Part shown: positions 1 through 62,693 of the stretch, one piece after another
How the letters are laid out: each line of letters begins with the position of its first letter
Position numbering within the stretch: position 1 is the stretch's first letter
NCBI GenBank assembly: GCA_001725415.1
Contig: MEGH01000030.1
Span: 1-62,693 of the forward strand
Source of the DNA: Pseudonocardia sp. SCN 73-27
Lineage (GTDB): Bacteria; Actinomycetota; Actinomycetes; Mycobacteriales; Pseudonocardiaceae
Direction of reading: 5' to 3'
Length of the DNA: 62,693 bases
The notes under the pieces: generated by a model
What the model saw: the letters and a program-made list of their open reading frames with translations, nothing else
Databases searched by the model: none
Told to the model about the DNA's origin: nothing
Program-made: the position numbers and the translations under genes

Positions 1-1
1 C

Positions 2-760
2 GGCGGCCGCGAGCTCGCCGAACGCGTCGGCGCCCCGCTGCTCGCCGACGACGACGAGATCGCCTGGGCCGACGGGGACGTCCGCGCCCGGCGCGTCCAC
101 CGGCTCGGCGCGATCGTCCTCGACGAACGCCCCCTCCGCGATCCCGATCCGGCCGCCGTGCGCGCCGCGCTCCTCGACGGCCTGCGCACCGAGGGCCTCG
201 GGCTGCTGCACTGGACCGCGCACGCCCGCGCGCTGCGCGACCGCGTCGCCACCCTGCACCGCGTCCTCGGCGCGCCGTGGCCCGACGTCTCCGACGCCGC
301 CCTGCTCGACGACCCCGACCGCTGGTGGACCGGCCCCCTCGACCGCGCCCGCCGCCGCGCCGACCTCGCCCACGTCGACGCCGCCCAGATCCTGCGCGGG
401 CTGCTCGACCCGTCGGTCTCCCACCGCCTCGACGAGCTCGCCCCCGAACGCCTCGAGGTGCCCACCGGCTCGCGGATCGCCCTCGACTGGTCCGGTGACC
501 AGCCCGTCCTCGCCGTCACGCTCCAGGAGGTGCTCGGCTGGACCGCGAGCCCCACCGTCGCCGACGGCCGGCTACCCGTCCTGCTGCACCTGCTCTCCCC
601 GGCCGGCCGCCCCGCCGCCGTGACCGCCGACCTCGCCTCGTTCTGGGCCAACGGCTACGGCGGCGTCCGCGCTGAACTGCGCGGTCGCTACCCCAAGCAC
701 GACTGGCCCGCCGACCCCCTCACCGCCACCCCGTCCCGCGGCGCACGCCGGCGTCGATGA
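2..760 (+). CDS. hrpB: ATP-dependent helicase HrpB, C-terminal part (5' end outside window)
   Basis: The frame is open from base 2 to the TGA at 758-760, so this is the last ~252 residues of a longer protein. The sequence matches the C-terminal region peculiar to HrpB-type DEAH helicases: a stretch around DRWWTGPLD, then SVSHRLDELAPE, then a conserved end with VLLHLLSPAGRPAAVTADL, FWANGY and RGRYPKHDWP. The helicase motifs themselves would lie upstream of the window. HrpB proteins are putative RNA-dependent ATPases; the exact substrate is not settled. The C-terminal tail is basic (RGARRRR). It is followed by about 100 bases and then the PDZ/Lon-like protease gene on the same strand. Confidence 0.8.
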   Translation, partial: GGRELAERVGAPLLADDDEIAWADGDVRARRVHRLGAIVLDERPLRDPDPAAVRAALLDGLRTEGLGLLHWTAHARALRDRVATLHRVLGAPWPDVSDAALLDDPDRWWTGPLDRARRRADLAHVDAAQILRGLLDPSVSHRLDELAPERLEVPTGSRIALDWSGDQPVLAVTLQEVLGWTASPTVADGRLPVLLHLLSPAGRPAAVTADLASFWANGYGGVRAELRGRYPKHDWPADPLTATPSRGARRRR

Positions 761-857
761 GGCCGCGCGCGGGGCCACACAGGAACGCGTCGTATCGTCC
801 GGGGTGATCGGGCGGTCGGGGGCGCCGTCGGAACGCTTGCACCCAGGGAGCTCGCAC

Positions 858-1937
858 GTGCACGGTGAGGTGACCGAGACGACCGGCCCGGCGGGCGCGC
901 CCCCGCGCACCCGCCGGCCCGCGCCCCGCACGATCCGGCTCGTCCTGGCCGCCGTCGGCCTGCTCGCGATCTGCGTCGTCGCGGCCACCGTGCCCGTCCC
1001 CATGGTCACGCTCGGGCCCGGGCCCACGTTCAACACCCTCGACACCCAGGACGGCAAACCCGTCGTCGACGTCACCGGCCTGCCGACCTACCCGACATCC
1101 GGTCACCTCAACATGACCACGGTGTCTGTCACCGACGGCCTCACGACGTTCCAGGTCCTGCGCGCATGGCTCGACCCGCAGCTGCAGGTCGTGCCCCGCA
1201 GCGCGATCTTCCCGCCCGGGCAGACCCAGCAGCAGGTCGACGCCAAGAACGACGCCGACTTCGCCGACTCCGAGAGCTCCGCCGTCTCGGCCGCGCTGAC
1301 CTACCTCGACGTGCCCGCGCAGGTCGTCGTCGGCCCCGACATCCAGGGCCTGCCCGTCAACCCCGTCCTGCGCCCCGGCGACCGCATCGTCTCCGTGCAG
1401 GGCAAGCAGATCGGCCGCATCAGCGACATCCGCGCCGCCCTCACCGGTACCACCCCCGGCCAGCAGATCCCCGTCGAGACGATCCGTGGCGACGGACCGG
1501 TGCAGGCCGTCACCGTCACCCTCATCGACCTCGGCAACGGTCAGGGCGGGCTCGGCATCGCCCCCGTCGCCCGCCCGGCCGGCGACGAGAAGATCACCAT
1601 CTCGCTCAGCGGCGTCGGCGGACCGTCGGCGGGGCTGATGTTCTCCCTGGCGGTCGTCGACCGGCTCACCCCCGGCGAGCTGACCGGCGGCACCTTCATC
1701 GCCGGGACGGGCGCCATCCAGGCGACCGGCCAGGTCATGGGCATCGCCGGCATCTCGCACAAGCTCTACGCGGCCAAGGAGGCCGGGGCCACCGTCTTCC
1801 TCGTCCCGGCGACCAACTGCGCGGAGGCCCGCGGCGCCGCTCCGCAGGGCATCACGCTGGTCAAGGTCGACACGCTGTCCGACGCCGTCGCCGACCTCGA
1901 CACGATCCGCACCGGCGGCACGGCCCCGACCTGCTGA
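858..1937 (+). CDS. YlbL-type PDZ / Lon-like (S16) membrane-anchored serine protease
   Basis: Predicted 359-residue protein. Residues ~25-47 form one membrane helix after a basic N-terminus, then a PDZ region (~154-217, NPVLRPGDRIVSVQGK) and a C-terminal Lon-type S16 domain. The catalytic dyad is visible: Ser257 in GGPSAGLMF and Lys302 in GISHKLYAAKEAG. The family (YlbL, actinobacterial 'PDZ domain-containing protein') has no ATPase and probably degrades membrane or envelope proteins outside the cytoplasm. The GTG at 858 is preferred because AGGGAG lies 8 bases upstream; an upstream GTG at 804 has no ribosome binding site. The gene stands alone, convergent with menB. Confidence 0.88.
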   Translation: MHGEVTETTGPAGAPPRTRRPAPRTIRLVLAAVGLLAICVVAATVPVPMVTLGPGPTFNTLDTQDGKPVVDVTGLPTYPTSGHLNMTTVSVTDGLTTFQVLRAWLDPQLQVVPRSAIFPPGQTQQQVDAKNDADFADSESSAVSAALTYLDVPAQVVVGPDIQGLPVNPVLRPGDRIVSVQGKQIGRISDIRAALTGTTPGQQIPVETIRGDGPVQAVTVTLIDLGNGQGGLGIAPVARPAGDEKITISLSGVGGPSAGLMFSLAVVDRLTPGELTGGTFIAGTGAIQATGQVMGIAGISHKLYAAKEAGATVFLVPATNCAEARGAAPQGITLVKVDTLSDAVADLDTIRTGGTAPTC

Positions 1938-1958
1938 GGCCCGGGCCGTGCCCGTCCG

Positions 1959-2867
1959 TCAGTAGTGCCAGGGGTAGGGCGACCAGTCGGGCTCGCGCTT
2001 CTCCAGGAACGAGTCCCGGCCCTCGACCGCCTCGTCGGTCATGTACGCCATGCGCGTCGCCTCACCGGCGAACAGCTGCTGGCCGACGAGCCCGTCGTCG
2101 GCAAGGTTGAAGGCGTACTTGAGCATCCGCTGCGCCTGCGGCGACTTTCCATTGACCAACGTCGCCCACTCCAGCGCCACCTTCTCCAGGTCGGCGTGCG
2201 GGACGACGCGGTTGACCGCGCCCATCTCGTGCATCTGCCGGGCGGTGTAGGGCTGGCCGAGGAAGAAGATCTCGCGGGCGAACTTCTGGCCCACCTGCCG
2301 GGCCAGGTACGCGGAGCCGTAGCCGCCGTCGAAGGAACCCACGTCGGCGTCGGTCTGCTTGAACCGCGCGTGCTCCTCGCTCGCCAGCGTCAGGTCGGCA
2401 ACGGCGTGCAGCGAGTGCCCGCCGCCCGCGGCCCACCCGTTGACGACCGCGATGACGACCTTGGGCATGAACCGGATCAGCCGCTGGCACTCGAGGATGT
2501 GCAGCCGGCCCGCGCGGCCCCGGTCGACGGTCTCGGCCGTCTCGCCGGAGGCGTACTGGTAGCCGCTGCGTCCGCGGATGCGCTGGTCGCCGCCCGAGCA
2601 GAACGCCCAGCCGCCGTCGCGCGGCGACGGGCCGTTGCCGGTGAGCAGCACGCAGCCCACGTCGGAGGTCTGCCGCGCGTGGTCGAGCGCGGTGTAGAGC
2701 TCGTCGACCGTGTGCGGCCGGAACGCGTTGCGCACCTCGGGCCGGTCGAAGGCGATCCGCACCGCCCCCGTGGAGACGGCGCGGTGGTAGGTGATGTCGG
2801 TGAAGTCGAATCCCGGGACGGCCGTCCAGGCCTCGGGATCGAACAGCTCGGAGACGGCGTCGCTCAC
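1959..2867 (-). CDS. menB: 1,4-dihydroxy-2-naphthoyl-CoA synthase (MenB)
   Basis: Crotonase-fold enzyme that closes the ring of o-succinylbenzoyl-CoA to 1,4-dihydroxy-2-naphthoyl-CoA in menaquinone synthesis. The 302-residue length is right for actinobacterial MenB. Family signatures are clear: RPEVRNAFRPHTVDEL near the N-terminus, FCSGGDQRIRG in the oxyanion region, NGWAAGGGHSLH, DVGSFDGGYGS around the active site, and the typical end REPDWSPYPWHY. Other menaquinone genes lie nearby but not in one operon (menD, isochorismate synthase, menG and a polyprenyl synthase downstream). It converges with the PDZ protease gene, leaving only 21 bases between them. Confidence 0.96.
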   Translation of the reverse strand: MSDAVSELFDPEAWTAVPGFDFTDITYHRAVSTGAVRIAFDRPEVRNAFRPHTVDELYTALDHARQTSDVGCVLLTGNGPSPRDGGWAFCSGGDQRIRGRSGYQYASGETAETVDRGRAGRLHILECQRLIRFMPKVVIAVVNGWAAGGGHSLHAVADLTLASEEHARFKQTDADVGSFDGGYGSAYLARQVGQKFAREIFFLGQPYTARQMHEMGAVNRVVPHADLEKVALEWATLVNGKSPQAQRMLKYAFNLADDGLVGQQLFAGEATRMAYMTDEAVEGRDSFLEKREPDWSPYPWHY

Positions 2868-2901
2868 GGCTGCCGACCCTACGGCGCGGCGCCGCCGGTG
2901 C

Positions 2902-3561
2902 TCACCGCCGGGGCGCGCCGTCCCCGTCGCGGCGGGCCGCCTGCGCCCGCTCGGCCGCCAGCGCCCGCGCCGCGTCCTCGGGGATCGGCTGACCCGCCGA
3001 CAACGAGTCGACGATCTCGGCCGCGATGTCGCGCAGCTTGCGGTTGACCGCCTGCGAGATGCCGATGAGCAGCCGGAACGCGGCGTCCTCGGTGCAGCGT
3101 TGGCTCTGCATGAGCATGCCCTTGGCCTGTTCGATCACCGGTCGGCTCCGCAGGGCCGACTCCAGCTGCTCGACGCGGGCGCGCAGATCCTCGTCGGTCG
3201 CGGCGCCGTTCTCCCGGGCGGGACCGAGGTCGACGAGAGTGCCTGCCAGCGAAGGCGACGAGCCGTCGGACGCCTCGGGCTCGACGACCACCAGCAGCGT
3301 CCGGGCCGCGGCGTCGCCGCCCGCGACGAACACACCGGCCGCGCGGTCGCCGTTCGCCGCGACATCGAGCAGCGGCATGCTGCCGTCGTCACGAGCGGTG
3401 AGGAGCGCGACCGGGTCGACGTCGATCGCGGGGCCGGAGGCGGCCACGGGCCACGAGCAGGCGCCGGTGGAGAGGTCGAGCCGGAACCGGCCGACGTGGT
3501 CGGCGACTCGGGATCGGCTCAGTGCCTCGATCGGACGTGACAGATCGAGGTGGTCGGGCAT
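2902..3561 (-). CDS. ANTAR-domain protein (putative antiterminator)
   Basis: About 219 residues. The C-terminal half carries an ANTAR RNA-binding domain (~128-190), recognisable by RPVIEQAKGMLM, CTEDAAFRLL and the helix around SQAVNRKLRDIAAEIV. The N-terminal half has a segment (GRFRLDLSTGACSW) resembling the PAS-like sensor often found before ANTAR. ANTAR proteins bind paired hexaloop RNA stems and prevent early termination; the input signal here is unknown. The frame extends upstream to 3783, with a second possible ATG at 3732, but the extra N-terminus is low-complexity and its bases look non-coding, so the ATG at 3561 is used. The start is uncertain. Confidence 0.75.
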   Translation of the reverse strand: MPDHLDLSRPIEALSRSRVADHVGRFRLDLSTGACSWPVAASGPAIDVDPVALLTARDDGSMPLLDVAANGDRAAGVFVAGGDAAARTLLVVVEPEASDGSSPSLAGTLVDLGPARENGAATDEDLRARVEQLESALRSRPVIEQAKGMLMQSQRCTEDAAFRLLIGISQAVNRKLRDIAAEIVDSLSAGQPIPEDAARALAAERAQAARRDGDGAPRR

Positions 3562-3854
3562 GGGCACCTGTCCAGCGGGCTCGGTCTGATGGTTCGGACC
3601 GCGGGCCTCGCTGCTGGACCTGCGCCGGAAGACGTTACCAAGCGCCGTCGGCGGGCCGGTCGACTGCTCCCGATCCCCGCCCGAACTGTCGGAAAAGTCG
3701 TGGTGGTCGGCCTGCGGGCGGTCGTCCGCCATCAGGGCCGTGCCGGTCCGTCCTGCTGCGGCGCACAGCCCGCTACGCGACACGCCCGTGCCCCCGACCG
3801 GGAACCTCCGGCAAGCCCAGGTCGTTGACGTCTCAACGGAGCGGGAGGACCTCG

Positions 3855-4571
3855 GTGACCGAGCAGACAGCGGGAGGACACGCCGGCGGCGGTGTCGTCC
3901 GCGCGCTCGCGGCCCTCGGCGGGCTCGGCGTCGCCGCCGCGATCCTGCTCGTCGGCGCCCTCCACGTCGCCGCCGCCGACCAGGTCGACCCCGTCCGCCG
4001 CACCATCAGCGAATACGCCCTCGGTGCCGACGCCTGGATGTTCGACGTCGGCGTCGTCGCCCTCGCCGTCGGCTCCGTCGCCGTCATGGTCGCCCTCGCC
4101 CGCGCCGGCGTGCTGCGGCCCCTCTCCGGCGCCACCGCGCTGCTCGCGGTCTGGGCGCTCGGGATGCTGACGGTCGTCGTCTTCGAGAAGACCAACTGGT
4201 CCGTCGGCCCCAGCCTCGGCGGCTACATCCACCGCTACGCCAGCCTCGTCGCCTTCCTCGCCCTGCCCATCGGCGCACTGCTGATCGCCCGGGCGCAACG
4301 CGGCATGCCAGGCTTGCGCACCCACCGGGTCTGGACGCGAGTTCTCGCACTCGCGAGCCTGGGCTGGTTCCTCCCGATCCTCTGGGGCTTCGCGATGCGC
4401 CCCATCACCGGGCGATCGTGGTGGAACGCCGTGCCCCTCGGCCTCGTCGAACGCGGCCTCGCGCTGACCGAGGTGCTCCTGGTCCTTGCGCTGGCATTGT
4501 GGGCGGCGAAGGCCGCCGGCGCCCGGACCCGCGTCCTCGCACCCGGACTCCCCGCCCCTGCCCGCGCCTGA
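3855..4571 (+). CDS. DUF998 family membrane protein
   Basis: 238 residues, largely hydrophobic with about six predicted membrane segments. The first loop carries VRRTISEYALG, the signature of DUF998 integral membrane proteins, whose function is unknown. The GTG at 3855 is chosen because GGGAGGA lies at 3843-3849. It is divergent from the ANTAR gene and followed by a GC-rich hairpin. No operon partner is visible. Confidence 0.82.
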   Translation: MTEQTAGGHAGGGVVRALAALGGLGVAAAILLVGALHVAAADQVDPVRRTISEYALGADAWMFDVGVVALAVGSVAVMVALARAGVLRPLSGATALLAVWALGMLTVVVFEKTNWSVGPSLGGYIHRYASLVAFLALPIGALLIARAQRGMPGLRTHRVWTRVLALASLGWFLPILWGFAMRPITGRSWWNAVPLGLVERGLALTEVLLVLALALWAAKAAGARTRVLAPGLPAPARA

Positions 4572-4572
4572 C

Positions 4573-4594
4573 CCCCGGGGCTTCAGGCCCGGGG
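4573..4594 (+). terminator. GC hairpin after the DUF998 gene
   Basis: CCCCGGG (4573-4579) can pair with CCCGGGG (4588-4594) around an 8-base loop, two bases after the stop codon. There is no T run, as is common for actinobacterial hairpin terminators; function inferred from position. Confidence 0.4.
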
Positions 4595-4787
4595 TGATCG
4601 CCGTTCGGAGACGACGAGCCCAGGTGTCGGGCCGCCTCGATCGTCGGTCGTCGCGGATCGGCGTCGGGTGCGTCGCCGGTGTGCCACGAATGGTGATCAT
4701 GAGTTTGCCGGCACGAGGAGGTCGGCGTGCGCGGGAGACGGGCGCCGGCTCCGTCGCCGATGGCCCGCTGTAGACGATCAGCCCCAG

Positions 4788-4864
4788 CCCTGCTCTGCCC
4801 GGCTCTGCTCTGCTCGGGCCCGGCCCGCTCCGGCCAGGCGCGGCCCGGCCCGGCCCGGCACCCG
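4788..4864. repeat. Low-complexity TGCTCTGC / GGCCC tract in a 380-base gap
   Basis: The gap 4572-4952 has no convincing gene. Within it, 4788-4864 is built from short iterated units: CTGCTCTGC-like units first, then runs of CGGCCCGGC. Several short frames cross it, but their translations are repetitive Pro/Ala/Arg strings. It may be slippage-generated DNA or a structured leader; no function can be assigned. Confidence 0.5.
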
Positions 4865-4940
4865 GCCGTGCGGGGTCGCGACTGCGCGGATCGTCGGGCG
4901 TTCGTGCGCGGTCGCGCCTGCGGGCCCACGTCCCCGGGGG

Positions 4941-4946
4941 TAGAAC
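4941..4946 (+). promoter_or_regulatory. -10-like box of a probable leaderless aldo/keto reductase transcript
   Basis: TAGAAC ends 6 bases before the ATG at 4953, and there is no ribosome binding site. This is the spacing expected when transcription starts at the start codon. Confidence 0.4.
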
Positions 4947-4952
4947 CGGGCC

Positions 4953-5780
4953 ATGAGCTCTGTCCCGAACCTGACGCTGAACAACGGCGTCGCGGTCCCG
5001 CAGTTCGGCTTCGGTGTGTTCCAGGTCGGCCCCGGCGAGACGGTGGCGGCCGTCACGCAGGCGCTGGAGGCCGGGTACCGGCACATCGACACCGCGCAGG
5101 CCTACCGGAACGAGGCGGAGGTGGGCCGGGCGATCGCGGAGTCGGGCCTCGCCCGCGAGGAGGTGTTCGTCACCACCAAGCTGGCCAACGACCGGCAGGG
5201 CCGCGACTCGGCGGTGAGCGCTCTGGGGGAGAGCCTGGAGAAGCTGGGGCTCGACTTCGTCGATCTGTACCTCGTGCACTGGCCGCGTCCGCAGGCGGAC
5301 GTGTACGTGGAGACCTGGGAGGGCATGGAGCGCTGCGCGAAGGACGGTGCGGCGCGGGCGATCGGCGTGTCCAACTTCCAGGTCCCGCATCTGGAGCGGC
5401 TGGCGGCGGAGACCGCGACGGTCCCGGCGGTGAACCAGATCGAGCTGCACCCTCTGCTCGGTCAGGCCGACCTGCGCGAATACCACCTGGCGCACGGGAT
5501 CGTCACCGAGGCGTGGGCGCCGATCGCCAAGGGCGGGGAGTTGTTGTCGGACGAGCGGCTGGTCGCGATCGGGCGAGCGCACGGGAAGTCGGCGGCGCAG
5601 GTGGTGCTGCGCTGGCACGTCCAGCTGGGCAACGTGGTGTTCCCGAAGTCGGTGACGCCGTCGCGGATCCGGGAGAACATCGACGTCTTCGACTTCACCC
5701 TGTCCGACGACGAGATGGCCACGGTGAGTGGCCTCGACGCGGGGACCCGCTTGGGGCCGGACCCTGACCGGTTCGGCTGA
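4953..5780 (+). CDS. Aldo/keto reductase
   Basis: 275-residue NADPH-dependent oxidoreductase of the aldo/keto reductase superfamily (a diketogluconate/2,5-DKG reductase-like subgroup). The catalytic tetrad is present: Asp46 and Tyr51 in HIDTAQAYRNE, Lys76 in TTKL and His109 in LVHWP. The cofactor-binding end is visible as FPKSVTPSRIREN. The protein is soluble and cytoplasmic. The physiological carbonyl substrate cannot be told from sequence. It is followed after 63 bases by the small HesB-like gene. Confidence 0.92.
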   Translation: MSSVPNLTLNNGVAVPQFGFGVFQVGPGETVAAVTQALEAGYRHIDTAQAYRNEAEVGRAIAESGLAREEVFVTTKLANDRQGRDSAVSALGESLEKLGLDFVDLYLVHWPRPQADVYVETWEGMERCAKDGAARAIGVSNFQVPHLERLAAETATVPAVNQIELHPLLGQADLREYHLAHGIVTEAWAPIAKGGELLSDERLVAIGRAHGKSAAQVVLRWHVQLGNVVFPKSVTPSRIRENIDVFDFTLSDDEMATVSGLDAGTRLGPDPDRFG

Positions 5781-5830
5781 ATCGACGTGACCGGCCGCGC
5801 AGGAGGGGTGCGAGTCCCGGGGGACGTGCC

Positions 5831-5836
5831 TACTGT
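5831..5836 (+). promoter_or_regulatory. -10-like box before the HesB-like gene
   Basis: TACTGT ends 7 bases before the ATG at 5844, and no Shine-Dalgarno sequence is visible; probable leaderless transcript. Confidence 0.4.
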
Positions 5837-5843
5837 GGGGTGA

Positions 5844-6152
5844 ATGTTGGCAATCACCGAGACAGCGGCAGAGGCCATCAAGTCCCTGACGGCCGACGCG
5901 GAACTCCCCGACGGTGGTGGTCTGCGCATTGCGTCCACCGAGGAGGACCAGGGCCTGGAGCTGTCGCTCGCGGCGCAGCCGGTCGAGAGCGACACGGTCC
6001 TGACGGGTGACGGCGTGACGGTGTTCCTGGAGACATCGGCCGCGCAGGTGCTCGACGACAAGGTCCTGGACGTGCAGCCGGTCGAGACTCCACAGGGGGA
6101 GGAGCTGCGGTTCGCGATCGGCCCGCAGGCCGAGCCCTCACCGGAGTCCTGA
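5844..6152 (+). CDS. HesB/IscA-like protein without cysteines
   Basis: 102 residues with the beginning typical of the HesB/IscA (Fe-S biogenesis) fold: [15 protein letters not shown], then GLRIAS. Canonical A-type iron-sulfur carriers have three conserved cysteines (CxnCGC). None is present here, so the protein is unlikely to carry a cluster in the usual way. Cys-less members of this kind are common in actinobacteria and are usually named only by fold. It ends at a strong bidirectional hairpin shared with the ABC-F gene. Confidence 0.8.
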
Positions 6153-6172
6153 CCGACCATCCACCAGCGCAG

Positions 6173-6198
6173 CGGCGCCGACCTCCGGGTCGGCGCCG
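6173..6198. terminator. Bidirectional terminator hairpin
   Basis: Perfect 10-base stem CGGCGCCGAC (6173-6182) / GTCGGCGCCG (6189-6198) with loop CTCCGG, placed between the convergent stops of the HesB-like gene (6152) and the ABC-F gene (6202). On the plus strand it is followed by TTCCTATTTCTC. Confidence 0.7.
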
Positions 6199-6201
6199 TT
6201 C

Positions 6202-7839
<1,638 letters not shown>

Positions 7840-7857
7840 GTCAGCGCCGAAACTACG

Positions 7858-9213
<1,356 letters not shown>

Positions 9214-9241
9214 CTAGGCGGCCGGGACCTTCGCAGGTTCG

Positions 9242-9247
9242 TAGAAT
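9242..9247 (+). promoter_or_regulatory. menD -10 box, probable leaderless transcript
   Basis: TAGAAT ends 7 bases before the ATG at 9255; no ribosome binding site precedes the start. No convincing -35 box is visible. Confidence 0.5.
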
Positions 9248-9254
9248 CGGCCGC

Positions 9255-10886
9255 ATGAACCCCTCGACGGCCCAGGCCCGGGTGATCGTCGACGAGCTGG
9301 TGAGGTGCGGCGTCGTCGACGCCGTGCTGTGCCCGGGTTCGCGCAACGCCCCCCTCGCGATGGCCCTGCACCGCGCTGACGCCGACGGCCTGCTGCGGCT
9401 GCACGTCCGTATCGACGAACGCACCGCCGGGTTCCTGGCCCTCGGCCTCGCCATACGGTCCGGACGACCGGCGCCGGTGTGCACGACGTCGGGCACCGCG
9501 GTCGCCAACCTGCACCCCGCGATGCTGGAGGCCTCCTACGCGGGCGTGCCGCTCATCGCGCTCACCGCCGACCGGCCGCCCGAGCTCGTCGGCACGGGGG
9601 CGAGCCAGACCGTCGTCCAGGACGGCATCTTCGGCGACGCCGTGCGGTATCGCGCCGTGCTCGCGGTCGCCCGCGCGCAGGTCGGGGAGCAGGGTCGATG
9701 GCGGTCCGCGGTGGACCGCGCCGTCGCCGCCGCGTGTGCGGCGCGAGGCCCGGTGCACCTGAACGTGCCCTTCGCCGAGCCCCTTGTCCCCGATGACGAT
9801 CCCTCGTGGCCCGAGCTGCTCGACGGCCGCGCCGGTGGCCGCCCGTGGACGGCCGTCGGCACCCGGCGCCCCGCTCCCTCGGAGCCGCTGCCGCTCGACC
9901 CCGCCGCGCCCACCCTCGTCATCGCCGGACCCGGTGCGCCGTCCGGGCTGACGCTCGACGGGCTGCCGGTCGTCGCCGAACCGTCGTCGGGCTACTGGGA
10001 CGTCGGGCTGCGGGCGGGGCCCTGGCTCGTCGGGCATCCGGCGCTGCGGCCCGCGCAGGTCGTCGTCGCCGGGCGGCCGACGTTGCACCGGCCCGTCCAG
10101 CGCCTCCTCGCCGACCCCGACGTCGCCGTCTACGCGATCGACGACGGGGCACCGTGGACCGACGTCGCCGCCACGTTGCGCGGCACCGGGTCCCTGCCCG
10201 CCCTGCGTGCCGAGGCCGCCTGGCTGCACCGTTGGCGCGCCGCCGACCGCATCGTCGGCGCCGCCCTCGACGCCGCCCTCGACGAGCACGACGCCCCCAC
10301 GGGCCTGCGCCTCGCCCGCGCTCTCGCCACCGCTGTCCCCGACGGCGCAGCGCTCGTGCTGGGCTCCTCGAACCCGGTGCGCGACGTGGCGTTGGCCGCC
10401 GCGCCCCGGGCCGGGCTGACCATCGTGTCCAACCGGGGCGTCGCCGGGATCGACGGTACGGTCTCCACCGCCACCGGCGTCGCGCTCGCCCACGGCGGCC
10501 CCGCCTTCGCCCTGCTCGGCGACCTGACGCTGCTGCACGACACCACCGGGCTCGTCCTCGGCCCCCACGAACCCGCCCCCGACCTGACGTTCGTCGTCCT
10601 GAACGACCGCGGCGGCGGCATCTTCAGCCTGCTCGAACAGGGCGCCCCCGAGCACGCCTCGTCGTTCGAACGGGTCTTCGGGACACCGCACACCGTCGAC
10701 GTCGCCGCCCTCTGCGCCGCGACGGGGATCGCCCACACCGCCGTCGACGACCCCGCCAAGCTCCCCGACGTCCTGGGCGAGCCCGCGGGCCGGATGCTCG
10801 TGGAGGTCCGCGCCGAACGCGGCGGCCTCCGCGACGGTCACGCCCGCCTCCGCGCCCACCTCGACGAGGCCGTCGCCGCGGTCTGA
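9255..10886 (+). CDS. menD: 2-succinyl-5-enolpyruvyl-6-hydroxy-3-cyclohexene-1-carboxylate synthase (MenD)
   Basis: 543-residue thiamine-diphosphate enzyme that adds 2-oxoglutarate-derived succinic semialdehyde to isochorismate, the first committed menaquinone step. N-terminal signatures: CPGSRNAPLAMAL, RIDERTAGFLALG with the catalytic Glu, CTTSGTAVANLHPA and TADRPPELVGTGASQT. The C-terminal ThDP domain has GDLTLLHD and the Asn-containing LNDRGGGIFSLLEQ. The ATG at 9255 is chosen over an upstream in-frame start at 9174, which would read through the palindrome. The isochorismate synthase gene converges with it from downstream, so the two consecutive enzymes are neighbours though not co-transcribed. 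Confidence 0.96.
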   Translation: MNPSTAQARVIVDELVRCGVVDAVLCPGSRNAPLAMALHRADADGLLRLHVRIDERTAGFLALGLAIRSGRPAPVCTTSGTAVANLHPAMLEASYAGVPLIALTADRPPELVGTGASQTVVQDGIFGDAVRYRAVLAVARAQVGEQGRWRSAVDRAVAAACAARGPVHLNVPFAEPLVPDDDPSWPELLDGRAGGRPWTAVGTRRPAPSEPLPLDPAAPTLVIAGPGAPSGLTLDGLPVVAEPSSGYWDVGLRAGPWLVGHPALRPAQVVVAGRPTLHRPVQRLLADPDVAVYAIDDGAPWTDVAATLRGTGSLPALRAEAAWLHRWRAADRIVGAALDAALDEHDAPTGLRLARALATAVPDGAALVLGSSNPVRDVALAAAPRAGLTIVSNRGVAGIDGTVSTATGVALAHGGPAFALLGDLTLLHDTTGLVLGPHEPAPDLTFVVLNDRGGGIFSLLEQGAPEHASSFERVFGTPHTVDVAALCAATGIAHTAVDDPAKLPDVLGEPAGRMLVEVRAERGGLRDGHARLRAHLDEAVAAV

Positions 10887-10893
10887 GAACAGC

Positions 10894-10950
10894 CGCGCGC
10901 AACCTCACGGTCGTTCCGACGCCGCGTCGACAGCAATGAGGTTGCGCGCG
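10894..10950. repeat. Dispersed palindromic repeat, family 1 (copy 1)
   Basis: Perfect 14-base arms CGCGCGCAACCTCA (10894-10907) and TGAGGTTGCGCGCG (10937-10950) around a 29-base spacer, between the convergent 3' ends of menD and menF. It belongs to a family with copies at 10960, 37404, 37490, 44676 and 54269. Confidence 0.85.
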
Positions 10951-10959
10951 ATGTCCGGC

Positions 10960-11003
10960 CGCAACCTCACGGTCGCGGAAGGGCCGTCGACAGCAGCGAG
11001 GTC
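10960..11003. repeat. Dispersed palindromic repeat, family 1 (copy 2, degenerate right arm)
   Basis: CGCAACCTCACGGTCG at 10960-10975 matches copy 1; the right arm has decayed to GCGAGGTCGGCG (10996-11007 region). The central GTCGACAGCA is shared with copy 1, so this is a tandem, partly eroded copy. Confidence 0.65.
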
Positions 11004-11007
11004 GGCG

Positions 11008-12246
11008 TCAGCCGGTGACGCTGCCCTCCAGGGCCTCCCGGACCGCGACGAGCTTCGCGGCGGCCTCGCGGACCTCGGTGTCGGGATCGGAGTCGGCGAC
11101 GATCCCGCAGCCCGCGAAGAGCCGGGCGGTGTTGCCGTCGAGCTGGGCGCAGCGCAGGGCGATGCCCAGCTCGCCGTCGCCCGCGGCGTCGACCCACCCG
11201 ACGGGACCGGCGTAGCGGCCCCGGTCCATCCGTTCGAGCTCGGCGATGACGCGCAGCGCGGCGGTGCGGGGGGTGCCGCCGACCGCGGCGGTGGGGTGGA
11301 CGTCGGCGGCGAGCGTCAGCAGCGACGAGCCGTCGCGCAGGGTGCCGCGCACGTCCGACGACAGGTGGGAGACGTTGTGCAGGGCCAGGATCGACGGCTC
11401 CGCGGGGACGTCGAGGGTGGCGCAGTGGGGGCGCAGGGTGGCGGCGAGGGAGTCGACGGCGAAGGCGTGCTCGCGCTGGTCCTTGCCCGATGCCATGAGC
11501 TGGGCGCCGATGTCGTCGCCGCCGTCGCCGGGCCAGATGGTGCCGGCGAGGACCCGGGAGGACACGGTGTCGCCCTCGCGGCACAGCAGCAGCTCGGGGG
11601 TGGCACCGACGAGCCCGTCGACGCAGTAGGCCCAGCACGTGGGGTAGTGGTGGGCGAGGCCGGCGAGGAGGAACCGGGGGTCGAGGGGTTCGTCGGCGAC
11701 GGCGAGCAGGTCGTGGGCGAGGGCGGCCTTGTCGAGCTCGCCGGCCTGCATGCGGGCGACGGCCTCGGCGACGGCCCGGCGGTAGCGGGCGACGGTCATG
11801 TCGCCGTCGTCGTAGTGCAGGGCTCCGCCGGCGCGGACGGGCATGGCGCGGCGCATGGCTGCGGGGACGCCGTCGCCGGCGAACTCGGTGATCCAGGTGT
11901 GGCCGTCGCGGCGGCCGACGACGACCCGGGGCACGACGAGCACGGAGCCGGCAGAGCGGTCGGCGAAGGTGAAGCTGGCGAAGGCGACGGCCCCGGTGCC
12001 GGGGAGCTGCAGGTCGTCACGGACGTCGAGGCGTGCGGTGAAGGAGCGCCACCAGGCGTCGGCCTCGGCGAACCGGCCCGCGCCGGTGCCGGTGAAGCGG
12101 GCGACCTCGCCCCAGCCGACGAGGCCTTCGCCGTCGCGCACCCAGGAGAGGGGACGGTCGTCGGGCAGCAGGTCGAGGAGACGGCCCACGTCGTCCACCG
12201 CGCGGGTCCGCACTCGCAGCGGCGACGGGGACGGTGCGACGGTCAC
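11008..12246 (-). CDS. menF: Isochorismate synthase (MenF/EntC-type, chorismate-binding)
   Basis: 412 residues with the chorismate-binding fold. Conserved blocks: GELDKAALAHDLL with the catalytic Lys, LVGATPELLL, RVLAGTIWPGDG, KDQREHAFAVDSL, VSHLSSDVRGTL, HPTAAVGGTP, and GCGIVADSDPDTEVREAAAKL at the C-terminus. The enzyme isomerises chorismate to isochorismate; in this setting the product most likely feeds MenD, encoded next door on the opposite strand, although siderophore use cannot be excluded. The GTG at 12246 is used; the frame continues to 12315 but through a Pro/Arg-rich stretch without a ribosome binding site. Confidence 0.9.
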   Translation of the reverse strand: MTVAPSPSPLRVRTRAVDDVGRLLDLLPDDRPLSWVRDGEGLVGWGEVARFTGTGAGRFAEADAWWRSFTARLDVRDDLQLPGTGAVAFASFTFADRSAGSVLVVPRVVVGRRDGHTWITEFAGDGVPAAMRRAMPVRAGGALHYDDGDMTVARYRRAVAEAVARMQAGELDKAALAHDLLAVADEPLDPRFLLAGLAHHYPTCWAYCVDGLVGATPELLLCREGDTVSSRVLAGTIWPGDGGDDIGAQLMASGKDQREHAFAVDSLAATLRPHCATLDVPAEPSILALHNVSHLSSDVRGTLRDGSSLLTLAADVHPTAAVGGTPRTAALRVIAELERMDRGRYAGPVGWVDAAGDGELGIALRCAQLDGNTARLFAGCGIVADSDPDTEVREAAAKLVAVREALEGSVTG

Positions 12247-12328
12247 ATCGTCCGAGGGTAGGCCGCTCGGGGCGGTGGTGCGCGCGCGCCCCGGCAGGTG
12301 CGGGCGACGCCACACGGTCGTATCGACC

Positions 12329-12334
12329 TAGAAT
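12329..12334 (+). promoter_or_regulatory. -10 box before the DUF3592 gene
   Basis: TAGAAT ends 8 bases before the GTG at 12343, with no Shine-Dalgarno sequence between them; probable leaderless transcript, divergent from menF. Confidence 0.45.
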
Positions 12335-12342
12335 CGGGTCTC

Positions 12343-12855
12343 GTGTCGGGCAGCGGGAGCGAGCTGATCGAAGCGGTCGGGTCGACTCTCCGTGCGGCCG
12401 GGACGTGGCTGCGGGGGCACAAGCCGGAGTGCGTCGCAGGGTTCGCGGTGCTGGTCACGGTGCTGGTGGTGCTGGCGTTCGTGGGCGCGTTCCTCGACGA
12501 CCGGGCGATCGCGGCGAACCGGGCGTTCACGGCGGCGACGGTGCTCGACGGCTCCAACTTCAGCCGGACGCTGGTGCGGTTCACCCTGCCCGACGGCCAG
12601 GCCGTCGTCCCGGAGCGGGGAGTCATGTATCCGCGGGGGCTGGAGCCGGGGTCGACGATCATCGTCGAGTACTCGACGGAGAAGCCGTCGCTGGTGCGGG
12701 TCGCGGGCCGCAGCGCACTGAACCGGCTGCCGGTGCTGATCGGTGTGGCGGCGGGGGTGTGGGTGGTGTTGGGGTCGTGGGCGTGGTGGCTGCGCCGCCG
12801 CCGCTCCGAGCGGGCGGGCGCGGGTGATCAGGTCGCCGACGTGGCGCGCGTCTGA
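12343..12855 (+). CDS. DUF3592-type membrane protein
   Basis: 170 residues. Two membrane helices (~33-55, FAVLVTVLVVLAFVGAFL, and ~125-147, LPVLIGVAAGVWVVLGSW) flank an extracytoplasmic beta domain with VRFTLPDGQAVVPERG and PGSTIIVEYSTEKPSLVRV, the pattern of DUF3592 proteins. The function is unknown. The C-terminus is basic and cytoplasmic (RRRRSER). Its 3' end overlaps the convergent EamA gene by 28 bases, so the two transcripts would be antisense to each other at their ends. Confidence 0.75.
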   Translation: MSGSGSELIEAVGSTLRAAGTWLRGHKPECVAGFAVLVTVLVVLAFVGAFLDDRAIAANRAFTAATVLDGSNFSRTLVRFTLPDGQAVVPERGVMYPRGLEPGSTIIVEYSTEKPSLVRVAGRSALNRLPVLIGVAAGVWVVLGSWAWWLRRRRSERAGAGDQVADVARV

Positions 12856-13565
12856 ACCGTGGCCAACGCGACCCCGACGACGGTCACGGCCATCCCTGCG
12901 ACGGCGACCCAGCCGGGCTGCTCCCCGAACATGAGGAAGGCCATGACGGCGGTGATGGCGGGGACGAGGTAGAAGTACGTCGTCACCTGGGACGCCGCGC
13001 CACGTCGCAGCATCAGGAAGAGCAGTGAGATGCCGCCGCCGGTGAGGACGACGACCGACCAGACGAGCGCGCCGATGACGGCGGGTGTCCAGTCGATGCG
13101 CAGGTCCTCGAAGGCCAGCGCGAAGGGCGCCGTGACCGCGATCGAGGCGACGAACTGCACGACCTGCCCGGTGCGCAGGTCGAACTCGGGGCAGAAGCGT
13201 TTCTGGTAGAGCGTGCCGAAGGTGATGGCGAGCAGCGCCCCGCCGGACAGGGCGAGGGTGAGCGCGGTGATGCCGGAGGTCGTCAGCTTCTCGGCGACGA
13301 CGAGCGTGACGCCGAGGAAGCCGAGGACGAGCCCGCCCGCGCGTCGCGGGCCCATGTGTTCCCCCGCGGCCCAGCCGACGAGCGCGGTGAGCACGGGCTG
13401 CAGGTTGACCACGAGTGCGGTGACCGACGACGGCATCCCCTGCGCGACGGCCACCCACACCCCGCCGAGGTATGCGGCCTGGATGCCGATGCCCGCGACG
13501 GCGAGGTGCCCGGCCTGGCGCCACGGCGGCCAGACGGCGCGGGCGACGAGCGCGAGCACGAGCAT
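12828..13565 (-). CDS. EamA/DMT-type transporter lacking a canonical start codon
   Basis: From the first standard start (ATG 13565) this encodes 245 residues with about eight hydrophobic helices, typical of EamA drug/metabolite transporters; a conserved C-terminal EamA half includes VTTYFYLVPAITAVMAFLMFGE. In the same frame the upstream sequence still reads as the expected first helices (PFLFVLIWSSGFVVARLA, then DPLTFLVVRYTG) back to the TAG stop of the inositol phosphatase gene at 13722-13724. No ATG, GTG or TTG lies between. Translation may begin at the ATC at 13710-13712 or another non-standard codon, coupled to the upstream gene, or the gene may be N-terminally damaged. Substrate unknown. 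Confidence 0.75.
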   Translation of the reverse strand: MLVLALVARAVWPPWRQAGHLAVAGIGIQAAYLGGVWVAVAQGMPSSVTALVVNLQPVLTALVGWAAGEHMGPRRAGGLVLGFLGVTLVVAEKLTTSGITALTLALSGGALLAITFGTLYQKRFCPEFDLRTGQVVQFVASIAVTAPFALAFEDLRIDWTPAVIGALVWSVVVLTGGGISLLFLMLRRGAASQVTTYFYLVPAITAVMAFLMFGEQPGWVAVAGMAVTVVGVALATVQTRATSAT

Positions 13566-13721
13566 GAGGACGACGACGCCGGTGTAGCGGACGACGAGGA
13601 ACGTCAGCGGGTCGGCGTGGGGTGCGGCGAGCCGGGCGACGACGAAACCGGACGACCAGATGAGGACGAACAGGAACGGCGTCGCCCGGACGGCGAGTGA
13701 CGTGGCGGCGATGGCCTGACG

Positions 13722-14564
13722 CTACGTCAGAGGTCCGAGCCACCAGTCCAGGACGACCGACGCGACTCCCGGGGCGGCGACGAGCATGGCGCCGGCGGGC
13801 ACGGGGTCGGGGCGGCCGGTGCGGTCGAGGACGACCGCGCCCGCTCCGAGGGCCAACGCGAGTGCCCCGGCGACGTCCCACTCCTGGTAGCCCTCGAGGA
13901 CGGCGGCGACGGCCTGGCCGGTCGCGACCTGGGTGATCGCGAGTGCCGACGAGCCGAGGACGCGCACACCCGCGTGGCCGGCGCGGGCGGCGCGCAGCAG
14001 CGGTTCGGTGGCGGGTTCGGCGCAGACGAGGCCGCCGGCGGGGTCGTCACGGTCGGCGACGCGCACGACGGTCCCGTTGGCGCGCACGCCGCGACCGCGG
14101 GCGGCGGCGTAGAGCCGGGCGTGGCTTGGGTCGGCGACGACGCCGACGACGGGGCCGTCGGCGTCGACCAGCGCGAGGCTGTAGGCGCACCAGGGGAAGC
14201 CGGCGACGTAGTTGGCGGTGCCGTCGACGGGGTCGACGACCCAGCGCAGCGGCGCGGCGTCGGCTCCGGCGTCGGCGCCGTACTCCTCGCCGACGACGGG
14301 CACGCCGGGGAACTCGGCGGCGAGCACGCGGCGGGTGTGGCGTTCGAGGGTGCGGTCGGTGTCGGTGACCCAGTCGAACGGGTTGGCCTTGCCGGTGGCG
14401 CCCGGCGGGACACCGCCCGCGGACCTGCCCGCCGTCGCCGCGATGACCTCGGCCGCGTCGTTGGCGAGCCGGCCGGCGACGTCCAACGCCCGGGAGAGCA
14501 GTGCGGGGTCGGCAGGGGCGGGGGTCGGCATGCGCGGCGCGCGGGCGTCGGGAAGGACCGTCAT
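13722..14564 (-). CDS. Inositol monophosphatase family protein
   Basis: 280 residues. The metal-binding signatures of the family are present: VVGEEYG (first metal Glu), WVVDPVDGTANYVAGFPW, and the C-terminal WDVAGALAL. This places it among inositol-1-phosphatase / histidinol-phosphatase / CysQ-like Mg-dependent sugar phosphatases; the substrate cannot be chosen from these motifs. The ATG at 14564 gives a short Pro-rich leader; an internal ATG at 14531 is an alternative. The upstream frame to 14924 lacks coding character. Its TAG stop lies directly ahead, in the same frame, of the start-less EamA gene. Confidence 0.85.
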   Translation of the reverse strand: MTVLPDARAPRMPTPAPADPALLSRALDVAGRLANDAAEVIAATAGRSAGGVPPGATGKANPFDWVTDTDRTLERHTRRVLAAEFPGVPVVGEEYGADAGADAAPLRWVVDPVDGTANYVAGFPWCAYSLALVDADGPVVGVVADPSHARLYAAARGRGVRANGTVVRVADRDDPAGGLVCAEPATEPLLRAARAGHAGVRVLGSSALAITQVATGQAVAAVLEGYQEWDVAGALALALGAGAVVLDRTGRPDPVPAGAMLVAAPGVASVVLDWWLGPLT

Positions 14565-14588
14565 ACCTGCAAAGACTCGGTGACCGGG

Positions 14589-14606
14589 GTGTCGCGTGTG
14601 CGACAC
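14589..14606. promoter_or_regulatory. Short inverted repeat in the divergent IMPase/glycosyltransferase region
   Basis: GTGTCGC (14589-14595), GTGT, GCGACAC (14600-14606): perfect 7-base arms in the 235-base gap between divergent genes. It could be an operator; no regulator is identified. Nothing else is recognised in this gap. Confidence 0.3.
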
Positions 14607-14799
14607 GTGGATGACGTGACGTGGAGCACCCGGCCAATCGTCCAGACGCAGGCCCGTCGCAGGGGCGCGCACCCGGCGGCACCGGATCGTGTGTCCACAG
14701 CCCGGAGGCGCGGCACGGGATCTGTTTGTTCGGCGGGTGTTCCACAACGTGATGCGCCCGCGTCGGGCTGTGGGGACTGCGCACAGGGAGGGTCGGGGG

Positions 14800-15957
14800 G
14801 TGCGCGTCGCGATCGTGTCCGAGTGTTTCCTGCCGGTCGTCAACGGTGTCACGAACTCGGTGCTGAGGGTGCTGGAGCACCTGGCCGAGAACGGGCACGA
14901 GGCCCTCGTCATCGCCCCCGGCACCGGGGAGACGACCCGTCACGGGGACGTCGAGGTCGTGCGGGTGCCCGCGGTGGAGCTGCCCGTCGTCAACTCGATG
15001 CCGGTGGGGGTGCCGAGCAGGCGCATCCTCACGGCGCTGCGTCGGTTCGCCCCGGACGTGGTCCACCTGGCGGCGCCGTTCGTCGTGGGTGCGCGTGGGC
15101 TGGCGGCGGCCCGCCGGCTCGACATCCCGACGGTCGCCGTCTACCAGACCGACGTCGCCGGGTTCGCGTCGTCGTACGGGCTGGGGCTGACGGCGCGGGC
15201 GGCATGGCGGTGGACGTGCCGGCTGCACACGCAGGCCGACCGCACGCTGGCTCCGTCGAGCTGGGCGACGGAGGCGTTGCGCGAGCGGGGGGTGCCGCGG
15301 GTGCACCAGTGGGCGCGGGGCGTCGACACCAGCCGGTTCACGCCGTCGAAGCGGTCGGCGCGCCGGCGCGAGGAGCTGGCGCCGGACGGGGAGATCCTCG
15401 TCGGGTACGTGGGCAGGCTGGCCCCGGAGAAGCAGGTGGAACGCCTCGCGGCCCTTGCGGGTCTGCCCGGAATCAGGGTTGTGATCGTGGGGTCGGGGCC
15501 GAGTGAGGAGCGGCTGCGGGCGACGTTGCCGGGTGCGGCGATGCTCGGGTTCCGCGGTGGCGACGAGCTCGCCGAGATCTACGCGTCGCTGGACGTGTTC
15601 GTGCACACGGGTCCGTCGGAGACGTTCTGCCAGGCGGTGCAGGAGGCGTTGGCGTCGGGGCTGCCGGTGGTGGCGCCGGACGCGGGCGGCCCGCGCGACC
15701 TGGTGCTCCCCGGGCGGACGGGGATGCTGGTGCCGCCGCGGCCCGATGGCACGGATGCGGGCGACCCGGCGGCCGATGAGGCGGACGCGGTGCTGCGCTC
15801 GGCCGTGGAGACGTTGTGCGAGAGGGAGTTGCGGGCCGAGTACGGGGCGGCGGCGCGCCGGTCGGTGCTGCGCCGCACGTGGTCGACGGTGTGCGACGAG
15901 CTGCTGGCGCACTACTCCGACGTCGTCGGGGCGGCCGCCGACCGACGGGCTGCCTGA
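14800..15957 (+). CDS. GT4 glycosyltransferase, MgtA/PimB-like mannosyltransferase
   Basis: 385-residue GT-B enzyme. N-terminal [19 protein letters not shown] is characteristic of the GDP-mannose-dependent MgtA/PimB'-like subgroup; the donor domain has [48 protein letters not shown] and [11 protein letters not shown] (the E-x7-E region). In actinobacteria such enzymes mannosylate glycolipid precursors at the inner membrane face. The GTG at 14800 follows AGGGAGG at 14786-14792; the upstream in-frame ATG at 14689 has no site. It is followed after one base by a second glycosyltransferase, so the two are co-translated and probably act in one glycan or glycolipid pathway. Confidence 0.88.
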
Positions 15958-15958
15958 C

Positions 15959-17083
15959 GTGCGGATCGCCCAGCTCGCGAACTTCTACGGGCCGCGTTCG
16001 GGTGGGCTGCGCACCGCGCTGCACCACCTGGGGGCGGGGTACGTCGGCGGGGGTCACGAGGTCGTGCTGGTGGTGCCGGGCCCTGCGGCGGCCGACGAGA
16101 TGTTGCCGACGGGGGTGCGGCGGCTGACGGTCGCGGCGGCGCACCTGCCGGGCACGGGCGGTTACCGGGCGGTCGACCCGTGGCGGGTGCGCCGGCTGCT
16201 CGACGACCTGGCGCCGGACGCGATCGAGGTGTCGGACCGGCTGACGTTGCGCGGGCTGGGCGAGTGGGCGTCGCGACGGGGGGTGCCGAGCGTCGTCATC
16301 TCCCACGAGCGCCTGGACCGGCTCCTCACCCAGTTCCTGCTGCCCGCGCGGGCCGCGGTGGCGGTGGCGGACGCGGCCAACGCGCGGATGGCGGCGGCCT
16401 ACGACACGGTGGTGTGCACGACCGCGTTCGCACGGGCGGAGTTCGACCGCATCGGGGCCCGCAACGTCGCGCAGGTGCCGCTGGGCGTGGACCTGACGAC
16501 GTTCACCCCGCACCGCCACGACCTCGGCCTGCGCCGGCACCTGGGCGGCGACGCGGAGGCGCTGATCGTCCACTGCGGACGGCTGTCGCCGGAGAAGCAC
16601 CCGGAGCGCAGCGTGGACACAGTGGCCGCGTTGCGCCGCGACGGGGTGGACGCGCGGCTCGTGGTCGCGGGCGACGGCCCGCGGCGGGCGGCGATGGCCC
16701 GGCGGGCGACGGGCCTGCCGGTGACGTTCCTGGGTTTCGTGCCCGACCGCTCCCGGCTGGCGACGCTGCTGGCGTCGGCGGACGTGTCGATCGCGCCCGG
16801 GCCGCACGAGACGTTCGGGCTGTCGGCGCTGGAGGCGCTGGCCAGCGGCACCCGGGTGGTGGTGTCGGCGTCGTCCGCGCTGCCGGAGATCGTGGCCGGT
16901 CCGGCGGGGGCCGCGGCGGTCGACGACGCGGGCGCGTTCGCCGCCGCCGTCGCCGCCCTGCTGGACGCGGACGCCGAGGCCGGGCGTTGCGCGGCGCGCC
17001 AGAGGGCGGAGGAGTACGGCTGGCCCGCGTCGGTGACGTCGATGCTCGCGACCCTCGGCGCTGTGGGGACGGCCGCCGCGTAG
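15959..17083 (+). CDS. GT4 family glycosyltransferase
   Basis: 374 residues, GT-B fold. N-terminal [19 protein letters not shown] is the acceptor-domain glycine loop; the donor domain contains [40 protein letters not shown] and [18 protein letters not shown]. The GTG at 15959 begins one base after the TGA of the MgtA-like gene, so translation is coupled. The donor sugar is not evident. Its stop TAG also forms the start of the putative -10 box of menG. Confidence 0.88.
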
Positions 17084-17086
17084 CGT
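17081..17086 (+). promoter_or_regulatory. -10-like box before menG
   Basis: TAGCGT overlaps the previous stop codon and ends 7 bases before the GTG at 17094; possible leaderless promoter giving menG its own transcript. Confidence 0.35.
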
Positions 17087-17093
17087 TGCCGGT

Positions 17094-17783
17094 GTGGCAC
17101 GCGCGGACCTGGACAAGCGACCCGACGACGTCGCGGCGATGTTCGACGGCGTCGCCAAGCGCTACGACCTGACCAACACCGTGCTCACGGGTGGGCAGGA
17201 CCGTCGATGGCGCGACCTCACCCGTGCGGCGCTCGACCCGCGCCCGGGGGAGAAGGTCCTCGACCTCGCCGCGGGCACCGCGGTCTCGACGGTGTCGCTG
17301 GCCCGTTCGGGCGCCTGGTGCGTCGCGGCCGACTTCTCGCTGGGGATGCTGCGCGCGGGCGCCGAGCGCGACGTGCCCAAGGTGGCGGCCGACGGGACGG
17401 CACTCCCGTTCGGCGACGGCGTGTTCGACGCGGTGACGATCTCGTTCGGGCTGCGCAACATCGTCGACACCGCGGCGGCGCTGCGGGAGATGGCGCGGGT
17501 GACGCGGCCGGGTGGCCGGCTCGTGGTGTGCGAGTTCGGGACGCCCACGTGGACGCCGTTCCGGGTGGCCTACCACGACGTGGTGCTGCGGGCGGTGCTG
17601 CCGGCCGTGGCCCGGCGGGTGTCGTCGAACCCCGAGGCCTACACCTACCTCGCTGAGTCGATCCGCGACTGGCCCGCGCAGCCCGAGCTGGCGCGGATCA
17701 TCGCCGACGCGGGCTGGACCGACGTCGCGTGGCGTGATCTCGCTCTCGGTGCGGTGGCACTGCACCGCGCGCGCCGCGTCTGA
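17094..17783 (+). CDS. menG: Demethylmenaquinone methyltransferase (MenG/UbiE)
   Basis: 229-residue class I SAM methyltransferase that makes menaquinone from demethylmenaquinone. UbiE/MenG signatures: [13 protein letters not shown] at the N-terminus, motif [19 protein letters not shown], and [18 protein letters not shown]; the C-terminal half carries [13 protein letters not shown]. It lies 10 bases after the glycosyltransferase stop and immediately before the nuo region, an order common in actinobacteria. The geranylgeranyl-reductase gene (menJ) often found between menG and nuoA is missing here. Confidence 0.95.
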
Positions 17784-17786
17784 CCC

Positions 17787-17807
17787 GATCCCCCCGGCCG
17801 GGGGATC
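17787..17807 (+). terminator. GC hairpin after menG
   Basis: GATCCCCC (17787-17794) pairs perfectly with GGGGGATC (17800-17807) around CGGCC, four bases after the menG stop; no T run follows. Confidence 0.5.
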
Positions 17808-18023
17808 CGCGGAACGGGTCCCGCCGCCGGTCGGACGCGGTACGACGCTGGTCGGGGCCGTGCCGGGTGACTGCGACACCGTTTCGTTATGACCGCTTCT
17901 CCCCCCTCGGCGGGGGAGGCCGGTCGGGTGGCCGCCGGGCAGTCTTGCGGGACTTTCGTCTGTCGTCCGAGCACTCGGCCACCCAAAGGCCGTGGTGCCG
18001 CGTCCAGGGCTGGACGCGGAGCA

Positions 18024-18029
18024 TAGACT
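18024..18029 (+). promoter_or_regulatory. Putative -10 box of the nuo promoter
   Basis: TAGACT lies 12 bases ahead of the Rex box, which would therefore cover the transcription start. The -35 region is not recognisable. The stretch 17808-18023 holds nothing else identifiable. Confidence 0.35.
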
Positions 18030-18041
18030 CCTGCTCGGACT

Positions 18042-18059
18042 TCGTGAATCCGTTCACAA
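18042..18059. promoter_or_regulatory. Rex (redox sensor) operator upstream of nuo
   Basis: TCGTGAATCCGTTCACAA matches the actinobacterial Rex box TTGTGAANNNNTTCACAA in 13 of 14 fixed positions, forming a near-perfect palindrome. Rex senses the NADH/NAD+ ratio and is known to bind ahead of nuo, cyd and its own operon in Streptomyces coelicolor. Here it precedes an AAGGAG and the ORF at 18068, about 400 bases before nuoA. Confidence 0.75.
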
Positions 18060-18067
18060 GGAGCCAG

Positions 18068-18328
18068 ATGGTCGCCCTCGACCCACCACCCGCGCAGCGG
18101 CGCGGCGAGGAGCGCCCGGTGCCGGCGTCGTCGCCCGCCCGGGTGCGGGTGGCGCCTGCGCCGGGGGCGGGACGGGCAGGAGCGACGGCCGGTCGGGCCG
18201 CCGCCCACGGGTCCTCCGGGGCGCGCGGCGGGGCGACAGACCGCCGCGTCGCGGCGACGCCGCCCGGGCGCAGCGGGGACGACCCCGCCCGCGACCACGA
18301 GGAACAGGCGGTCGGGACCGTGAACTAA
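18068..18328 (+). CDS. Small Pro/Ala/Arg-rich ORF between the Rex box and nuoA
   Basis: 86 codons, starting ATG with a strong AAGGAG (18058-18063) partly inside the Rex box. The product is low-complexity and likely disordered, with no recognisable domain. It occupies the place where a geranylgeranyl reductase gene often lies. It could be a short leader peptide whose translation affects nuo expression, a decayed gene remnant, or not a gene at all. The remaining 127 bases to nuoA contain no other ORF. Confidence 0.3.
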   Translation: MVALDPPPAQRRGEERPVPASSPARVRVAPAPGAGRAGATAGRAAAHGSSGARGGATDRRVAATPPGRSGDDPARDHEEQAVGTVN

Positions 18329-18455
18329 GGCTGTCCTGACTTCTGAGGGGTGATCCACCGCACCATAAGGTCCGGGCGGCGGTATCGATCCCGAAGACGC
18401 TGATCTCCCACCACGCAGAACAAGTCACCGCATCACCAATGGCGAGGGTGTCACG

Positions 18456-18821
18456 ATGCTCGATCCCTATCTCCCGATCGTGTTGCTGGCCGCGCTGGCC
18501 GGCCTCTTCGCGGTCGGGTCCGTCGCCGCCGCGCCGCTCGTCGGCCCCCGGCGCTACAACCGCGCCAAGCTCGACGGCTACGAGTGCGGGATCGAGCCGT
18601 CGCCCCAGCCCGTGGTGGGCGCCGGCCGTATGCCGGTCGCCTACTACCTGACGGCGATGCTGTTCATCCTCTTCGACATCGAGATGGTCTTCCTCTACCC
18701 GTTCGCCGTGAGCGCGGACATGCTCGGCCTGTTCGGGCTGGTGGAGATCGTGCTGTTCATCGTCACGGTCGGCTTCGCCTACGTGTACGTGTGGCGACGC
18801 GGCGGCCTGGACTGGAACTGA
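18456..18821 (+). CDS. nuoA: NADH-quinone oxidoreductase subunit A
   Basis: 121 residues, three membrane helices. Diagnostic features: [11 protein letters not shown] in the loop after helix 1, [20 protein letters not shown] (loop-helix 2) and [18 protein letters not shown]. NuoA sits at the junction of the membrane arm and the quinone site of complex I. First gene of a complete 14-gene nuoA-N operon; GAGGG lies 8-12 bases ahead of the ATG. Confidence 0.96.
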
Positions 18822-18831
18822 GGCGAAACAC

Positions 18832-19386
<555 letters not shown>

Positions 19387-19393
19387 GCCGGCG

Positions 19394-20269
19394 ATGACCG
19401 AACGTACGGGTCCCGGCGGAACCGCCGGCACCTCCAAGGACGACAAGGGCGGTGCGGAGCCGACCGGCGGCGAGCAGTCGTCGGCCGAGCGCAGCGGCCC
19501 CGACCACGAGGAGCACGCCGCCAACGGCGGTACCGCGCCCGAGCAGGGCGAGGGCGAGCTCGCGGGTCTGGGCGACCAGGCCGTCGAGGGCGGCACCCGC
19601 CCGGCCCCCGCAGGCCGTACGCGCGAAGGCATGTTCGGTGTCCGCGGCAGCGGCGACACGTCGGGCTTCAGCGGCCTGCGGCTGCCCGCCTACGTCCCCG
19701 CGCCGGCCGAGCGGCCCTTCGGCGGCTGGTTCGACGACGTCGTCGACGACCTGGTCGCGGCGCTCGACGAGCGCGGTACCCGCGGCGCGATCCAGCAGGT
19801 CACGATCGACCGCGACGAGCTCACCCTCTACATCGCGGCCGACGAGATCCTGAACGTCTGCCGGACCATGCGCGACGACGCGTCGCTGCGCTTCGAGCTG
19901 TGCTCGGCGGTGTCGGCGGTCGACTACGGGGTCGATGTGCCGCAGCGCATGCACGTCGTCTACCACCTGCTGTCGATGACCTACCGCAAGCGCATCCGGC
20001 TCGAGGTCGCCCTCGACTGGGACGGCGGCGAGGCCAACCCGCACGTGCCCAGCGTCGTCGAGGTCTACCCGACGGCCGACTGGCACGAGCGCGAGACCTG
20101 GGACATGTTCGGGATCGTCTTCGACGGCCACCCCGCGCTGACCCGGATCCTCATGCCGGACGACTGGGACGGCCACCCCCAGCGCAAGGACTACCCCCTC
20201 GGCGGAATCCCCGTGGAGTACAAGGGCGCGGAGATCCCGCCGCCAGATGAGCGGAGGGCCTACTCGTGA
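19394..20269 (+). CDS. nuoC: NADH-quinone oxidoreductase subunit C with long acidic N-terminal extension
   Basis: 291 residues. The C-terminal ~200 form the 30-kDa subunit domain ([62 protein letters not shown]). It is a peripheral-arm subunit without cofactors, next to NuoD and the N2 cluster. The first ~80 residues are Gly/Glu/Ser-rich and probably disordered, longer than in most bacteria. It ends in a 4-base GTGA overlap with nuoD. Confidence 0.95.
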
Positions 20270-21585
20270 CGACCCCCGAGACCGACCTCTACGCCCCGGA
20301 ACGCGAGACCACCGAGGGCACGGTCTACACGGTCACCGGTGGCGACTGGGACTCGATCGTCGACTCCGAGCACGACGACCGCATCGTCATCAACATGGGC
20401 CCGCAGCACCCGTCGACGCACGGCGTGCTCCGGCTCGTCCTCGAGCTCGAGGGTGAGACGGTCACGCAGGCCCGTTCGGTGATCGGCTACCTGCACACCG
20501 GTATCGAGAAGAACTGCGAGTACCGGACGTGGACCCAAGGCGTCACGTTCGTGACCCGTGCCGACTATCTGGCGCCGCTGTTCAACGAGGCCGCGTACGT
20601 CAAGGGCGTCGAGAAGCTGCTGGGCATCGAGGCCCCGGAGCGCGCGCAGGTCATCCGCGTGATGCTCATGGAGATCAACCGCATCGGCTCGCACCTGGTG
20701 TGCCTGGCCACCGGCGGTATGGAGCTCGGCGCGCTGACCGGTATGACCGCCGGTTTCCGTGAGCGCGAGGAGGTGCTCCACCTGCTGGAGTACCTGACCG
20801 GGCTGCGGATGAACCACGCGTTCTTCCGGCCGGGTGGGCTCGCGCAGGACCTGCCGGAGGACTGGCGGGAGAAGATCGACGAGTTCATCAAGGTCTTCGA
20901 CGAGCGCCTCGGCGACTACGACAAGCTCCTCACGGGCCAGCCGATCTGGAAGCAGCGCCTCGAGGGTGTCGGCTACCTGCCGATCGACGGCTGCCTCGCG
21001 CTCGGCGCGACCGGCCCGATCCTGCGGTCGGCCGGCCTCGCGTGGGATCAGCGCGTGGTCGAGCCCTACTGGGGCTACGAGACCTACGACTTCGAGGTGC
21101 CCACCGAGACGGGTGCCGACTGCTACTCGCGCTACCTGGTGCGGGTCGCGGAGATCCACGAGTCGCTCAAGATCATCAAGCAGGCCGCCGACCGGCTCGA
21201 GCCGGGACCGGTCATGGTCGAGGACCGCAAGGTCGCGTGGCCCGCGCAGCTGTCGATCGGGTCGGACGGCATGGGCAACACGCTCGAGCACGTCCGCAAG
21301 ATCATGGGTCAGTCGATGGAGTCGCTGATCCACCACTTCAAGCTGGTCACCGAGGGCTTCCACGTCCCGGCGGGGCAGGTCTACACGTGCGTCGAGTCGC
21401 CCCGCGGCGAGCTCGGCGTGCACCTGGTCTCCGACGGCGGTACCCGCCCGGTGCGCGTGCACATGCGCGAGCCCAGCTTCGTCAACCTGCAGACCATGCC
21501 CGCCATGAGCGAGGGCGGCATGGTCGCCGACGTCATCGCGGCCGTCGCGTCGATCGACCCGGTGATGGGGGGTGTGGACCGATGA
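20266..21585 (+). CDS. nuoD: NADH-quinone oxidoreductase subunit D
   Basis: 439 residues, the 49-kDa subunit that forms the quinone pocket with NuoB. Signatures: [15 protein letters not shown] with the quinone-site His, [33 protein letters not shown], and the C-terminal [26 protein letters not shown]. The GTG start overlaps the nuoC stop. Its own stop overlaps the ATG of micro-ORF 1 (ATGA, 21582-21585). Confidence 0.97.
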
Positions 21586-21659
21586 GCGAGCTTGCGAGCG
21601 AGTCGACGTCACAGCGCTTGGAGGCTTCGTCGACCGAGCGAAGCGAGGTCGTGCGATGA
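21582..21659 (+). CDS. Micro-ORF 1, 25 residues (MSELASE...), bridging nuoD and nuoE
   Basis: 26 codons including stop. The ATG overlaps the nuoD stop in ATGA, and its own TGA overlaps the nuoE ATG in a second ATGA 74 bases later. The peptide begins [12 protein letters not shown] and ends TERSEVVR. A second unit of exactly the same length, with related sequence, lies between nuoE and nuoF. The first 17 bases are nearly identical in both (ATGAGCGAGCT[T/C]GCGAG). Whether the peptide matters, or only keeps ribosomes coupled across an inserted repeat, is unknown. Confidence 0.55.
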
Positions 21660-22477
21660 CACTGCCCGAGGGCAACCCGGAGATGAACAGCGCCGAGGTG
21701 ACCGGGCCCGACGAGGTGGTCTGGCATCCCGAGGCCACCGAGGGACCGATCGCGTCGCCGGCGTTCGACGAGGTGACGCGCCAGCGCGCCAAGGAGATCA
21801 TCGCGCGCTACCCGCAGTCGCGCTCGGCGCTGCTGCCGATGCTGCACCTGGTGCAGTCGGTGGAGAACCACGTCAGCCAGGCCGGCATCCGGTTCTGCTC
21901 GGAGATGTTGGAGATCACGACGGCAGAGGTCTCGGCCGTCGCGACCTTCTACACGATGTACAAGCGCAACCCGTGCGGTGAGCACCTGGTCAGCGTCTGC
22001 ACCAACACCCTGTGTGCCGCGATGGGGGGCGACGCGATCTACGCCCGGCTGCAGGACAAGCTGGGCAGCGAGGGCCGCCCGCTGGGCCACGAGGAGACCG
22101 CCGGCGAGCCCGGCACCCCCGGCTCGATCACCCTCGAGCACGCGGAGTGCCTTGCGGCGTGCGACCTCGCGCCGGTCATCCAGGTCAACTACGAGTACTT
22201 CGACAACCAGTCGGTCGACTCGGCCGAGGAGCTGGTCGACGCGCTGCGCCGCGGCGAGAAGCCGCACCCCACGCGGGGTGCCCCGCTGACCGATCTGCGC
22301 ACCGTCGAGCTCGAGCTGGCCGGGTTCCACCCCGACCTGGCCGCGGTGGCCGAGGGCCCGTCGATCGCGCCCGAGACCGTCCGCGGCGCCGTTCTGGCCG
22401 ACGAGCGCGGCTGGACGGCACCCGCCCGCCCCGCCGAGCACCCCGCGCTGCCGCCGCTTCCGGAGGCGAAGCCATGA
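21656..22477 (+). CDS. nuoE: NADH-quinone oxidoreductase subunit E
   Basis: 273 residues, the 24-kDa thioredoxin-like subunit with the off-path 2Fe-2S cluster N1a. Ligands Cys115 and Cys120 (SVCTNTLC), Cys165 and Cys169 (ECLAAC). A C-terminal extension of ~70 residues rich in Pro/Ala follows the core domain. The ATG at 21656 is preferred over an upstream frame start at 21572 because it lies in the ATGA overlap with micro-ORF 1. Confidence 0.95.
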   Translation: MTLPEGNPEMNSAEVTGPDEVVWHPEATEGPIASPAFDEVTRQRAKEIIARYPQSRSALLPMLHLVQSVENHVSQAGIRFCSEMLEITTAEVSAVATFYTMYKRNPCGEHLVSVCTNTLCAAMGGDAIYARLQDKLGSEGRPLGHEETAGEPGTPGSITLEHAECLAACDLAPVIQVNYEYFDNQSVDSAEELVDALRRGEKPHPTRGAPLTDLRTVELELAGFHPDLAAVAEGPSIAPETVRGAVLADERGWTAPARPAEHPALPPLPEAKP

Positions 22478-22551
22478 GCGAGCTCGCGAGCGAATTGTCG
22501 ACACAGCGACCGCGGGCAGTGCTGAGCTCGCGCAGCGAGGGAATGCAATGA
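22474..22551 (+). CDS. Micro-ORF 2, 25 residues (MSELASE...), bridging nuoE and nuoF
   Basis: Same architecture as micro-ORF 1: the ATG overlaps the nuoE TGA, and its TGA at 22549-22551 overlaps the nuoF ATG at 22548, again 74 bases between the two ATGA motifs. The peptide begins MSELASELSTQR and ends SSRSEGMQ. Start, middle (TQR/SQR) and end (RSE) resemble copy 1, while the intervening bases have diverged. Confidence 0.55.
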   Translation: MSELASELSTQRPRAVLSSRSEGMQ

Positions 22552-23879
22552 CCGAGCCCACCCGTCCCGATCCGCTGACCCCGGTGCTGACGCGCCGCTG
22601 GCAGCTCGACCGGTCGTGGTCGATCGACACCTACGAGCGCACCGACGGCTACACCGCGCTGCGTACCGCCCTGGCCGCCCAGCCCGACCAGCTGATCACG
22701 CTGGTGAAGGACTCGGGTCTGCGCGGGCGTGGCGGCGCGGGGTTCCCGACGGGGATGAAGTGGTCGTTCATCCCGCAGGGCCCCACCGGTGCCGGCGCGA
22801 AGCCGAAGTACCTGGTGATCAACGCCGACGAGGGCGAGCCGGGTACCTGCAAGGACATCCCGACGATGATGGCCGACCCGCACTCGTTGATCGAGGGTTG
22901 CATCATCACCAGCTACGCGATCCGCGCGAACTTCTGTGCGATCTACGTGCGCGGTGAGGCGCTGCACTGCATCCGCCGGCTGCGGCAGGCGGTCGCGGAG
23001 GCCTACGCGAAGGGCTACCTGGGCACCGACATCCTCGGTTCCGGGTTCGCGCTCGACATCGTCGTCCACGCCGGCGCGGGCGCCTACATCTGCGGCGAGG
23101 AGACGGCGCTGCTGGACTCGCTGGAGGGCCGCCGTGGCCAGCCGCGGCTCAAGCCCCCGTTCCCGGCGACGTCGGGTCTGTACGCCTCGCCGACGGTGGT
23201 GAACAACGTGGAGACGATCGCGTCGGTGCCCGACATCGTCTCCGGCGGTAGTGACTGGTTCCGGTCGATGGGTACGGAGAAGAGCCCGGGCCCGAAGATC
23301 TACTCGCTGTCCGGACACGTGGAGCGTCCCGGCCAGTACGAGGCCCCGCTCGGGGTGACGTTGCGTGAGCTGCTGGAGCTGGCCGGCGGCATGAAGGACG
23401 GCATCCCGCTGAAGTTCTGGACCCCGGGTGGGTCGTCGACCCCGTTGTTCACCGCCGAGCACCTGGACGTCCCGCTGGACTTCGAGGGTGCGGCGGCGGC
23501 CGGGTCGATGCTCGGCACGACCGCGGTGCAGATCTTCAACGAGACCGTGTCGGTGCCGTGGGCGGTCATGAAGTGGACCGAGTTCTACAAGCACGAGAGC
23601 TGCGGCAAGTGCACGCCGTGCCGGGAGGGGACCTACTGGCTGGTCCAGATCCTCGAACGCATGGTGCACGGTCGGGGCACGGTCGAGGACGTCGAGACGA
23701 TGCTCGACATCTGCGACAACATCCTGGGCCGCTCCTTCTGCGCGCTCGGCGACGGCGCGACCAGCCCCATCACCAGTGCGATCAAGTACTTCCGCCAGGA
23801 GTTCCTCGACCTGATCGCCGAACAGCCGGCGGTCGCGCGACCGGACCAGCTGGCCCAGATGACTGGAGCGAGCGCGTGA
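22548..23879 (+). CDS. nuoF: NADH-quinone oxidoreductase subunit F
   Basis: 443 residues; the NADH-oxidising subunit with FMN and 4Fe-4S cluster N3. Glycine-rich nucleotide/FMN loop [13 protein letters not shown] (~60-72), [31 protein letters not shown], and the N3 ligands in [15 protein letters not shown] plus a later Cys (SFCALGDGA). GTGA overlap with nuoG at its 3' end. Confidence 0.97.
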
Positions 23880-26335
23880 CCCTCTCTCCCGAGAAGAGCG
23901 AGACCAGGCCCGTCCCCGAGGGCCACGTACGGCTGACGATCGACGGCGTCGAGGTCGACGCCCCGCAGGGCGAGCTGCTCATCCGCACGTGCGAGCGGCT
24001 CGGCATCATCGTCCCCCGGTTCTGCGACCACCCCCTGCTCGACCCGGCCGGCGCCTGCCGCCAGTGCCTCGTCGAGGTGGAGATGGGCGGCCGGCCGATG
24101 CCCAAGCCGCAGGCCAGCTGCACCATGACGGTCGCCGACGGGATGGTCGTCAAGACCCAGCACACGTCGCCGGTGGCCGACAAGGCCCAGCAGGGCGTCA
24201 TGGAGCTGCTGCTGATCAACCACCCGCTCGACTGCCCGATCTGCGACAAGGGCGGCGAGTGTCCCCTGCAGAACCAGGCGATGACGTCGGGGCGCACCGA
24301 CTCCCGGTTCGTCGACGTCAAGCGGACGTTCCCCAAGCCACTGCCGATCTCGACGCAGGTCCTGCTCGACCGTGAGCGCTGCGTCCTCTGCCAGCGCTGC
24401 ACCCGCTTCTCCGAGCAGATCGCGGGTGACCCGTTCATCGAGCTCCTCGAGCGTGGCGCGAAGCAGCAGATCGGTGTTGCGCAGGACAAGCCGTTCCAGT
24501 CCTACTTCTCCGGCAACACCATCCAGATCTGCCCGGTCGGCGCGCTCACCAGCGCCGCCTACCGGTTCCGCTCCCGCCCGTTCGACCTCGTGTCGACGCC
24601 CGGCATCAGCGAGCACGACTCGAGCGGCGCGGCGATCCGCATCGACGCCCGTCGCGGCACCGTGATGCGGCGCCTCGCCGGGAACGACCCGGACGTCAAC
24701 GAGGAGTGGATCGACGACAAGACCCGCTTCGCGTTCCGCTACCTCACCTCGGCCGGGCGGATCACCCGGCCGATGGTCCGCGTCGACGGGGTGCTGGCCG
24801 AGGCGTCGTGGACCGACGCGCTGCGCGCCGCGGCCGAGGGACTGCTCGCCGCACGGGCGCAGGGCGGCATCGGCGTGCTCACCGGCGGCCGGCTGACCGT
24901 CGAGGACGCCTACGCCTACGCCAAGTTCGCCCGCGTCGCCGCGCACACCAACGACGTCGACTTCCGCGCCCGCCCGCACAGCGCCGAGGAACTCGAGTTC
25001 CTGGCGTCGGGCGTCGTCGGGACCACCCCGGACACGGGCGTGACGTTCGCCGCGGTCGAGGCCGCGCCGGCCGTCCTCACCGTCGGGTTGGACCCCGAGG
25101 AGGAGGCGGGCATCGTCTTCCTCCGGCTGCGCAAGGCCGTCCTCAAGCACGGTCAGCGCGTCTTCCAGCTCGGTCAGTGGAGCACCCCCGGTGTTCACAA
25201 GACCAACGCGACGCTCATCCCGTCGGTTCCCGGCGGCGAGGCGGCGGTCCTCAACGAGCTGGCGACGGCGGGCGGCGAGCTCGTCGACGCGCTCAGCGCC
25301 ACGGGTGCGGTGATCCTGGTCGGCGACCGGGCTGCGGAGGTCTCCGGCCTCTACTCGGCCGTCGCCGCGCTGGCCACCCGCACCGGTGCGAAGGTCGGCT
25401 GGGTGCCGCGTCGCGCGGGCGACCGGGGTGCGCTGGAGGCGGGCGCCGTTCCGGCGCTGCTGCCCGGTGGCCGCCGCGTCGCCGATGCCGCCGCGCGCGC
25501 CGAGGTCGAGCAGGCCTGGGGCCTCGCCGAGGGTGCGCTCCCGGACACCCCGGGCCGCGACGCCGACGAGATCCTCGCCGCGGCCGCCGACGGCGTGCTG
25601 TCGGCGCTGGTCGTCGGCGGGGTCGACCCGCACGACATGTCCGACCCCGCCGGCGCCCTCGAGGCGCTGTCCGAGGTCGGCTTCCTGGTCAGCCTCGAGA
25701 TGCACGCCTCGGCGGTCACCGCGCTCGCCGACGTCGTGCTCCCCGTGGCGCCCGACGCGCAGCGCGCCGGTTCCTACGTCAACTGGGAGGGCCGCCGCCG
25801 CGAGTTCGGCGCCGTCCTCGACTCGTCCGGGGTCCTGCCCGACTGCCGCGTGCTCGACACGCTGGCCGTCGAGATGGACGTCGACCTGTTCACCCAGACC
25901 CCGGCCGCATCGGCGGGCGATCTCGCCCGGCTCGGGTCGGTCGCGGCGACGGGCACGGCCCCGACGGTCGGCGCGGCCGACGCGGTCGCGCCCGGCTACG
26001 GCCAGGCGGTGCTCGCGACGTGGCGGCAGCTCGTCGGCAGCGGCTCGCTGTCGGTCGACGAGCCGCACCTGGTGGGCACGGCCCGTACCGCGGTGCTGCG
26101 GGTCAACGCGGCGACCGCCGAACGGCTCGGCCTGACCGAGGGGGTGGACGCGACGGTGCGCACGGCACGCGGCGCGGTCACGGCCCCGGTGGCGCTGGCC
26201 GACCTGCCCGACGGCGTGGTGTGGCTCCCGGCCAACCCGGTGGATGCCGACGGCGTCCGCACGGCACTGGGCGCGGGCCACGGCGACCTGGTCGGCGTCA
26301 CCGGCGCCGGCAACCTTGACGGAGGTGCGGCGTGA
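23876..26335 (+). CDS. nuoG: NADH-quinone oxidoreductase subunit G
   Basis: 819 residues, the large Fe-S subunit. The N-terminal 2Fe-2S ferredoxin-like part holds [20 protein letters not shown]; then come the His/Cys cluster region ([18 protein letters not shown]), a further Cys cluster ([11 protein letters not shown]), and a long molybdopterin-oxidoreductase-like domain without molybdopterin chemistry. The GTG at 23876 overlaps the nuoF stop; the same frame opens upstream only as a shadow of nuoF. Confidence 0.95.
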
Positions 26336-27627
26336 ACACCACCCAGCAGCTGCTGGCCGACGACCCGATCTGGATCATCCTCATCAAGGTCGTCGGGCTC
26401 TTCGCCCTCGGCGTCGTCCTGACGCTCTTCATGATCAACTGGGAGCGAAAGGTCGTCGGCCGGATGCAGCAGCGTCCCGGCCCCAACCGGGTGGGTCCCG
26501 GTGGCTGGCTCCAGTCCCTCGCGGACGGGCTCAAGCTGGCCTTCAAGGAAGACATCATGCCGACGCTCGCCGACAAGCGGGTGTACTTCATCGCCCCGGT
26601 GATCTCGACGATCCCGGCCTTCGTCGCCTTCTCCGTCATCCCCTTCGGCGGCGAGGTCTCGATGTTCGGCGAGCGCACGGTGCTCCAGCTGGTCGACCTG
26701 CCGGTCGGCGTGCTGGTCGTGCTCGCGTGCTCGTCGATCGGCGTCTACGGCATCGTGCTCGGCGGCTGGGCCTCCGGCTCGCCGTACTCCCTGCTGGGTG
26801 CGCTGCGCTCGGCCGCGCAGGTCATCTCCTACGAGATCGCGCTCGGCCTCTCGATCGTCGCCGTCATCCTCTACACCGGCTCGATGTCGACCTCGGACAT
26901 CGTCGCCGCGCAGGGCACCGGCTGGTACGTCTGGTTGCTGATCCCGAGCTTCGTCGTCTTCGTGATCTCGATGGTCGGCGAGACCAACCGTGCGCCCTTC
27001 GACCTCCCCGAGGCCGAGTCGGAGCTGGTCGGTGGCTTCCACACCGAGTACACGTCGTTGAAGTTCGCGCTGTTCTTCCTCGCCGAGTACGTCAACATGG
27101 TGACCGTCTCGGCGATGGCCACGACGCTGTTCCTCGGCGGCGGGCAGATCCCGTGGCTGGGCCACCTGTGGTCGGGCTTCGACAACGGCTGGTTCCAGTT
27201 CCTCGCCTTCATCGTGAAGACGCTGCTCTTCCTGTTCGTCTTCATCTGGCTGCGCGGCACGCTGCCCCGGTTCCGCTACGACCAGTTCATGCGGCTGGGC
27301 TGGAAGTGCCTGGTCCCGATCTCGCTGCTGTGGATCCTGCTGATCTTCGCGGTCCGCGCCTGGCGCAACAGCCAGTCCGGCGACATCACGACGCTGCTGG
27401 TGGCCGGCGGCATCGTCCTCGCCGTCGTCCTCGTCGTCGCGTTCCTGGTCCCCGACCGGCGACGCACGGAACCCCTGCCGATCGAGCTGGGATCCGACTA
27501 CCCCGTCCCGCCGCTCGACCTCACGGTGCCGACGCCCCCACGCGCCCGCACCCGCCGGGTCGCCGGCTCGTCCGGCAAGGAGCCCGCCGCGGTCGGCTCC
27601 GGCGACTCCGGGAAGGAGAGCGAGTAG
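26332..27627 (+). CDS. nuoH: NADH-quinone oxidoreductase subunit H
   Basis: 431 residues, eight-helix membrane subunit forming the heel of the membrane arm and part of the quinone tunnel. Signatures: [52 protein letters not shown] and FTEY-like [13 protein letters not shown]. The C-terminal ~55 residues are a soluble Pro/Arg-rich tail typical of actinobacteria. The GTG overlaps the nuoG stop; nuoI starts directly after its TAG. Confidence 0.96.
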
Positions 27628-28194
27628 ATGTCCGAGTTCGTCAACTTCTTCAAGGGCTTCGGCGTCACCTTCTCGACGATGTTCAAGAAGGTCGTCACCG
27701 AGGAGTACCCGGAGGACTTCCCGCCGGCCGCGCCGCGCTACCACGGCCGCCACCAGCTCAACCGGCACCCGGACGGGCTGGAGAAGTGCGTCGGCTGCGA
27801 GCTGTGCGCCTGGGCGTGTCCCGCCGACGCGATCTTCGTCGAGGGCGGCGACAACACCGAGGAGGCGCGGTTCTCCCCGGGTGAGCGCTACGGCCACGAC
27901 TACCAGATCAACTACCTGCGCTGCATCGGCTGCGGGTTGTGCATCGAGGCGTGCCCCACGCGGTCGCTGACGATGACCAACTTCTACGAGATGGCCGACG
28001 ACAACCGTCAGGACCTGATCTACACCAAGGAGCAGCTGCTCGCGCCGTTGCTGCCGGGCATGGAGCAGCCGCCGCACCCCATGCGCCTGGGCAACGACGA
28101 GCAGGACTACTACGTCCAGGGTCCGACGCTCGCCCGGGCGTCGGCGGCGGGCGAGAAGATCGCCAACGACCCCGTCGGGGAGCAGGTCCGATGA
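27628..28194 (+). CDS. nuoI: NADH-quinone oxidoreductase subunit I
   Basis: 188 residues with two 8Fe-ferredoxin motifs binding clusters N6a and N6b: Cys54/57/60/64 ([13 protein letters not shown]) and Cys99/102/105/109 ([13 protein letters not shown]). The N-terminal helix docks on the membrane arm. The ATG directly follows the nuoH stop codon; its end overlaps the nuoJ ATG. Confidence 0.97.
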
Positions 28195-29012
28195 TCACGA
28201 CGCTCGCGCAGGCCGCGGCCGACACCGGCGGGCCGATGACGCTCGGCGAGTCGATCGCCTTCTGGATCCTGGGGCCCGTCGCCCTCGGCGGCGCGCTCGG
28301 CATGGTGCTGGCCCGCAACGCCGTGCACTCGGCGCTGTTCCTGGTCATGACGATGCTGAGCCTCGGCATCCTCTACATGGTCCAGCAGGCGCCGTTCCTC
28401 GGCTTCGTGCAGATCATCGTCTACACCGGCGCCGTGATGATGCTGTTCCTGTTCGTGCTGATGCTCGTCGGTCGGGACAGCTCCGACTCGGTCGTCGAGG
28501 TCCTTCGCGGGCAACGGCTCGCGGGCCTCGTCCTCGGCCTGGGCCTCGCGGTGCTGCTCGTCGCGGCCATCGCCCGGTCGCTGGTCGATGTCACCCCGGC
28601 GGGTCTCGGCGCCGGCGGCGCGGGTTCGTCGCAGAACCTCCACGGCATCGGCCGGCTGATCTTCACCGACTACCTGCTGGCCTTCGAGCTCACGTCGGCG
28701 CTGCTGATCACCGCCGCCCTCGGGGCGATGGTCCTGGCTCACGCGCAGTCGAAGTCGCACGACAAGCCGGGCCAGCGCCGGACGGTGCTGGACCGGCTCA
28801 ACGGGCGCCACGCCCGCATCTCCCCGCTGCCCGGCCCGGGCGTGTTCGCGACGGCCAACTCCGTCGCGGTGCCCGCCCTGCTCCCCGACGGCTCGATCGC
28901 CCCGGAGTCGCTCTCGGACATCATCGAGTCGACCCCGGTCACGGAGACCGAGCAGCCGCCGGCCGACCCGCGCTCCCTCACCGGCGGGTCCTCCCAGGAC
29001 GGTGACCGATGA
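28191..29012 (+). CDS. nuoJ: NADH-quinone oxidoreductase subunit J
   Basis: 273 residues; five membrane helices in the first ~190 residues, including the family signature [21 protein letters not shown] (helix 3) and [19 protein letters not shown]. The soluble C-terminal tail of ~80 residues is longer than in enterobacteria. ATGA overlaps with nuoI and nuoK. Confidence 0.95.
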
Positions 29013-29308
29013 CCCCGACGTACTACCTGCTGCTCTCGGCGCTGCTGTTCGCCATCGGCGCCGTCGGCGTCCTGGTGCGCCGCAACGCGATCGTCGTCTT
29101 CATGTGCATCGAGCTGATGCTCAACTCGGTGAACCTGACGCTGGTGACGTTCTCGCGCATCAACGGCGCCCTCAACGGCCAGATCATGGCGTTCTTCGTC
29201 ATGGTCGTCGCCGCGGCGGAGGTCGTCGTGGGGCTCGCGATCATCATGTCGATCTTCCGCACGCGCCGGTCCGCCTCGGTGGACGACGCCAACCTGCTCA
29301 AGTACTAG
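29009..29308 (+). CDS. nuoK: NADH-quinone oxidoreductase subunit K
   Basis: 99 residues, three helices; the conserved helix-2 acidic region [15 protein letters not shown] and the helix-3 [17 protein letters not shown] carry the Glu residues of proton channel E. Overlaps the nuoJ stop. Confidence 0.96.
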
Positions 29309-29317
29309 GAGCTCCCC

Positions 29318-31276
29318 GTGCCTACCCAGCTCCCCGAAGCGGGGCAAGTGGCGGCTGCGAGCGGTGTCGCATCGCTCGCGTGGCTGCTCGTGGTACTGCC
29401 GGCCCTCGGCGCGCTGATCCTGTTCGTCTCCGGACGGCGCAGCGACCGGTGGGGCCACTGGCTGGGCGTCGCGACGGTCGTCGCCTCGTTCGTCATCGGC
29501 CTGCTGATCTTCCTCGACACCCTGGGCCTCGACCCGGCGCAGCGCACGCGCGAGGTGTCGGTCTACGAGTGGATCTCCGTCGCCGGTCTGCACATCGACT
29601 TCGGCCTGCGGCTCGACCCGCTGTCGCTGACGTTCGTGCTGCTGATCACCGGGGTCGGCTCGCTGATCCACATCTACTCGACCGGCTACATGAGCCACGA
29701 CCCCGGGCGGCGGCGCTTCTTCGCGCAGCTCAACCTGTTCGTCGCGGCCATGCTGGTGCTGGTCCTCGGCAACAACTTCGTGATGCTCTACCTCGGCTGG
29801 GAGGGCGTCGGTCTGGCGTCGTACCTGCTGATCGGCTTCTACCAGGACCGCCCGTCCGCGGCGACCGCCGCCAAGAAGGCGTTCCTGATGAACCGCGTCG
29901 GTGACGTCGGCCTCGCGCTGGCGATCTTCCTGCTGTGGCTCGAGCTGGGCACCACGCAGTACACCGAGGTGTTCGCCCGCATCGGCGAGGTGCCGCCGGG
30001 CACGACGCTGGCGATCACGATCCTGCTGCTGCTCGGCGCCTGCGGTAAGTCCGGCCAGTTCCCGCTGCAGGCCTGGCTCCCGGACGCGATGGAGGGCCCG
30101 ACACCGGTCTCGGCCCTCATCCACGCGGCGACGATGGTCACCGCGGGCGTCTACCTCATCGCCCGCGCCAACCCCATCTACAACCTCTCGGCCGACGGCA
30201 GGCTGGTGGTCGCCCTCATCGGCACGATCACACTGCTGATCGGCGCGATCATCGGCTGTGCGTACGACGACATCAAGAAGGTGCTCGCGTACTCCACGGT
30301 CAGCCAGATCGGGTACATGATCCTGGCGGTCGGGCTCGGGCCCGTCGGCTACGCGCTGGGCATCGCGCACCTGCTGGCGCACGGCTTCTTCAAGGCCGGG
30401 CTGTTCCTCGGCGCCGGTTCGGTCATGCACGCCATGAACGACGACGTCGACATGCGCCACTACGGCGGGCTCGCCCGGTACATGCCGATCACGTTCGTGA
30501 CGTTCGGTCTCGGCTACCTGGCCCTGATCGGCTTCCCGTTCCTGTCCGGCTACTTCACCAAGGACGCCATCATCGAGGCGGCCTTCTCCATGCCGGGCTG
30601 GCAGGGCTGGGTGTTCGGGCTCGTCGCCGCGATCGCCGCGGGTCTCACCGCGTTCTACATGACGCGTCTGATGATCATGACGTTCTTCGGCAAGAAGCGC
30701 TGGCAGGACATCAAGTCCCCCGACGGCCACGACTACCACCCGCACGAGGCGGGCGTGTCCATGACCGCCCCGATGATCGTGCTGGCCTTCGGCTCGGTGT
30801 TCGCGGGCTTCCTGCTCACCCAGCACGAGCGGCTCGCCGTCTGGCTCTCGCCGACCCTCGGTGAGCTCGAGGAGCTGCCGGGCGGCGCGCTGCCGCACGC
30901 CGTCGTCCCGTGGCTGGTCCTGGGCCTGTCGGCGCTGGGTGTGCTGGTGGCCTACCTGATCGTCGGCCGCCGGCCCACCCCGGTCGAGCGTCCCGAGCCG
31001 GTGTCGATCCCGGTCCAGGCAGCCCGTCGTGACCTCTACGCCAACGCCATCAACGAGGCGCTCATCGCGCGCCCCGGCGTCTGGCTCACGAGGGCGCTCG
31101 TCTACATCGACAACAAGGGTGTCGACGGCCTGGTCAACGGCACGGCCGCCACGCTCGGCGGCTCGTCCGGCCGGCTGCGCAGGTTGCAGACCGGGTTCGT
31201 CAGGTCCTACGCGCTGAGCATGCTCGGCGGTTCGGTTCTCGTCATCGCGGCGCTGCTGGCGGTGAGGTTCGCATGA
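29318..31276 (+). CDS. nuoL: NADH-quinone oxidoreductase subunit L
   Basis: 652 residues, antiporter-like proton pump with about 16 helices, including the long lateral helix near the C-terminus. Motifs: YLGWEGVGLASYLLIGF, GKSGQFPLQAWLPDAMEGPTPVSALIHAATMVTAGVYL, KKVLAYSTVSQIGYM, HGFFKAGLFLGAGSVMHAM. GTG start 9 bases after nuoK. Confidence 0.96.
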   Translation: MPTQLPEAGQVAAASGVASLAWLLVVLPALGALILFVSGRRSDRWGHWLGVATVVASFVIGLLIFLDTLGLDPAQRTREVSVYEWISVAGLHIDFGLRLDPLSLTFVLLITGVGSLIHIYSTGYMSHDPGRRRFFAQLNLFVAAMLVLVLGNNFVMLYLGWEGVGLASYLLIGFYQDRPSAATAAKKAFLMNRVGDVGLALAIFLLWLELGTTQYTEVFARIGEVPPGTTLAITILLLLGACGKSGQFPLQAWLPDAMEGPTPVSALIHAATMVTAGVYLIARANPIYNLSADGRLVVALIGTITLLIGAIIGCAYDDIKKVLAYSTVSQIGYMILAVGLGPVGYALGIAHLLAHGFFKAGLFLGAGSVMHAMNDDVDMRHYGGLARYMPITFVTFGLGYLALIGFPFLSGYFTKDAIIEAAFSMPGWQGWVFGLVAAIAAGLTAFYMTRLMIMTFFGKKRWQDIKSPDGHDYHPHEAGVSMTAPMIVLAFGSVFAGFLLTQHERLAVWLSPTLGELEELPGGALPHAVVPWLVLGLSALGVLVAYLIVGRRPTPVERPEPVSIPVQAARRDLYANAINEALIARPGVWLTRALVYIDNKGVDGLVNGTAATLGGSSGRLRRLQTGFVRSYALSMLGGSVLVIAALLAVRFA

Positions 31277-32889
31277 CCGGAGGAACGTCCGTGCTTCTGC
31301 TGGTCCTGCTGCTCGTGCCGCTGGTCGGCGCGGCGCTGGTCGCCCCGATCAAGGAGCAGACCACCGCCAAGTGGGTGGCCGTCGCGGTGTCGGTCGTCGA
31401 GCTCGCGCTCGTCGTCATCACCTGGCTGGCCTACTCGGTCCCGGCCGCCCGCAACGGCGCCCGGTTCCAGCTCGAGTTCGCCGTCGACTGGATCCCGGCC
31501 TTCGGCACCCGCTTCGCGCTCGGCATCGACGGCTTCGCGCTCGTCATGCTCGCGATCACCGCGGTCCTCGTGCCGATCGTCATGGCGTTCTCCTGGGCCG
31601 AGAAGCTCCCCGAGGGGCGCACCCAGTCCGGGTTCTACGCGCTGATCCTCGCCACCGAGGGCCTGCTGGTCGGTGTCTTCGCCGCCACCGACGTCTTCCT
31701 GTTCTACGTCTTCTTCGAGGCGATGCTCATCCCGATGTACTTCCTGATCGGGCGCTTCGGCGGCCCGCGCAGGCAGTACGCCGCGGTGAAGTTCTTCCTG
31801 TACTCGCTGCTCGGCGGCCTGATCATGCTCGCCTCGGTGATCGGCCTGTTCGTCGTCAGCGGCCGCGAGCTGGGCCAGGGCACGTTCACCTGGGTCGAGC
31901 TGCAGAAAATGGCGGCGTCGCTGCCCGAGAGCACCCAGATCTGGCTGTTCCTCGGCTTCTTCGTCGCCTTCGCGATCAAGGCGCCGCTGGTGCCGTTCCA
32001 CACCTGGCTGCCCGACGCCGGTGCCGAGGCCCCCGTCGGGGCCGGTGTGCTGCTCGTCGGCGTCCTCGACAAGGTCGGCACCTTCGGCTTCCTGCGCTAC
32101 TGCCTGCCGCTGTTCCCGCTGGCCTCGCAGAAGCTCGCGCCGCTCGTGCTCACCCTCGCGGTCATCGGCATCCTCTACGGCGGCCTGTTGGCCGTGGGGC
32201 AGACCGACATGAAGCGCTTCGTGTCGTACACCTCGATCGCGCACTTCGGCTTCATCGCGCTGGGCATCTTCGCCTTCTCCACGCAGGCGTTCAGCGGCTC
32301 GGTGCTCTACATGGTCAACCACGGTGTCTCGACGGGCATGCTGTTCATCGTCGTCGGGCTCGTGATCGCCCGCGGCGGGTCGCGGCTCGTCGGCGACTAC
32401 GGCGGTGTCCACAAGGTCGCCCCGCTGCTGGCGGGCGCGTTCCTCGTCGCCGGCCTGTCGTCGCTGGCACTGCCCGGCACCAACTCGTTCGTCAGCGAGT
32501 TCCTGGTGCTGCTGGGCTCGTTCCCGCGCCAGCCCGTCTACACGATCCTGGCGACCGTCGGCATCATCTTCGCCGCGCTCTACGTGCTCTGGATGTACCA
32601 GCGCACCATGCAGGGCCCGCTGCGTGGCTCGGCCGTGCTCGCCGCCCTCGGCGGCGGCCGCGGTGACGGGCCGGGCACCATGATCGACCCGGCCGTGGCC
32701 GCCGAGCGCGGCGCGACCGGCTTCCCCGACCTGTCCAAGCGGGAGATCGGCGTCCTGACGCCGCTGATCGTGCTGATCCTGGTGCTCGGGTTCTTCCCCG
32801 GCCCGGTGCTCGACGTGATCAACCCGACGGCAGCCGCCACGATGACCGAGGTCGGACTCACCGACCCGGTGGGAGGGGTGTCCCGGTGA
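31273..32889 (+). CDS. nuoM: NADH-quinone oxidoreductase subunit M
   Basis: 538 residues, antiporter-like proton pump subunit. Typical NuoM blocks: FYVFFEAMLIPMYFLIG with the key Glu, APLVPFHTWLPDAGAEAPVGAGVLL, QTDMKRFVSYTSIAHFGFI and LPGTNSFVSEFL. ATGA overlap with nuoL and GTGA overlap with nuoN. Confidence 0.96.
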   Translation: MTGGTSVLLLVLLLVPLVGAALVAPIKEQTTAKWVAVAVSVVELALVVITWLAYSVPAARNGARFQLEFAVDWIPAFGTRFALGIDGFALVMLAITAVLVPIVMAFSWAEKLPEGRTQSGFYALILATEGLLVGVFAATDVFLFYVFFEAMLIPMYFLIGRFGGPRRQYAAVKFFLYSLLGGLIMLASVIGLFVVSGRELGQGTFTWVELQKMAASLPESTQIWLFLGFFVAFAIKAPLVPFHTWLPDAGAEAPVGAGVLLVGVLDKVGTFGFLRYCLPLFPLASQKLAPLVLTLAVIGILYGGLLAVGQTDMKRFVSYTSIAHFGFIALGIFAFSTQAFSGSVLYMVNHGVSTGMLFIVVGLVIARGGSRLVGDYGGVHKVAPLLAGAFLVAGLSSLALPGTNSFVSEFLVLLGSFPRQPVYTILATVGIIFAALYVLWMYQRTMQGPLRGSAVLAALGGGRGDGPGTMIDPAVAAERGATGFPDLSKREIGVLTPLIVLILVLGFFPGPVLDVINPTAAATMTEVGLTDPVGGVSR

Positions 32890-34505
32890 CCCCGGTTGTT
32901 CTCGCGCAGGCGCCTGCCGACGCGATCTCCGCGCCGCCGATCGCCTACGGCGCCATCGCCCCGGTGCTGATCGTGCTGGGCGGCGCGTGCCTCGCGGTGC
33001 TCACGGAGGCATTCCTCCCGCGGCACCAGCGCTGGCCCGTCCAGGTGGCGCTCAGCCTCGTCGTCCTCGCCGCCGCGGGCGTCACCCTCGGCGTCTACGC
33101 CGGCGGCAGCCCCGCCGCGGTGACGACCCTGGGCGACGCCCTGTCCGTCGACAACCCGACGCTGTTCCTGTGGGGCACCCTGCTGCTCCTGGGCCTGGGC
33201 AGCGTCCTGCTGATCGCCGACCGCTCGGTCGAGCCGGGCGGGGCGTTCATCCCGTCGTCGGCCACCCGCGCGGCCGCGGCCGGCGGTGGTGGCGGGACCG
33301 TCACCGGCGGCGACGGCGCAGACGTCGACCGCGACTACGGCGAGCCCGGCTCCGCGCCGACGATGCAGACCGAGGTCTTCCCGTTCGCGCTGTTCGCCCT
33401 CGGTGGCATGATGGTCTTCGTCTCGGCGAACGACCTGCTGACGATGTTCATCGCCCTCGAGGTCCTGTCGCTGCCGCTGTACCTGATGTGCGGGCTGGCC
33501 CGCCGGCGTCGCCTGCTCTCGCAGGAGGCGGCCGTCAAGTACTTCCTGCTCGGCGCGTTCGCCTCGGCGTTCTTCCTCTACGGCCTCGCGCTGCTCTACG
33601 GCTACGCGGGCTCGGTCAAGCTGTCGGCGATCGCCCAGGCCGCGGCCGGCTCCGACCGCTCCGACACGCTGCTGTTCGGCGGTCTCGCGCTGCTCGTCGT
33701 CGGCCTGCTGTTCAAGGGGTCCGTCGGCCCGTTCCACACCTGGACGCCCGACGTCTACCAGGGCGCGCCCACGCCCGTCACCGCGTTCATGGCGGCCTGC
33801 ACCAAGGTCGCCGCGTTCGGCGCGATCTCGCGGGTGCTCTTCGTGGCGTTCGACACCACCCGCTGGGAGTGGCGCGGCGTCCTGTGGGCCGTCGCGATCG
33901 TGTCGATGGTCATCGGCGCCGTGCTCGGTCTCACCCAGACCGACATCAAGCGCATGATCGCCTACTCGTCGATCGCGCACGCGGGCTTCCTGCTGCTGGG
34001 CTCGATGTCGATCACCGAGCAGGGCGTGTCGGCCACGCTGTTCTACCTGCTGGCCTACGGCTTCACCACGCTCGCCGTGTTCGGCGTCATCTCGCTGGTC
34101 CGCGACTCCGACGGAGAGGCCCTCCACCTGTCCCAATGGGCGGGTCTCGCGAAGAGATCTCCGCTGCTCGCAGGGGTCATGACGTTCCTGCTGCTGGCAT
34201 TGGCGGGCATCCCGCTGACGAGCGGGTTCACCGCCAAGTTCGCCGTCTTCGCGGCGGCGCTGAACGACGGCATGGCCCCGCTCGTCGTCATCGCCCTGGT
34301 GGCCAGCGCAGTGGCGGCGTTCTTCTACCTGCGGGTGATCGTGCTCATGTACTTCAACGAGCCGGCACCCGACGGACCCACCGTCACCGTCCCCGGCGCC
34401 TTCACCACGGCGGCCATCACCCTGGGTGTCCTGGTCACGCTCCTGCTCGGCATCGTGCCGTCGCTGGCGCTGGGCATGGCCTCCGGCGGCCCCTTCTCCG
34501 GATGA
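32886..34505 (+). CDS. nuoN: NADH-quinone oxidoreductase subunit N
   Basis: 539 residues, antiporter-like proton pump subunit. Motifs: FIALEVLSLPLYLMCG, QEAAVKYFLLGAFASAFFLYG, GPFHTWTPDVYQGAPTPVTAFMA, LGLTQTDIKRMIAYSSIAHAGFLLLG. Between the third and fourth helices (~120-160) there is an insertion rich in Gly/Ala/Asp that interrupts the usual compact loop. Last gene of the nuo operon; the polyprenyl synthase gene starts 17 bases later. Confidence 0.96.
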   Translation: MTPVVLAQAPADAISAPPIAYGAIAPVLIVLGGACLAVLTEAFLPRHQRWPVQVALSLVVLAAAGVTLGVYAGGSPAAVTTLGDALSVDNPTLFLWGTLLLLGLGSVLLIADRSVEPGGAFIPSSATRAAAAGGGGGTVTGGDGADVDRDYGEPGSAPTMQTEVFPFALFALGGMMVFVSANDLLTMFIALEVLSLPLYLMCGLARRRRLLSQEAAVKYFLLGAFASAFFLYGLALLYGYAGSVKLSAIAQAAAGSDRSDTLLFGGLALLVVGLLFKGSVGPFHTWTPDVYQGAPTPVTAFMAACTKVAAFGAISRVLFVAFDTTRWEWRGVLWAVAIVSMVIGAVLGLTQTDIKRMIAYSSIAHAGFLLLGSMSITEQGVSATLFYLLAYGFTTLAVFGVISLVRDSDGEALHLSQWAGLAKRSPLLAGVMTFLLLALAGIPLTSGFTAKFAVFAAALNDGMAPLVVIALVASAVAAFFYLRVIVLMYFNEPAPDGPTVTVPGAFTTAAITLGVLVTLLLGIVPSLALGMASGGPFSG

Positions 34506-34510
34506 GTTCG

Positions 34511-34516
34511 TAGGCT
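34511..34516 (+). promoter_or_regulatory. -10-like box before the polyprenyl synthase gene
   Basis: TAGGCT ends 6 bases before the GTG at 34523. GGAGGG directly abuts the start, too close to serve as a ribosome binding site, so a leaderless start within or after the nuo transcript is likely. Confidence 0.35.
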
Positions 34517-34522
34517 GGAGGG

Positions 34523-35518
34523 GTGGAGACGCACATCGTCGCGGGAGTCGAGGTCGGCGACCCCGTACTGGCCGCCGTCACGACCGACGGCCTCAAGCGG
34601 GTCGAGGACCTCCTGCACCGCGAGGTGCAGGCCGAGTACCACTTCGTCGCGGAGACGTCGCTGCACCTGATCGACGCGGGTGGAAAGCGGTTCAGGCCGC
34701 TCTTCACCCTGCTCTCGGCGCAGGTGGGGCCCCGTCCCGACAGCGACGAGGTGGTCACGGCCGCGGCCGTCGTGGAGCTCGTGCACCTGGCGACGCTCTA
34801 CCACGACGACGTGATGGACTCCGCGACGATGCGTCGCGGCGCCGAGAGCGCCAACTCGCGGTGGGACAACACCGTCGCGATCCTCACCGGCGACTTCCTG
34901 TTCGCGCACGCGTCGCGGCTCGTGGCCGACCTCGGGCCCGACGCGGTGCGGATCATCGCCGAGACGTTCGCCGAGCTCGTCACGGGGCAGATGCGGGAGA
35001 CCCGCGGCCCCGGCCCGGCCGACGACCCCGTGGAGCACTACCTGCGGGTCGTCGCGGAGAAGACGGGCTCGCTCATCGCCACCTCCGGCCGCTACGGCGG
35101 GATGTTCTCCGGCTGCACGCGAGAGCAGACCGAGTCGTTGCGCCGCTTCGGCGCCACCATCGGCACGGCCTTCCAGATCTCCGACGACGTCATCGACATC
35201 GCGTCGCCGTCGGACGACTCGGGCAAGACCCCGGGCACCGACCTGCGCGAAGGCGTCCAGACCCTGCCGATGCTCTACGCGCTGCAGGAGCCGGGCGCCG
35301 ACCGGCTGCGCCACCTGCTGTCGCGCCCGATCAGCGACGACGCCGAGGTCGAGGAGGCGCTCGACCTCCTGCGCACGGGCCCGGGCCTCGACCGTTCCCG
35401 GGAGACGCTCGCCCGCTACGCCGAGGAGTCCCGCGCGCAGCTGGCGATCCTGCCCGACTGTGCCGCCACCTCGGCGCTGGCGACGCTGACGGCGTACGTC
35501 GTCGAGCGCACGGGCTGA
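34523..35518 (+). CDS. Long-chain (E)-polyprenyl diphosphate synthase, probably for the menaquinone side chain
   Basis: 331-residue all-alpha trans-prenyltransferase. First Asp-rich motif DDVMD (Asp95-Asp99) and second DDVID (~217), with GGKRFRPL binding isopentenyl diphosphate. Small residues before the first motif (HLATLYHDDVMD) fit a long-chain product, as in GrcC/HepB-type heptaprenyl to nonaprenyl synthases. Its place directly after nuoN, near menG, menD and menB, argues for the menaquinone side chain. Chain length cannot be fixed from sequence. Menaquinone is the substrate of the complex encoded just upstream. Confidence 0.9.
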   Translation: METHIVAGVEVGDPVLAAVTTDGLKRVEDLLHREVQAEYHFVAETSLHLIDAGGKRFRPLFTLLSAQVGPRPDSDEVVTAAAVVELVHLATLYHDDVMDSATMRRGAESANSRWDNTVAILTGDFLFAHASRLVADLGPDAVRIIAETFAELVTGQMRETRGPGPADDPVEHYLRVVAEKTGSLIATSGRYGGMFSGCTREQTESLRRFGATIGTAFQISDDVIDIASPSDDSGKTPGTDLREGVQTLPMLYALQEPGADRLRHLLSRPISDDAEVEEALDLLRTGPGLDRSRETLARYAEESRAQLAILPDCAATSALATLTAYVVERTG

Positions 35519-35543
35519 CGTCTCCGCAGGGCCGGGTCGCGCG

Positions 35544-36491
35544 TCAGGTCGACGTCGCGACCGGCTCCGCGGCGCGGGCAGCGGCCCGTCGCCGGTGGTC
35601 GTCGCGCAGCATGTCGACGCTGAACACCGCCAGCGCCGACCACACCAGCGCGAACCCGATCCACCGGCTCGCCGGCATGTCCTCGCGCGCCACCACGACC
35701 GCGTACAGGAACTGCAGCACCGGGTTCACGTACATCAGCAGGCCCGTAACGGTCAGCGGCACCCGCCGCGCCCCGATCCCGTAGAGCAGCATCGGCACGA
35801 CCGTCACGAGGCCCGACGCCACCATCAGCGACGTGTGCCCGGCGCCGTGCCCGAACGTGCCGTGACCACTCGCCATGATCACGACAGCGGTTGCGAGCGC
35901 GACGGGCCCCAGGACGACGCCCTCGGCGGTCAGCCCGGCCGTCGCGTCGACGGGAACGGTCTTCTTGATCAACCCGTACAGGCCGAACGACACCGCGATC
36001 GTCAGCCCGATCCACGGCACCCTCCCGTTGTCGACGGCCACGATCGCCACCGCGACCGCCGCCATGCCGACGGCCACCCACTGCGCCGGACGCAACCGCT
36101 CCCGCAGCACCACCACTCCGAGCAGGACACTCACCAGCGGACTCACGAAGTAGCCGAGCGCCGCCTCCAGGACGTGCCCGAGCTGTACCAGGACGATGAA
36201 CCCGCCCCAGTTGACCGTGATCAGCACCGCGCCCGTCGCGATCGCCAGCCACGTCCGCGGCCGCAGCCCCCGCAGCTGCGACCAGCCGCGGACCGCCGCC
36301 AGCACCCCGAACATGATCAACGACGTCCACAGGATCCGCTGGGCCAGGATCTCGAGCGGCCCGGCCGGCGTCATCATCGCCCAGAACGCGGGCAGCAACC
36401 CCCACAGCGTGTTCGCCGCCGCGGCCGCCGCGAGACCGGTGCGATCGACCGCCTCGGTGCCGGCGGAATCGGTGGCGCTCACGACCTCCAT
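35544..36491 (-). CDS. rarD: RarD-type EamA transporter
   Basis: 315 residues with ten hydrophobic helices. RarD-type signatures: NTLWGLLPAFWA near the N-terminus, LEILAQRILWTSL, ITVNWGGFIVLV, ALGYFVSPLVSVLLGV and GLLMYVNPVLQFLYAV. RarD proteins are DMT-superfamily permeases of unproved substrate, named for chloramphenicol sensitivity in other bacteria. Convergent with the polyprenyl synthase gene (25 bases between stops). The gap of 191 bases upstream of it (36492-36682) holds no recognisable feature. Confidence 0.88.
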   Translation of the reverse strand: MEVVSATDSAGTEAVDRTGLAAAAAANTLWGLLPAFWAMMTPAGPLEILAQRILWTSLIMFGVLAAVRGWSQLRGLRPRTWLAIATGAVLITVNWGGFIVLVQLGHVLEAALGYFVSPLVSVLLGVVVLRERLRPAQWVAVGMAAVAVAIVAVDNGRVPWIGLTIAVSFGLYGLIKKTVPVDATAGLTAEGVVLGPVALATAVVIMASGHGTFGHGAGHTSLMVASGLVTVVPMLLYGIGARRVPLTVTGLLMYVNPVLQFLYAVVVAREDMPASRWIGFALVWSALAVFSVDMLRDDHRRRAAARAAEPVATST

Positions 36492-36682
36492 GAGAACATT
36501 CCACTGGCCGGGCCAGCGGGGTGAAGCGCGTCACCCGTCGGAGACGATCTCCAGGCGCCGGCACGGTCGCGACGGCCCGCTCCCTGATGCGCGCCGTGAC
36601 CGCCGGGTCGGGCGTCGTGTCCTCCACCCCCGGCTGCCGAATCCCACCGCACACCACCCGCGTGCCGTGCGCGGGCGGTGGG

Positions 36683-37336
36683 TTACTGCGCGCTGATCTC
36701 GACGCGGCGGCTCGCGGCGGCCGTCTGCAGGGGGTCGGCGTTGCCGCGGCCCGCCACCGCGAACCGTGACGGGTCCACGCCGCCGGCCCGCAGGGCGTCG
36801 CCGACGGCCTGGGCGCGCTGCTCGGACAATGCCTGCGCCACCGACGGCGGGCCCGGGGTGTCGGCGGCGTGCCCGATGAGCCGCACCCGCGCGCCCGGGT
36901 TGGCGACGAGCCATCGCCCCACCCTTGTGACGGTGTCGGCGGCGGGGCCCAGCAGGGCGGCGCTGTCGGCGGCGAACGTGACGGGTGCGGCGCCGGCGAG
37001 GAGCGTGGGGAGGTCGGGGCCGGTCGAGGATGCGGTCGGTGGGTCTGCGGTCGCCGAGACCGCGCGCACGCCGGTCACGTCCTCGACGACGTCGCGAGCC
37101 CGGGCGAGGGCGTCGGCGGGAACTGCGGTGAGGTCGACGTCGCGACCCGACACGGCGACGCCGATCCCGCCGAGCCCGGCCGCGGCGAGCGCGGCCGAGG
37201 TGCGGGAGGCGATGTCGTCGGCGATCCGGGGCGCCGGCCACAGCAGCGCGAGCCCCGCCAGCAGCGCCGGGACCACGACGACCGCCGGCAGCCACACCGA
37301 CAGCAGTCGTCCGGGTCGCGACGCGTGCGAGGCCAT
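36683..37336 (-). CDS. OmpA-domain membrane protein (ArfA-like)
   Basis: 217 residues: a single N-terminal membrane helix (VWLPAVVVVPALLAGLALLW), a middle BON-like segment with VEDVTGV, and a C-terminal OmpA/MotB peptidoglycan-binding domain (VTFAADSAALLGPAADTV, RVRLIGHAADTPG, LSEQRAQAVGDALRAGGVDPSR, GRGNADPL). The plan resembles mycobacterial ArfA (Rv0899). It probably links the membrane to the cell wall. A GTG at 37363 in the same frame would add nine residues; neither start has a clear ribosome binding site. Confidence 0.8.
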   Translation of the reverse strand: MASHASRPGRLLSVWLPAVVVVPALLAGLALLWPAPRIADDIASRTSAALAAAGLGGIGVAVSGRDVDLTAVPADALARARDVVEDVTGVRAVSATADPPTASSTGPDLPTLLAGAAPVTFAADSAALLGPAADTVTRVGRWLVANPGARVRLIGHAADTPGPPSVAQALSEQRAQAVGDALRAGGVDPSRFAVAGRGNADPLQTAAASRRVEISAQ

Positions 37337-37403
37337 CGGCGCATCCCACCACCCCCGTGTCACGGCGGGGTCACGCTCCGCAACACTCGGCCCCGAACGT
37401 GGT

Positions 37404-37456
37404 GCGCAACCTCATGACTGTCCCGGCCCCCTCTCCGGACGGCAAAGAGGTTGCGC
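37404..37456. repeat. Dispersed palindromic repeat, family 1 (copy 3)
   Basis: GCGCAACCTC (37404-37413) and GAGGTTGCGC (37447-37456), with inner CTGTCCCG and CTCTCCGGACG shared with copy 4. Upstream of the OmpA-domain gene. Confidence 0.8.
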
Positions 37457-37489
37457 GCGGATCCGGCTCACCGCCGGCGCCCCAACGCC

Positions 37490-37540
37490 GCGCAACCTCA
37501 GCGCTGTCCCGACTCTCTCCGGACGACCGTGAGGTTGCGC
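37490..37540. repeat. Dispersed palindromic repeat, family 1 (copy 4)
   Basis: GCGCAACCTCA (37490-37500) and TGAGGTTGCGC (37530-37540), 34 bases after copy 3 in the same orientation. It ends 25 bases from the TetR gene stop, on the 3' side of that gene. Confidence 0.8.
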
Positions 37541-37565
37541 GCGGACAGGCGCCGGACCTCTGGAG

Positions 37566-38144
37566 CTAGCCGCGGGGGAGGAGGCCGGCCACGAGGGCGT
37601 CGACGACGTCGTCGGTCGGGGTGTCGGGGTCGATCGAGACGGTGAGCCGGTCGAACAGCAAGCCGTCGACGGCGTAGTGGAACAGTGCGATCTCGGCGGC
37701 ACCGCCGGGCAGCCCGGCGGCCTCGTTGTAGGCGACGTCGCCGGCGTACCCCTCGCGCAGCACCGCGCCCATGAGCTCGGCGACCTCGGGGCGGCGCGCG
37801 GCCTCGAGGCGCAGCTCGAACCAGGCGAGCGTGACGCGGGGGTCGGCGGTGAGGCGTCGGACGATGTCGCGCAGGTGGGCGGCGTAGGAGGCGTGGTCGG
37901 GGGTGCGTGCGCCGAGCTCGGCGAGGGTCTGGGGCTCGGGGGCGAAGCGTTCGCCGATGCGGCGCACCAGGCCCTCGAGGAGCTCGGCGCGGGAGCGGAA
38001 GTAGTTGGAGGTGGTGCCGGCGGGGACGCCGGCCTGGCGGTCGACGGCGCGGTGGGTGAGCCCGCGGGCGCCGTCGGCGGCCAGTACCGCGAGTCCTGCG
38101 TCGGCCAGTTCGGCGCGTCGGTCGTCGTTCCTCGCCACGCGCAC
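37566..38144 (-). CDS. TetR/AcrR family transcriptional regulator
   Basis: 192 residues. N-terminal HTH: RAELADAGLAVLAADGARGLTHRAVDRQAGVPAGTTSNYFRSRAEL-type arrangement with the recognition helix at TTSNYFRSR; ligand-binding C-terminal domain of the TetR_C type. It diverges from the RibD-like reductase gene, and an inverted repeat between them probably is its operator. Likely an autoregulated repressor of itself and the reductase. GTG start at 38144; a second GTG two codons later is possible. Confidence 0.88.
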   Translation of the reverse strand: MRVARNDDRRAELADAGLAVLAADGARGLTHRAVDRQAGVPAGTTSNYFRSRAELLEGLVRRIGERFAPEPQTLAELGARTPDHASYAAHLRDIVRRLTADPRVTLAWFELRLEAARRPEVAELMGAVLREGYAGDVAYNEAAGLPGGAAEIALFHYAVDGLLFDRLTVSIDPDTPTDDVVDALVAGLLPRG

Positions 38145-38164
38145 AGGCTAGCTCGACCACGACA

Positions 38165-38193
38165 GCTGTTGTACTCTCGCGAACCACAACAGC
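38165..38193. promoter_or_regulatory. Probable TetR operator
   Basis: GCTGTTGT (38165-38172) and ACAACAGC (38186-38193), perfect 8-base arms 13 bases apart, in the 68-base gap between the divergent TetR and reductase genes. Confidence 0.55.
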
Positions 38194-38212
38194 AGTAGTG
38201 ATCGGAGAGCGC

Positions 38213-38788
38213 GTGCGGGAACTGACCTACTACGTCGCCGTGTCGCTCGACGGGCGCATCGCGGGCCCGGACGGCGACTTCTCGGCCTTCCCCGTCGAGG
38301 GCGACCACATCGAGATGATCCTCCGCGACTACCGGGACACGGTGCCGAAGGTCGGGCTCGACGCGATGGGGCTGACGGCCGACGGTTTGCGGTTCGACAC
38401 CACGCTCATGGGCTGGAGCACGTACGCGGCGGGCCTGGCCGCGACCGACGACCCCTACCCGCACACCCGGCAGTACGTCTTCTCCCGCACGCGCACCGCG
38501 GCCGACGTCCCGGCCGGAATCACCGTCACGGCCGAGGACCCGGTCGCGGTCGTCCGCCGGCTCAAGGCCGAGCCCGGCACCGGCATCTGGCTGTGCGGCG
38601 GCGGCAAGCTGGCGGCGGCACTCGCCGGGGAGATCGACCGGCTGGTGCTGAAGGTCAACCCGGTCGTGCTGGGCGCCGGGGTCCCGTTGTTCGACGGCGG
38701 CGGCTACGACCCGGCGGCGTTCACCCTGACGGCATCGACCCCGTACCGGTCGGGCGTCGTCGTCGACGAGTACGCCCGGCAGGGCTGA
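38213..38788 (+). CDS. RibD C-terminal domain / dihydrofolate reductase-like protein
   Basis: 191 residues with the DHFR-like RibD_C fold: ELTYYVAVSLDGRIAGPDGD at the N-terminus, TTLMGWSTYAAGL, VFSRTR, and the NADPH-binding GIWLCGGGKLAAALAGEIDRL. Such stand-alone proteins (YyaP/YwjB type) are putative reductases of unknown substrate, not true DHFR or RibD. GTG at 38213 follows GGAG at 38204; a GTG at 38198 is in frame but has no site. Probably controlled by the divergent TetR protein. Confidence 0.85.
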   Translation: MRELTYYVAVSLDGRIAGPDGDFSAFPVEGDHIEMILRDYRDTVPKVGLDAMGLTADGLRFDTTLMGWSTYAAGLAATDDPYPHTRQYVFSRTRTAADVPAGITVTAEDPVAVVRRLKAEPGTGIWLCGGGKLAAALAGEIDRLVLKVNPVVLGAGVPLFDGGGYDPAAFTLTASTPYRSGVVVDEYARQG

Positions 38789-38821
38789 ACGGCGCTACGG
38801 TGTCGCCCTGGAGGTGCACCG

Positions 38822-39241
38822 ATGGCGTGGCTGTTCGGGCAGGTCTGGTTGCTGTGCCTGGTCGCGTTCCTGCTGGGTGCGGCGGTGACGTGGGTGGCGT
38901 TCGTCGTCCCGGCCCGTCGGGCCTCGCGCCGGCGCCCGCTGGTCGACCACGAGTGGAACCCCACCCCGCCGATGGGGATGCGTCCGCAGCAGCCGACGCG
39001 CCACGCCCGCGGCGCTGGGCTGTCGCAGCAGCCGCCGCCGGACGTCCCGCTCGCAGGTCTCAACTCCGCGCTGGCCGCCCTCGACGCCTGGAACGGCCCG
39101 GCCGGGGTGCGTCCGGGCACGGCGGAGGAGGCGACCAGCGCGCTGGAGAAGCTGGGTGTCGGCGCGCCACCACCCGAGCCGGTCGAGGAACCGGCGGCCC
39201 CGCCGCCGGTTCCTGCGCCTCAGCAATCGCCCGAGAACTAG
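38822..39241 (+). CDS. Small membrane-anchored protein of unknown function
   Basis: 139 residues: one N-terminal membrane helix (WLFGQVWLLCLVAFLLGAAVTWVAFVV), a basic cytoplasmic stretch (RRASRRR), then a Pro-rich, probably disordered tail with a short helical part (LNSALAALDAW). GGAGGTG precedes the ATG and TACGGT lies further upstream. It resembles proteins commonly seen in Pseudonocardiaceae, but I know of no function. Its TAG overlaps the convergent korB stop. Confidence 0.7.
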   Translation: MAWLFGQVWLLCLVAFLLGAAVTWVAFVVPARRASRRRPLVDHEWNPTPPMGMRPQQPTRHARGAGLSQQPPPDVPLAGLNSALAALDAWNGPAGVRPGTAEEATSALEKLGVGAPPPEPVEEPAAPPPVPAPQQSPEN

Positions 39242-40338
39242 CCCGCGACGGTCCAGGTGTCGCGGCCGTTGAGCAGCGACTGCAGGTCGGGCGTGCCGCC
39301 CTCCTTCGCCTGGGCCACCTGCGCCCGTGCGGCGTCGTCGTAGGTCGCCCGCGACGTGTCGCGGAAGATCCCGGTGACGGTGTGGGTGAGATCCTGGTCG
39401 GACAGCCGTGACAGGGCGAAGGCCAGCTCGTGGCTGCCCGCGTCGTGCACGACGATCTGGGACGGGTCCACCGACGCCGCGTCGACGACCTTCAGAGCCA
39501 GCCCGTCGGCCACGACGGCGTGGCTGCCCAGGCCGTCCTCGCCCGGGGGGCCGAAGCGGATCGGCTCGCCGTGCGTGAGGGGGACGATCCGGTTCTCCTT
39601 GCCGTCCTTGCGCAGGACGTCGAAGCTGCCGTCGTTGAAGATCGGGCAGTCCTGCAGGATCTCGACGAGTGCGGTGCCGCGGTGTGCGGCGGCCGCGCCG
39701 AGGACGGCGGTGAGGTTCTTGCGGTCGCTGTCGATCGCCCGCCCGACGAACGTCGCCTCGGCGCCGAGCGCCATCGACACCGGGTTGAACGGGTGGTCGA
39801 TCGAGCCCATCGGCGTCGACTTGGTGACCTTGCCCTGCTCCGACGTCGGCGAGTACTGGCCCTTGGTGAGCCCGTAGATCCGGTTGTTGAACAGCAGGAT
39901 CTTGAGGTTCACGTTGCGCCGCAACGCGTGGATCAGGTGGTTGCCGCCGATGGAGAGGGCGTCGCCGTCGCCGGTGACGACCCAGACCGACAGGTCGGGC
40001 CGGGTGATGGCCAGCCCCGTCGCGATGGTCGGGGCGCGGCCGTGGATCGAGTGCATCCCGTAGGTGTTGAGGTAGTACGGGAAGCGCGAGCTGCAGCCGA
40101 TGCCCGACACGAAGACGGTGTTCTCGCGCTTGATGCCGAGCGTCGGCAGGAAGGACCGGACGGCTGCGAGCACGGCGTAGTCGCCGCAGCCCGGGCACCA
40201 CCGGACCTCCTGGTCGGAGGTGAAGTCCTTGGCGGACTGCGCCTGGTCGGCGAGCGGCACGCCGTCGAGGCCCCCGATGCCGGGCAGCCCGAGGTCGACG
40301 AGCGCGCCCAGCGCGGGCGAGGTCTGCTGGTCGGTCAT
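39238..40338 (-). CDS. korB: 2-oxoacid:ferredoxin oxidoreductase, beta subunit (KorB)
   Basis: 366 residues, the thiamine-diphosphate subunit. [14 protein letters not shown] provides cluster-proximal cysteines, and [20 protein letters not shown] is the ThDP/Mg motif; [19 protein letters not shown] is typical for the 2-oxoglutarate branch. With KorA it converts 2-oxoglutarate to succinyl-CoA with reduction of ferredoxin, as shown for mycobacterial KorAB; this substrate is inferred by family. Translationally coupled to korA by an ATGA overlap at 40335-40338. Confidence 0.93.
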
Positions 40339-42278
40339 GCGTCCACTCCCTGCGGCGCGGAGCCGCGTTCACCCGACGACGGATGGCTGCCGTCGAGGTA
40401 GCCGAGGAACACGTCCTGGAGCTCCTCGGCCTTGAACGGCAGGCCCGACACCTTGGTGTAGGACTGCGCGTCGACGAGGTAGCGGGCGCGCAGCAGCATC
40501 ACGAGCTGGCCCAGGTTCATCTCGGGCACCAGCACGGTCCCGTAGCCGCGCAGCAGCTCGCCGAGGTTGGCCGGGAACGGGTTGAGGTTGCGCAGGTGCA
40601 GCGTCGCCACCCGGTGGCCCATGCCCCGCACGCGGCGGGCGGCGGCGACGATCGGCCCGTACGTCGACCCCCAGCCGACGACGAGGACGTCCGCGTCACC
40701 GGACGGGTCGTCGACCTCCGCGTCGGGGACCCGGATGCCGCCGATCTTCTCGGCGCGCAGCCGGACCATCCGGTCGTGGTTGTCGGGCTCGTAGGAGATC
40801 GAGCCGCGGCCGTCGGCCTTCTCCAGGCCACCGATGCGGTGTTCGAGACCCGGCGTGCCGGGCACGGCCCACGGGCGGGCGAGGGTGTCGGCGTCGCGCA
40901 GATAGGGCCAGAACTCGTCGGACCCGTCGGGCGCGTTGGGCTCGGTCGCGAAGTTCGCCTCGACCGGCTCCAGTGCCGACGCGTCGGGCACCTTCCACGG
41001 CTCGGACCCGTTGGCCAGCGCGCCGTCGGAGAGCAGGATGACCGGCGTCCGGTAGGTGACGGCGATGCGCGCGGCCTCGACCGCGGCGTCGAAACAGTCG
41101 CCCGGGCTGCGCGGCGCGATGATCGGCAGCGGCGCCTCACCGTTGCGGCCGAACATGGCCTGCAACAGGTCGGCCTGCTCGGTCTTCGTCGGCAGACCGG
41201 TCGAGGGGCCACCGCGCTGCACGTCGACGATCAGCAGCGGCAGCTCCAGCGTCACCGCCAGCCCGATGGTCTCGGACTTGAGCGCGATGCCGGGGCCCGA
41301 CGTCGTCGTCACCCCCAGGGACCCACCGAACGACGCGCCCAGCGCCGCGCCGATGCCGGAGATCTCGTCCTCGGCCTGGAACGTCGTCACGCCGAAGGCC
41401 TTGTGCTTGGACAGCTCGTGGAGGATGTCCGACGCAGGCGTGATCGGGTAGGAGCCGAGGAACACCGGCAGTCCGGTGGTCTGCCCGGCCGCGACGATCC
41501 CGTAGGCGAGCGCGGTGTTGCCGGTGATCTGGCGGTACGTGCCGGGCTGCAGCTTCGCGGGCGCCACCTCGTAGGTGACCGCGAACGACTCGGTGGTCTC
41601 GCCGTAGGCGTGCCCGGCACGGAACGCGAGGATGTTGGCCTCGGCCAGGTCGGGGCGCTTGGCGAACTTCTCCCGCAGGAACCGTTCGGTGCCCTCGCTG
41701 GGCCGGTGGTACATCCACGACAGGAGGCCGAGGGCGAACATGTTCTTCGCCCGCTCGGCGTCCTTCTTGGACAGCCCGGTCTCCTCGAGCGCGCCCCGGG
41801 TGAGCGTCGCCATGGCGACGGGATGCACCTGGTAGGTGTCGAGCGAGCCGTCCTCGAGCGGGTCGGCCTCGTAGCCGATCTTCGTCAGGTTCCGCTTGCT
41901 GAACTCGTCGGTGTTGACGATCAGGATCCCGCCGGGTGGCAGGTCGCCGATGTTCGCCTTGAGCGCGGCCGGGTTCATCGCGACGAGCACGTCGGGCCGG
42001 TCGCCCGGGGTGACGATGTCGTAGTTCGCGAAGTGCAGCTGGAACGACGAGACGCCCGGCAGGGTCCCGGCAGGTGCCCGGATCTCGGCGGGGAAGTTCG
42101 GCAGCGTCGACAGGTCGTTGCCGAACGTCGCGGTCTCGGAGGTGAACCTGTCGCCGGTGAGCTGCATCCCGTCGCCGGAGTCACCGGCGAACCGGATGAC
42201 CACTCGGTCGCGCGCCAGGGGCGCGGGACCGGCGCCGGGATGCGAGGGATTGCCGACGTCGATGTCGCCAGTCGTCAT
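40335..42278 (-). CDS. korA: 2-oxoacid:acceptor oxidoreductase, alpha subunit (KorA)
   Basis: 647 residues joining the gamma domain ([20 protein letters not shown] at the N-terminus) and the pyrimidine-binding alpha domain ([70 protein letters not shown]). Partner of KorB. The ATG at 42278 gives the usual N-terminus; the frame extends to 42374 but that stretch contains a likely promoter (TAATCT on the minus strand at 42331-42326). Confidence 0.93.
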
Positions 42279-42389
42279 GTCGAGGTCAGTCCTCGGGGTT
42301 CGGGGAAACCGGATTCCGTCATCAGAGATTAGCTCGATTTTCCCCTCGATGTCCCCCCGGTGAGGGGAGGTCACAGCCGACGCGCCGTG

Positions 42390-43157
42390 CTACTTGCTGC
42401 TGATCTTGGAGCGCAGCTCTTCGAGTCGTTTGCGGAAATCGTCCGAGTTCACGGTGACGGCCTGTGCGCGGACCTCGACCTCGGTGGCCTGCGCGTGCGT
42501 CAGGTCCTTCGTGAGCCGCAGCGTCGCCTTGGTCGACGCGATGAGCGCCCGGTCGGCCGACGCAGCACGTCCGGCCAGCTCCAGCGCTCCTGCGAGCAGC
42601 GCCTCGTCGGAGTCGTAGCGGCGCCACACCAGTCCGACCCGCTCCGCCTCTGCGGCGTCGAGCACGTCGCAGAACAGGGTCATCGCGGCCGCACCCTGCG
42701 CGCCGAGGGCCCGCTGCGCCATCCACGTGTAGCCGCCGCCCGGGTGCAGGCCGAGCTGGGCGAACCGGGTGTCGAAGCGCGCCTTGGGTCCGGCCAGCCG
42801 CACGTCGCAGGCCAGCGCCAGGTTCAGCCCCGCACCGACGGCCGCACCGTTGACCGCCGCCAGCGTCGGCAGCGGGCAGTCCGCCACGGCCAGGAAGCCC
42901 GAGTACACCTCGCGCAGCACCGCGTGGTCGGCCTCGGCGAGCTCGGACAGGTCACCGCCCGCGCAGAACGCGGGAGCCTCACCCGTGACGACGATCGCAC
43001 CGACCCCGTCGTCGGCCGCCGCGGCACGCACCGCGTCGCCCAGTTTCCGGGAGAGGTCCAGGTTGAGGGCGTTGCGGCGCTGCGGATTGGACAATGTCAG
43101 CACCGCGACCCGATCGGTGATCCCGGTGCGCACCTCGGCATGGGCTTCGTCGCTCAT
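42390..43157 (-). CDS. Enoyl-CoA hydratase/isomerase family protein
   Basis: 255-residue crotonase-fold protein. NPQRRNALNLDLSRKLGDA, FCAGGDLSELAEADH (oxyanion region), AAVNGAAVGAGLNLALACD and ARFDTRFAQLGLHPGGGYTW define the family. The Glu pair of classical enoyl-CoA hydratases is not obviously complete (the position before HPGGG is Leu/Gly-rich), so isomerase or another acyl-CoA role is possible. Divergent from the thioesterase gene across 33 bases. Confidence 0.87.
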   Translation of the reverse strand: MSDEAHAEVRTGITDRVAVLTLSNPQRRNALNLDLSRKLGDAVRAAAADDGVGAIVVTGEAPAFCAGGDLSELAEADHAVLREVYSGFLAVADCPLPTLAAVNGAAVGAGLNLALACDVRLAGPKARFDTRFAQLGLHPGGGYTWMAQRALGAQGAAAMTLFCDVLDAAEAERVGLVWRRYDSDEALLAGALELAGRAASADRALIASTKATLRLTKDLTHAQATEVEVRAQAVTVNSDDFRKRLEELRSKISSK

Positions 43158-43190
43158 GCCGCCATCCTGCCCCGCGGGTTACCGTCGGCC

Positions 43191-43730
43191 GTGCCCGAAG
43201 CGACGACCGCCACTCCCATCGCGCGCCCCACTGCGCATCCCGACGCCCCGGTTGCGGGGCAGCACCTCGGTGAGCACCACGAGTTCTGCTTCGCGTGCGG
43301 GCACAGCGTCGACGGTCTCCGGCTCGACATCGTCGCGGCCGACGATCTCACTCTGACCTGCGCCTTCGAGATCAGCGACGCCCATCAGGGCGCCCCGGGA
43401 CTCGTGCACGGCGGCATCGTCGCGGCCGCGTTCGACGAGATGATGGGCGCGCTGCAGAGCTTCTTCCGGGAGCCCGCGGTCACGGCCTCCCTGACGACGC
43501 AGTACCGCAAGCCGATCCCCGTCGGCACCACGCTGCACATGCGCGCCCGTGTCGACTCCCGCGAGGGCCGCAAGCTGTGGACGTCGGTGGAGGGCCGTCT
43601 CGACGCCCCCGACGGTCTGCTCGCCGCCGACGGCACCGCGCTGTTCGTCTTCGTCGCACGCGAGCACTTCGAGGCCGGCCGTCGCAAGGAGGTCGCCGCC
43701 GCCCGCCCGGCGCGTGAGGTGGGTCCCTGA
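43191..43730 (+). CDS. PaaI/YigI-type hotdog-fold thioesterase
   Basis: 179 residues. The hotdog core is marked by CFACGHSVDGLRL, GLVHGGIVAAAFDEMMGAL (central helix with active-site Asp/Glu) and TTQYRKPIPVGTTLHMRARV. It probably hydrolyses acyl-CoA esters in the cytoplasm; its divergent neighbour is a crotonase-fold acyl-CoA enzyme. The GTG at 43191 is used, with TACCGT five bases upstream as a possible leaderless -10. Confidence 0.85.
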   Translation: MPEATTATPIARPTAHPDAPVAGQHLGEHHEFCFACGHSVDGLRLDIVAADDLTLTCAFEISDAHQGAPGLVHGGIVAAAFDEMMGALQSFFREPAVTASLTTQYRKPIPVGTTLHMRARVDSREGRKLWTSVEGRLDAPDGLLAADGTALFVFVAREHFEAGRRKEVAAARPAREVGP

Positions 43731-43809
43731 TCGTCGCGGAACGCCGGGCACGTCCCGGCCGTTCATCCAGCGGGGGCCACGGTGACCCCATCGGAAGGAC
43801 GGAACTCCC

Positions 43810-44667
43810 GTGCACAGGCACATGAACGGGCTGAAGACCGCGCTGCTGCTCGGCGCGATGAGCGCGATCGTCGTGCTCATCGGGTCGCTCTTCGGGCGCA
43901 CCGGTCTCGTCGTCGCCGTGCTCGTCGCACTCGGGATGAACGCCTACGCCTACTTCAACTCGGCCAAGCTCTCGTTGCGCGCCATGCACGCCCGGCCCGT
44001 CACCGAGCCCGAGGCGCCCGCGATGTACCGGATCGTGCGCGAGCTCAGCCGCGCGGCCCGCCGGCCGATGCCGCAGCTCTACATCAGCCCGACCAGCGCC
44101 CCCAACGCCTTCGCGACCGGCCGCAGCCCTCGCCACGCCGCCGTCTGCGCCACGACGGGCCTGCTCGAGCTGCTCGACGAGCGCGAGCTGCGCGCCGTCC
44201 TCGGCCACGAGCTGTCCCACGTCTACAACCGCGACATCCTCATCTCCTGCGTCGCCGGGGCGCTGGCGTCGATGGTGAGCTTCCTGGCCAACATGGCGAT
44301 GTTCGCGGGCCTCTTCGGCGGCGACGAGGACCGCCCGGGGTTCTTGACGACGTTGCTGCTGGCCCTGCTCGGACCCGTGGCCGCCGGCGTCGTGCAGATG
44401 GCCGTGAGCCGCAGCCGCGAGTACCAGGCCGACGCGTCGGGTGCCGAGCTCACCGGCGACCCGCTCGCGCTGGCGTCGGCGCTGCGCAAGCTGCAGCGCG
44501 GCACCCAGCTCGCGCCGTTGCCGCCCGACCCGCAGCTGGTCTCGCAGTCGCACCTGATGATCGCCAGCCCCTTCCGGGCCGGCGAGCACATGGCCCGGAT
44601 GTTCTCGACGCACCCGCCCATCGAGGAGCGCATCCGCCGACTCGAGGAGATGGCCCACCGGGGCTGA
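43810..44667 (+). CDS. htpX: Membrane zinc metalloprotease HtpX
   Basis: 285 residues. Two N-terminal helices, then the M48 zinc site HELSH (His133-Glu134-His137), a second pair of helices ([30 protein letters not shown]), and the third ligand in SREYQAD. HtpX degrades damaged membrane proteins. C-terminal [16 protein letters not shown] is conserved. GGAAGGACGGAA precedes the GTG; an ATG four codons later is an alternative. It converges with the SRPBCC gene across a family 1 palindrome. Confidence 0.94.
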
Positions 44668-44675
44668 GCGTCACG

Positions 44676-44736
44676 AACCGCGCAACCTCACTGCCGTCGA
44701 CGAGCCATCCCGACGACCAAGAGGTTGCGCGCGGTT
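44676..44736. repeat. Dispersed palindromic repeat, family 1 (copy 5)
   Basis: AACCGCGCAACCTC (44676-44689) faces GAGGTTGCGCGCGGTT (44721-44736); the right arm has two extra bases. Fills almost the whole 70-base gap between the convergent htpX and SRPBCC genes. Confidence 0.85.
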
Positions 44737-44737
44737 C

Positions 44738-45508
44738 TCAGCCGGTCCTGAGCGGGACCGTCCACTCCAGCCAGGACTGCCACGCGCCCGTCAGGGCCTC
44801 GACGTCGGGGGCCGGGTTGCCGTAGACGTAGTGGTAGGCGCTGACCCCGCAGCCCGACTCGCCCTCCGCCCCGATCCGGTGCAGCCCACGCTCCGACCGG
44901 ACACCCAGGAACTCGTCGGTCACGACGTCGACGACCCCGGTGATGGGCACGATCCCGTTGGGCCGCAGCGTGATCGTGTCGCCGACGGCCGGGGGCCCGT
45001 CGAGGCCGAGCGCTGTGTGGATCACCGGCCAGAGCGTCGACGCCCTGCCCTCGGCCCACGCCATCGTCACCACGTTGGCGACGGGCAGGCCGGCGAAGTG
45101 CGCGAAGTACTGCTGCAGGTTGAGCAGGAACAAGCCCCAACCGGCGTCGAAGCTGCCGTACTCGTCGTCCCACTCGGCGCCGTCGAGGAACCCGCTCTGC
45201 ACGAACCGCAGCACCGTCGCGCCGCCGTCGCGGCCCTCGATCAGGAACTCGTGCGCATAGTCGGGCGTCCCCTCCCCGGGCGGGGCCATCGCGCCGTAGG
45301 CGAAGCGGCGCGCCGGCTCCCAGGCCGTGACCCGACCCGTCGCCTCGTTGCCGCTGCCGAAGTCGGCCGACATCGTGCCGCCCAGGCGCTCCTCGACCTC
45401 GTGCGGGACGAACCACGTCCCGATGCCGGGGCCGGTCGCGATGGCCTCCCACACCTGCTCGGGGGTGGCGTCGAGCTGGATCTCCTTGCGCAGCTCACGG
45501 TCTGGCAT
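44738..45508 (-). CDS. SRPBCC (AHSA1-like) domain protein
   Basis: 256 residues, N-terminal half with the START-like/Aha1 helix-grip fold: ELRKEIQLDATPEQVWEAIATGPGIGTWFVPHEVE-type beginning, then ARRFAYGAMAPPGE. Such proteins bind hydrophobic ligands; paired with ArsR-type regulators they are common in actinobacteria, role unknown. The ATG lies inside the end of the ArsR gene (14-base overlap), so the two form one operon. Confidence 0.85.
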   Translation of the reverse strand: MPDRELRKEIQLDATPEQVWEAIATGPGIGTWFVPHEVEERLGGTMSADFGSGNEATGRVTAWEPARRFAYGAMAPPGEGTPDYAHEFLIEGRDGGATVLRFVQSGFLDGAEWDDEYGSFDAGWGLFLLNLQQYFAHFAGLPVANVVTMAWAEGRASTLWPVIHTALGLDGPPAVGDTITLRPNGIVPITGVVDVVTDEFLGVRSERGLHRIGAEGESGCGVSAYHYVYGNPAPDVEALTGAWQSWLEWTVPLRTG

Positions 45509-46097
45509 CGGGGGGCTCCTCCTGAGCGGGCGGGACGGGATGGACAGCCAGCACGACGCGGTGCAGGCGACCGGCGCAGTCGTCGTGGTAGCGGGCGACG
45601 AGTGCGGTGACGGCGTCGGCGAGCTCGGACGCGAACGCGGCGCGGTCGGCGGCCGAGGCGAAGCGGACCTCGCCGTCGACGGTGAAGGTGGCGACCCGCT
45701 TGCCCTCGGCCGCAGCTCCCGACAGCAGGGCGCCGACCTCCCGCACGACCCGCGCCGCGACGGCGACGAGCCAGCGGGCGGAGAGGCGGTCGGGCTCGCG
45801 GGACGGGTCGGGCGCGAGCGCCGGGAGCGTCGTCGGAGCGATGACGTAGCCCGCCGCGGTGGCCCGCAGGACGCGCTCGGTCATGTTCCCGCGGCGCCGC
45901 TTCTCGACGAGCTCGACGAGCCCGTGCTGCTCCAGCGCCCGCAGGTGGTAGTTGACCTTCTGCCTGGTCAGGCCGACCTTCGCGGCCAGCGTCGTCGCCG
46001 AGGCGGGCTCGGTCAGCTCCGCGAGCAGCCGGGCCCGGACGGGATCGAGGGCGACCTCCGCGGCGGCGGGGTCGTCGATGACGGCGACGTCGTGCAC
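45495..46097 (-). CDS. ArsR family winged-helix regulator
   Basis: 200 residues. Winged helix: LDPVRARLLAELTEPASATTLAAKVGLTRQKVNYHLRALEQHGLVE, with the recognition helix at TRQKVNYHL; no metal-binding cysteines of the classical ArsR type. The C-terminal half is a separate domain of unknown ligand. The GTG at 46097 is chosen because a complete promoter ends seven bases before it. It probably controls its own operon with the SRPBCC gene. Confidence 0.85.
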   Translation of the reverse strand: MHDVAVIDDPAAAEVALDPVRARLLAELTEPASATTLAAKVGLTRQKVNYHLRALEQHGLVELVEKRRRGNMTERVLRATAAGYVIAPTTLPALAPDPSREPDRLSARWLVAVAARVVREVGALLSGAAAEGKRVATFTVDGEVRFASAADRAAFASELADAVTALVARYHDDCAGRLHRVVLAVHPVPPAQEEPPDARP

Positions 46098-46104
46098 AGC
46101 GCAG

Positions 46105-46133
46105 AACCTGCCACCGACAAAAAAAGTTGTCAA
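46105..46133 (-). promoter_or_regulatory. Sigma70-type promoter of the ArsR gene (leaderless)
   Basis: On the minus strand, consensus -35 TTGACA (46133-46128), a 17-base spacer with a T run, -10 CAGGTT (46110-46105), then 7 bases to the GTG. The -35 and spacer are optimal. Confidence 0.6.
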
Positions 46134-46149
46134 GACTCGAGGAGTGGTC

Positions 46150-46189
46150 GTGAGCGGCAATGGTCGCCATAGCGACCATTGCCGCTCAC
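46150..46189. repeat. 40-base palindrome, family 2 (copy 2)
   Basis: GTGAGCGGCAATGGTCGC (46150-46167), CATA, GCGACCATTGCCGCTCAC (46172-46189): perfect 18-base arms. Same ends (GTGAG.GGC / GCCGCTCAC) as copy 1 at 9170. Lies upstream of the ArsR promoter and 3' of the SnoaL-like gene. Confidence 0.85.
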
Positions 46190-46203
46190 AGGGTTGTCGG
46201 AGG

Positions 46204-46539
46204 TCAGCCCTTCACGTAGGCCAGCTTCTCCGCGACCAGGCCGTCCCGGACCGTGAAGACGTCCACGCCGCGGACGTGCCCGTCGACCCACTCGTACCGC
46301 CAGCGTGCGACCACCCGGTCGCCCGCCGCGAACACCTCCTCCGTGGTGAAGGTGCCCGGGCCGGCGAAGAGCTTCTCCCACGCGGCCCGGACGGCGTCCT
46401 GCCCGACGTGGCGCACGCCGTCGGGAGGGCCGGTGTCCTCGAAGACGCAGTCGTCGGTCATGGCGGCCATGACGGCGTCGACGTCGCGGCGGTCGAAGGC
46501 CTCGTTGAACCGGGCGACCGCGTCCAGCGCAGGGCTCAT
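46204..46539 (-). CDS. SnoaL-like / NTF2-fold protein
   Basis: 111 residues with the cone-shaped NTF2 fold typical of SnoaL-like polyketide cyclases and related proteins: ARFNEAFDRRDVDAVMAAMTDDCVFEDTG at the start and VDVFTVRDGLVAEKLAYVKG at the end. The reaction is unknown. GGGAGGA lies in front of the ATG at 46539; ATGA overlap with the DinB-like gene upstream. Confidence 0.85.
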   Translation of the reverse strand: MSPALDAVARFNEAFDRRDVDAVMAAMTDDCVFEDTGPPDGVRHVGQDAVRAAWEKLFAGPGTFTTEEVFAAGDRVVARWRYEWVDGHVRGVDVFTVRDGLVAEKLAYVKG

Positions 46540-47093
46540 GGTGTCCTCCCGAACATGGCGAGCAGCCGGTCCTGGGCGCTCGCGTCGGCGGCGACCGGGG
46601 TCTCGGGGCCGATGACGTCGATCTCCCGGTAGAGCTTCTGTGTCGGCCCGAACCACGCCAGCAGGGCGTCGACGGCCTCCGGGTCGAGCTTCTCGTCCTC
46701 GCCCATGGCGCGCGCCATGTCCCAGGCGTGCACGAGGTGGTCGGCGGCCAGCTGGGTGACGTACTCGCGGGCCGGGCGGTCGCCGAACGACAGGTGCACC
46801 ACCTGTTCGGGGGCGACGGCCTCGACCGCGGCAAGGGCGGTGGCGGCGGCCTCGTCGAACGTCGCGACCGGGTCGGTGCCCAGCAGGTCACCGTCGAACC
46901 GGTCGCCGACGTCGGCGATCGTCGCGCCACCCAGCAGCTCCGGGGTCCAGCGTTCCTCGTTGACCAGGTGGTTGACCAGGGCGCGGACGTCCCAGTCGGG
47001 GCACGGCGTCGCCGCGGTCCAGCGGCCCTCCGCGAGGTGGACCCGGGCCCCGAAGTCGGCGCTCGCCCGTCGGTAGATCTCCGCTGCCTGCAT
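46536..47093 (-). CDS. TIGR03086-type DinB / mycothiol-dependent maleylpyruvate isomerase-like protein
   Basis: 185 residues. TPCPDWDVRALVNHLVNEE gives the first His of the metal site and DHLVHAWDMARAMG the second pair, the pattern of the actinobacterial TIGR03086 / maleylpyruvate isomerase N-domain family. Members are putative mycothiol-dependent metalloenzymes; no substrate is suggested by the context. Coupled to the SnoaL gene downstream (ATGA) and one base away from the cupin stop upstream. Confidence 0.85.
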   Translation of the reverse strand: MQAAEIYRRASADFGARVHLAEGRWTAATPCPDWDVRALVNHLVNEERWTPELLGGATIADVGDRFDGDLLGTDPVATFDEAAATALAAVEAVAPEQVVHLSFGDRPAREYVTQLAADHLVHAWDMARAMGEDEKLDPEAVDALLAWFGPTQKLYREIDVIGPETPVAADASAQDRLLAMFGRTP

Positions 47094-47450
47094 TCAGTCA
47101 CCTCGCGCATAGTCGGATGCTCCCCACCAGTCGACCACCACGACGGGGTCGTCGCCCACCACCCACGCGTCGTGTCCGGACGGAAGGGCCGTGACCTGAC
47201 CGGGGACGGCGGCGAACTCCGTGCCGTCGGCCGTGCGGACCCGCAGCGTCCCGCTGACGTGGTACTGGAAGTGCGGGGCCTCGCACAGGTCGGTCCCGGC
47301 GATCGGCCTGACGTCGTCGGACCAGCGCCAGCCGGGCTGCAGCGTCAGCCGGCCGATGTCGGCGCCCGCGACCCGCAGGAGGTCGAGCCTGCCGTGGGGG
47401 AACTCGCGGCTCTCGGTGGGTGTGGCGAAGTCTCGCTGCTCGTAGTCCAT
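47094..47450 (-). CDS. Cupin-domain protein
   Basis: 118 residues, single cupin barrel: LTLQPGWRWSDDV, then HFQYHVSGTLRVRTADG (His ligand) and the second motif PSGHDAWVVGDDPVVVVDW. The metal and substrate are unknown. The ATG at 47450 is chosen because of GGAGGA four bases upstream; four codons of the frame lie ahead of it. First gene of a three-gene set with the DinB-like and SnoaL-like genes. Confidence 0.83.
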   Translation of the reverse strand: MDYEQRDFATPTESREFPHGRLDLLRVAGADIGRLTLQPGWRWSDDVRPIAGTDLCEAPHFQYHVSGTLRVRTADGTEFAAVPGQVTALPSGHDAWVVGDDPVVVVDWWGASDYARGD

Positions 47451-47546
47451 GACGTCCTCCATCTCGACAGGGCGTCAGGGTCCCGTGACGACCTTGCATC
47501 CGGATGGCGGCTGATGGCGGACGCGCGGCGCGAGGACGATTCCGCA

Positions 47547-50508
47547 ATGGCCGGCGTCCGGTTGCAGCTGCTCGGGCGCTTCCAGGTGCGTCGCGACGGC
47601 GAGGAGGTGCCGCCCGCGGCGTTCGGCGGCCGGAAGGTCCGCACGATGCTGCGGGTCCTCGCGGTGCGCGACGGCGACCTCGTCCCGCACGACGTCCTCG
47701 CCGGCGCCGTGTGGCCGCAACGCCTGCCCGCCGACCCCGCCGGAAACCTGGGTGTGCTGGTCAACCGGGCGCGGCGGGCTCTCGGCGACCCGGCCGTCGT
47801 CGTCACCGGCAGCGGCGGCTACGCACTGGGGACCTGCGATGTCGACGTCACCGAGTTCCTCGCCCATCTCGCCGCGGCCCGCTACGACGCCGCCCTCACG
47901 CTGTGGGGCGAGCCGTTGCCCGAGGACGCCTACGCGGACTGGGCGTCCGAGCCGCGGGACCGGCTGCGACGCGCCCACGTCGAGGCGTGCGAGGGGGCGG
48001 CGCGGTCCGCGCTGGCCGGCGGGGCTCCGGCCGATGCGGCGCGCAGCGCGGCGGAGGCGGTCGCGGCCGATCCGCTGCGCGAGTCGTCGACGCTCCTGCT
48101 GGCCGAGGCCCTCGCCGCGTGCGGTGACCGGGCCGGGGCGGTGTCGCGGCTCGACGAGCTGTGCCGCGCCCTTGTCGCCGAGCTGGGTGTCGCACCGTCG
48201 GTCGAGGTCGTCGATCTACGGGAACGGTTGGCGCGCAAGCACGTCGCAGTCCCGGCACCGCGGTCGCGGCCCCCGGCGGTGCGGGCGCCGGCCGCGCGGC
48301 CGGCGTTCGTCGGTCGCGACGACGAGCTGGGTCGGCTGCGGGCCGCGGTCGCGGCGGGGCGCGTCGTCGGCCTGGCCGGTGCGGCGGGGGCAGGGAAGTC
48401 CCGGCTGCTGGCCGAGTTCGGACGGTCGTCGGACGTGCCCGTCGTCGCCGCGCAGGCCTACCTCGCCGAACGCGACGAGGCGTGGGGGCTCGCGCGGTCG
48501 CTGCTGCGCGAGGCGCTGGCCCTCGACGCCGGAATCGCCGACACCCTGACCGCCCGCACGCGGGGCGCGCTCGCCTCGTTGCTCCCCGAGATCGACGCCG
48601 CTCCCACCGCCCTCGACGGCGAGAGCCGCCGTGCGCTGATCCTCGCCGGTGGCCTGCACGTGCTGGAGGTGGCCGGCGCGCCGCTGATCGTCGACGATCT
48701 GCAGTGGGCCGATCCCAGCAGTCTCGCGCTCCTGGGGTCCGTGCTGGCCCGGGTCCGGACGCTCCCGGCCGTGCTGGCGTACCGGCCCGCCGAGACCGGC
48801 GCGGACGTCCTCGACGCGCTGCGTCAGGCACGCGGTCTGCCGACGCTGACCCTGCAGCCCCTCGCGCCGGCCGCCCTCGGTGACCTCGTCGACGATCCCG
48901 CGCTGCTCTACGCGCTCGCCACCGGCACCGACCGCACGCCGTTCGCGGTGGGGGAGGTGCTGCGGGGGCTCGCCGCCACGGGCGCGGTGGTCGCTGCGCG
49001 TGGACGGTGGCGGGTCGCGACGCCCGACGCCGTCGACCAGGCCCGCGCGCTCGGCCGGGCGGGGCAGCGCCGGGGTATCGCGCGCCGGGCCGCGCGGCAC
49101 CGTGGGGTCGCCGCCGACCTGCTCCCTCGTCGCGATCGCCCGGCGCGAGCTGCCTGCGCGGGTCGTCGCGTCGGCGGCCGGGACCGATGCCCGCGACGTC
49201 CTCGACACGCTCGCCGCCCTCGCCGCCGACGGCCTGCTCCGCCTGGGCGACACCGGCTGGACCACCGCCCACGACCTCGTCGCCGAGACGGTCGCCGACG
49301 GCCTCGACCGCGCCGACCGTGGCCGGCTGCACGCCCTGCTCGCCCGCGCCCTCACCGACGACGGCGCCGACCCCGCAGAGGTCGCCCGCCACCACCGCGA
49401 GGCCGGCGACTCGCGTGCTGCCGCCGAGGCGTTCGGCCGTGCCGCCACCGCCGCCCTCGACGCGCACGCCACCCGCGAGGCCGCGGCCCTCGCCGACGCG
49501 GGGCTGGACCTGCGGCCCGCCCCCGACGTCGCCGCGGTCCTGCTCGAGGCGCGCGGGGTGGCCCGCGTCGTCCACGGCGACATCGACGGTGCCGCCGCCG
49601 ACCTGAGCGCCGCCCTCACCGGCCCCGGCCCCGACCGTTCCCGCCGACGGTCCCGGCTCGCGATGCTGTCGTCGGGCGCGCGGGACCCGCAGGCCGCCGC
49701 CGATCTGGCCGAGCTCGCCCTCGTCGAGGCGGGTGACGACCCCGGGGCCCGCGCGCTCGCCCTGGAGACCGCCGCGATCCTCGACATGAACCTGGGCCTC
49801 ACCGAGCGTGCCGCCGACCGCGCCGAGGAGGCGCTGGTCCTGTACCGGCGGCTCGGTGACGCGCAGGGCGTCGCGCGGATCCTCGACGGCCGGGCCATGG
49901 CGGTGTTCCTCGACGGCCGGATCGGCGAGGGCGTGGCCCTGTTCGGACGCGTCGCCGACCTGTTCGCCGGGTCCGGTGACCTGCTGCGCGTCGTCACCCC
50001 GCGCTCGACCCGCGGCCACGGGCTGGTGTTCCTCGGCAAGCCTGCCGAAGGTCTCGACGAGACCGACGCCGCGCTCCGGCTCGCCCGCGACCTCGACTCG
50101 CCGGAGGGGGTCGCCTACGCCTGCTGGCACCGCTCGGAGGCGTTGTCCGCGTTGGGCCGCACCGACGAGGCGGAGGCCAACGCGCGGGAGGCGCTCGACG
50201 TCGCCCGCTCGCTCGGGCACCGCGGCTGGACCGCGACGGCGCACCGTGCGCTCGGCATCGCCCTGCAGACCCGCGGTGACCTCGACGGCGCCGCGGCCGA
50301 GTTCACCGCGTCCGCGGTCGTGGCGGCCGACTCGCTGACGCTGTTCGCGTCGTGGGCGGCGGCCCGGCTCGCGCAGGTCGCGCTCGCCCAGGGCCGTGAC
50401 GCCACCGCGCACATCGCCCGGGCTCGGTCGATCGGGCCGCCGCTCGGGCACCGGGAGATTCCCGGACCCGCTCCGGGGGGAAAACGTCGGTGCGGTGCGC
50501 CATGCTGA
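47547..50508 (+). pseudogene. BTAD/AAA-type SARP-like regulator with one-base frameshift
   Basis: N-terminal winged helix (VRLQLLGRFQVRRDGEEV, AAFGGRKVRTMLRVL), a bacterial transcriptional activation domain with TPR-like helices (~90-240), then an AAA ATPase (FVGRDDELGRL, Walker A GAAGAGKSRLL, Walker B LIVDDLQWADPSSL). After AADLL (to ~49124) the frame runs into Arg/Pro-rich nonsense, while the next frame continues with LVAIARRELPARVVASAAG and a long TPR-rich C-terminus to 50508. Removing one C from the CCC at 49124-49126 restores a continuous ~986-residue protein. It may be an inactivating mutation, an assembly error or a +1 shift. No downstream target is evident. Confidence 0.75.
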
Positions 50509-50512
50509 CCGC

Positions 50513-51331
50513 GTGGGCCCGGAGACGTCGACGACCAGCGAGTACGGCATCGTCGGCGTGCGCGACGTCGACTTCACGCTCGACCGGTTCGCCCCCGCGC
50601 CCGACCTCGCCCATCTCGTCGAACGGCACTGGCTCGTCTCCTGGGAGCTCCCGGAAGGCCGCAGCGCCTCGGTCACGCTGCTCGGGCACCCCTGCATCAA
50701 CCTGGTGCTCGACCGGGGTGTGCTCAGCGTCGCCGGGATCGGGACGGGCCGCTTCACCTACGTCTACGACGGTGTGGGCCGGGTGTTCGGCACCAAGTTC
50801 CGGCCCGGCGCGTTCCTGCCGTTCCTCGGCTCCCCGGTCTCGGGGCTCACCGGCTCCGGGATGCTCGCCGAACAGCTCTGGGGCCCGCCCGCCGCGGCGC
50901 TCGCCGCATCGATGACCGGGCCGGTGTCCGAGCTGATCGCGCAGGTCGAGGGCTTCCTGCGGGCCCGGCTGCCCGAACCCGACCCGCAGGTCGAGCTCGT
51001 CGGCCGCATCGTCGCCGACCTCCTGCACGACCGCACCATCACCCGCGTCGACGACGTCGTCGCCCGCTTCGACATCCCGCCGCGCCGGCTGCAACGGCTG
51101 TTCTCCCGCTACGTCGGAGTCAGCCCCAAGTGGGTGTTGCGCCGCTACCGGCTCCACGAGGCCGCCGCCCGGCTCGCCGAGGAGCGCGACCGTCCGTGGG
51201 CAGAGGTCGCGGCCGAGCTCGGCTACTTCGACCAGTCGCACTTCATCCGCGACTTCACCGCGACCATCGGGATGACACCGGTGGCGTACGCGCGGGCGTG
51301 CCGCCGCAGAGAAGCAGCACTCTCCACTTAG
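50513..51331 (+). CDS. AraC family transcriptional regulator
   Basis: 272 residues. The C-terminal ~100 form the double HTH of AraC/XylS proteins: VDDVVARFDIPPRRLQRLFSRYVGVSPKWVLRRYRLHEAA for the first, and VAAELGYFDQSHFIRDFTATIGMTPVAY for the second. The N-terminal domain is of the DUF6597 type (HLVERHWLVSWELPEG, GHPCINLVLD, GTKFRPGAFLPFL). The GTG at 50513 starts four bases after the stop of the frameshifted regulator, so it may be co-transcribed with it. Confidence 0.88.
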   Translation: MGPETSTTSEYGIVGVRDVDFTLDRFAPAPDLAHLVERHWLVSWELPEGRSASVTLLGHPCINLVLDRGVLSVAGIGTGRFTYVYDGVGRVFGTKFRPGAFLPFLGSPVSGLTGSGMLAEQLWGPPAAALAASMTGPVSELIAQVEGFLRARLPEPDPQVELVGRIVADLLHDRTITRVDDVVARFDIPPRRLQRLFSRYVGVSPKWVLRRYRLHEAAARLAEERDRPWAEVAAELGYFDQSHFIRDFTATIGMTPVAYARACRRREAALST

Positions 51332-51441
51332 ACGGCGTTTCAGCTGGTGAGGCCGCTCGGGGCAGTCGCTACGGCCGGACGGCCCATGACTTCGGCTTGG
51401 ATTTGACGCCGCGCCGCCACCCCCTCGACGCTGACCGGCAT

Positions 51442-51705
51442 GTGCCGTCCGCTCCCACGGTCAAGGCGCCGCCACCCCCTGTGGGTGGCGGCGCGCGGCC
51501 GGGACGCCTGGTGACCCTCACCGTCTGGCTCGTCATCGCCGTCGTCTGTGTCGTCGCCGGTATCGTGCTGCTGGTGCTCGACCGCAGACGGCGCCGAGCC
51601 GAACCCTCGGAGTCGTCGCCCCCCGAGGTGGGCGAGGACGGCGGGAAGCCCGACGAGCCGGCGCCCGAGCCCGGCTCGCTCTTCCGGCCCAACACCCCGC
51701 CCTGA
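51442..51705 (+). CDS. Small single-helix membrane protein, unknown
   Basis: 87 residues if the GTG at 51442 is used, 64 if the GTG at 51511 is used. One membrane helix (LVTLTVWLVIAVVCVVAGIVLLVL) followed by RRRRR and an acidic Pro-rich tail. No domain recognised; the coding call rests on composition and the helix. Confidence 0.45.
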   Translation: MPSAPTVKAPPPPVGGGARPGRLVTLTVWLVIAVVCVVAGIVLLVLDRRRRRAEPSESSPPEVGEDGGKPDEPAPEPGSLFRPNTPP

Positions 51706-51707
51706 CG

Positions 51708-52055
51708 TCAGGGCAGCGCGCCCGCCGCCACGACCGGCGTGTGCCTGCCGGCGTCGACGGGCCGCCGGGTCGTGCACGAGTCGTCGGAACCCGGGTGCCG
51801 GACGTCGCCACCGGTGCGCAGCGTCCCCAGCGACGCCGGGCAGTCCTTGCCGTCGGGCCGCGCCACCGCCACCTGCGTCGACGGCTGGTGCCCCCGACCC
51901 GGGGCGTGCTGCGCCGAGTGGGAGTGCGGGTGGCGGATGTGGGTGACCATGTGCCCGAATGCCATCGCCTCGTTCGCGACGTACATGGTGATGCACGTCG
52001 CGACCACCAGGAACGCCGCGCGAGCTGCGATCCAGCGGGTCGTCGTGCGGGTCAT
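51708..52055 (-). CDS. Small secreted or membrane-anchored protein, unknown
   Basis: 115 residues. MTRTTTRW, then a hydrophobic helix (AAFLVVATCITMYVANEAMAFG) and a His-rich stretch (HMVTHIRHPHSHSAQH) that could bind metal; the rest is unstructured-looking and contains two cysteines. GAGGAGGA lies four bases before the ATG at 52055, which supports translation. Function unknown. Confidence 0.6.
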   Translation of the reverse strand: MTRTTTRWIAARAAFLVVATCITMYVANEAMAFGHMVTHIRHPHSHSAQHAPGRGHQPSTQVAVARPDGKDCPASLGTLRTGGDVRHPGSDDSCTTRRPVDAGRHTPVVAAGALP

Positions 52056-52225
52056 GTCGTCCTCCTCGTGCCGTGCTCCGTACGGCAACAAGGTTCGCGC
52101 TCACGACCGCCGAAATCGCTGGTGAAGCCCCCCGAACGGGCCGGGCGGGGAGCCCGACTCCCGGGGTGGTGCCAGCCCCACCCCCAGGGTTTCCCCGGGA
52201 CTCGCGCAGCCGCGGCCGACAGGGC

Positions 52226-52231
52226 CAGACT
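52226..52231 (+). promoter_or_regulatory. -10-like box before the ester cyclase-like gene
   Basis: CAGACT ends 6 bases before the ATG at 52238; no ribosome binding site, probable leaderless start. Confidence 0.3.
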
Positions 52232-52237
52232 CGACCC

Positions 52238-52759
52238 ATGAGCGCACCCGACGCCGTCGACGACCTCGCCCGTCGCTGGCTCACCGCCTGGAACGTCCAC
52301 GACGCCGGCGGGGTCGCGGCGCTGTGCACCGAGGACGTCGTCCTCACCGACCCGACGCCCGGTACCGTCCACGGGCGCCCGGGCGTCGCCGGCTGGGTGC
52401 ACGCCTGCACCCGCGCCTTTCCCGACATGCGGTTCGAGCAGCTGGAACCGCCCTTCACCGGACCCGACGGCACCCGCCTCGCGCTGCGCTGGCGCATGTC
52501 GGGCACCCACACCGGGCTGCTCGACCCGCCCGGCTTCGCCGCGACCGGCAAGGCCTTCGAGATCGACGGCGTCGACTTCTGGACGGTCCGCGACGGCCTG
52601 GTCGCCGACTGCCGCGCCGAGTACGACTCGATGGGCCTGGCCACCCAGCTCGGGCTGATGCCCGCCCGGGGCTCGCGCGTCGAGAAGGCCATGACCGGCC
52701 TGCAGCGGGCCGGGATGCGGGTGCGCAGCGAGGTCGAGCGGCGTCGCAAGCCCGGCTGA
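52238..52759 (+). CDS. SnoaL-like ester cyclase family protein
   Basis: 173 residues with an NTF2-like fold: ARRWLTAWNVHDAGGVAALCTEDVVLTDPTPG, FPDMRFEQLEPPFTGPDGTRLALRWRMSGTH and FEIDGVDFWTVRDGLVADCRAEYDS. This is the pattern of SnoaL/ester-cyclase proteins; the substrate is unknown. The long tail after residue 140 is basic. Converges with the gene at 52763, three bases away. Confidence 0.82.
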   Translation: MSAPDAVDDLARRWLTAWNVHDAGGVAALCTEDVVLTDPTPGTVHGRPGVAGWVHACTRAFPDMRFEQLEPPFTGPDGTRLALRWRMSGTHTGLLDPPGFAATGKAFEIDGVDFWTVRDGLVADCRAEYDSMGLATQLGLMPARGSRVEKAMTGLQRAGMRVRSEVERRRKPG

Positions 52760-52762
52760 CGG

Positions 52763-53311
52763 TCAGCCCGCGGCGAGAACCGTCGCGGCCAGGGCGATCC
52801 GGTGGTCCTTCGTCCACGGCGGTCCGAGCCTCGCGCGTGGGCCGTGCAGGACCTCACGCGCCCGGTCGCCGAGCAGTCCGGACGCCCGGGCCTCGACGTC
52901 CTTCGCGTCGAACAGGTGGACCGCCCAGCTGCGGGCGCGTGCGACGTCGTCGAGGACCCGCAGGTACATGACGGAGTCGGCCCGCCCCTCGTACGGCGCG
53001 CGGCGGACGACCGCGAGGTCGGTGGGGAAGCCGGACGGCCACGCCCGCAGCGACAACGACACCACCGGCCCCGGCAGATCGGCGGCGAGCGCGTCCAGTT
53101 CGGCCGCCGTGGCCCGGGCCGCCGACGCCCCGACCGTCACCAGCATGTCGGCGAGCGCGGTGTCGTCGAGGTCCGCGCCGTCGTGGTGCACGGGCGCCAC
53201 CGGGATCCCGGGCTCTACCAGCTCGATCCGCCGCCGGTCGACGACCTCGTGCGCCGCCGACGCCGTGACCGCGACGGCCCAGCCGAAGTGGTGCGCGATG
53301 CCGATGTGCAC
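52763..53311 (-). CDS. Conserved actinobacterial protein of unknown function
   Basis: 182 residues, GTG start six bases after the beta-lactamase stop, so it is translated from the same transcript. It opens with VHIGIAHHFGWAVAVTASA and later has LRAWPSGFPTDLAVVRRAPYEGRADSVMYLRVL. I do not recognise a named domain. A longer in-frame start upstream would overlap the beta-lactamase gene and is rejected. Confidence 0.7.
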   Translation of the reverse strand: MHIGIAHHFGWAVAVTASAAHEVVDRRRIELVEPGIPVAPVHHDGADLDDTALADMLVTVGASAARATAAELDALAADLPGPVVSLSLRAWPSGFPTDLAVVRRAPYEGRADSVMYLRVLDDVARARSWAVHLFDAKDVEARASGLLGDRAREVLHGPRARLGPPWTKDHRIALAATVLAAG

Positions 53312-53316
53312 GTCGC

Positions 53317-54207
53317 TCAGCCCGGTCCGGTGAACGCCGTCGCGACCCGGCCCGCGGCCTCCGCGAGCAGCGCCTCGTCGACGTCGGCGTAGCGCTGCGC
53401 CTTCGTCGACATCAGGGCGACGACGATCGGCGCCCGCCCCGGCGGCCACACCACCGCGACGTCGTTGGCCGTGCCGTAGCCGCCGGTGCCCGTCTTGTCG
53501 GCGACCCGCCAGCCCTCGGGCACCCCGGCCCGGACCCGGGCGTCGCCGGTCGTGTTGCGCACCAACAGGTCCTGCAGGAGCTCGCGGCGGTCCGGAGCGA
53601 GCGCGTCACCCAGCACGACGCGCTGCATGTCCTGCCCCGATGCGCGCGGCGACGACGTGTCGCGCTCGTCACCGGGAGCGCCCTGCGCCAGATCGGGCTC
53701 ACTGCGGTCGACGCGGGTCACGTCGTCGCCGATGCCGCGGGCGAACGCCGTCAGCCCCGCCGGGCCGCCCACCTCCCGCATCAGCAGGTTCCCCGCCGTC
53801 CCGTCGCTGAACCGGACCGCGGCGTCGCACAGCTCCCGCAGCGTCATCCCCGTCGTGACGCGGGCGCGGGTGATGCGCGCACTCGCCATCAGATCGGCGG
53901 GGGACCAGTGGACGACGGCGTCCAGCCGGTCCGGCGCCACGTCCCGCAACACCGCCGCGGCCGCCAGCATCGTGAACGTCGAGCAGAACGCGAACCGCTC
54001 GTCCGCCCGGTGCGCGACCTCCGCGCCGCTGCCCGTGTCCCGCGCCCAGAGCCCCAACCGGGCCCCGAACCGGGCCTCGAGGTCGTCGAACATGACGCCC
54101 GGCGCAGGCTCGGGTGTGGTCGGGACCGGGGCGGGTGGCGTCGCCGGCGCGGCGCAGGCGCTCAGCGCCGGCAACGGCACCGTCGTGAGCAGGGTTCGAC
54201 GTCTCAT
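53317..54207 (-). CDS. Class A beta-lactamase homologue with Lys-to-Thr change in the SxxK motif
   Basis: 296 residues. Arg-rich N-terminus and lipobox LSAC (Cys18) suggest an exported lipoprotein. Class A landmarks: Ser76 in CSTFTM where the family has STFK, Ser134-Asp135-Gly136 (SDG, as in mycobacterial BlaC), Glu170 in SEPDLAQ with Ala174 at the usual Asn, and Lys238-Thr-Gly (KTGTGG). The codon at 53971-53973 is ACG (Thr); the expected Lys would be AAG, one base away. Without this lysine class A enzymes lose most acylation activity, so it may be impaired, altered, or a penicillin-binding sensor. Co-transcribed with the gene at 52763. Confidence 0.9.
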   Translation of the reverse strand: MRRRTLLTTVPLPALSACAAPATPPAPVPTTPEPAPGVMFDDLEARFGARLGLWARDTGSGAEVAHRADERFAFCSTFTMLAAAAVLRDVAPDRLDAVVHWSPADLMASARITRARVTTGMTLRELCDAAVRFSDGTAGNLLMREVGGPAGLTAFARGIGDDVTRVDRSEPDLAQGAPGDERDTSSPRASGQDMQRVVLGDALAPDRRELLQDLLVRNTTGDARVRAGVPEGWRVADKTGTGGYGTANDVAVVWPPGRAPIVVALMSTKAQRYADVDEALLAEAAGRVATAFTGPG

Positions 54208-54268
54208 CCGGATCCGGGATCGGGGAGGGCTCCCGGGATCGTGTCACACGGCGGGGCCCTCTCCCGAT

Positions 54269-54316
54269 CGCAACCTCACGGTCGTCCCGAGCCTCCACGA
54301 CGACCGTGAGGTTGCG
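54269..54316. repeat. Dispersed palindromic repeat, family 1 (copy 6, best arms)
   Basis: CGCAACCTCACGGTCGTC (54269-54286) and GACGACCGTGAGGTTGCG (54299-54316): perfect 18-base arms, 12-base loop. Lies between the yajQ 3' end and the beta-lactamase start. Confidence 0.88.
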
Positions 54317-54381
54317 CGCCACAGACCTCCCGACGAGCGCGCGGGGCCGGCCGCCGCAGCGGCCGGCCCCGCGCCGCCGGA

Positions 54382-54873
54382 TCAGCGGTAGTTCGTGAAC
54401 TGCAGCGCGATACCGAAGTCCTTGCCCTTCAGTAGCGCGATGACGGCCTGCAGGTCGTCCTTCTTCTTGCCCGAGACGCGCAGCTGGTCGCCCTGGATCT
54501 GCGCCTGCACACCCTTGAACTTCTCGTCGCGGATGGCCTTGCTGATCTCCTTGGCCTTGTCCGACTCGATCCCCTGCAGGATCTTGCCGCTCACCTTGTA
54601 GACCTTCCCCGATACCGCCGGCTCCCCGACCTCGAAGGCCTTCAGCGAGATGTTCCGTTTGATCAACTTCTCCTTGAAGACCTCGACCGCCGCCTTCGCC
54701 CGCTCCTCGGTCTCCGACTCGATCGTGATCGCCTCCTCACCGGACCAGGAGATCCCGGTGCCGGTGCCGCGGAAGTCGAACCGCTGCGACAGCTCCTTGG
54801 CGGCCTGGTTGAGGGCGTTGTCGACCTCCTGCCGGTCGACCTTGCTCACCACGTCGAACGACGGGTCGGCCAT
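54382..54873 (-). CDS. yajQ: YajQ family nucleotide/cyclic-di-GMP-binding protein
   Basis: 163 residues, full family length: [23 protein letters not shown]-type start, [81 protein letters not shown] and the end IALQFTNYR. In other bacteria YajQ proteins bind RNA or cyclic di-GMP; role here unknown. The ATG at 54873 follows GAGGAGG. The frame continues across the tRNA, which is not coding. Confidence 0.95.
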
Positions 54874-54924
54874 GGGCACCTCCTCGTGACGGGCCCCCTG
54901 TGCGGACCCGATCTCGTGCTGTCG

Positions 54925-54930
54925 TATTCT
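54925..54930 (+). promoter_or_regulatory. -10-like box of the tRNA-Tyr promoter
   Basis: TATTCT, 23 bases before the mature tRNA 5' end; the -35 is weak (TGCGGA at 54901-54906). Confidence 0.35.
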
Positions 54931-54953
54931 TCTGCCCGCGCCCAGCGCACCCC

Positions 54954-55035
54954 GGCAGGTTGCCCGAGTGGCCAAAGGGAGCGGACTGTAAATCCGTCGG
55001 CTTAGCCTACGAAGGTTCGAATCCTTCACCTGCCA
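54954..55035 (+). tRNA. tRNA-Tyr (GTA)
   Basis: 82 bases. The acceptor stem GGCAGGT (54954-54960) pairs with ACCTGCC (55028-55034), discriminator A. Anticodon loop CTGTAAA with GTA at 54988-54990, a long variable arm (class II, as expected for bacterial Tyr), and T arm GGTTCGAATCC. CCA is not encoded. It is the integration site of the adjacent element. Confidence 0.96.
54990..55035. other. Probable att site (tRNA-Tyr 3' half)
   Basis: pSAM2-type elements integrate by recombination in the 3' part of a tRNA gene and rebuild it. The integrase gene lies directly beside this tRNA end. The matching second att copy would be to the right of the window, so the core limits cannot be fixed here. Confidence 0.45.
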
Positions 55036-55049
55036 CACCCTGTGAGAAT

Positions 55050-55083
55050 GGCCCCTGAACTGCGGAAACGCGGTTCAGGGGCC
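55050..55083 (+). terminator. Intrinsic terminator after tRNA-Tyr
   Basis: 15-base stem 55050-55064 / 55069-55083 with a GAAA loop and one G-T pair, followed by GTTTT. Confidence 0.85.
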
Positions 55084-55157
55084 GTTTTGCTGTTGTCCGG
55101 GTGTGTCCGGCTCCGGACCCCTGTTCACGGGTGTTCGTGGTCGCTACGCGGTCGCGA

Positions 55158-56540
55158 TCATGAACGGCCATCGCCGAGCGCTTCCTCGATCCGACGGCGG
55201 GCGACGTCGTCCTGGCCGGCGATGCACTTGGCGTAGACGCGGAGCAGGACGTCGACCGAATGGCCGGCCCAGGCCGCGACCTGAGGCGCGGGGACACCGC
55301 CGTTGAGCCACGTGGACACGGCAGCGTGCCGGAGGTCGTAGGGCCGGCGCGCGAGCGGCGAAGCGGTCTCTTCGTCGGTCAGCGCCTCCACGCGGGCCTT
55401 GGCCCAGAGACGCCCGTACAGGCTCTCCGAGAGCGGGCCGCCACGAACTCCACGGAACAGCCGGCCGTCGGGCGTGGTGCCGTGCTCGTCGAGGTGCTCG
55501 CGCAGGATCGTCGTCAGCGCCGGCGGGCACGGCACGATCCGGACCTCTTCTGCGCCACGGTGCTTGAGCTGTCGGGGCTCGCGACGCGTCCCGGTCTCGC
55601 TCCACGATCGGCCGGCCGAGGGCGCCGAGGTGCTCAGGTACAGCTCGCCCCATCCCGACTTTGGCAGGGACAGCGCGTCCTTGCGCAGGTCCACGGCCTC
55701 ACCGGGGCGCAGGGCCGCGTAGTACATGACCGCGAAGAACGCGACGAGCGGCGGGCCCGAGTGCAGTTGCCGAACAGCGGCGAGCAGCGCCTGGGCCTGG
55801 CCGTGATTGATGACGACGCGCGGGTTCACCGCCTCGGTGATCTTGGGAGCGCGCCACTTGATCGAGGCGATGGGGTTGCCGGTCAGGTGGCCCAGCTCGA
55901 CGGCGTACTCGACGCAGTTGTAGAAGATCGCGCGCTTGCGACTGACGGTCGAGGCAGAGGCCGGCTTCCCGTCCATACGCAGGGCGAGAGCGTCGAGGGC
56001 CGGCCGCAGAACGGCGGGGTCGGCGAGATCGGAGACCGGTCGGGTGTTGGCCGCGACCCAGCGCTCAGCTCGCCGCAGGTGCTCATCCGGTGGCCCGGCC
56101 GCACGGCGTCGAGCGTTGAACGACCACCCGTAGAGCGCCGCTCGCAGTGAGGTGGCCGAGGGCCGGCTCTTCGTGGAGGTCAGGAGTGCCGGCGTGATGG
56201 TCGCGAGGGAGTCGGCGATCCCTTGCCGGCTCTTGCCCGCGGCGTGCGGCCACTTCATGTCGACGTAGGCGCAGGCATGGTCGTACCAGCTCTGCGAGGG
56301 CGTCACGACGCGCAGCCGCGAGACCGGCTGTCCGGTGGCGACGTCGAACGGCTCGCCCTGGCGGGACAGGCTCAGCAGCTCCGAGCGGAAGCTGTCGGCG
56401 AGGGCGCGGGTTCGGAAGCTGTCGTGCCAGGTCTGGCCGGCGACCACCCAGCGGACGCGGTAGGTGATCGCGCCGGACGCCCACGGCCGCTTGGAGACTC
56501 CCCAGACGCGGACGTCGTAGCTGATCTCCCGGTCGCTCAT
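55158..56540 (-). CDS. int: Tyrosine recombinase (AICE integrase)
   Basis: 460 residues; an N-terminal DNA-binding arm, a SAM-like core-binding domain (~100-240) and a catalytic domain. The active-site set is visible: Arg278 (AALRPGEAV), Arg404-His405 (YDLRHAAVS), His427 (AGHSVD) and the nucleophile Tyr436 (RVYAKCI). It should integrate the element at tRNA-Tyr and excise it with the Xis encoded just upstream, whose stop overlaps its ATG (ATGA at 56537-56540). Last gene of the minus-strand element operon. Confidence 0.95.
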   Translation of the reverse strand: MSDREISYDVRVWGVSKRPWASGAITYRVRWVVAGQTWHDSFRTRALADSFRSELLSLSRQGEPFDVATGQPVSRLRVVTPSQSWYDHACAYVDMKWPHAAGKSRQGIADSLATITPALLTSTKSRPSATSLRAALYGWSFNARRRAAGPPDEHLRRAERWVAANTRPVSDLADPAVLRPALDALALRMDGKPASASTVSRKRAIFYNCVEYAVELGHLTGNPIASIKWRAPKITEAVNPRVVINHGQAQALLAAVRQLHSGPPLVAFFAVMYYAALRPGEAVDLRKDALSLPKSGWGELYLSTSAPSAGRSWSETGTRREPRQLKHRGAEEVRIVPCPPALTTILREHLDEHGTTPDGRLFRGVRGGPLSESLYGRLWAKARVEALTDEETASPLARRPYDLRHAAVSTWLNGGVPAPQVAAWAGHSVDVLLRVYAKCIAGQDDVARRRIEEALGDGRS

Positions 56541-56746
56541 GCGGCATCAGCGAGCGCGGCGAGCCAGGCGTCGAGGTCGTCGCGGCGAACGCGGATCGCA
56601 CCGTTCGGGAGCCGGACGCAGCGGGGCGCCTTCCCGACCTGCCGCCACTGGTAGAAGGTCGACCGGGCGATCTGCAGCTCGTCGCAGACCTGGTCGACGG
56701 TGAGCTGTTCGACGACCGTCCGGACGATCTTCGCGGCGCGGGTCAT
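56537..56746 (-). CDS. xis: Excisionase-like helix-turn-helix protein
   Basis: 69 residues, AlpA/MerR-like winged HTH: LTVDQVCDELQIARSTFYQWRQVGKAPRCVRLPNGAIRVRRDDLDAWLA. Such small proteins bend att DNA and direct the integrase toward excision. The ATG at 56746 overlaps the rep stop and follows GAGG; the longer frame upstream is a shadow of rep. Confidence 0.9.
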   Translation of the reverse strand: MTRAAKIVRTVVEQLTVDQVCDELQIARSTFYQWRQVGKAPRCVRLPNGAIRVRRDDLDAWLAALADAA

Positions 56747-58431
56747 GCTGCCTCGCTCTCGGTTGCCGAACAGTCGGGGTCGGGTTCGGTCGTGGCCAGG
56801 ACGGCGGCGTCGTAGTCGGCGCGCCAGCGTTGGCGTTGGTGGATCGCGTGCAGCAGGAGGACAGGTCGGGGTGGGACGTCGGGGTCGCCGGCCTTGGTTG
56901 TCTCCCACTCGAACGGCCCGTCATCCACCGCGTAGGCGGGCTGCACACCGGCCTTGGCGAGGAGTTGCCGAACGAACGTCGAGCGCTCGGCGCGGTGGTC
57001 CGCGAGGGACTTGTTGGACCACTTGCGGGAGACGAGGACGCGGCGTCCGGCGATGCCGAGGTGTTCGGGCCGGTGCGCCTTGCCCTTGCACACCCCGGGG
57101 ACCATCGACGAGCGGGCGCCCTTGGGCTGCACTCCGAACAGGAGCCAGATCGGGCACCGGGGCGAGCAGGGGGTGACCGCGAGTTCGGCAGCCAGGCGGC
57201 GGGCGTGCGCGCGCTGCCGAGAGGTGGCGTGCTCGTCGAGGCCGGCGGCCTGCCCGACGGACTTGGTGAGGTACTTCGTCAGGTAGCCGATGTGGCGCCC
57301 GGCCTCTTCGGTCCCGCCGAGGATGCCCTTCACATGCACCTGCTCCCCGAACGTCACCGTGTGCGCCGGAGTGTCGAGGGCGTCGGGGTCGGTGGCCTCG
57401 TCCCAGGTGGGCAGCGGTTCCCGGGTGTCGGGGTCGACCCATGCGGAGGCGATCGCGTCCCAGCGCGGCACCTGGTCGCCGCTGTATGTCTGATGGTCGT
57501 GGCTGGGCCACCAGACCTGGTGATACGTCGCGGCGGCGATCATGCGGAGTTCGGCGCGGGAGATCGTGCCTCGGATCGCGGCGTGGAAGTGCGGGGCGCC
57601 GCGCTTCTGTGGTTCGACGGTGCCGAAGTACTGGACGTCCCATCCGACGCAGCGGCGGGTGTTCTGCCAGAACCGGTCGAGGAGCTTGGGGAAGTGGATC
57701 GCATCGCGGGCGGCGCGGCGGTAGTCGTAGCGGTCCGGGTCGAGGGCGGCACCGTTCTTGTCGACCCGGCCGTAGGAGTCGAGCGTGAGCGTGAGGAACG
57801 TCGAGGGCCGGTAGCGCCCGCCGTAGACGGTGCCCACGGTGCGGTTCTCGACCGGCCGACGAGGCAGGTTCGGCGCGTCCTGACGACGGCGGGTCGAGCG
57901 CTTGACCGGGAGCCGGTCCGGGCCGTCGAGCGGGGCCAGGCGCCCGCGAACCCCGAGGGCGCGCAGTTCGGTGTCGATCTCGGAGACGGCGTCGGCGATG
58001 TTCTCGCACTCGGTGTCGTCGCTGGCCTCGCGGGCGAGGGCGTGGGCGGCGTGCAGGTCGGCGCGGACGGCCATGAGGTCCTTCTGCGCGTCGGTCGGAT
58101 CGGCCGGCTTGACGATCGGTTCGTCCTCGAGGTGCCAGCCTTGGCGGCACTGGACCATCCGCAGCCGTCGGGCCTTCTCCGCGCACGGTCGGCACTTGTC
58201 CTCCCGCGTCGACCCGCACGGCACGGGGACGACGTCGACCCGACCTGTCGAGAGGTCGATGCGGCGCAGGGCGATCGGTCTGACGCAGACGCCGTGGTCC
58301 TCGGCGAGCTGGGCGGCGACGTCGTCGGACAGCGCCAGGAGTGCCTTCTGCGCCCGAGAGAGCGTCGACTGGTCGATCGGCCCATCAGGCAGCGTCACCG
58401 GCGGCGGGGCAGGTGCCTCGATGGTGGTCAC
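56743..58431 (-). CDS. RepSA-like rolling-circle replication initiator
   Basis: 562 residues. A zinc-finger-like set (Cys72, Cys80, Cys83, Cys95), the HUH metal motif His281-Phe-His283 (GAPHFHAAIRG), and the Tyr motif at 383-387 (GYLTKYLTK), as in actinomycete initiators of pSAM2/pIJ101 type. It nicks the element's double-strand origin to start rolling-circle replication after excision. GTG start inside a GTGA overlap with the transfer ATPase gene; the origin itself is not recognised. Confidence 0.88.
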   Translation of the reverse strand: MTTIEAPAPPPVTLPDGPIDQSTLSRAQKALLALSDDVAAQLAEDHGVCVRPIALRRIDLSTGRVDVVPVPCGSTREDKCRPCAEKARRLRMVQCRQGWHLEDEPIVKPADPTDAQKDLMAVRADLHAAHALAREASDDTECENIADAVSEIDTELRALGVRGRLAPLDGPDRLPVKRSTRRRQDAPNLPRRPVENRTVGTVYGGRYRPSTFLTLTLDSYGRVDKNGAALDPDRYDYRRAARDAIHFPKLLDRFWQNTRRCVGWDVQYFGTVEPQKRGAPHFHAAIRGTISRAELRMIAAATYHQVWWPSHDHQTYSGDQVPRWDAIASAWVDPDTREPLPTWDEATDPDALDTPAHTVTFGEQVHVKGILGGTEEAGRHIGYLTKYLTKSVGQAAGLDEHATSRQRAHARRLAAELAVTPCSPRCPIWLLFGVQPKGARSSMVPGVCKGKAHRPEHLGIAGRRVLVSRKWSNKSLADHRAERSTFVRQLLAKAGVQPAYAVDDGPFEWETTKAGDPDVPPRPVLLLHAIHQRQRWRADYDAAVLATTEPDPDCSATESEAA

Positions 58432-59927
58432 GCGGCCTCCCCGAGGGCCGGCGGGTCGATGGACTCGGCGGGGCCTGTCGGGGCGAGGGTGAGCGGAGTC
58501 GGCCGGCCGGTGCGCATGAACGCGTTCAGCTCGGCGAGGTGCGAGTCGGTCAGATGGAACGCGCGGCCGCGCTGGACTGCCTTGCGTCCGTCAGTCGTCG
58601 TCCAGGCGACGCCGGGGGTGTCCTCGCTGATCTCGTGCGCAGCAGCGCCACGGGTCCGAGCGCCGTCGCCGAGCGCGAGGTCGACCTGGTCGGCCTCGTC
58701 CAGGCGCAGCGCGATCTTCGTCGGGAAGAGGTGGCGGAAGTCCAGGACGGACTTGCGCGGGTCCTGAACCTGCCCGAGCAGACAGACACCGGGCGCGCGG
58801 CCCTGGGAGGTGATGACCTGCAGCGCGTTGTTGGCGCGGGTCTTCAGGGCGCGGTCGGTCTGGTAGGCGACGACGTCGGCGAGCTCGTCGACGACCAGGA
58901 GCACGAACGGTGTCCCGGAGTCGGGGGACCAGGCGGCGGAACCGGCGCGGCGGAGCTGGTCGGCGCGGGTGCGGACGAGGCCGGCGACATGGTCGAGCAG
59001 GTCGACGGCGTCGGCCCCGTTGTCGAAGACCAGGCGCTCGAACAGGTGCGGAGCGCGCCCGAGTTCCATGCCGCCCTTGGGATCGATGCCGAACACCTGG
59101 ACCTGCCCGGCGGCGATAGCCGGGGCGAGGTGCCACAGCAGCGACCACATCACCGACGACTTCCCGGCCCCGGTGGAGCCGACGACGAGGAGGTGGTTGC
59201 CGAGCAGGCGGGCGTTCCACGGCCGTCCGGTCTCGATCGTTCCGACCGGCACCTTGCGTAGGTCGACGTCCGCGCCGACTTCGACGAGGCCGGGCGGTGC
59301 GATCGGGTCGCGCAGCGGGTCGGTGTGGATGAGGTCGAGCCAGATGCGGCGCGGCTTGTCCTGACGCACCCGGCACGACATGGCGCCGAACGAGTGGGCC
59401 AGCGATTCGGCGCGTGCGACGAACTCGTCGGGGCTCTGCCCGTGGAGGAGGCGAACCGAGACACGGTCGCGCCAGCCGTCGGAGCGGACGCGGCGGATGC
59501 GGGGGTAGTAGTGGGTCGACCCCGCCTTGCGGACGAGATTGGCGAACCGGGTCGTCCGCCGCCACACCCGCCCGTAGACCCATGCCCGGCGCCACTCCGA
59601 CGCGATCTGCCGGCGGGCGATCCGGTCGAACGAGTCCGGCCACTGCCACCGCCACCCCGCCGCAGCGACGACGACCAGGCCGACGGCGAGCGCGACCCAC
59701 CACCACGAGGAGGTGAGACCGACCCACAGCGCGGCCGCCAAGCCGAGGAGCGTGACGGGGTAGCGGTAGACCCGACGCGCGACGAGGTCGACCAGGCGCA
59801 CGGCGAGGTAGCCGGCGATCACCGGCGCCGCGACGAACAGCGCCTTGCTCGGGAGCATGACCCACCAGGGCAACCGGGGGCGTTCGACTTCCAAGGGTGC
59901 GGGGGCGGTCCAGTCCTTGCGGCTCAT
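58428..59927 (-). CDS. FtsK/SpoIIIE-type DNA translocase (TraSA-like transfer protein)
   Basis: 499 residues. Two to three N-terminal membrane helices (~28-90), then the motor domain: Walker A GSTGAGKSS (250-258), FGIDPKGGMELG, Walker B VLLVVDELADVV (~340-350), and QGRAPGVCLLGQVQDPRKSV. In actinomycete conjugative elements one such protein moves double-stranded DNA between mycelial cells. GGAGG precedes the ATG at 59927. The domain order and the rep/xis/int neighbours fit a complete transfer-competent AICE core. Confidence 0.92.
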   Translation of the reverse strand: MSRKDWTAPAPLEVERPRLPWWVMLPSKALFVAAPVIAGYLAVRLVDLVARRVYRYPVTLLGLAAALWVGLTSSWWWVALAVGLVVVAAAGWRWQWPDSFDRIARRQIASEWRRAWVYGRVWRRTTRFANLVRKAGSTHYYPRIRRVRSDGWRDRVSVRLLHGQSPDEFVARAESLAHSFGAMSCRVRQDKPRRIWLDLIHTDPLRDPIAPPGLVEVGADVDLRKVPVGTIETGRPWNARLLGNHLLVVGSTGAGKSSVMWSLLWHLAPAIAAGQVQVFGIDPKGGMELGRAPHLFERLVFDNGADAVDLLDHVAGLVRTRADQLRRAGSAAWSPDSGTPFVLLVVDELADVVAYQTDRALKTRANNALQVITSQGRAPGVCLLGQVQDPRKSVLDFRHLFPTKIALRLDEADQVDLALGDGARTRGAAAHEISEDTPGVAWTTTDGRKAVQRGRAFHLTDSHLAELNAFMRTGRPTPLTLAPTGPAESIDPPALGEAA

Positions 59928-60079
59928 CGGGAACCTCCGGTGCGGCGGCGGCCGGGGACGGCCGAGAGCGGGAACAACGGGTGTTGGTCGAGGTGGTCGG
60001 CGCAGCGGCGCCGGCGCGGGTCGGGGCGCTCGACCAGGACCGTGCGGCAGACCTCGCAGCGGACGGGGGTGGCGTTCAT
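59924..60079 (-). CDS. Mini zinc-finger-like protein
   Basis: 51 residues with a CxxC...CxxH arrangement (Cys8, Cys11, Cys26, His29) followed by a basic tail (GRRRTGGSR). ATGA overlaps with both neighbours (whiB stop at 60076-60078, tra ATG at 59927) argue that it is translated. Role unknown; a DNA-binding helper of the element is plausible. Confidence 0.7.
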   Translation of the reverse strand: MNATPVRCEVCRTVLVERPDPRRRRCADHLDQHPLFPLSAVPGRRRTGGSR

Positions 60080-60369
60080 GCGGCGGCACCGCCCCGGACG
60101 GTCGGGCGGAGCACGACGACGGTCGCGGAGCGGGTGGCGAGGGCGGTGCGTTCGTCGGGGGTGAACCCGGCGACGATGCCCCAGCGTCGGGCGGGGTCTT
60201 CCCAGTCCATGACGTCGTCGAAGCACAGGGCCCGGACCGGGCAGCCCGCGCAGACCTGCCGCGCCGTGGCCACGGCGGGCGAGGTGGGGTCGAGGTCGAG
60301 CGGGAAGAACAGCTCCGGGTCCACGCCCCGCGCGCACGCGGCAGCGCCACGCCACTCGCGGCCGCTCAT
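60076..60369 (-). CDS. WhiB family iron-sulfur regulator
   Basis: 97 residues. The four cluster ligands are Cys12, Cys40, Cys43 and Cys49 (AACARG, VCAGCPVRALC). The usual G[VI]WGG turn is replaced by RRWGIVAGFTPDER. WhiB-like proteins bind 4Fe-4S and act with the principal sigma factor; element- and phage-encoded versions can redirect host transcription. Here it lies in the middle of the transfer operon, tightly overlapped on both sides. Confidence 0.88.
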   Translation of the reverse strand: MSGREWRGAAACARGVDPELFFPLDLDPTSPAVATARQVCAGCPVRALCFDDVMDWEDPARRWGIVAGFTPDERTALATRSATVVVLRPTVRGGAAA

Positions 60370-60758
60370 GACGCGATCCCGAGATCGTGGTGGTTCGACA
60401 TCGCGCCGGCCACGTCCGAGGTGGGGCGGCGTTCGGCGCGGGCACGCCAGTCGGCGGCGGCGTCGCGCCAGAACCGGGCCCGGTCCTGCTCCTGCCCAGC
60501 GGCATGGATGACCGCGCGGACGAACAGCCGGGACAAGCCGTCGCGGTGCCGGCGGGTCAGCAGCAGGTTCCACCAGGCGACGCGGCGGGCGCAGATGGTG
60601 GCCAGCCGGTCCGCGCGCAGGGCGTGGGCGGTGTTCGAGTCGGGCGCCTCGGCGGCGATCGTGGAGAACTGCTCGGTCAGCTCGTCGAGCGCGGCGAGAA
60701 CCCGCTCGGTGACCGGGAGCCGGTCGTCGTGCTGGTGGGCGGTGTGGGTGGTGCTCAT
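60366..60758 (-). CDS. Element-encoded protein of unknown function
   Basis: 130 residues, mostly helical and charged (RVLAALDELTEQFSTIAAE; RADRLATICARRVAWWNLLL; RARFWRDAAADWRARAE). No family recognised. GGAAGGA lies upstream of the ATG; its stop overlaps the whiB ATG. First gene after the hairpin that follows pra. Confidence 0.7.
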   Translation of the reverse strand: MSTTHTAHQHDDRLPVTERVLAALDELTEQFSTIAAEAPDSNTAHALRADRLATICARRVAWWNLLLTRRHRDGLSRLFVRAVIHAAGQEQDRARFWRDAAADWRARAERRPTSDVAGAMSNHHDLGIAS

Positions 60759-60820
60759 CTAGGGTTCGTGTCCTTCCGGAATCTGTTGCCTGCCAATGCA
60801 TCCGCGGATCGAGGGAGAAC

Positions 60821-60853
60821 GGGGACGAGCCAGGCGGTTCCTGGCTCGTCCCC
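60821..60853 (-). terminator. Strong hairpin between pra and the transfer operon
   Basis: Perfect 14-base stem GGGGACGAGCCAGG (60821-60834) / CCTGGCTCGTCCCC (60840-60853), 5-base loop, 16 bases after the pra stop. It may end or attenuate pra transcription before the downstream genes; no T run. The remaining gap to 60759 holds only the next gene's leader. Confidence 0.6.
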
Positions 60854-60868
60854 ACCGAGCTGCACGGG

Positions 60869-61306
60869 TCAGGCGGCGTCCTGGTTGGCCTTGTGCGGCG
60901 CCGGCTTCGCCCCGTGATTGCCGGGCGCGCGCATCCCGGACGCGCGGAAGCTGTAGGCCACGCGGGGCCGTCCGCCGTTCTCCGCGACGTAGGGGGTGAC
61001 GGTCAGGCCGTCGAACTCGACCGGGCGGAACGGAAGGCCGGCGGCCGCCTCCGGGGGCACCGGCTGATGCGTGGCGGCGATCTTCACGACCACCGTCTTG
61101 TCCGCCCGTCGCGCCTCCGGGTCCGCGTCCAGCACCGAGACCGACCACACCGGAAGGCCGGACTCCTTGTCGGTCTGCTGCACCGGACGCCCGGCGCTGG
61201 ACTTGTCGAAGTCGCGTACCGGCTCGACCTCGGACACCACGTAGGCGCCGTGCGGGAAGACGTCGCCCATCGTGACGGTGAACCTGCTCTTGATTGCCAT
61301 CTGCAT
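60869..61306 (-). CDS. Pra-like plasmid replication, integration and excision activator
   Basis: 145 residues resembling actinobacterial Pra-type activators: KSRFTVTMGDVFPHGAYVVSEVEPVRDF, VQQTDKESGLPVWSVSVLDADPEARRADKTVVVKI, LPFRPVEFDGLTVTPYV and YSFRASGMRAPG. In pSAM2, Pra switches on rep, xis and int. The ATG at 61306 lies six bases after a TAAACG box (leaderless reading); an ATG two codons later with GAAGG at normal distance is equally possible. Divergent from the HTH gene across paired operator-like sites. Confidence 0.82.
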   Translation of the reverse strand: MQMAIKSRFTVTMGDVFPHGAYVVSEVEPVRDFDKSSAGRPVQQTDKESGLPVWSVSVLDADPEARRADKTVVVKIAATHQPVPPEAAAGLPFRPVEFDGLTVTPYVAENGGRPRVAYSFRASGMRAPGNHGAKPAPHKANQDAA

Positions 61307-61313
61307 CGCCTTC

Positions 61314-61336
61314 GTTTAGGCCCCTAAACTCGCCGG
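61314..61336. promoter_or_regulatory. Operator-like palindrome and repeat, site 1 (pra promoter)
   Basis: GTTTAGG CC CCTAAAC (61314-61329) is a perfect palindrome containing a minus-strand -10 (TAAACG) for pra. It is part of CCCCTAAACTCGCCGG (61321-61336), repeated at site 2. Confidence 0.65.
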
Positions 61337-61408
61337 GCGGTCTGACCCGCGAGTGGTATAGGGAGGATAAACATCAAGATAGGGCGGGATGCGCGAACGT
61401 GTCAAGGC

Positions 61409-61424
61409 CCCCTAAACTCGTCGG
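61409..61424. promoter_or_regulatory. Operator-like repeat, site 2, with -10 box of the HTH gene
   Basis: CCCCTAAACTCGTCGG matches site 1 in 15 of 16 bases, 88 bases away. TAAACT (61413-61418) ends 7 bases before the GTG at 61426, so the repeat overlaps a leaderless promoter. Confidence 0.65.
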
Positions 61425-61425
61425 C

Positions 61426-62253
61426 GTGTCCGGCCTCGACGACTTCGACGACGTCCGCCGCGACCCGGACCCGATCCGGCGCGGCAAGCGCGCCACCGCG
61501 CTCATGGCGATCTACCAGCAGCGCGCGACCGAGCTGGCCCGACTGCGCCGCGAGGCCATCGAGGAAGCCCACCGCAGCGCCGGCCTGACCTACACCGAGA
61601 TCGCGACCGCCCTCGGAATCACCAAGGGCCGGGTCACGCAGATCCGATCCGGAGCGCCGGCCAAGGAACGCGCGTTCTTCGGCGTCGGCCCCGTCTCTGT
61701 CGGGGTTCCGCTGCGAGTCGGTACCGACGACCGCATGCGCACCTACGTCGACGCCGCCGACCTCGCCACCCAGCAGGCCACCGAAGCCCTACTCGCGACG
61801 GTCGCGCTGGCCGCCGAGCCGTTCACGATCGCGCCCGACGCCACGACCATCCCCGACGGCGACGTCGTCATCATCTGCGGCCCCAAGTCCGCCCCGATCG
61901 GCGCCGAGCTGCTCGACTCCGACCCGCGACTCGGCATGGTCCGCGAGGACGGCCGCTGGTGGATCGTCGATAAGGCGACGGGGGAGCGGCACGGCTCTCC
62001 GATGGGTGACGACCCCGCTGGCGCCGCGGACATCGGGTACCTGTCCCGCCGCCAGGACGGCGACCGGATCGTCGTGCACGTCGCCGGCATCCACAGCCCC
62101 GGCTCTGGCGGTGTCGTGCATTTCCTCAGCGGGAATCTGCCCGAGCTGTTCACCGGGCGCGGCGGCGAGTCGTTCAGCATGGTCGTGCGCTGCGACCTCG
62201 ACGGCACGACCGTCACCGGCAGCGAGATCGTGACCGGCCCTCTGGCCTGGTGA
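61426..62253 (+). CDS. Helix-turn-helix regulator of the element
   Basis: 275 residues. A helical N-terminus with LTYTEIATALGITKGRVTQIRSG, a sigma-like/Xre-type HTH (~45-70); the C-terminal ~150 residues form a separate domain starting EPFTIAPDATTIPDGDVVIICGP and ending SGNLPELFTGRGGESFSMVVRC, possibly a ligand sensor. Likely repressor of pra and of itself through the CCTAAAC sites, comparable in role (not in sequence) to KorSA of pSAM2. The phosphatase gene begins seven bases after its stop. Confidence 0.8.
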   Translation: MSGLDDFDDVRRDPDPIRRGKRATALMAIYQQRATELARLRREAIEEAHRSAGLTYTEIATALGITKGRVTQIRSGAPAKERAFFGVGPVSVGVPLRVGTDDRMRTYVDAADLATQQATEALLATVALAAEPFTIAPDATTIPDGDVVIICGPKSAPIGAELLDSDPRLGMVREDGRWWIVDKATGERHGSPMGDDPAGAADIGYLSRRQDGDRIVVHVAGIHSPGSGGVVHFLSGNLPELFTGRGGESFSMVVRCDLDGTTVTGSEIVTGPLAW

Positions 62254-62260
62254 GGCCGAC

Positions 62261-62693
62261 ATGGACGTGACGGTCTGCGGACGCCCCGGCGGCGACAGCG
62301 CCGACTACGCCGACCTCGCGATCGTGGCTCCGTTCGGTGTGGTCCTGCTCGACGGGGCCAGCGCGTTCGAGCCCGTCGACGTCTCCCCGGTCGCATACGT
62401 GAAGACCCTCGGGAAATTCCTCACGGCTTCACTTAGTAAAAGTGACCACGTCCCCGTGTCAGATGCGGTTGCTACCGCCATCGCAAAGGCCAACGCGGAA
62501 CTTCGCCTCAAGCCGGGAGCGTCACCGTCGAGTACCGTATCCGTACTACGGGCACGTAAGAACGCTATCGACCTATATGTTCTCGGCGATACGCCGATTT
62601 ACTATGGTAGATCTACTGCTACGCAGATGTTGTCGGACGAGCGCCTCGCCGCAGTTGCTCAGCCTGAGCGGGAACGCTATCGCGATCGCCTCC
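62261..62693 (+). CDS. PP2C-like protein phosphatase, N-terminal part (runs off the window)
   Basis: ATG at 62261 with GAGG five bases upstream; the frame is open to the last base (~144 residues seen). Early VVLLDGASAFEPVDVSP, then LKPGASPSSTVSVLRARKNAIDLYVLGDTPIYYG, match the actinobacterial PP2C-domain family, where DGAS and LGD provide metal-binding Asp residues. From about 62425 the bases become much richer in A and T (for example TTTACTATGGTAGATCT), unlike everything to the left. It forms a pair with the HTH gene; the partner kinase or target is not in the window. Confidence 0.72.
   Translation, partial: MDVTVCGRPGGDSADYADLAIVAPFGVVLLDGASAFEPVDVSPVAYVKTLGKFLTASLSKSDHVPVSDAVATAIAKANAELRLKPGASPSSTVSVLRARKNAIDLYVLGDTPIYYGRSTATQMLSDERLAAVAQPERERYRDRL

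Follow-up and report, generated by a model that had tools for sequence, protein, structure and literature searches.

A MIRU-like repeat at start codons in Pseudonocardiaceae carries a base that covaries with the first base of its target

The nuo operon of Pseudonocardia sp. SCN 73-27 holds, at two gene junctions, micro-ORFs of equal length that overlap both of their neighbours, and this raises the question of what these micro-ORFs are and how they came to lie there. In the window, by which we mean the whole stretch of DNA analysed (62,693 nucleotides), the features concerned are the following.

20266..21585, + strand: nuoD (49 kDa subunit by Pfam); its stop TGA (21583-21585) lies within the target ATGA
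21582..21659, + strand: repeat copy 1 with its 25-codon micro-ORF, both ATGA included, at the nuoD/nuoE junction
21582..21585, + strand: left ATGA of copy 1, the pre-existing target (nuoD stop/start), with first base A at 21582
21586..21603, + strand: left end of copy 1; base 22 is the T at 21603, which covaries with target base 21582
21631..21651, + strand: right-end hairpin of copy 1, CGACC-GA-GC-GAA-GC-GA-GGTCG
21656..22477, + strand: nuoE (thioredoxin-like 2Fe-2S subunit by Pfam); its start ATG at 21656 lies in the right-hand ATGA of copy 1
22475-22477, + strand: nuoE stop, within the left ATGA of copy 2
22474..22551, + strand: repeat copy 2 with its 25-codon micro-ORF, at the nuoE/nuoF junction
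22474..22495, + strand: ATGA target on the left of copy 2, with the left end of this copy; the A at 22474 matches base 22, the T at 22495
22527..22539, + strand: right-end hairpin of copy 2, CTCGC-GCA-GCGAG
22548..23879, + strand: nuoF (51 kDa subunit by Pfam); its start lies in the right-hand ATGA of copy 2

The earlier note on this DNA had described an ORF of 78 bases and 25 residues at each junction, bounded by two ATGA overlaps 74 bases apart, and both descriptions are exact on reading the sequence: each micro-ORF has 78 bases and 25 aa, and the start-to-start spacing is 74 bases for both. The copies are identical at 51 of 74 positions, and at 21 of 24 in the head. Outside the head they agree at 30 of 50 positions, where shuffling gave a mean of 14.1 and none of 2000 shuffles scored as high.

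Could the junctions be ordinary variable intergenic DNA, alike by chance? The window taken alone would allow it, since the 18-base head at up to 3 mismatches gave 2 matches, both exact, against 1.81 expected, which is not significant. Counts over the whole genome and the family, set against reversed controls, refute it. In the 6.95 Mb genome the head GAGCGAGCTNGCGAGCGA has 8 matches at up to 1 mismatch, 7 of them exact, and the reversed control none; a 20-base head at up to 3 mismatches has 12, against 1 for the control. NuoF likeness, 82% to Crossiella and to a Pseudonocardiales MAG, points to Pseudonocardiaceae as the probable family. Within it, 43 of 150 genomes, belonging to 20 of 46 genera, have exact heads (reversed control, 0 of 150), with up to 56 per genome and 339 over the 43 genomes, which leaves a chance likeness with a negligible probability. 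The other copies in the window's genome include a tandem pair 77 bases apart (contig 21), a triple (contig 23) and a single copy (contig 26), and tandem arrays are also present in L081, L083 and L117. Sequence comparison thus confirms that both micro-ORFs of the window are copies of a dispersed, patchy and sometimes tandem repeat. Other gene junctions had been pointed to as places to look for MSELASE-type ORFs; many do carry the unit, and junctions with and without it were compared in relatives.

Among the 33 genomes behind the named loci the head occurs at up to 1 mismatch in 8, and exactly in Amycolatopsis alkalitolerans only (2 copies); of the 4 named mycobacterial genomes searched, none had the exact pattern. 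When the pattern was tightened (TT loop, 3′ A), it matched 3 of 394 genomes across the class, namely the window's own and two from a single genus of another order. Plasmids and phages were rejected as carriers of the unit: a one-query plasmid search returned two partial matches, of 26 and 22 bases (E 0.6 and 0.2), and a one-query phage search returned no match.

That the repeat was inserted can be judged from junctions that lack it. NuoE is present in 59 of 60 genomes of the genus, and 30 loci were read, the window's own included. At nuoD/nuoE, 16 of the 30 have a plain 4-base ATGA or GTGA overlap, 12 have an insert and 2 are unclassed. The inserts make gaps of 55-70 bases with a recognisable head (7 loci) or of 31-70 bases without one (5 loci), and because all 12 gaps equal 1 mod 3, the frame has been kept even in shortened inserts, as the earlier note had supposed for the insertion itself. 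L121, with 93% NuoE identity, is empty with ATGA at nuoD/nuoE, and the window and L120 are filled; the unit at nuoE/nuoF was found in the window and L120 only, among 29 genomes of the genus read. On a NuoDEF tree the filled and empty states are scattered, with 8 changes against a shuffled mean of 9.3, and at least 5 of the 8 are forced by well-supported branches.

For genus g19, a search of 7 genomes with ten joined flanks yielded empty orthologs, the flanks being 79-98% identical at the 4-base sites. For L219 and L225, which read ATGA..GTGA, all four 4-base non-scar empties (L283, L284, L294 and L292) are ATGA. Empties of L116 are GTGA in 4 of 4, those of L221 are GTGA in the three that have 4 bases (3 others are longer), and the single 4-base empty of L218 is GTGA. 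Those of L220 are mixed (ATGA in L297, GTGA in L314), the three of L217 are two bases longer, the L223 site when empty is ATGG in L286 and L305, and for L224 this flank search found no 4-base empty site. The left first base therefore belongs to the target, as it is already present in empty sites. Orthologous empty sites, in the window's genus as in g19, bear out the suggestion that the repeat had entered an existing ATGA overlap, and, so far as such comparisons reach, they demonstrate insertion 3′ of a pre-existing NTGA at the start codon. Very often the target NTGA is also the stop of the preceding gene, in an ATGA or GTGA overlap. Copies also seem to be lost, since L282 and perhaps L303 are scar-like and retain the last right-end bases (CAGCAGTGA, GCAGTGA).

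For the family-wide analysis, 128 distinct head matches, which came from a fetched part of the exact heads counted above, were narrowed to 122 by requiring TGA ahead of the head and a purine (A or G) at base 21, and setting aside 18 tandem-internal copies left 104 non-tandem ones. The rule for tandem-internal copies (a copy or right-end motif just upstream) is rough, and degenerate arrays like L151 remain in the 104. A micro-ORF of fewer than 60 codons is present in 87 of them, 80 of which end in ATGA or GTGA, leaving the stop/start overlap intact in 80 of 104. These micro-ORFs have 20 to 50 codons, with 25 or 26 in 63 of the 87, and the usual unit is 74 or 77 bases from start to start, that is, 2 mod 3. 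The remaining 17 of the 104 run on, and several resemble in-frame fusions to the downstream gene (L090, L107, L109 and L157, judged by translation only). Judged by GC at third codon positions, the coding frame upstream ends in the left TGA in 84 of 104 copies, and downstream the frame of the right NTG is the coding one in 74 of 87 (chance 1/3 for each). Frame calls made without regard to the stop found 57 of 79 copies coupled, 11 in frame and 11 neither, with 25 of 104 uncalled. The coupled arrangement is thus the rule, with exceptions.

The earlier note had offered, as an alternative, that the peptides themselves act. Retained open frames would fit micro-peptides that are functional and under selection, and so would the high conservation of MSELASE, although the set was chosen by its DNA head. 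Functional peptides were nevertheless rejected, as codon-position entropies carry no sign of selection on a peptide: over the three codon positions they are 0.306, 0.261 and 0.282 bits in g31 (23 copies) and 0.652, 0.620 and 0.579 bits in g27 (19 copies). Beyond codon 8, moreover, the peptides differ in look between genera. With third positions no more variable than first and second, frame and overlap seem to be what is kept, and not the peptide. The repeat's peptide probably does nothing, and we regard a function for it as very improbable.

The base that the repeat carries at position 22 follows the first base of the target. Among the 104 non-tandem copies the combinations are A-T in 60, G-C in 36, A-C in 3, G-T in 3, C-C in 1 and A-A in 1; a target A or G thus pairs with a T or C at base 22 in 96 of 104, and 8 do not pair. 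Fisher's test on the 102 copies with A/G and T/C gave p = 1.5e-20, which, like any covariation p-value here, is too small by an unknown amount because the copies are related. Positions 1 and 22 share 0.65 bits, and the next best among the scanned position pairs 0.20. With like left flanks removed, 93 sites remain, of which 52 are A-T, 33 G-C and 8 other (3, 3, 1 and 1), and 47.4 pairs would be expected by chance. Further genomes (G361, G329 and A. alkalitolerans) gave 14 pairs in 16 copies (7 A-T and 7 G-C; 1 A-C and 1 A-A do not pair). Both classes occur within single genomes: G148 has 7 A-T, 8 G-C and 5 other, G109 has 2 and 5, and G147 has 15 and 2. The 18 tandem-internal copies comprise A-T 11, C-C 3, A-C 2, G-T 1 and G-A 1, so that 7 are mismatched. 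We regard the covariation of the target's first base with base 22 as demonstrated at the level of aligned copies. As the target's first base predates insertion, the match reflects either a preference for fitting targets at insertion or maintenance later on.

At the other end of the element, the first bases of the left and right NTGA in the 80 copies ending in ATGA or GTGA are A..A in 44, G..G in 21, G..A in 9 and A..G in 6. In g27 all 23 copies have A as the right first base and in g19 all 11 have G, and the left base makes no difference. There the right first base thus belongs to the element, and the right NTGA is not simply the duplicate of the target for which it had been taken. In g31, 21 of 26 copies have the same first base on both sides, and a right base borne purely by the element would not account for this. 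The right hairpin, too, has covarying pairs: in 23 distinct 25-codon copies of g31 (tandem included), pairs 50-71 and 51-70 are Watson-Crick in 20 and 19, where shuffles gave 8.3 and 9.6 of 23 and 0 of 2000 were as high. Pair 52-69 does not covary (14 of 23, the shuffled level), 53-68 forms in 1 of 23 copies, and no other pair varies. Among nuoD/nuoE copies the right hairpin has a paired change, CGACC/GGTCG in L119 versus CGGCC/GGCCG in L127.

A different repeat stands at the nuoD/nuoE junction of L017 (Mycobacterium yunnanensis). Its core, TGAGCGCTNGCGCGAA, occurs in 29 of 41 Mycobacterium-group genomes, with 1 match over all of them for the reversed control; the repeat is built differently, and this core is unlike that of the window's repeat. 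Among the matches listed, 142 copies were analysed, 89 of them non-tandem, and base -2 before the start codon pairs with base +20 in 83 of the 89 (C-G 53, T-A 21 and G-C 9; T-G 3, C-T 2 and G-G 1 do not pair). These two positions share 1.02 bits, the next best 0.27, and with like flanks removed 77 of 83 pair, where 40.3 are expected, again among the matches listed. In stretches from G237 and G272 the pairs number 18 of 18 and 19 of 19. Of the tandem-internal copies among the matches listed, 33 of 53 pair and 20 do not, 10 of these being C-A; in arrays the flank is often the element's own end. Frame calls for the 89, likewise among the matches listed, found 32 of 53 coupled, 12 in frame and 9 neither, with 36 uncalled. 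The same hairpin design can be drawn for both repeats, with alternating GC pairs and tandem G.A, a two-base loop and a free outer pair that includes a host base. A search for the hairpin CGAGC-GNA-GCGAG matched in 41 of 41 Mycobacterium-group genomes, with controls matching in many, and its 31 places among the matches listed are mostly without paired flanks. A 27-base tandem in L412 was met in the same search.

We propose that the window's repeat is a MIRU-like mobile repeat whose target is chosen by pairing with the element, through a single-strand DNA step, and we consider this account, taken whole, fairly probable. The repeat inserts directly 3′ of NTGA at a gene start and would bring its own terminal NTGA; the upstream stop then overlaps the micro-ORF start, and the micro-ORF stop the downstream start. 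As both stop/start overlaps would allow coupling to continue, insertion would be nearly neutral. A single hairpin could form from the target NTGA together with the repeat's initial 18 bases, and in it N1-N22 and T2-A21 are followed by tandem G.A, GC/GC, tandem G.A and GC/GC and closed by a TT loop. Tandem sheared G.A pairs are stable; for the left ends of the window copies a standard DNA folding model gives z = 0.48 and 0.78 and so does not speak for this hairpin. Base 22, carried by the repeat, would fit a T-type copy to ATGA and a C-type copy to GTGA at insertion. A single-strand DNA step with element-target pairing, as in IS608, seems the likeliest mechanism. Counting against the account are the 8 of 104 copies without the pair, the agreement of left and right first bases in g31, and the irregular empties of L220, L217 and L223. 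Copies may afterwards be amplified in tandem, shrink by multiples of a codon, fuse in frame to the gene downstream or be deleted.

A Y1 transposase (IS200-type, PF01797) was rejected as the present mover, because its presence does not track the repeat. No Y1 match turned up in the window's genome (G000) or, among the 150, in the four that hold the most copies (G148, G142, G019 and G074), and G147, one of two 17-copy genomes, has a partial one. Matches occur in 7 of 43 genomes with the head versus 24 of 107 without it (p = 0.51). In the Mycobacterium group they occur in 8 of the 29 core-bearing genomes and in 2 of the other 12; there the richest genome, G262, has no Y1 match, G272 (41 copies) has 2 and G237 (39) has 9.

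The main rival to choice of target by pairing is that insertion does not use the N1-N22 pair, which is instead kept afterwards since the hairpin matters in mRNA or DNA, for example by exposing the start site in coupled translation. L219 (A..T) and L300 (G..C), an apparently orthologous insertion with nearly the same repeat and with both bases different, argue for such upkeep, and the paired change in the right hairpin between L119 and L127 is on its side as well. However, L219/L300 is the sole co-change seen among six g19 sites with filled orthologs, and mismatches are common within arrays (7 of 18 in the window's family and, among the matches listed, 20 of 53 in the mycobacterial one), where the weaker match argues for a preference at insertion. 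We judge upkeep unlikely. Still less probable is that two old haplotypes, ATG..T and GTG..C, were spread by gene conversion, or by a transposition that carried the first base along, and that the covariation is linkage. The two bases are just 21 apart, and the classes mix little in the sequences of g19 and g27, the nearest neighbour over bases 25-70 being of the other class in 1 of 10 and 3 of 18. Yet the classes interleave in g31 (8 of 20), the left base already stands in empty sites, which makes it the target's, and the mycobacterial repeat has three pair types, with its outer base in host sequence two before the start codon.

Parts of the same picture are known. In the portions of the literature available to us, MIRUs are described as short, apparently mobile repeats at start codons (Supply et al. 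1997, via PMC12548453 and PMC2734929), with an internal ORF coupled to the gene at -4 spacing (PMC12548453) and lengths of 77 and 53 (PMC4213456); the senX3-regX3 MIRUs are there reported only from M. leprae and the M. tuberculosis complex (PMC4213456). The window's repeat resembles them, as so described, in its many loci, tandem copies and start-codon insertion with an internal ORF at -4 spacing, and in lengths of 2 mod 3 (77 and 53 for MIRU, 74 and 77 here). It differs in that MIRUs are reported, in those portions, from mycobacteria, and the four named mycobacterial genomes had no exact head. Likened by description, the repeat can be said to work like a MIRU and is not claimed to be one. Insertion at start codons by a repeat with a coupled ORF of its own is thus already known (MIRU, in the available part of PMC12548453), and a coupling-neutral repeat is less unusual than the earlier note supposed. 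What appears new from the alignments is the covariation of the target's first base with base 22, and the same rule in the mycobacterial repeat at -2/+20; the available portions of the MIRU descriptions (PMC12548453, PMC2734929 and PMC4213456) do not mention a target-matching base, and a literature search, outside which most subscription papers lie, found no published description of this repeat family or its matching base.

For the transposition step the closest known system is IS608, whose target, according to the available part of PMC5934647, is selected through base pairing with the element; it inserts 3′ of a tetranucleotide that remains in the left flank, and it can be re-programmed by changing the element. 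The window's repeat would be like this IS200/IS605 element, as there described, in its insertion 3′ of a left-kept tetranucleotide, its hairpin ends and its own right cleavage sequence. The target's first base would likewise stay on the left, the right base being the element's own in g19 and g27 (in g31 the two agree in 21 of 26). In IS608, as far as that source describes it, the guide is 5′ of the hairpin; in the window's repeat the left hairpin would have the target as its foot, with the partner of the target on the 3′ side. The repeat has no gene, and no Y1 transposase accompanies it. REP sequences are short, dispersed hairpins that a Y1 enzyme (RAYT) probably mobilises in trans as single strands; they lie outside genes and keep no reading frame. 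The window's repeat, by contrast, keeps frame at genes, and neither its genome nor the four richest have a Y1 match. Rickettsia palindromic elements, from another phylum, are short repeats that lie in frame inside coding regions; apparent in-frame fusions recall them, but the repeat is placed at start codons.

Taken together, the two repeats allow a wider reading, which we put forward tentatively and which could well prove wrong. Actinobacteria may harbour gene-less mobile hairpins that find start codons by base pairing. The element's hairpin would take the host's stop/start tetranucleotide as its foot, and a single base of the element would set which host base is accepted: the A or G of the start codon or, in the mycobacterial kind, C, T or G at -2. 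Such an element might be neutral by design, since its target is the coupling signal itself and it ends in another; and as no IS200-type transposase goes with the repeat, it might be moved by an unknown single-strand DNA enzyme or a host process.

The available portions of the MIRU descriptions leave the spread of MIRU-like repeats unexplained, and the matching base would give a testable rule that ties a repeat to its sites, one found in two separately built repeat families. It suggests a natural retargeting like that engineered in IS608. The element also rewrites start codons, from ATG to GTG at L219 and L225, and, through apparent in-frame fusions, it seems to supply N-termini in working operons.

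The effect of insertion on the downstream gene can be read by comparing occupied junctions with orthologous ones that lack the repeat. At the occupied loci L219 and L225 the start codon of the downstream gene changed from ATG to GTG upon insertion, as judged against three empty ATGA sites (L283, L284 and L292), because the right-hand NTGA at these loci is the element's own. Among loci L090-L094 and L149-L183, copies from genus g31 carried the same first base in the left and right NTGA in 21 of 26 cases, an agreement in which g31 differs from g27 and g19. Judged solely from the translated sequence, shortened copies at L090, L107, L108, L109 and L157 seem to read through in frame to the gene that follows, supplying it with the N-terminus MSELASE or VSELASE.

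Loss of a copy may also be recorded. L282, an otherwise empty site, retains the right-end CAGCAGTGA and has GGTG at the would-be deletion join; it is apparently the scar of a lost repeat. A further short tandem repeat bearing ATGA was seen at L412 (G262 contig 3, about 14862-14928), where three CGAGCGGAGCGAG hairpins are spaced by 27 bases and each is followed by TGAATGA.

At nuoD|nuoE, L122, L124 and L129 carry a short insert (31-base gap) with GTGA/ATGA on one side, ATGA on the other and a 12-codon open frame still intact, perhaps a remnant of the window's repeat. The same junction, where the window has a copy of its own repeat, is occupied in L017 (Mycobacterium yunnanensis) by the differently built mycobacterial repeat, which a nuoD-like left flank also places there in L262, L265, L280 and L359. 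The nuoD|nuoE junction thus seems to be a target of two repeat families, in two bacterial groups.
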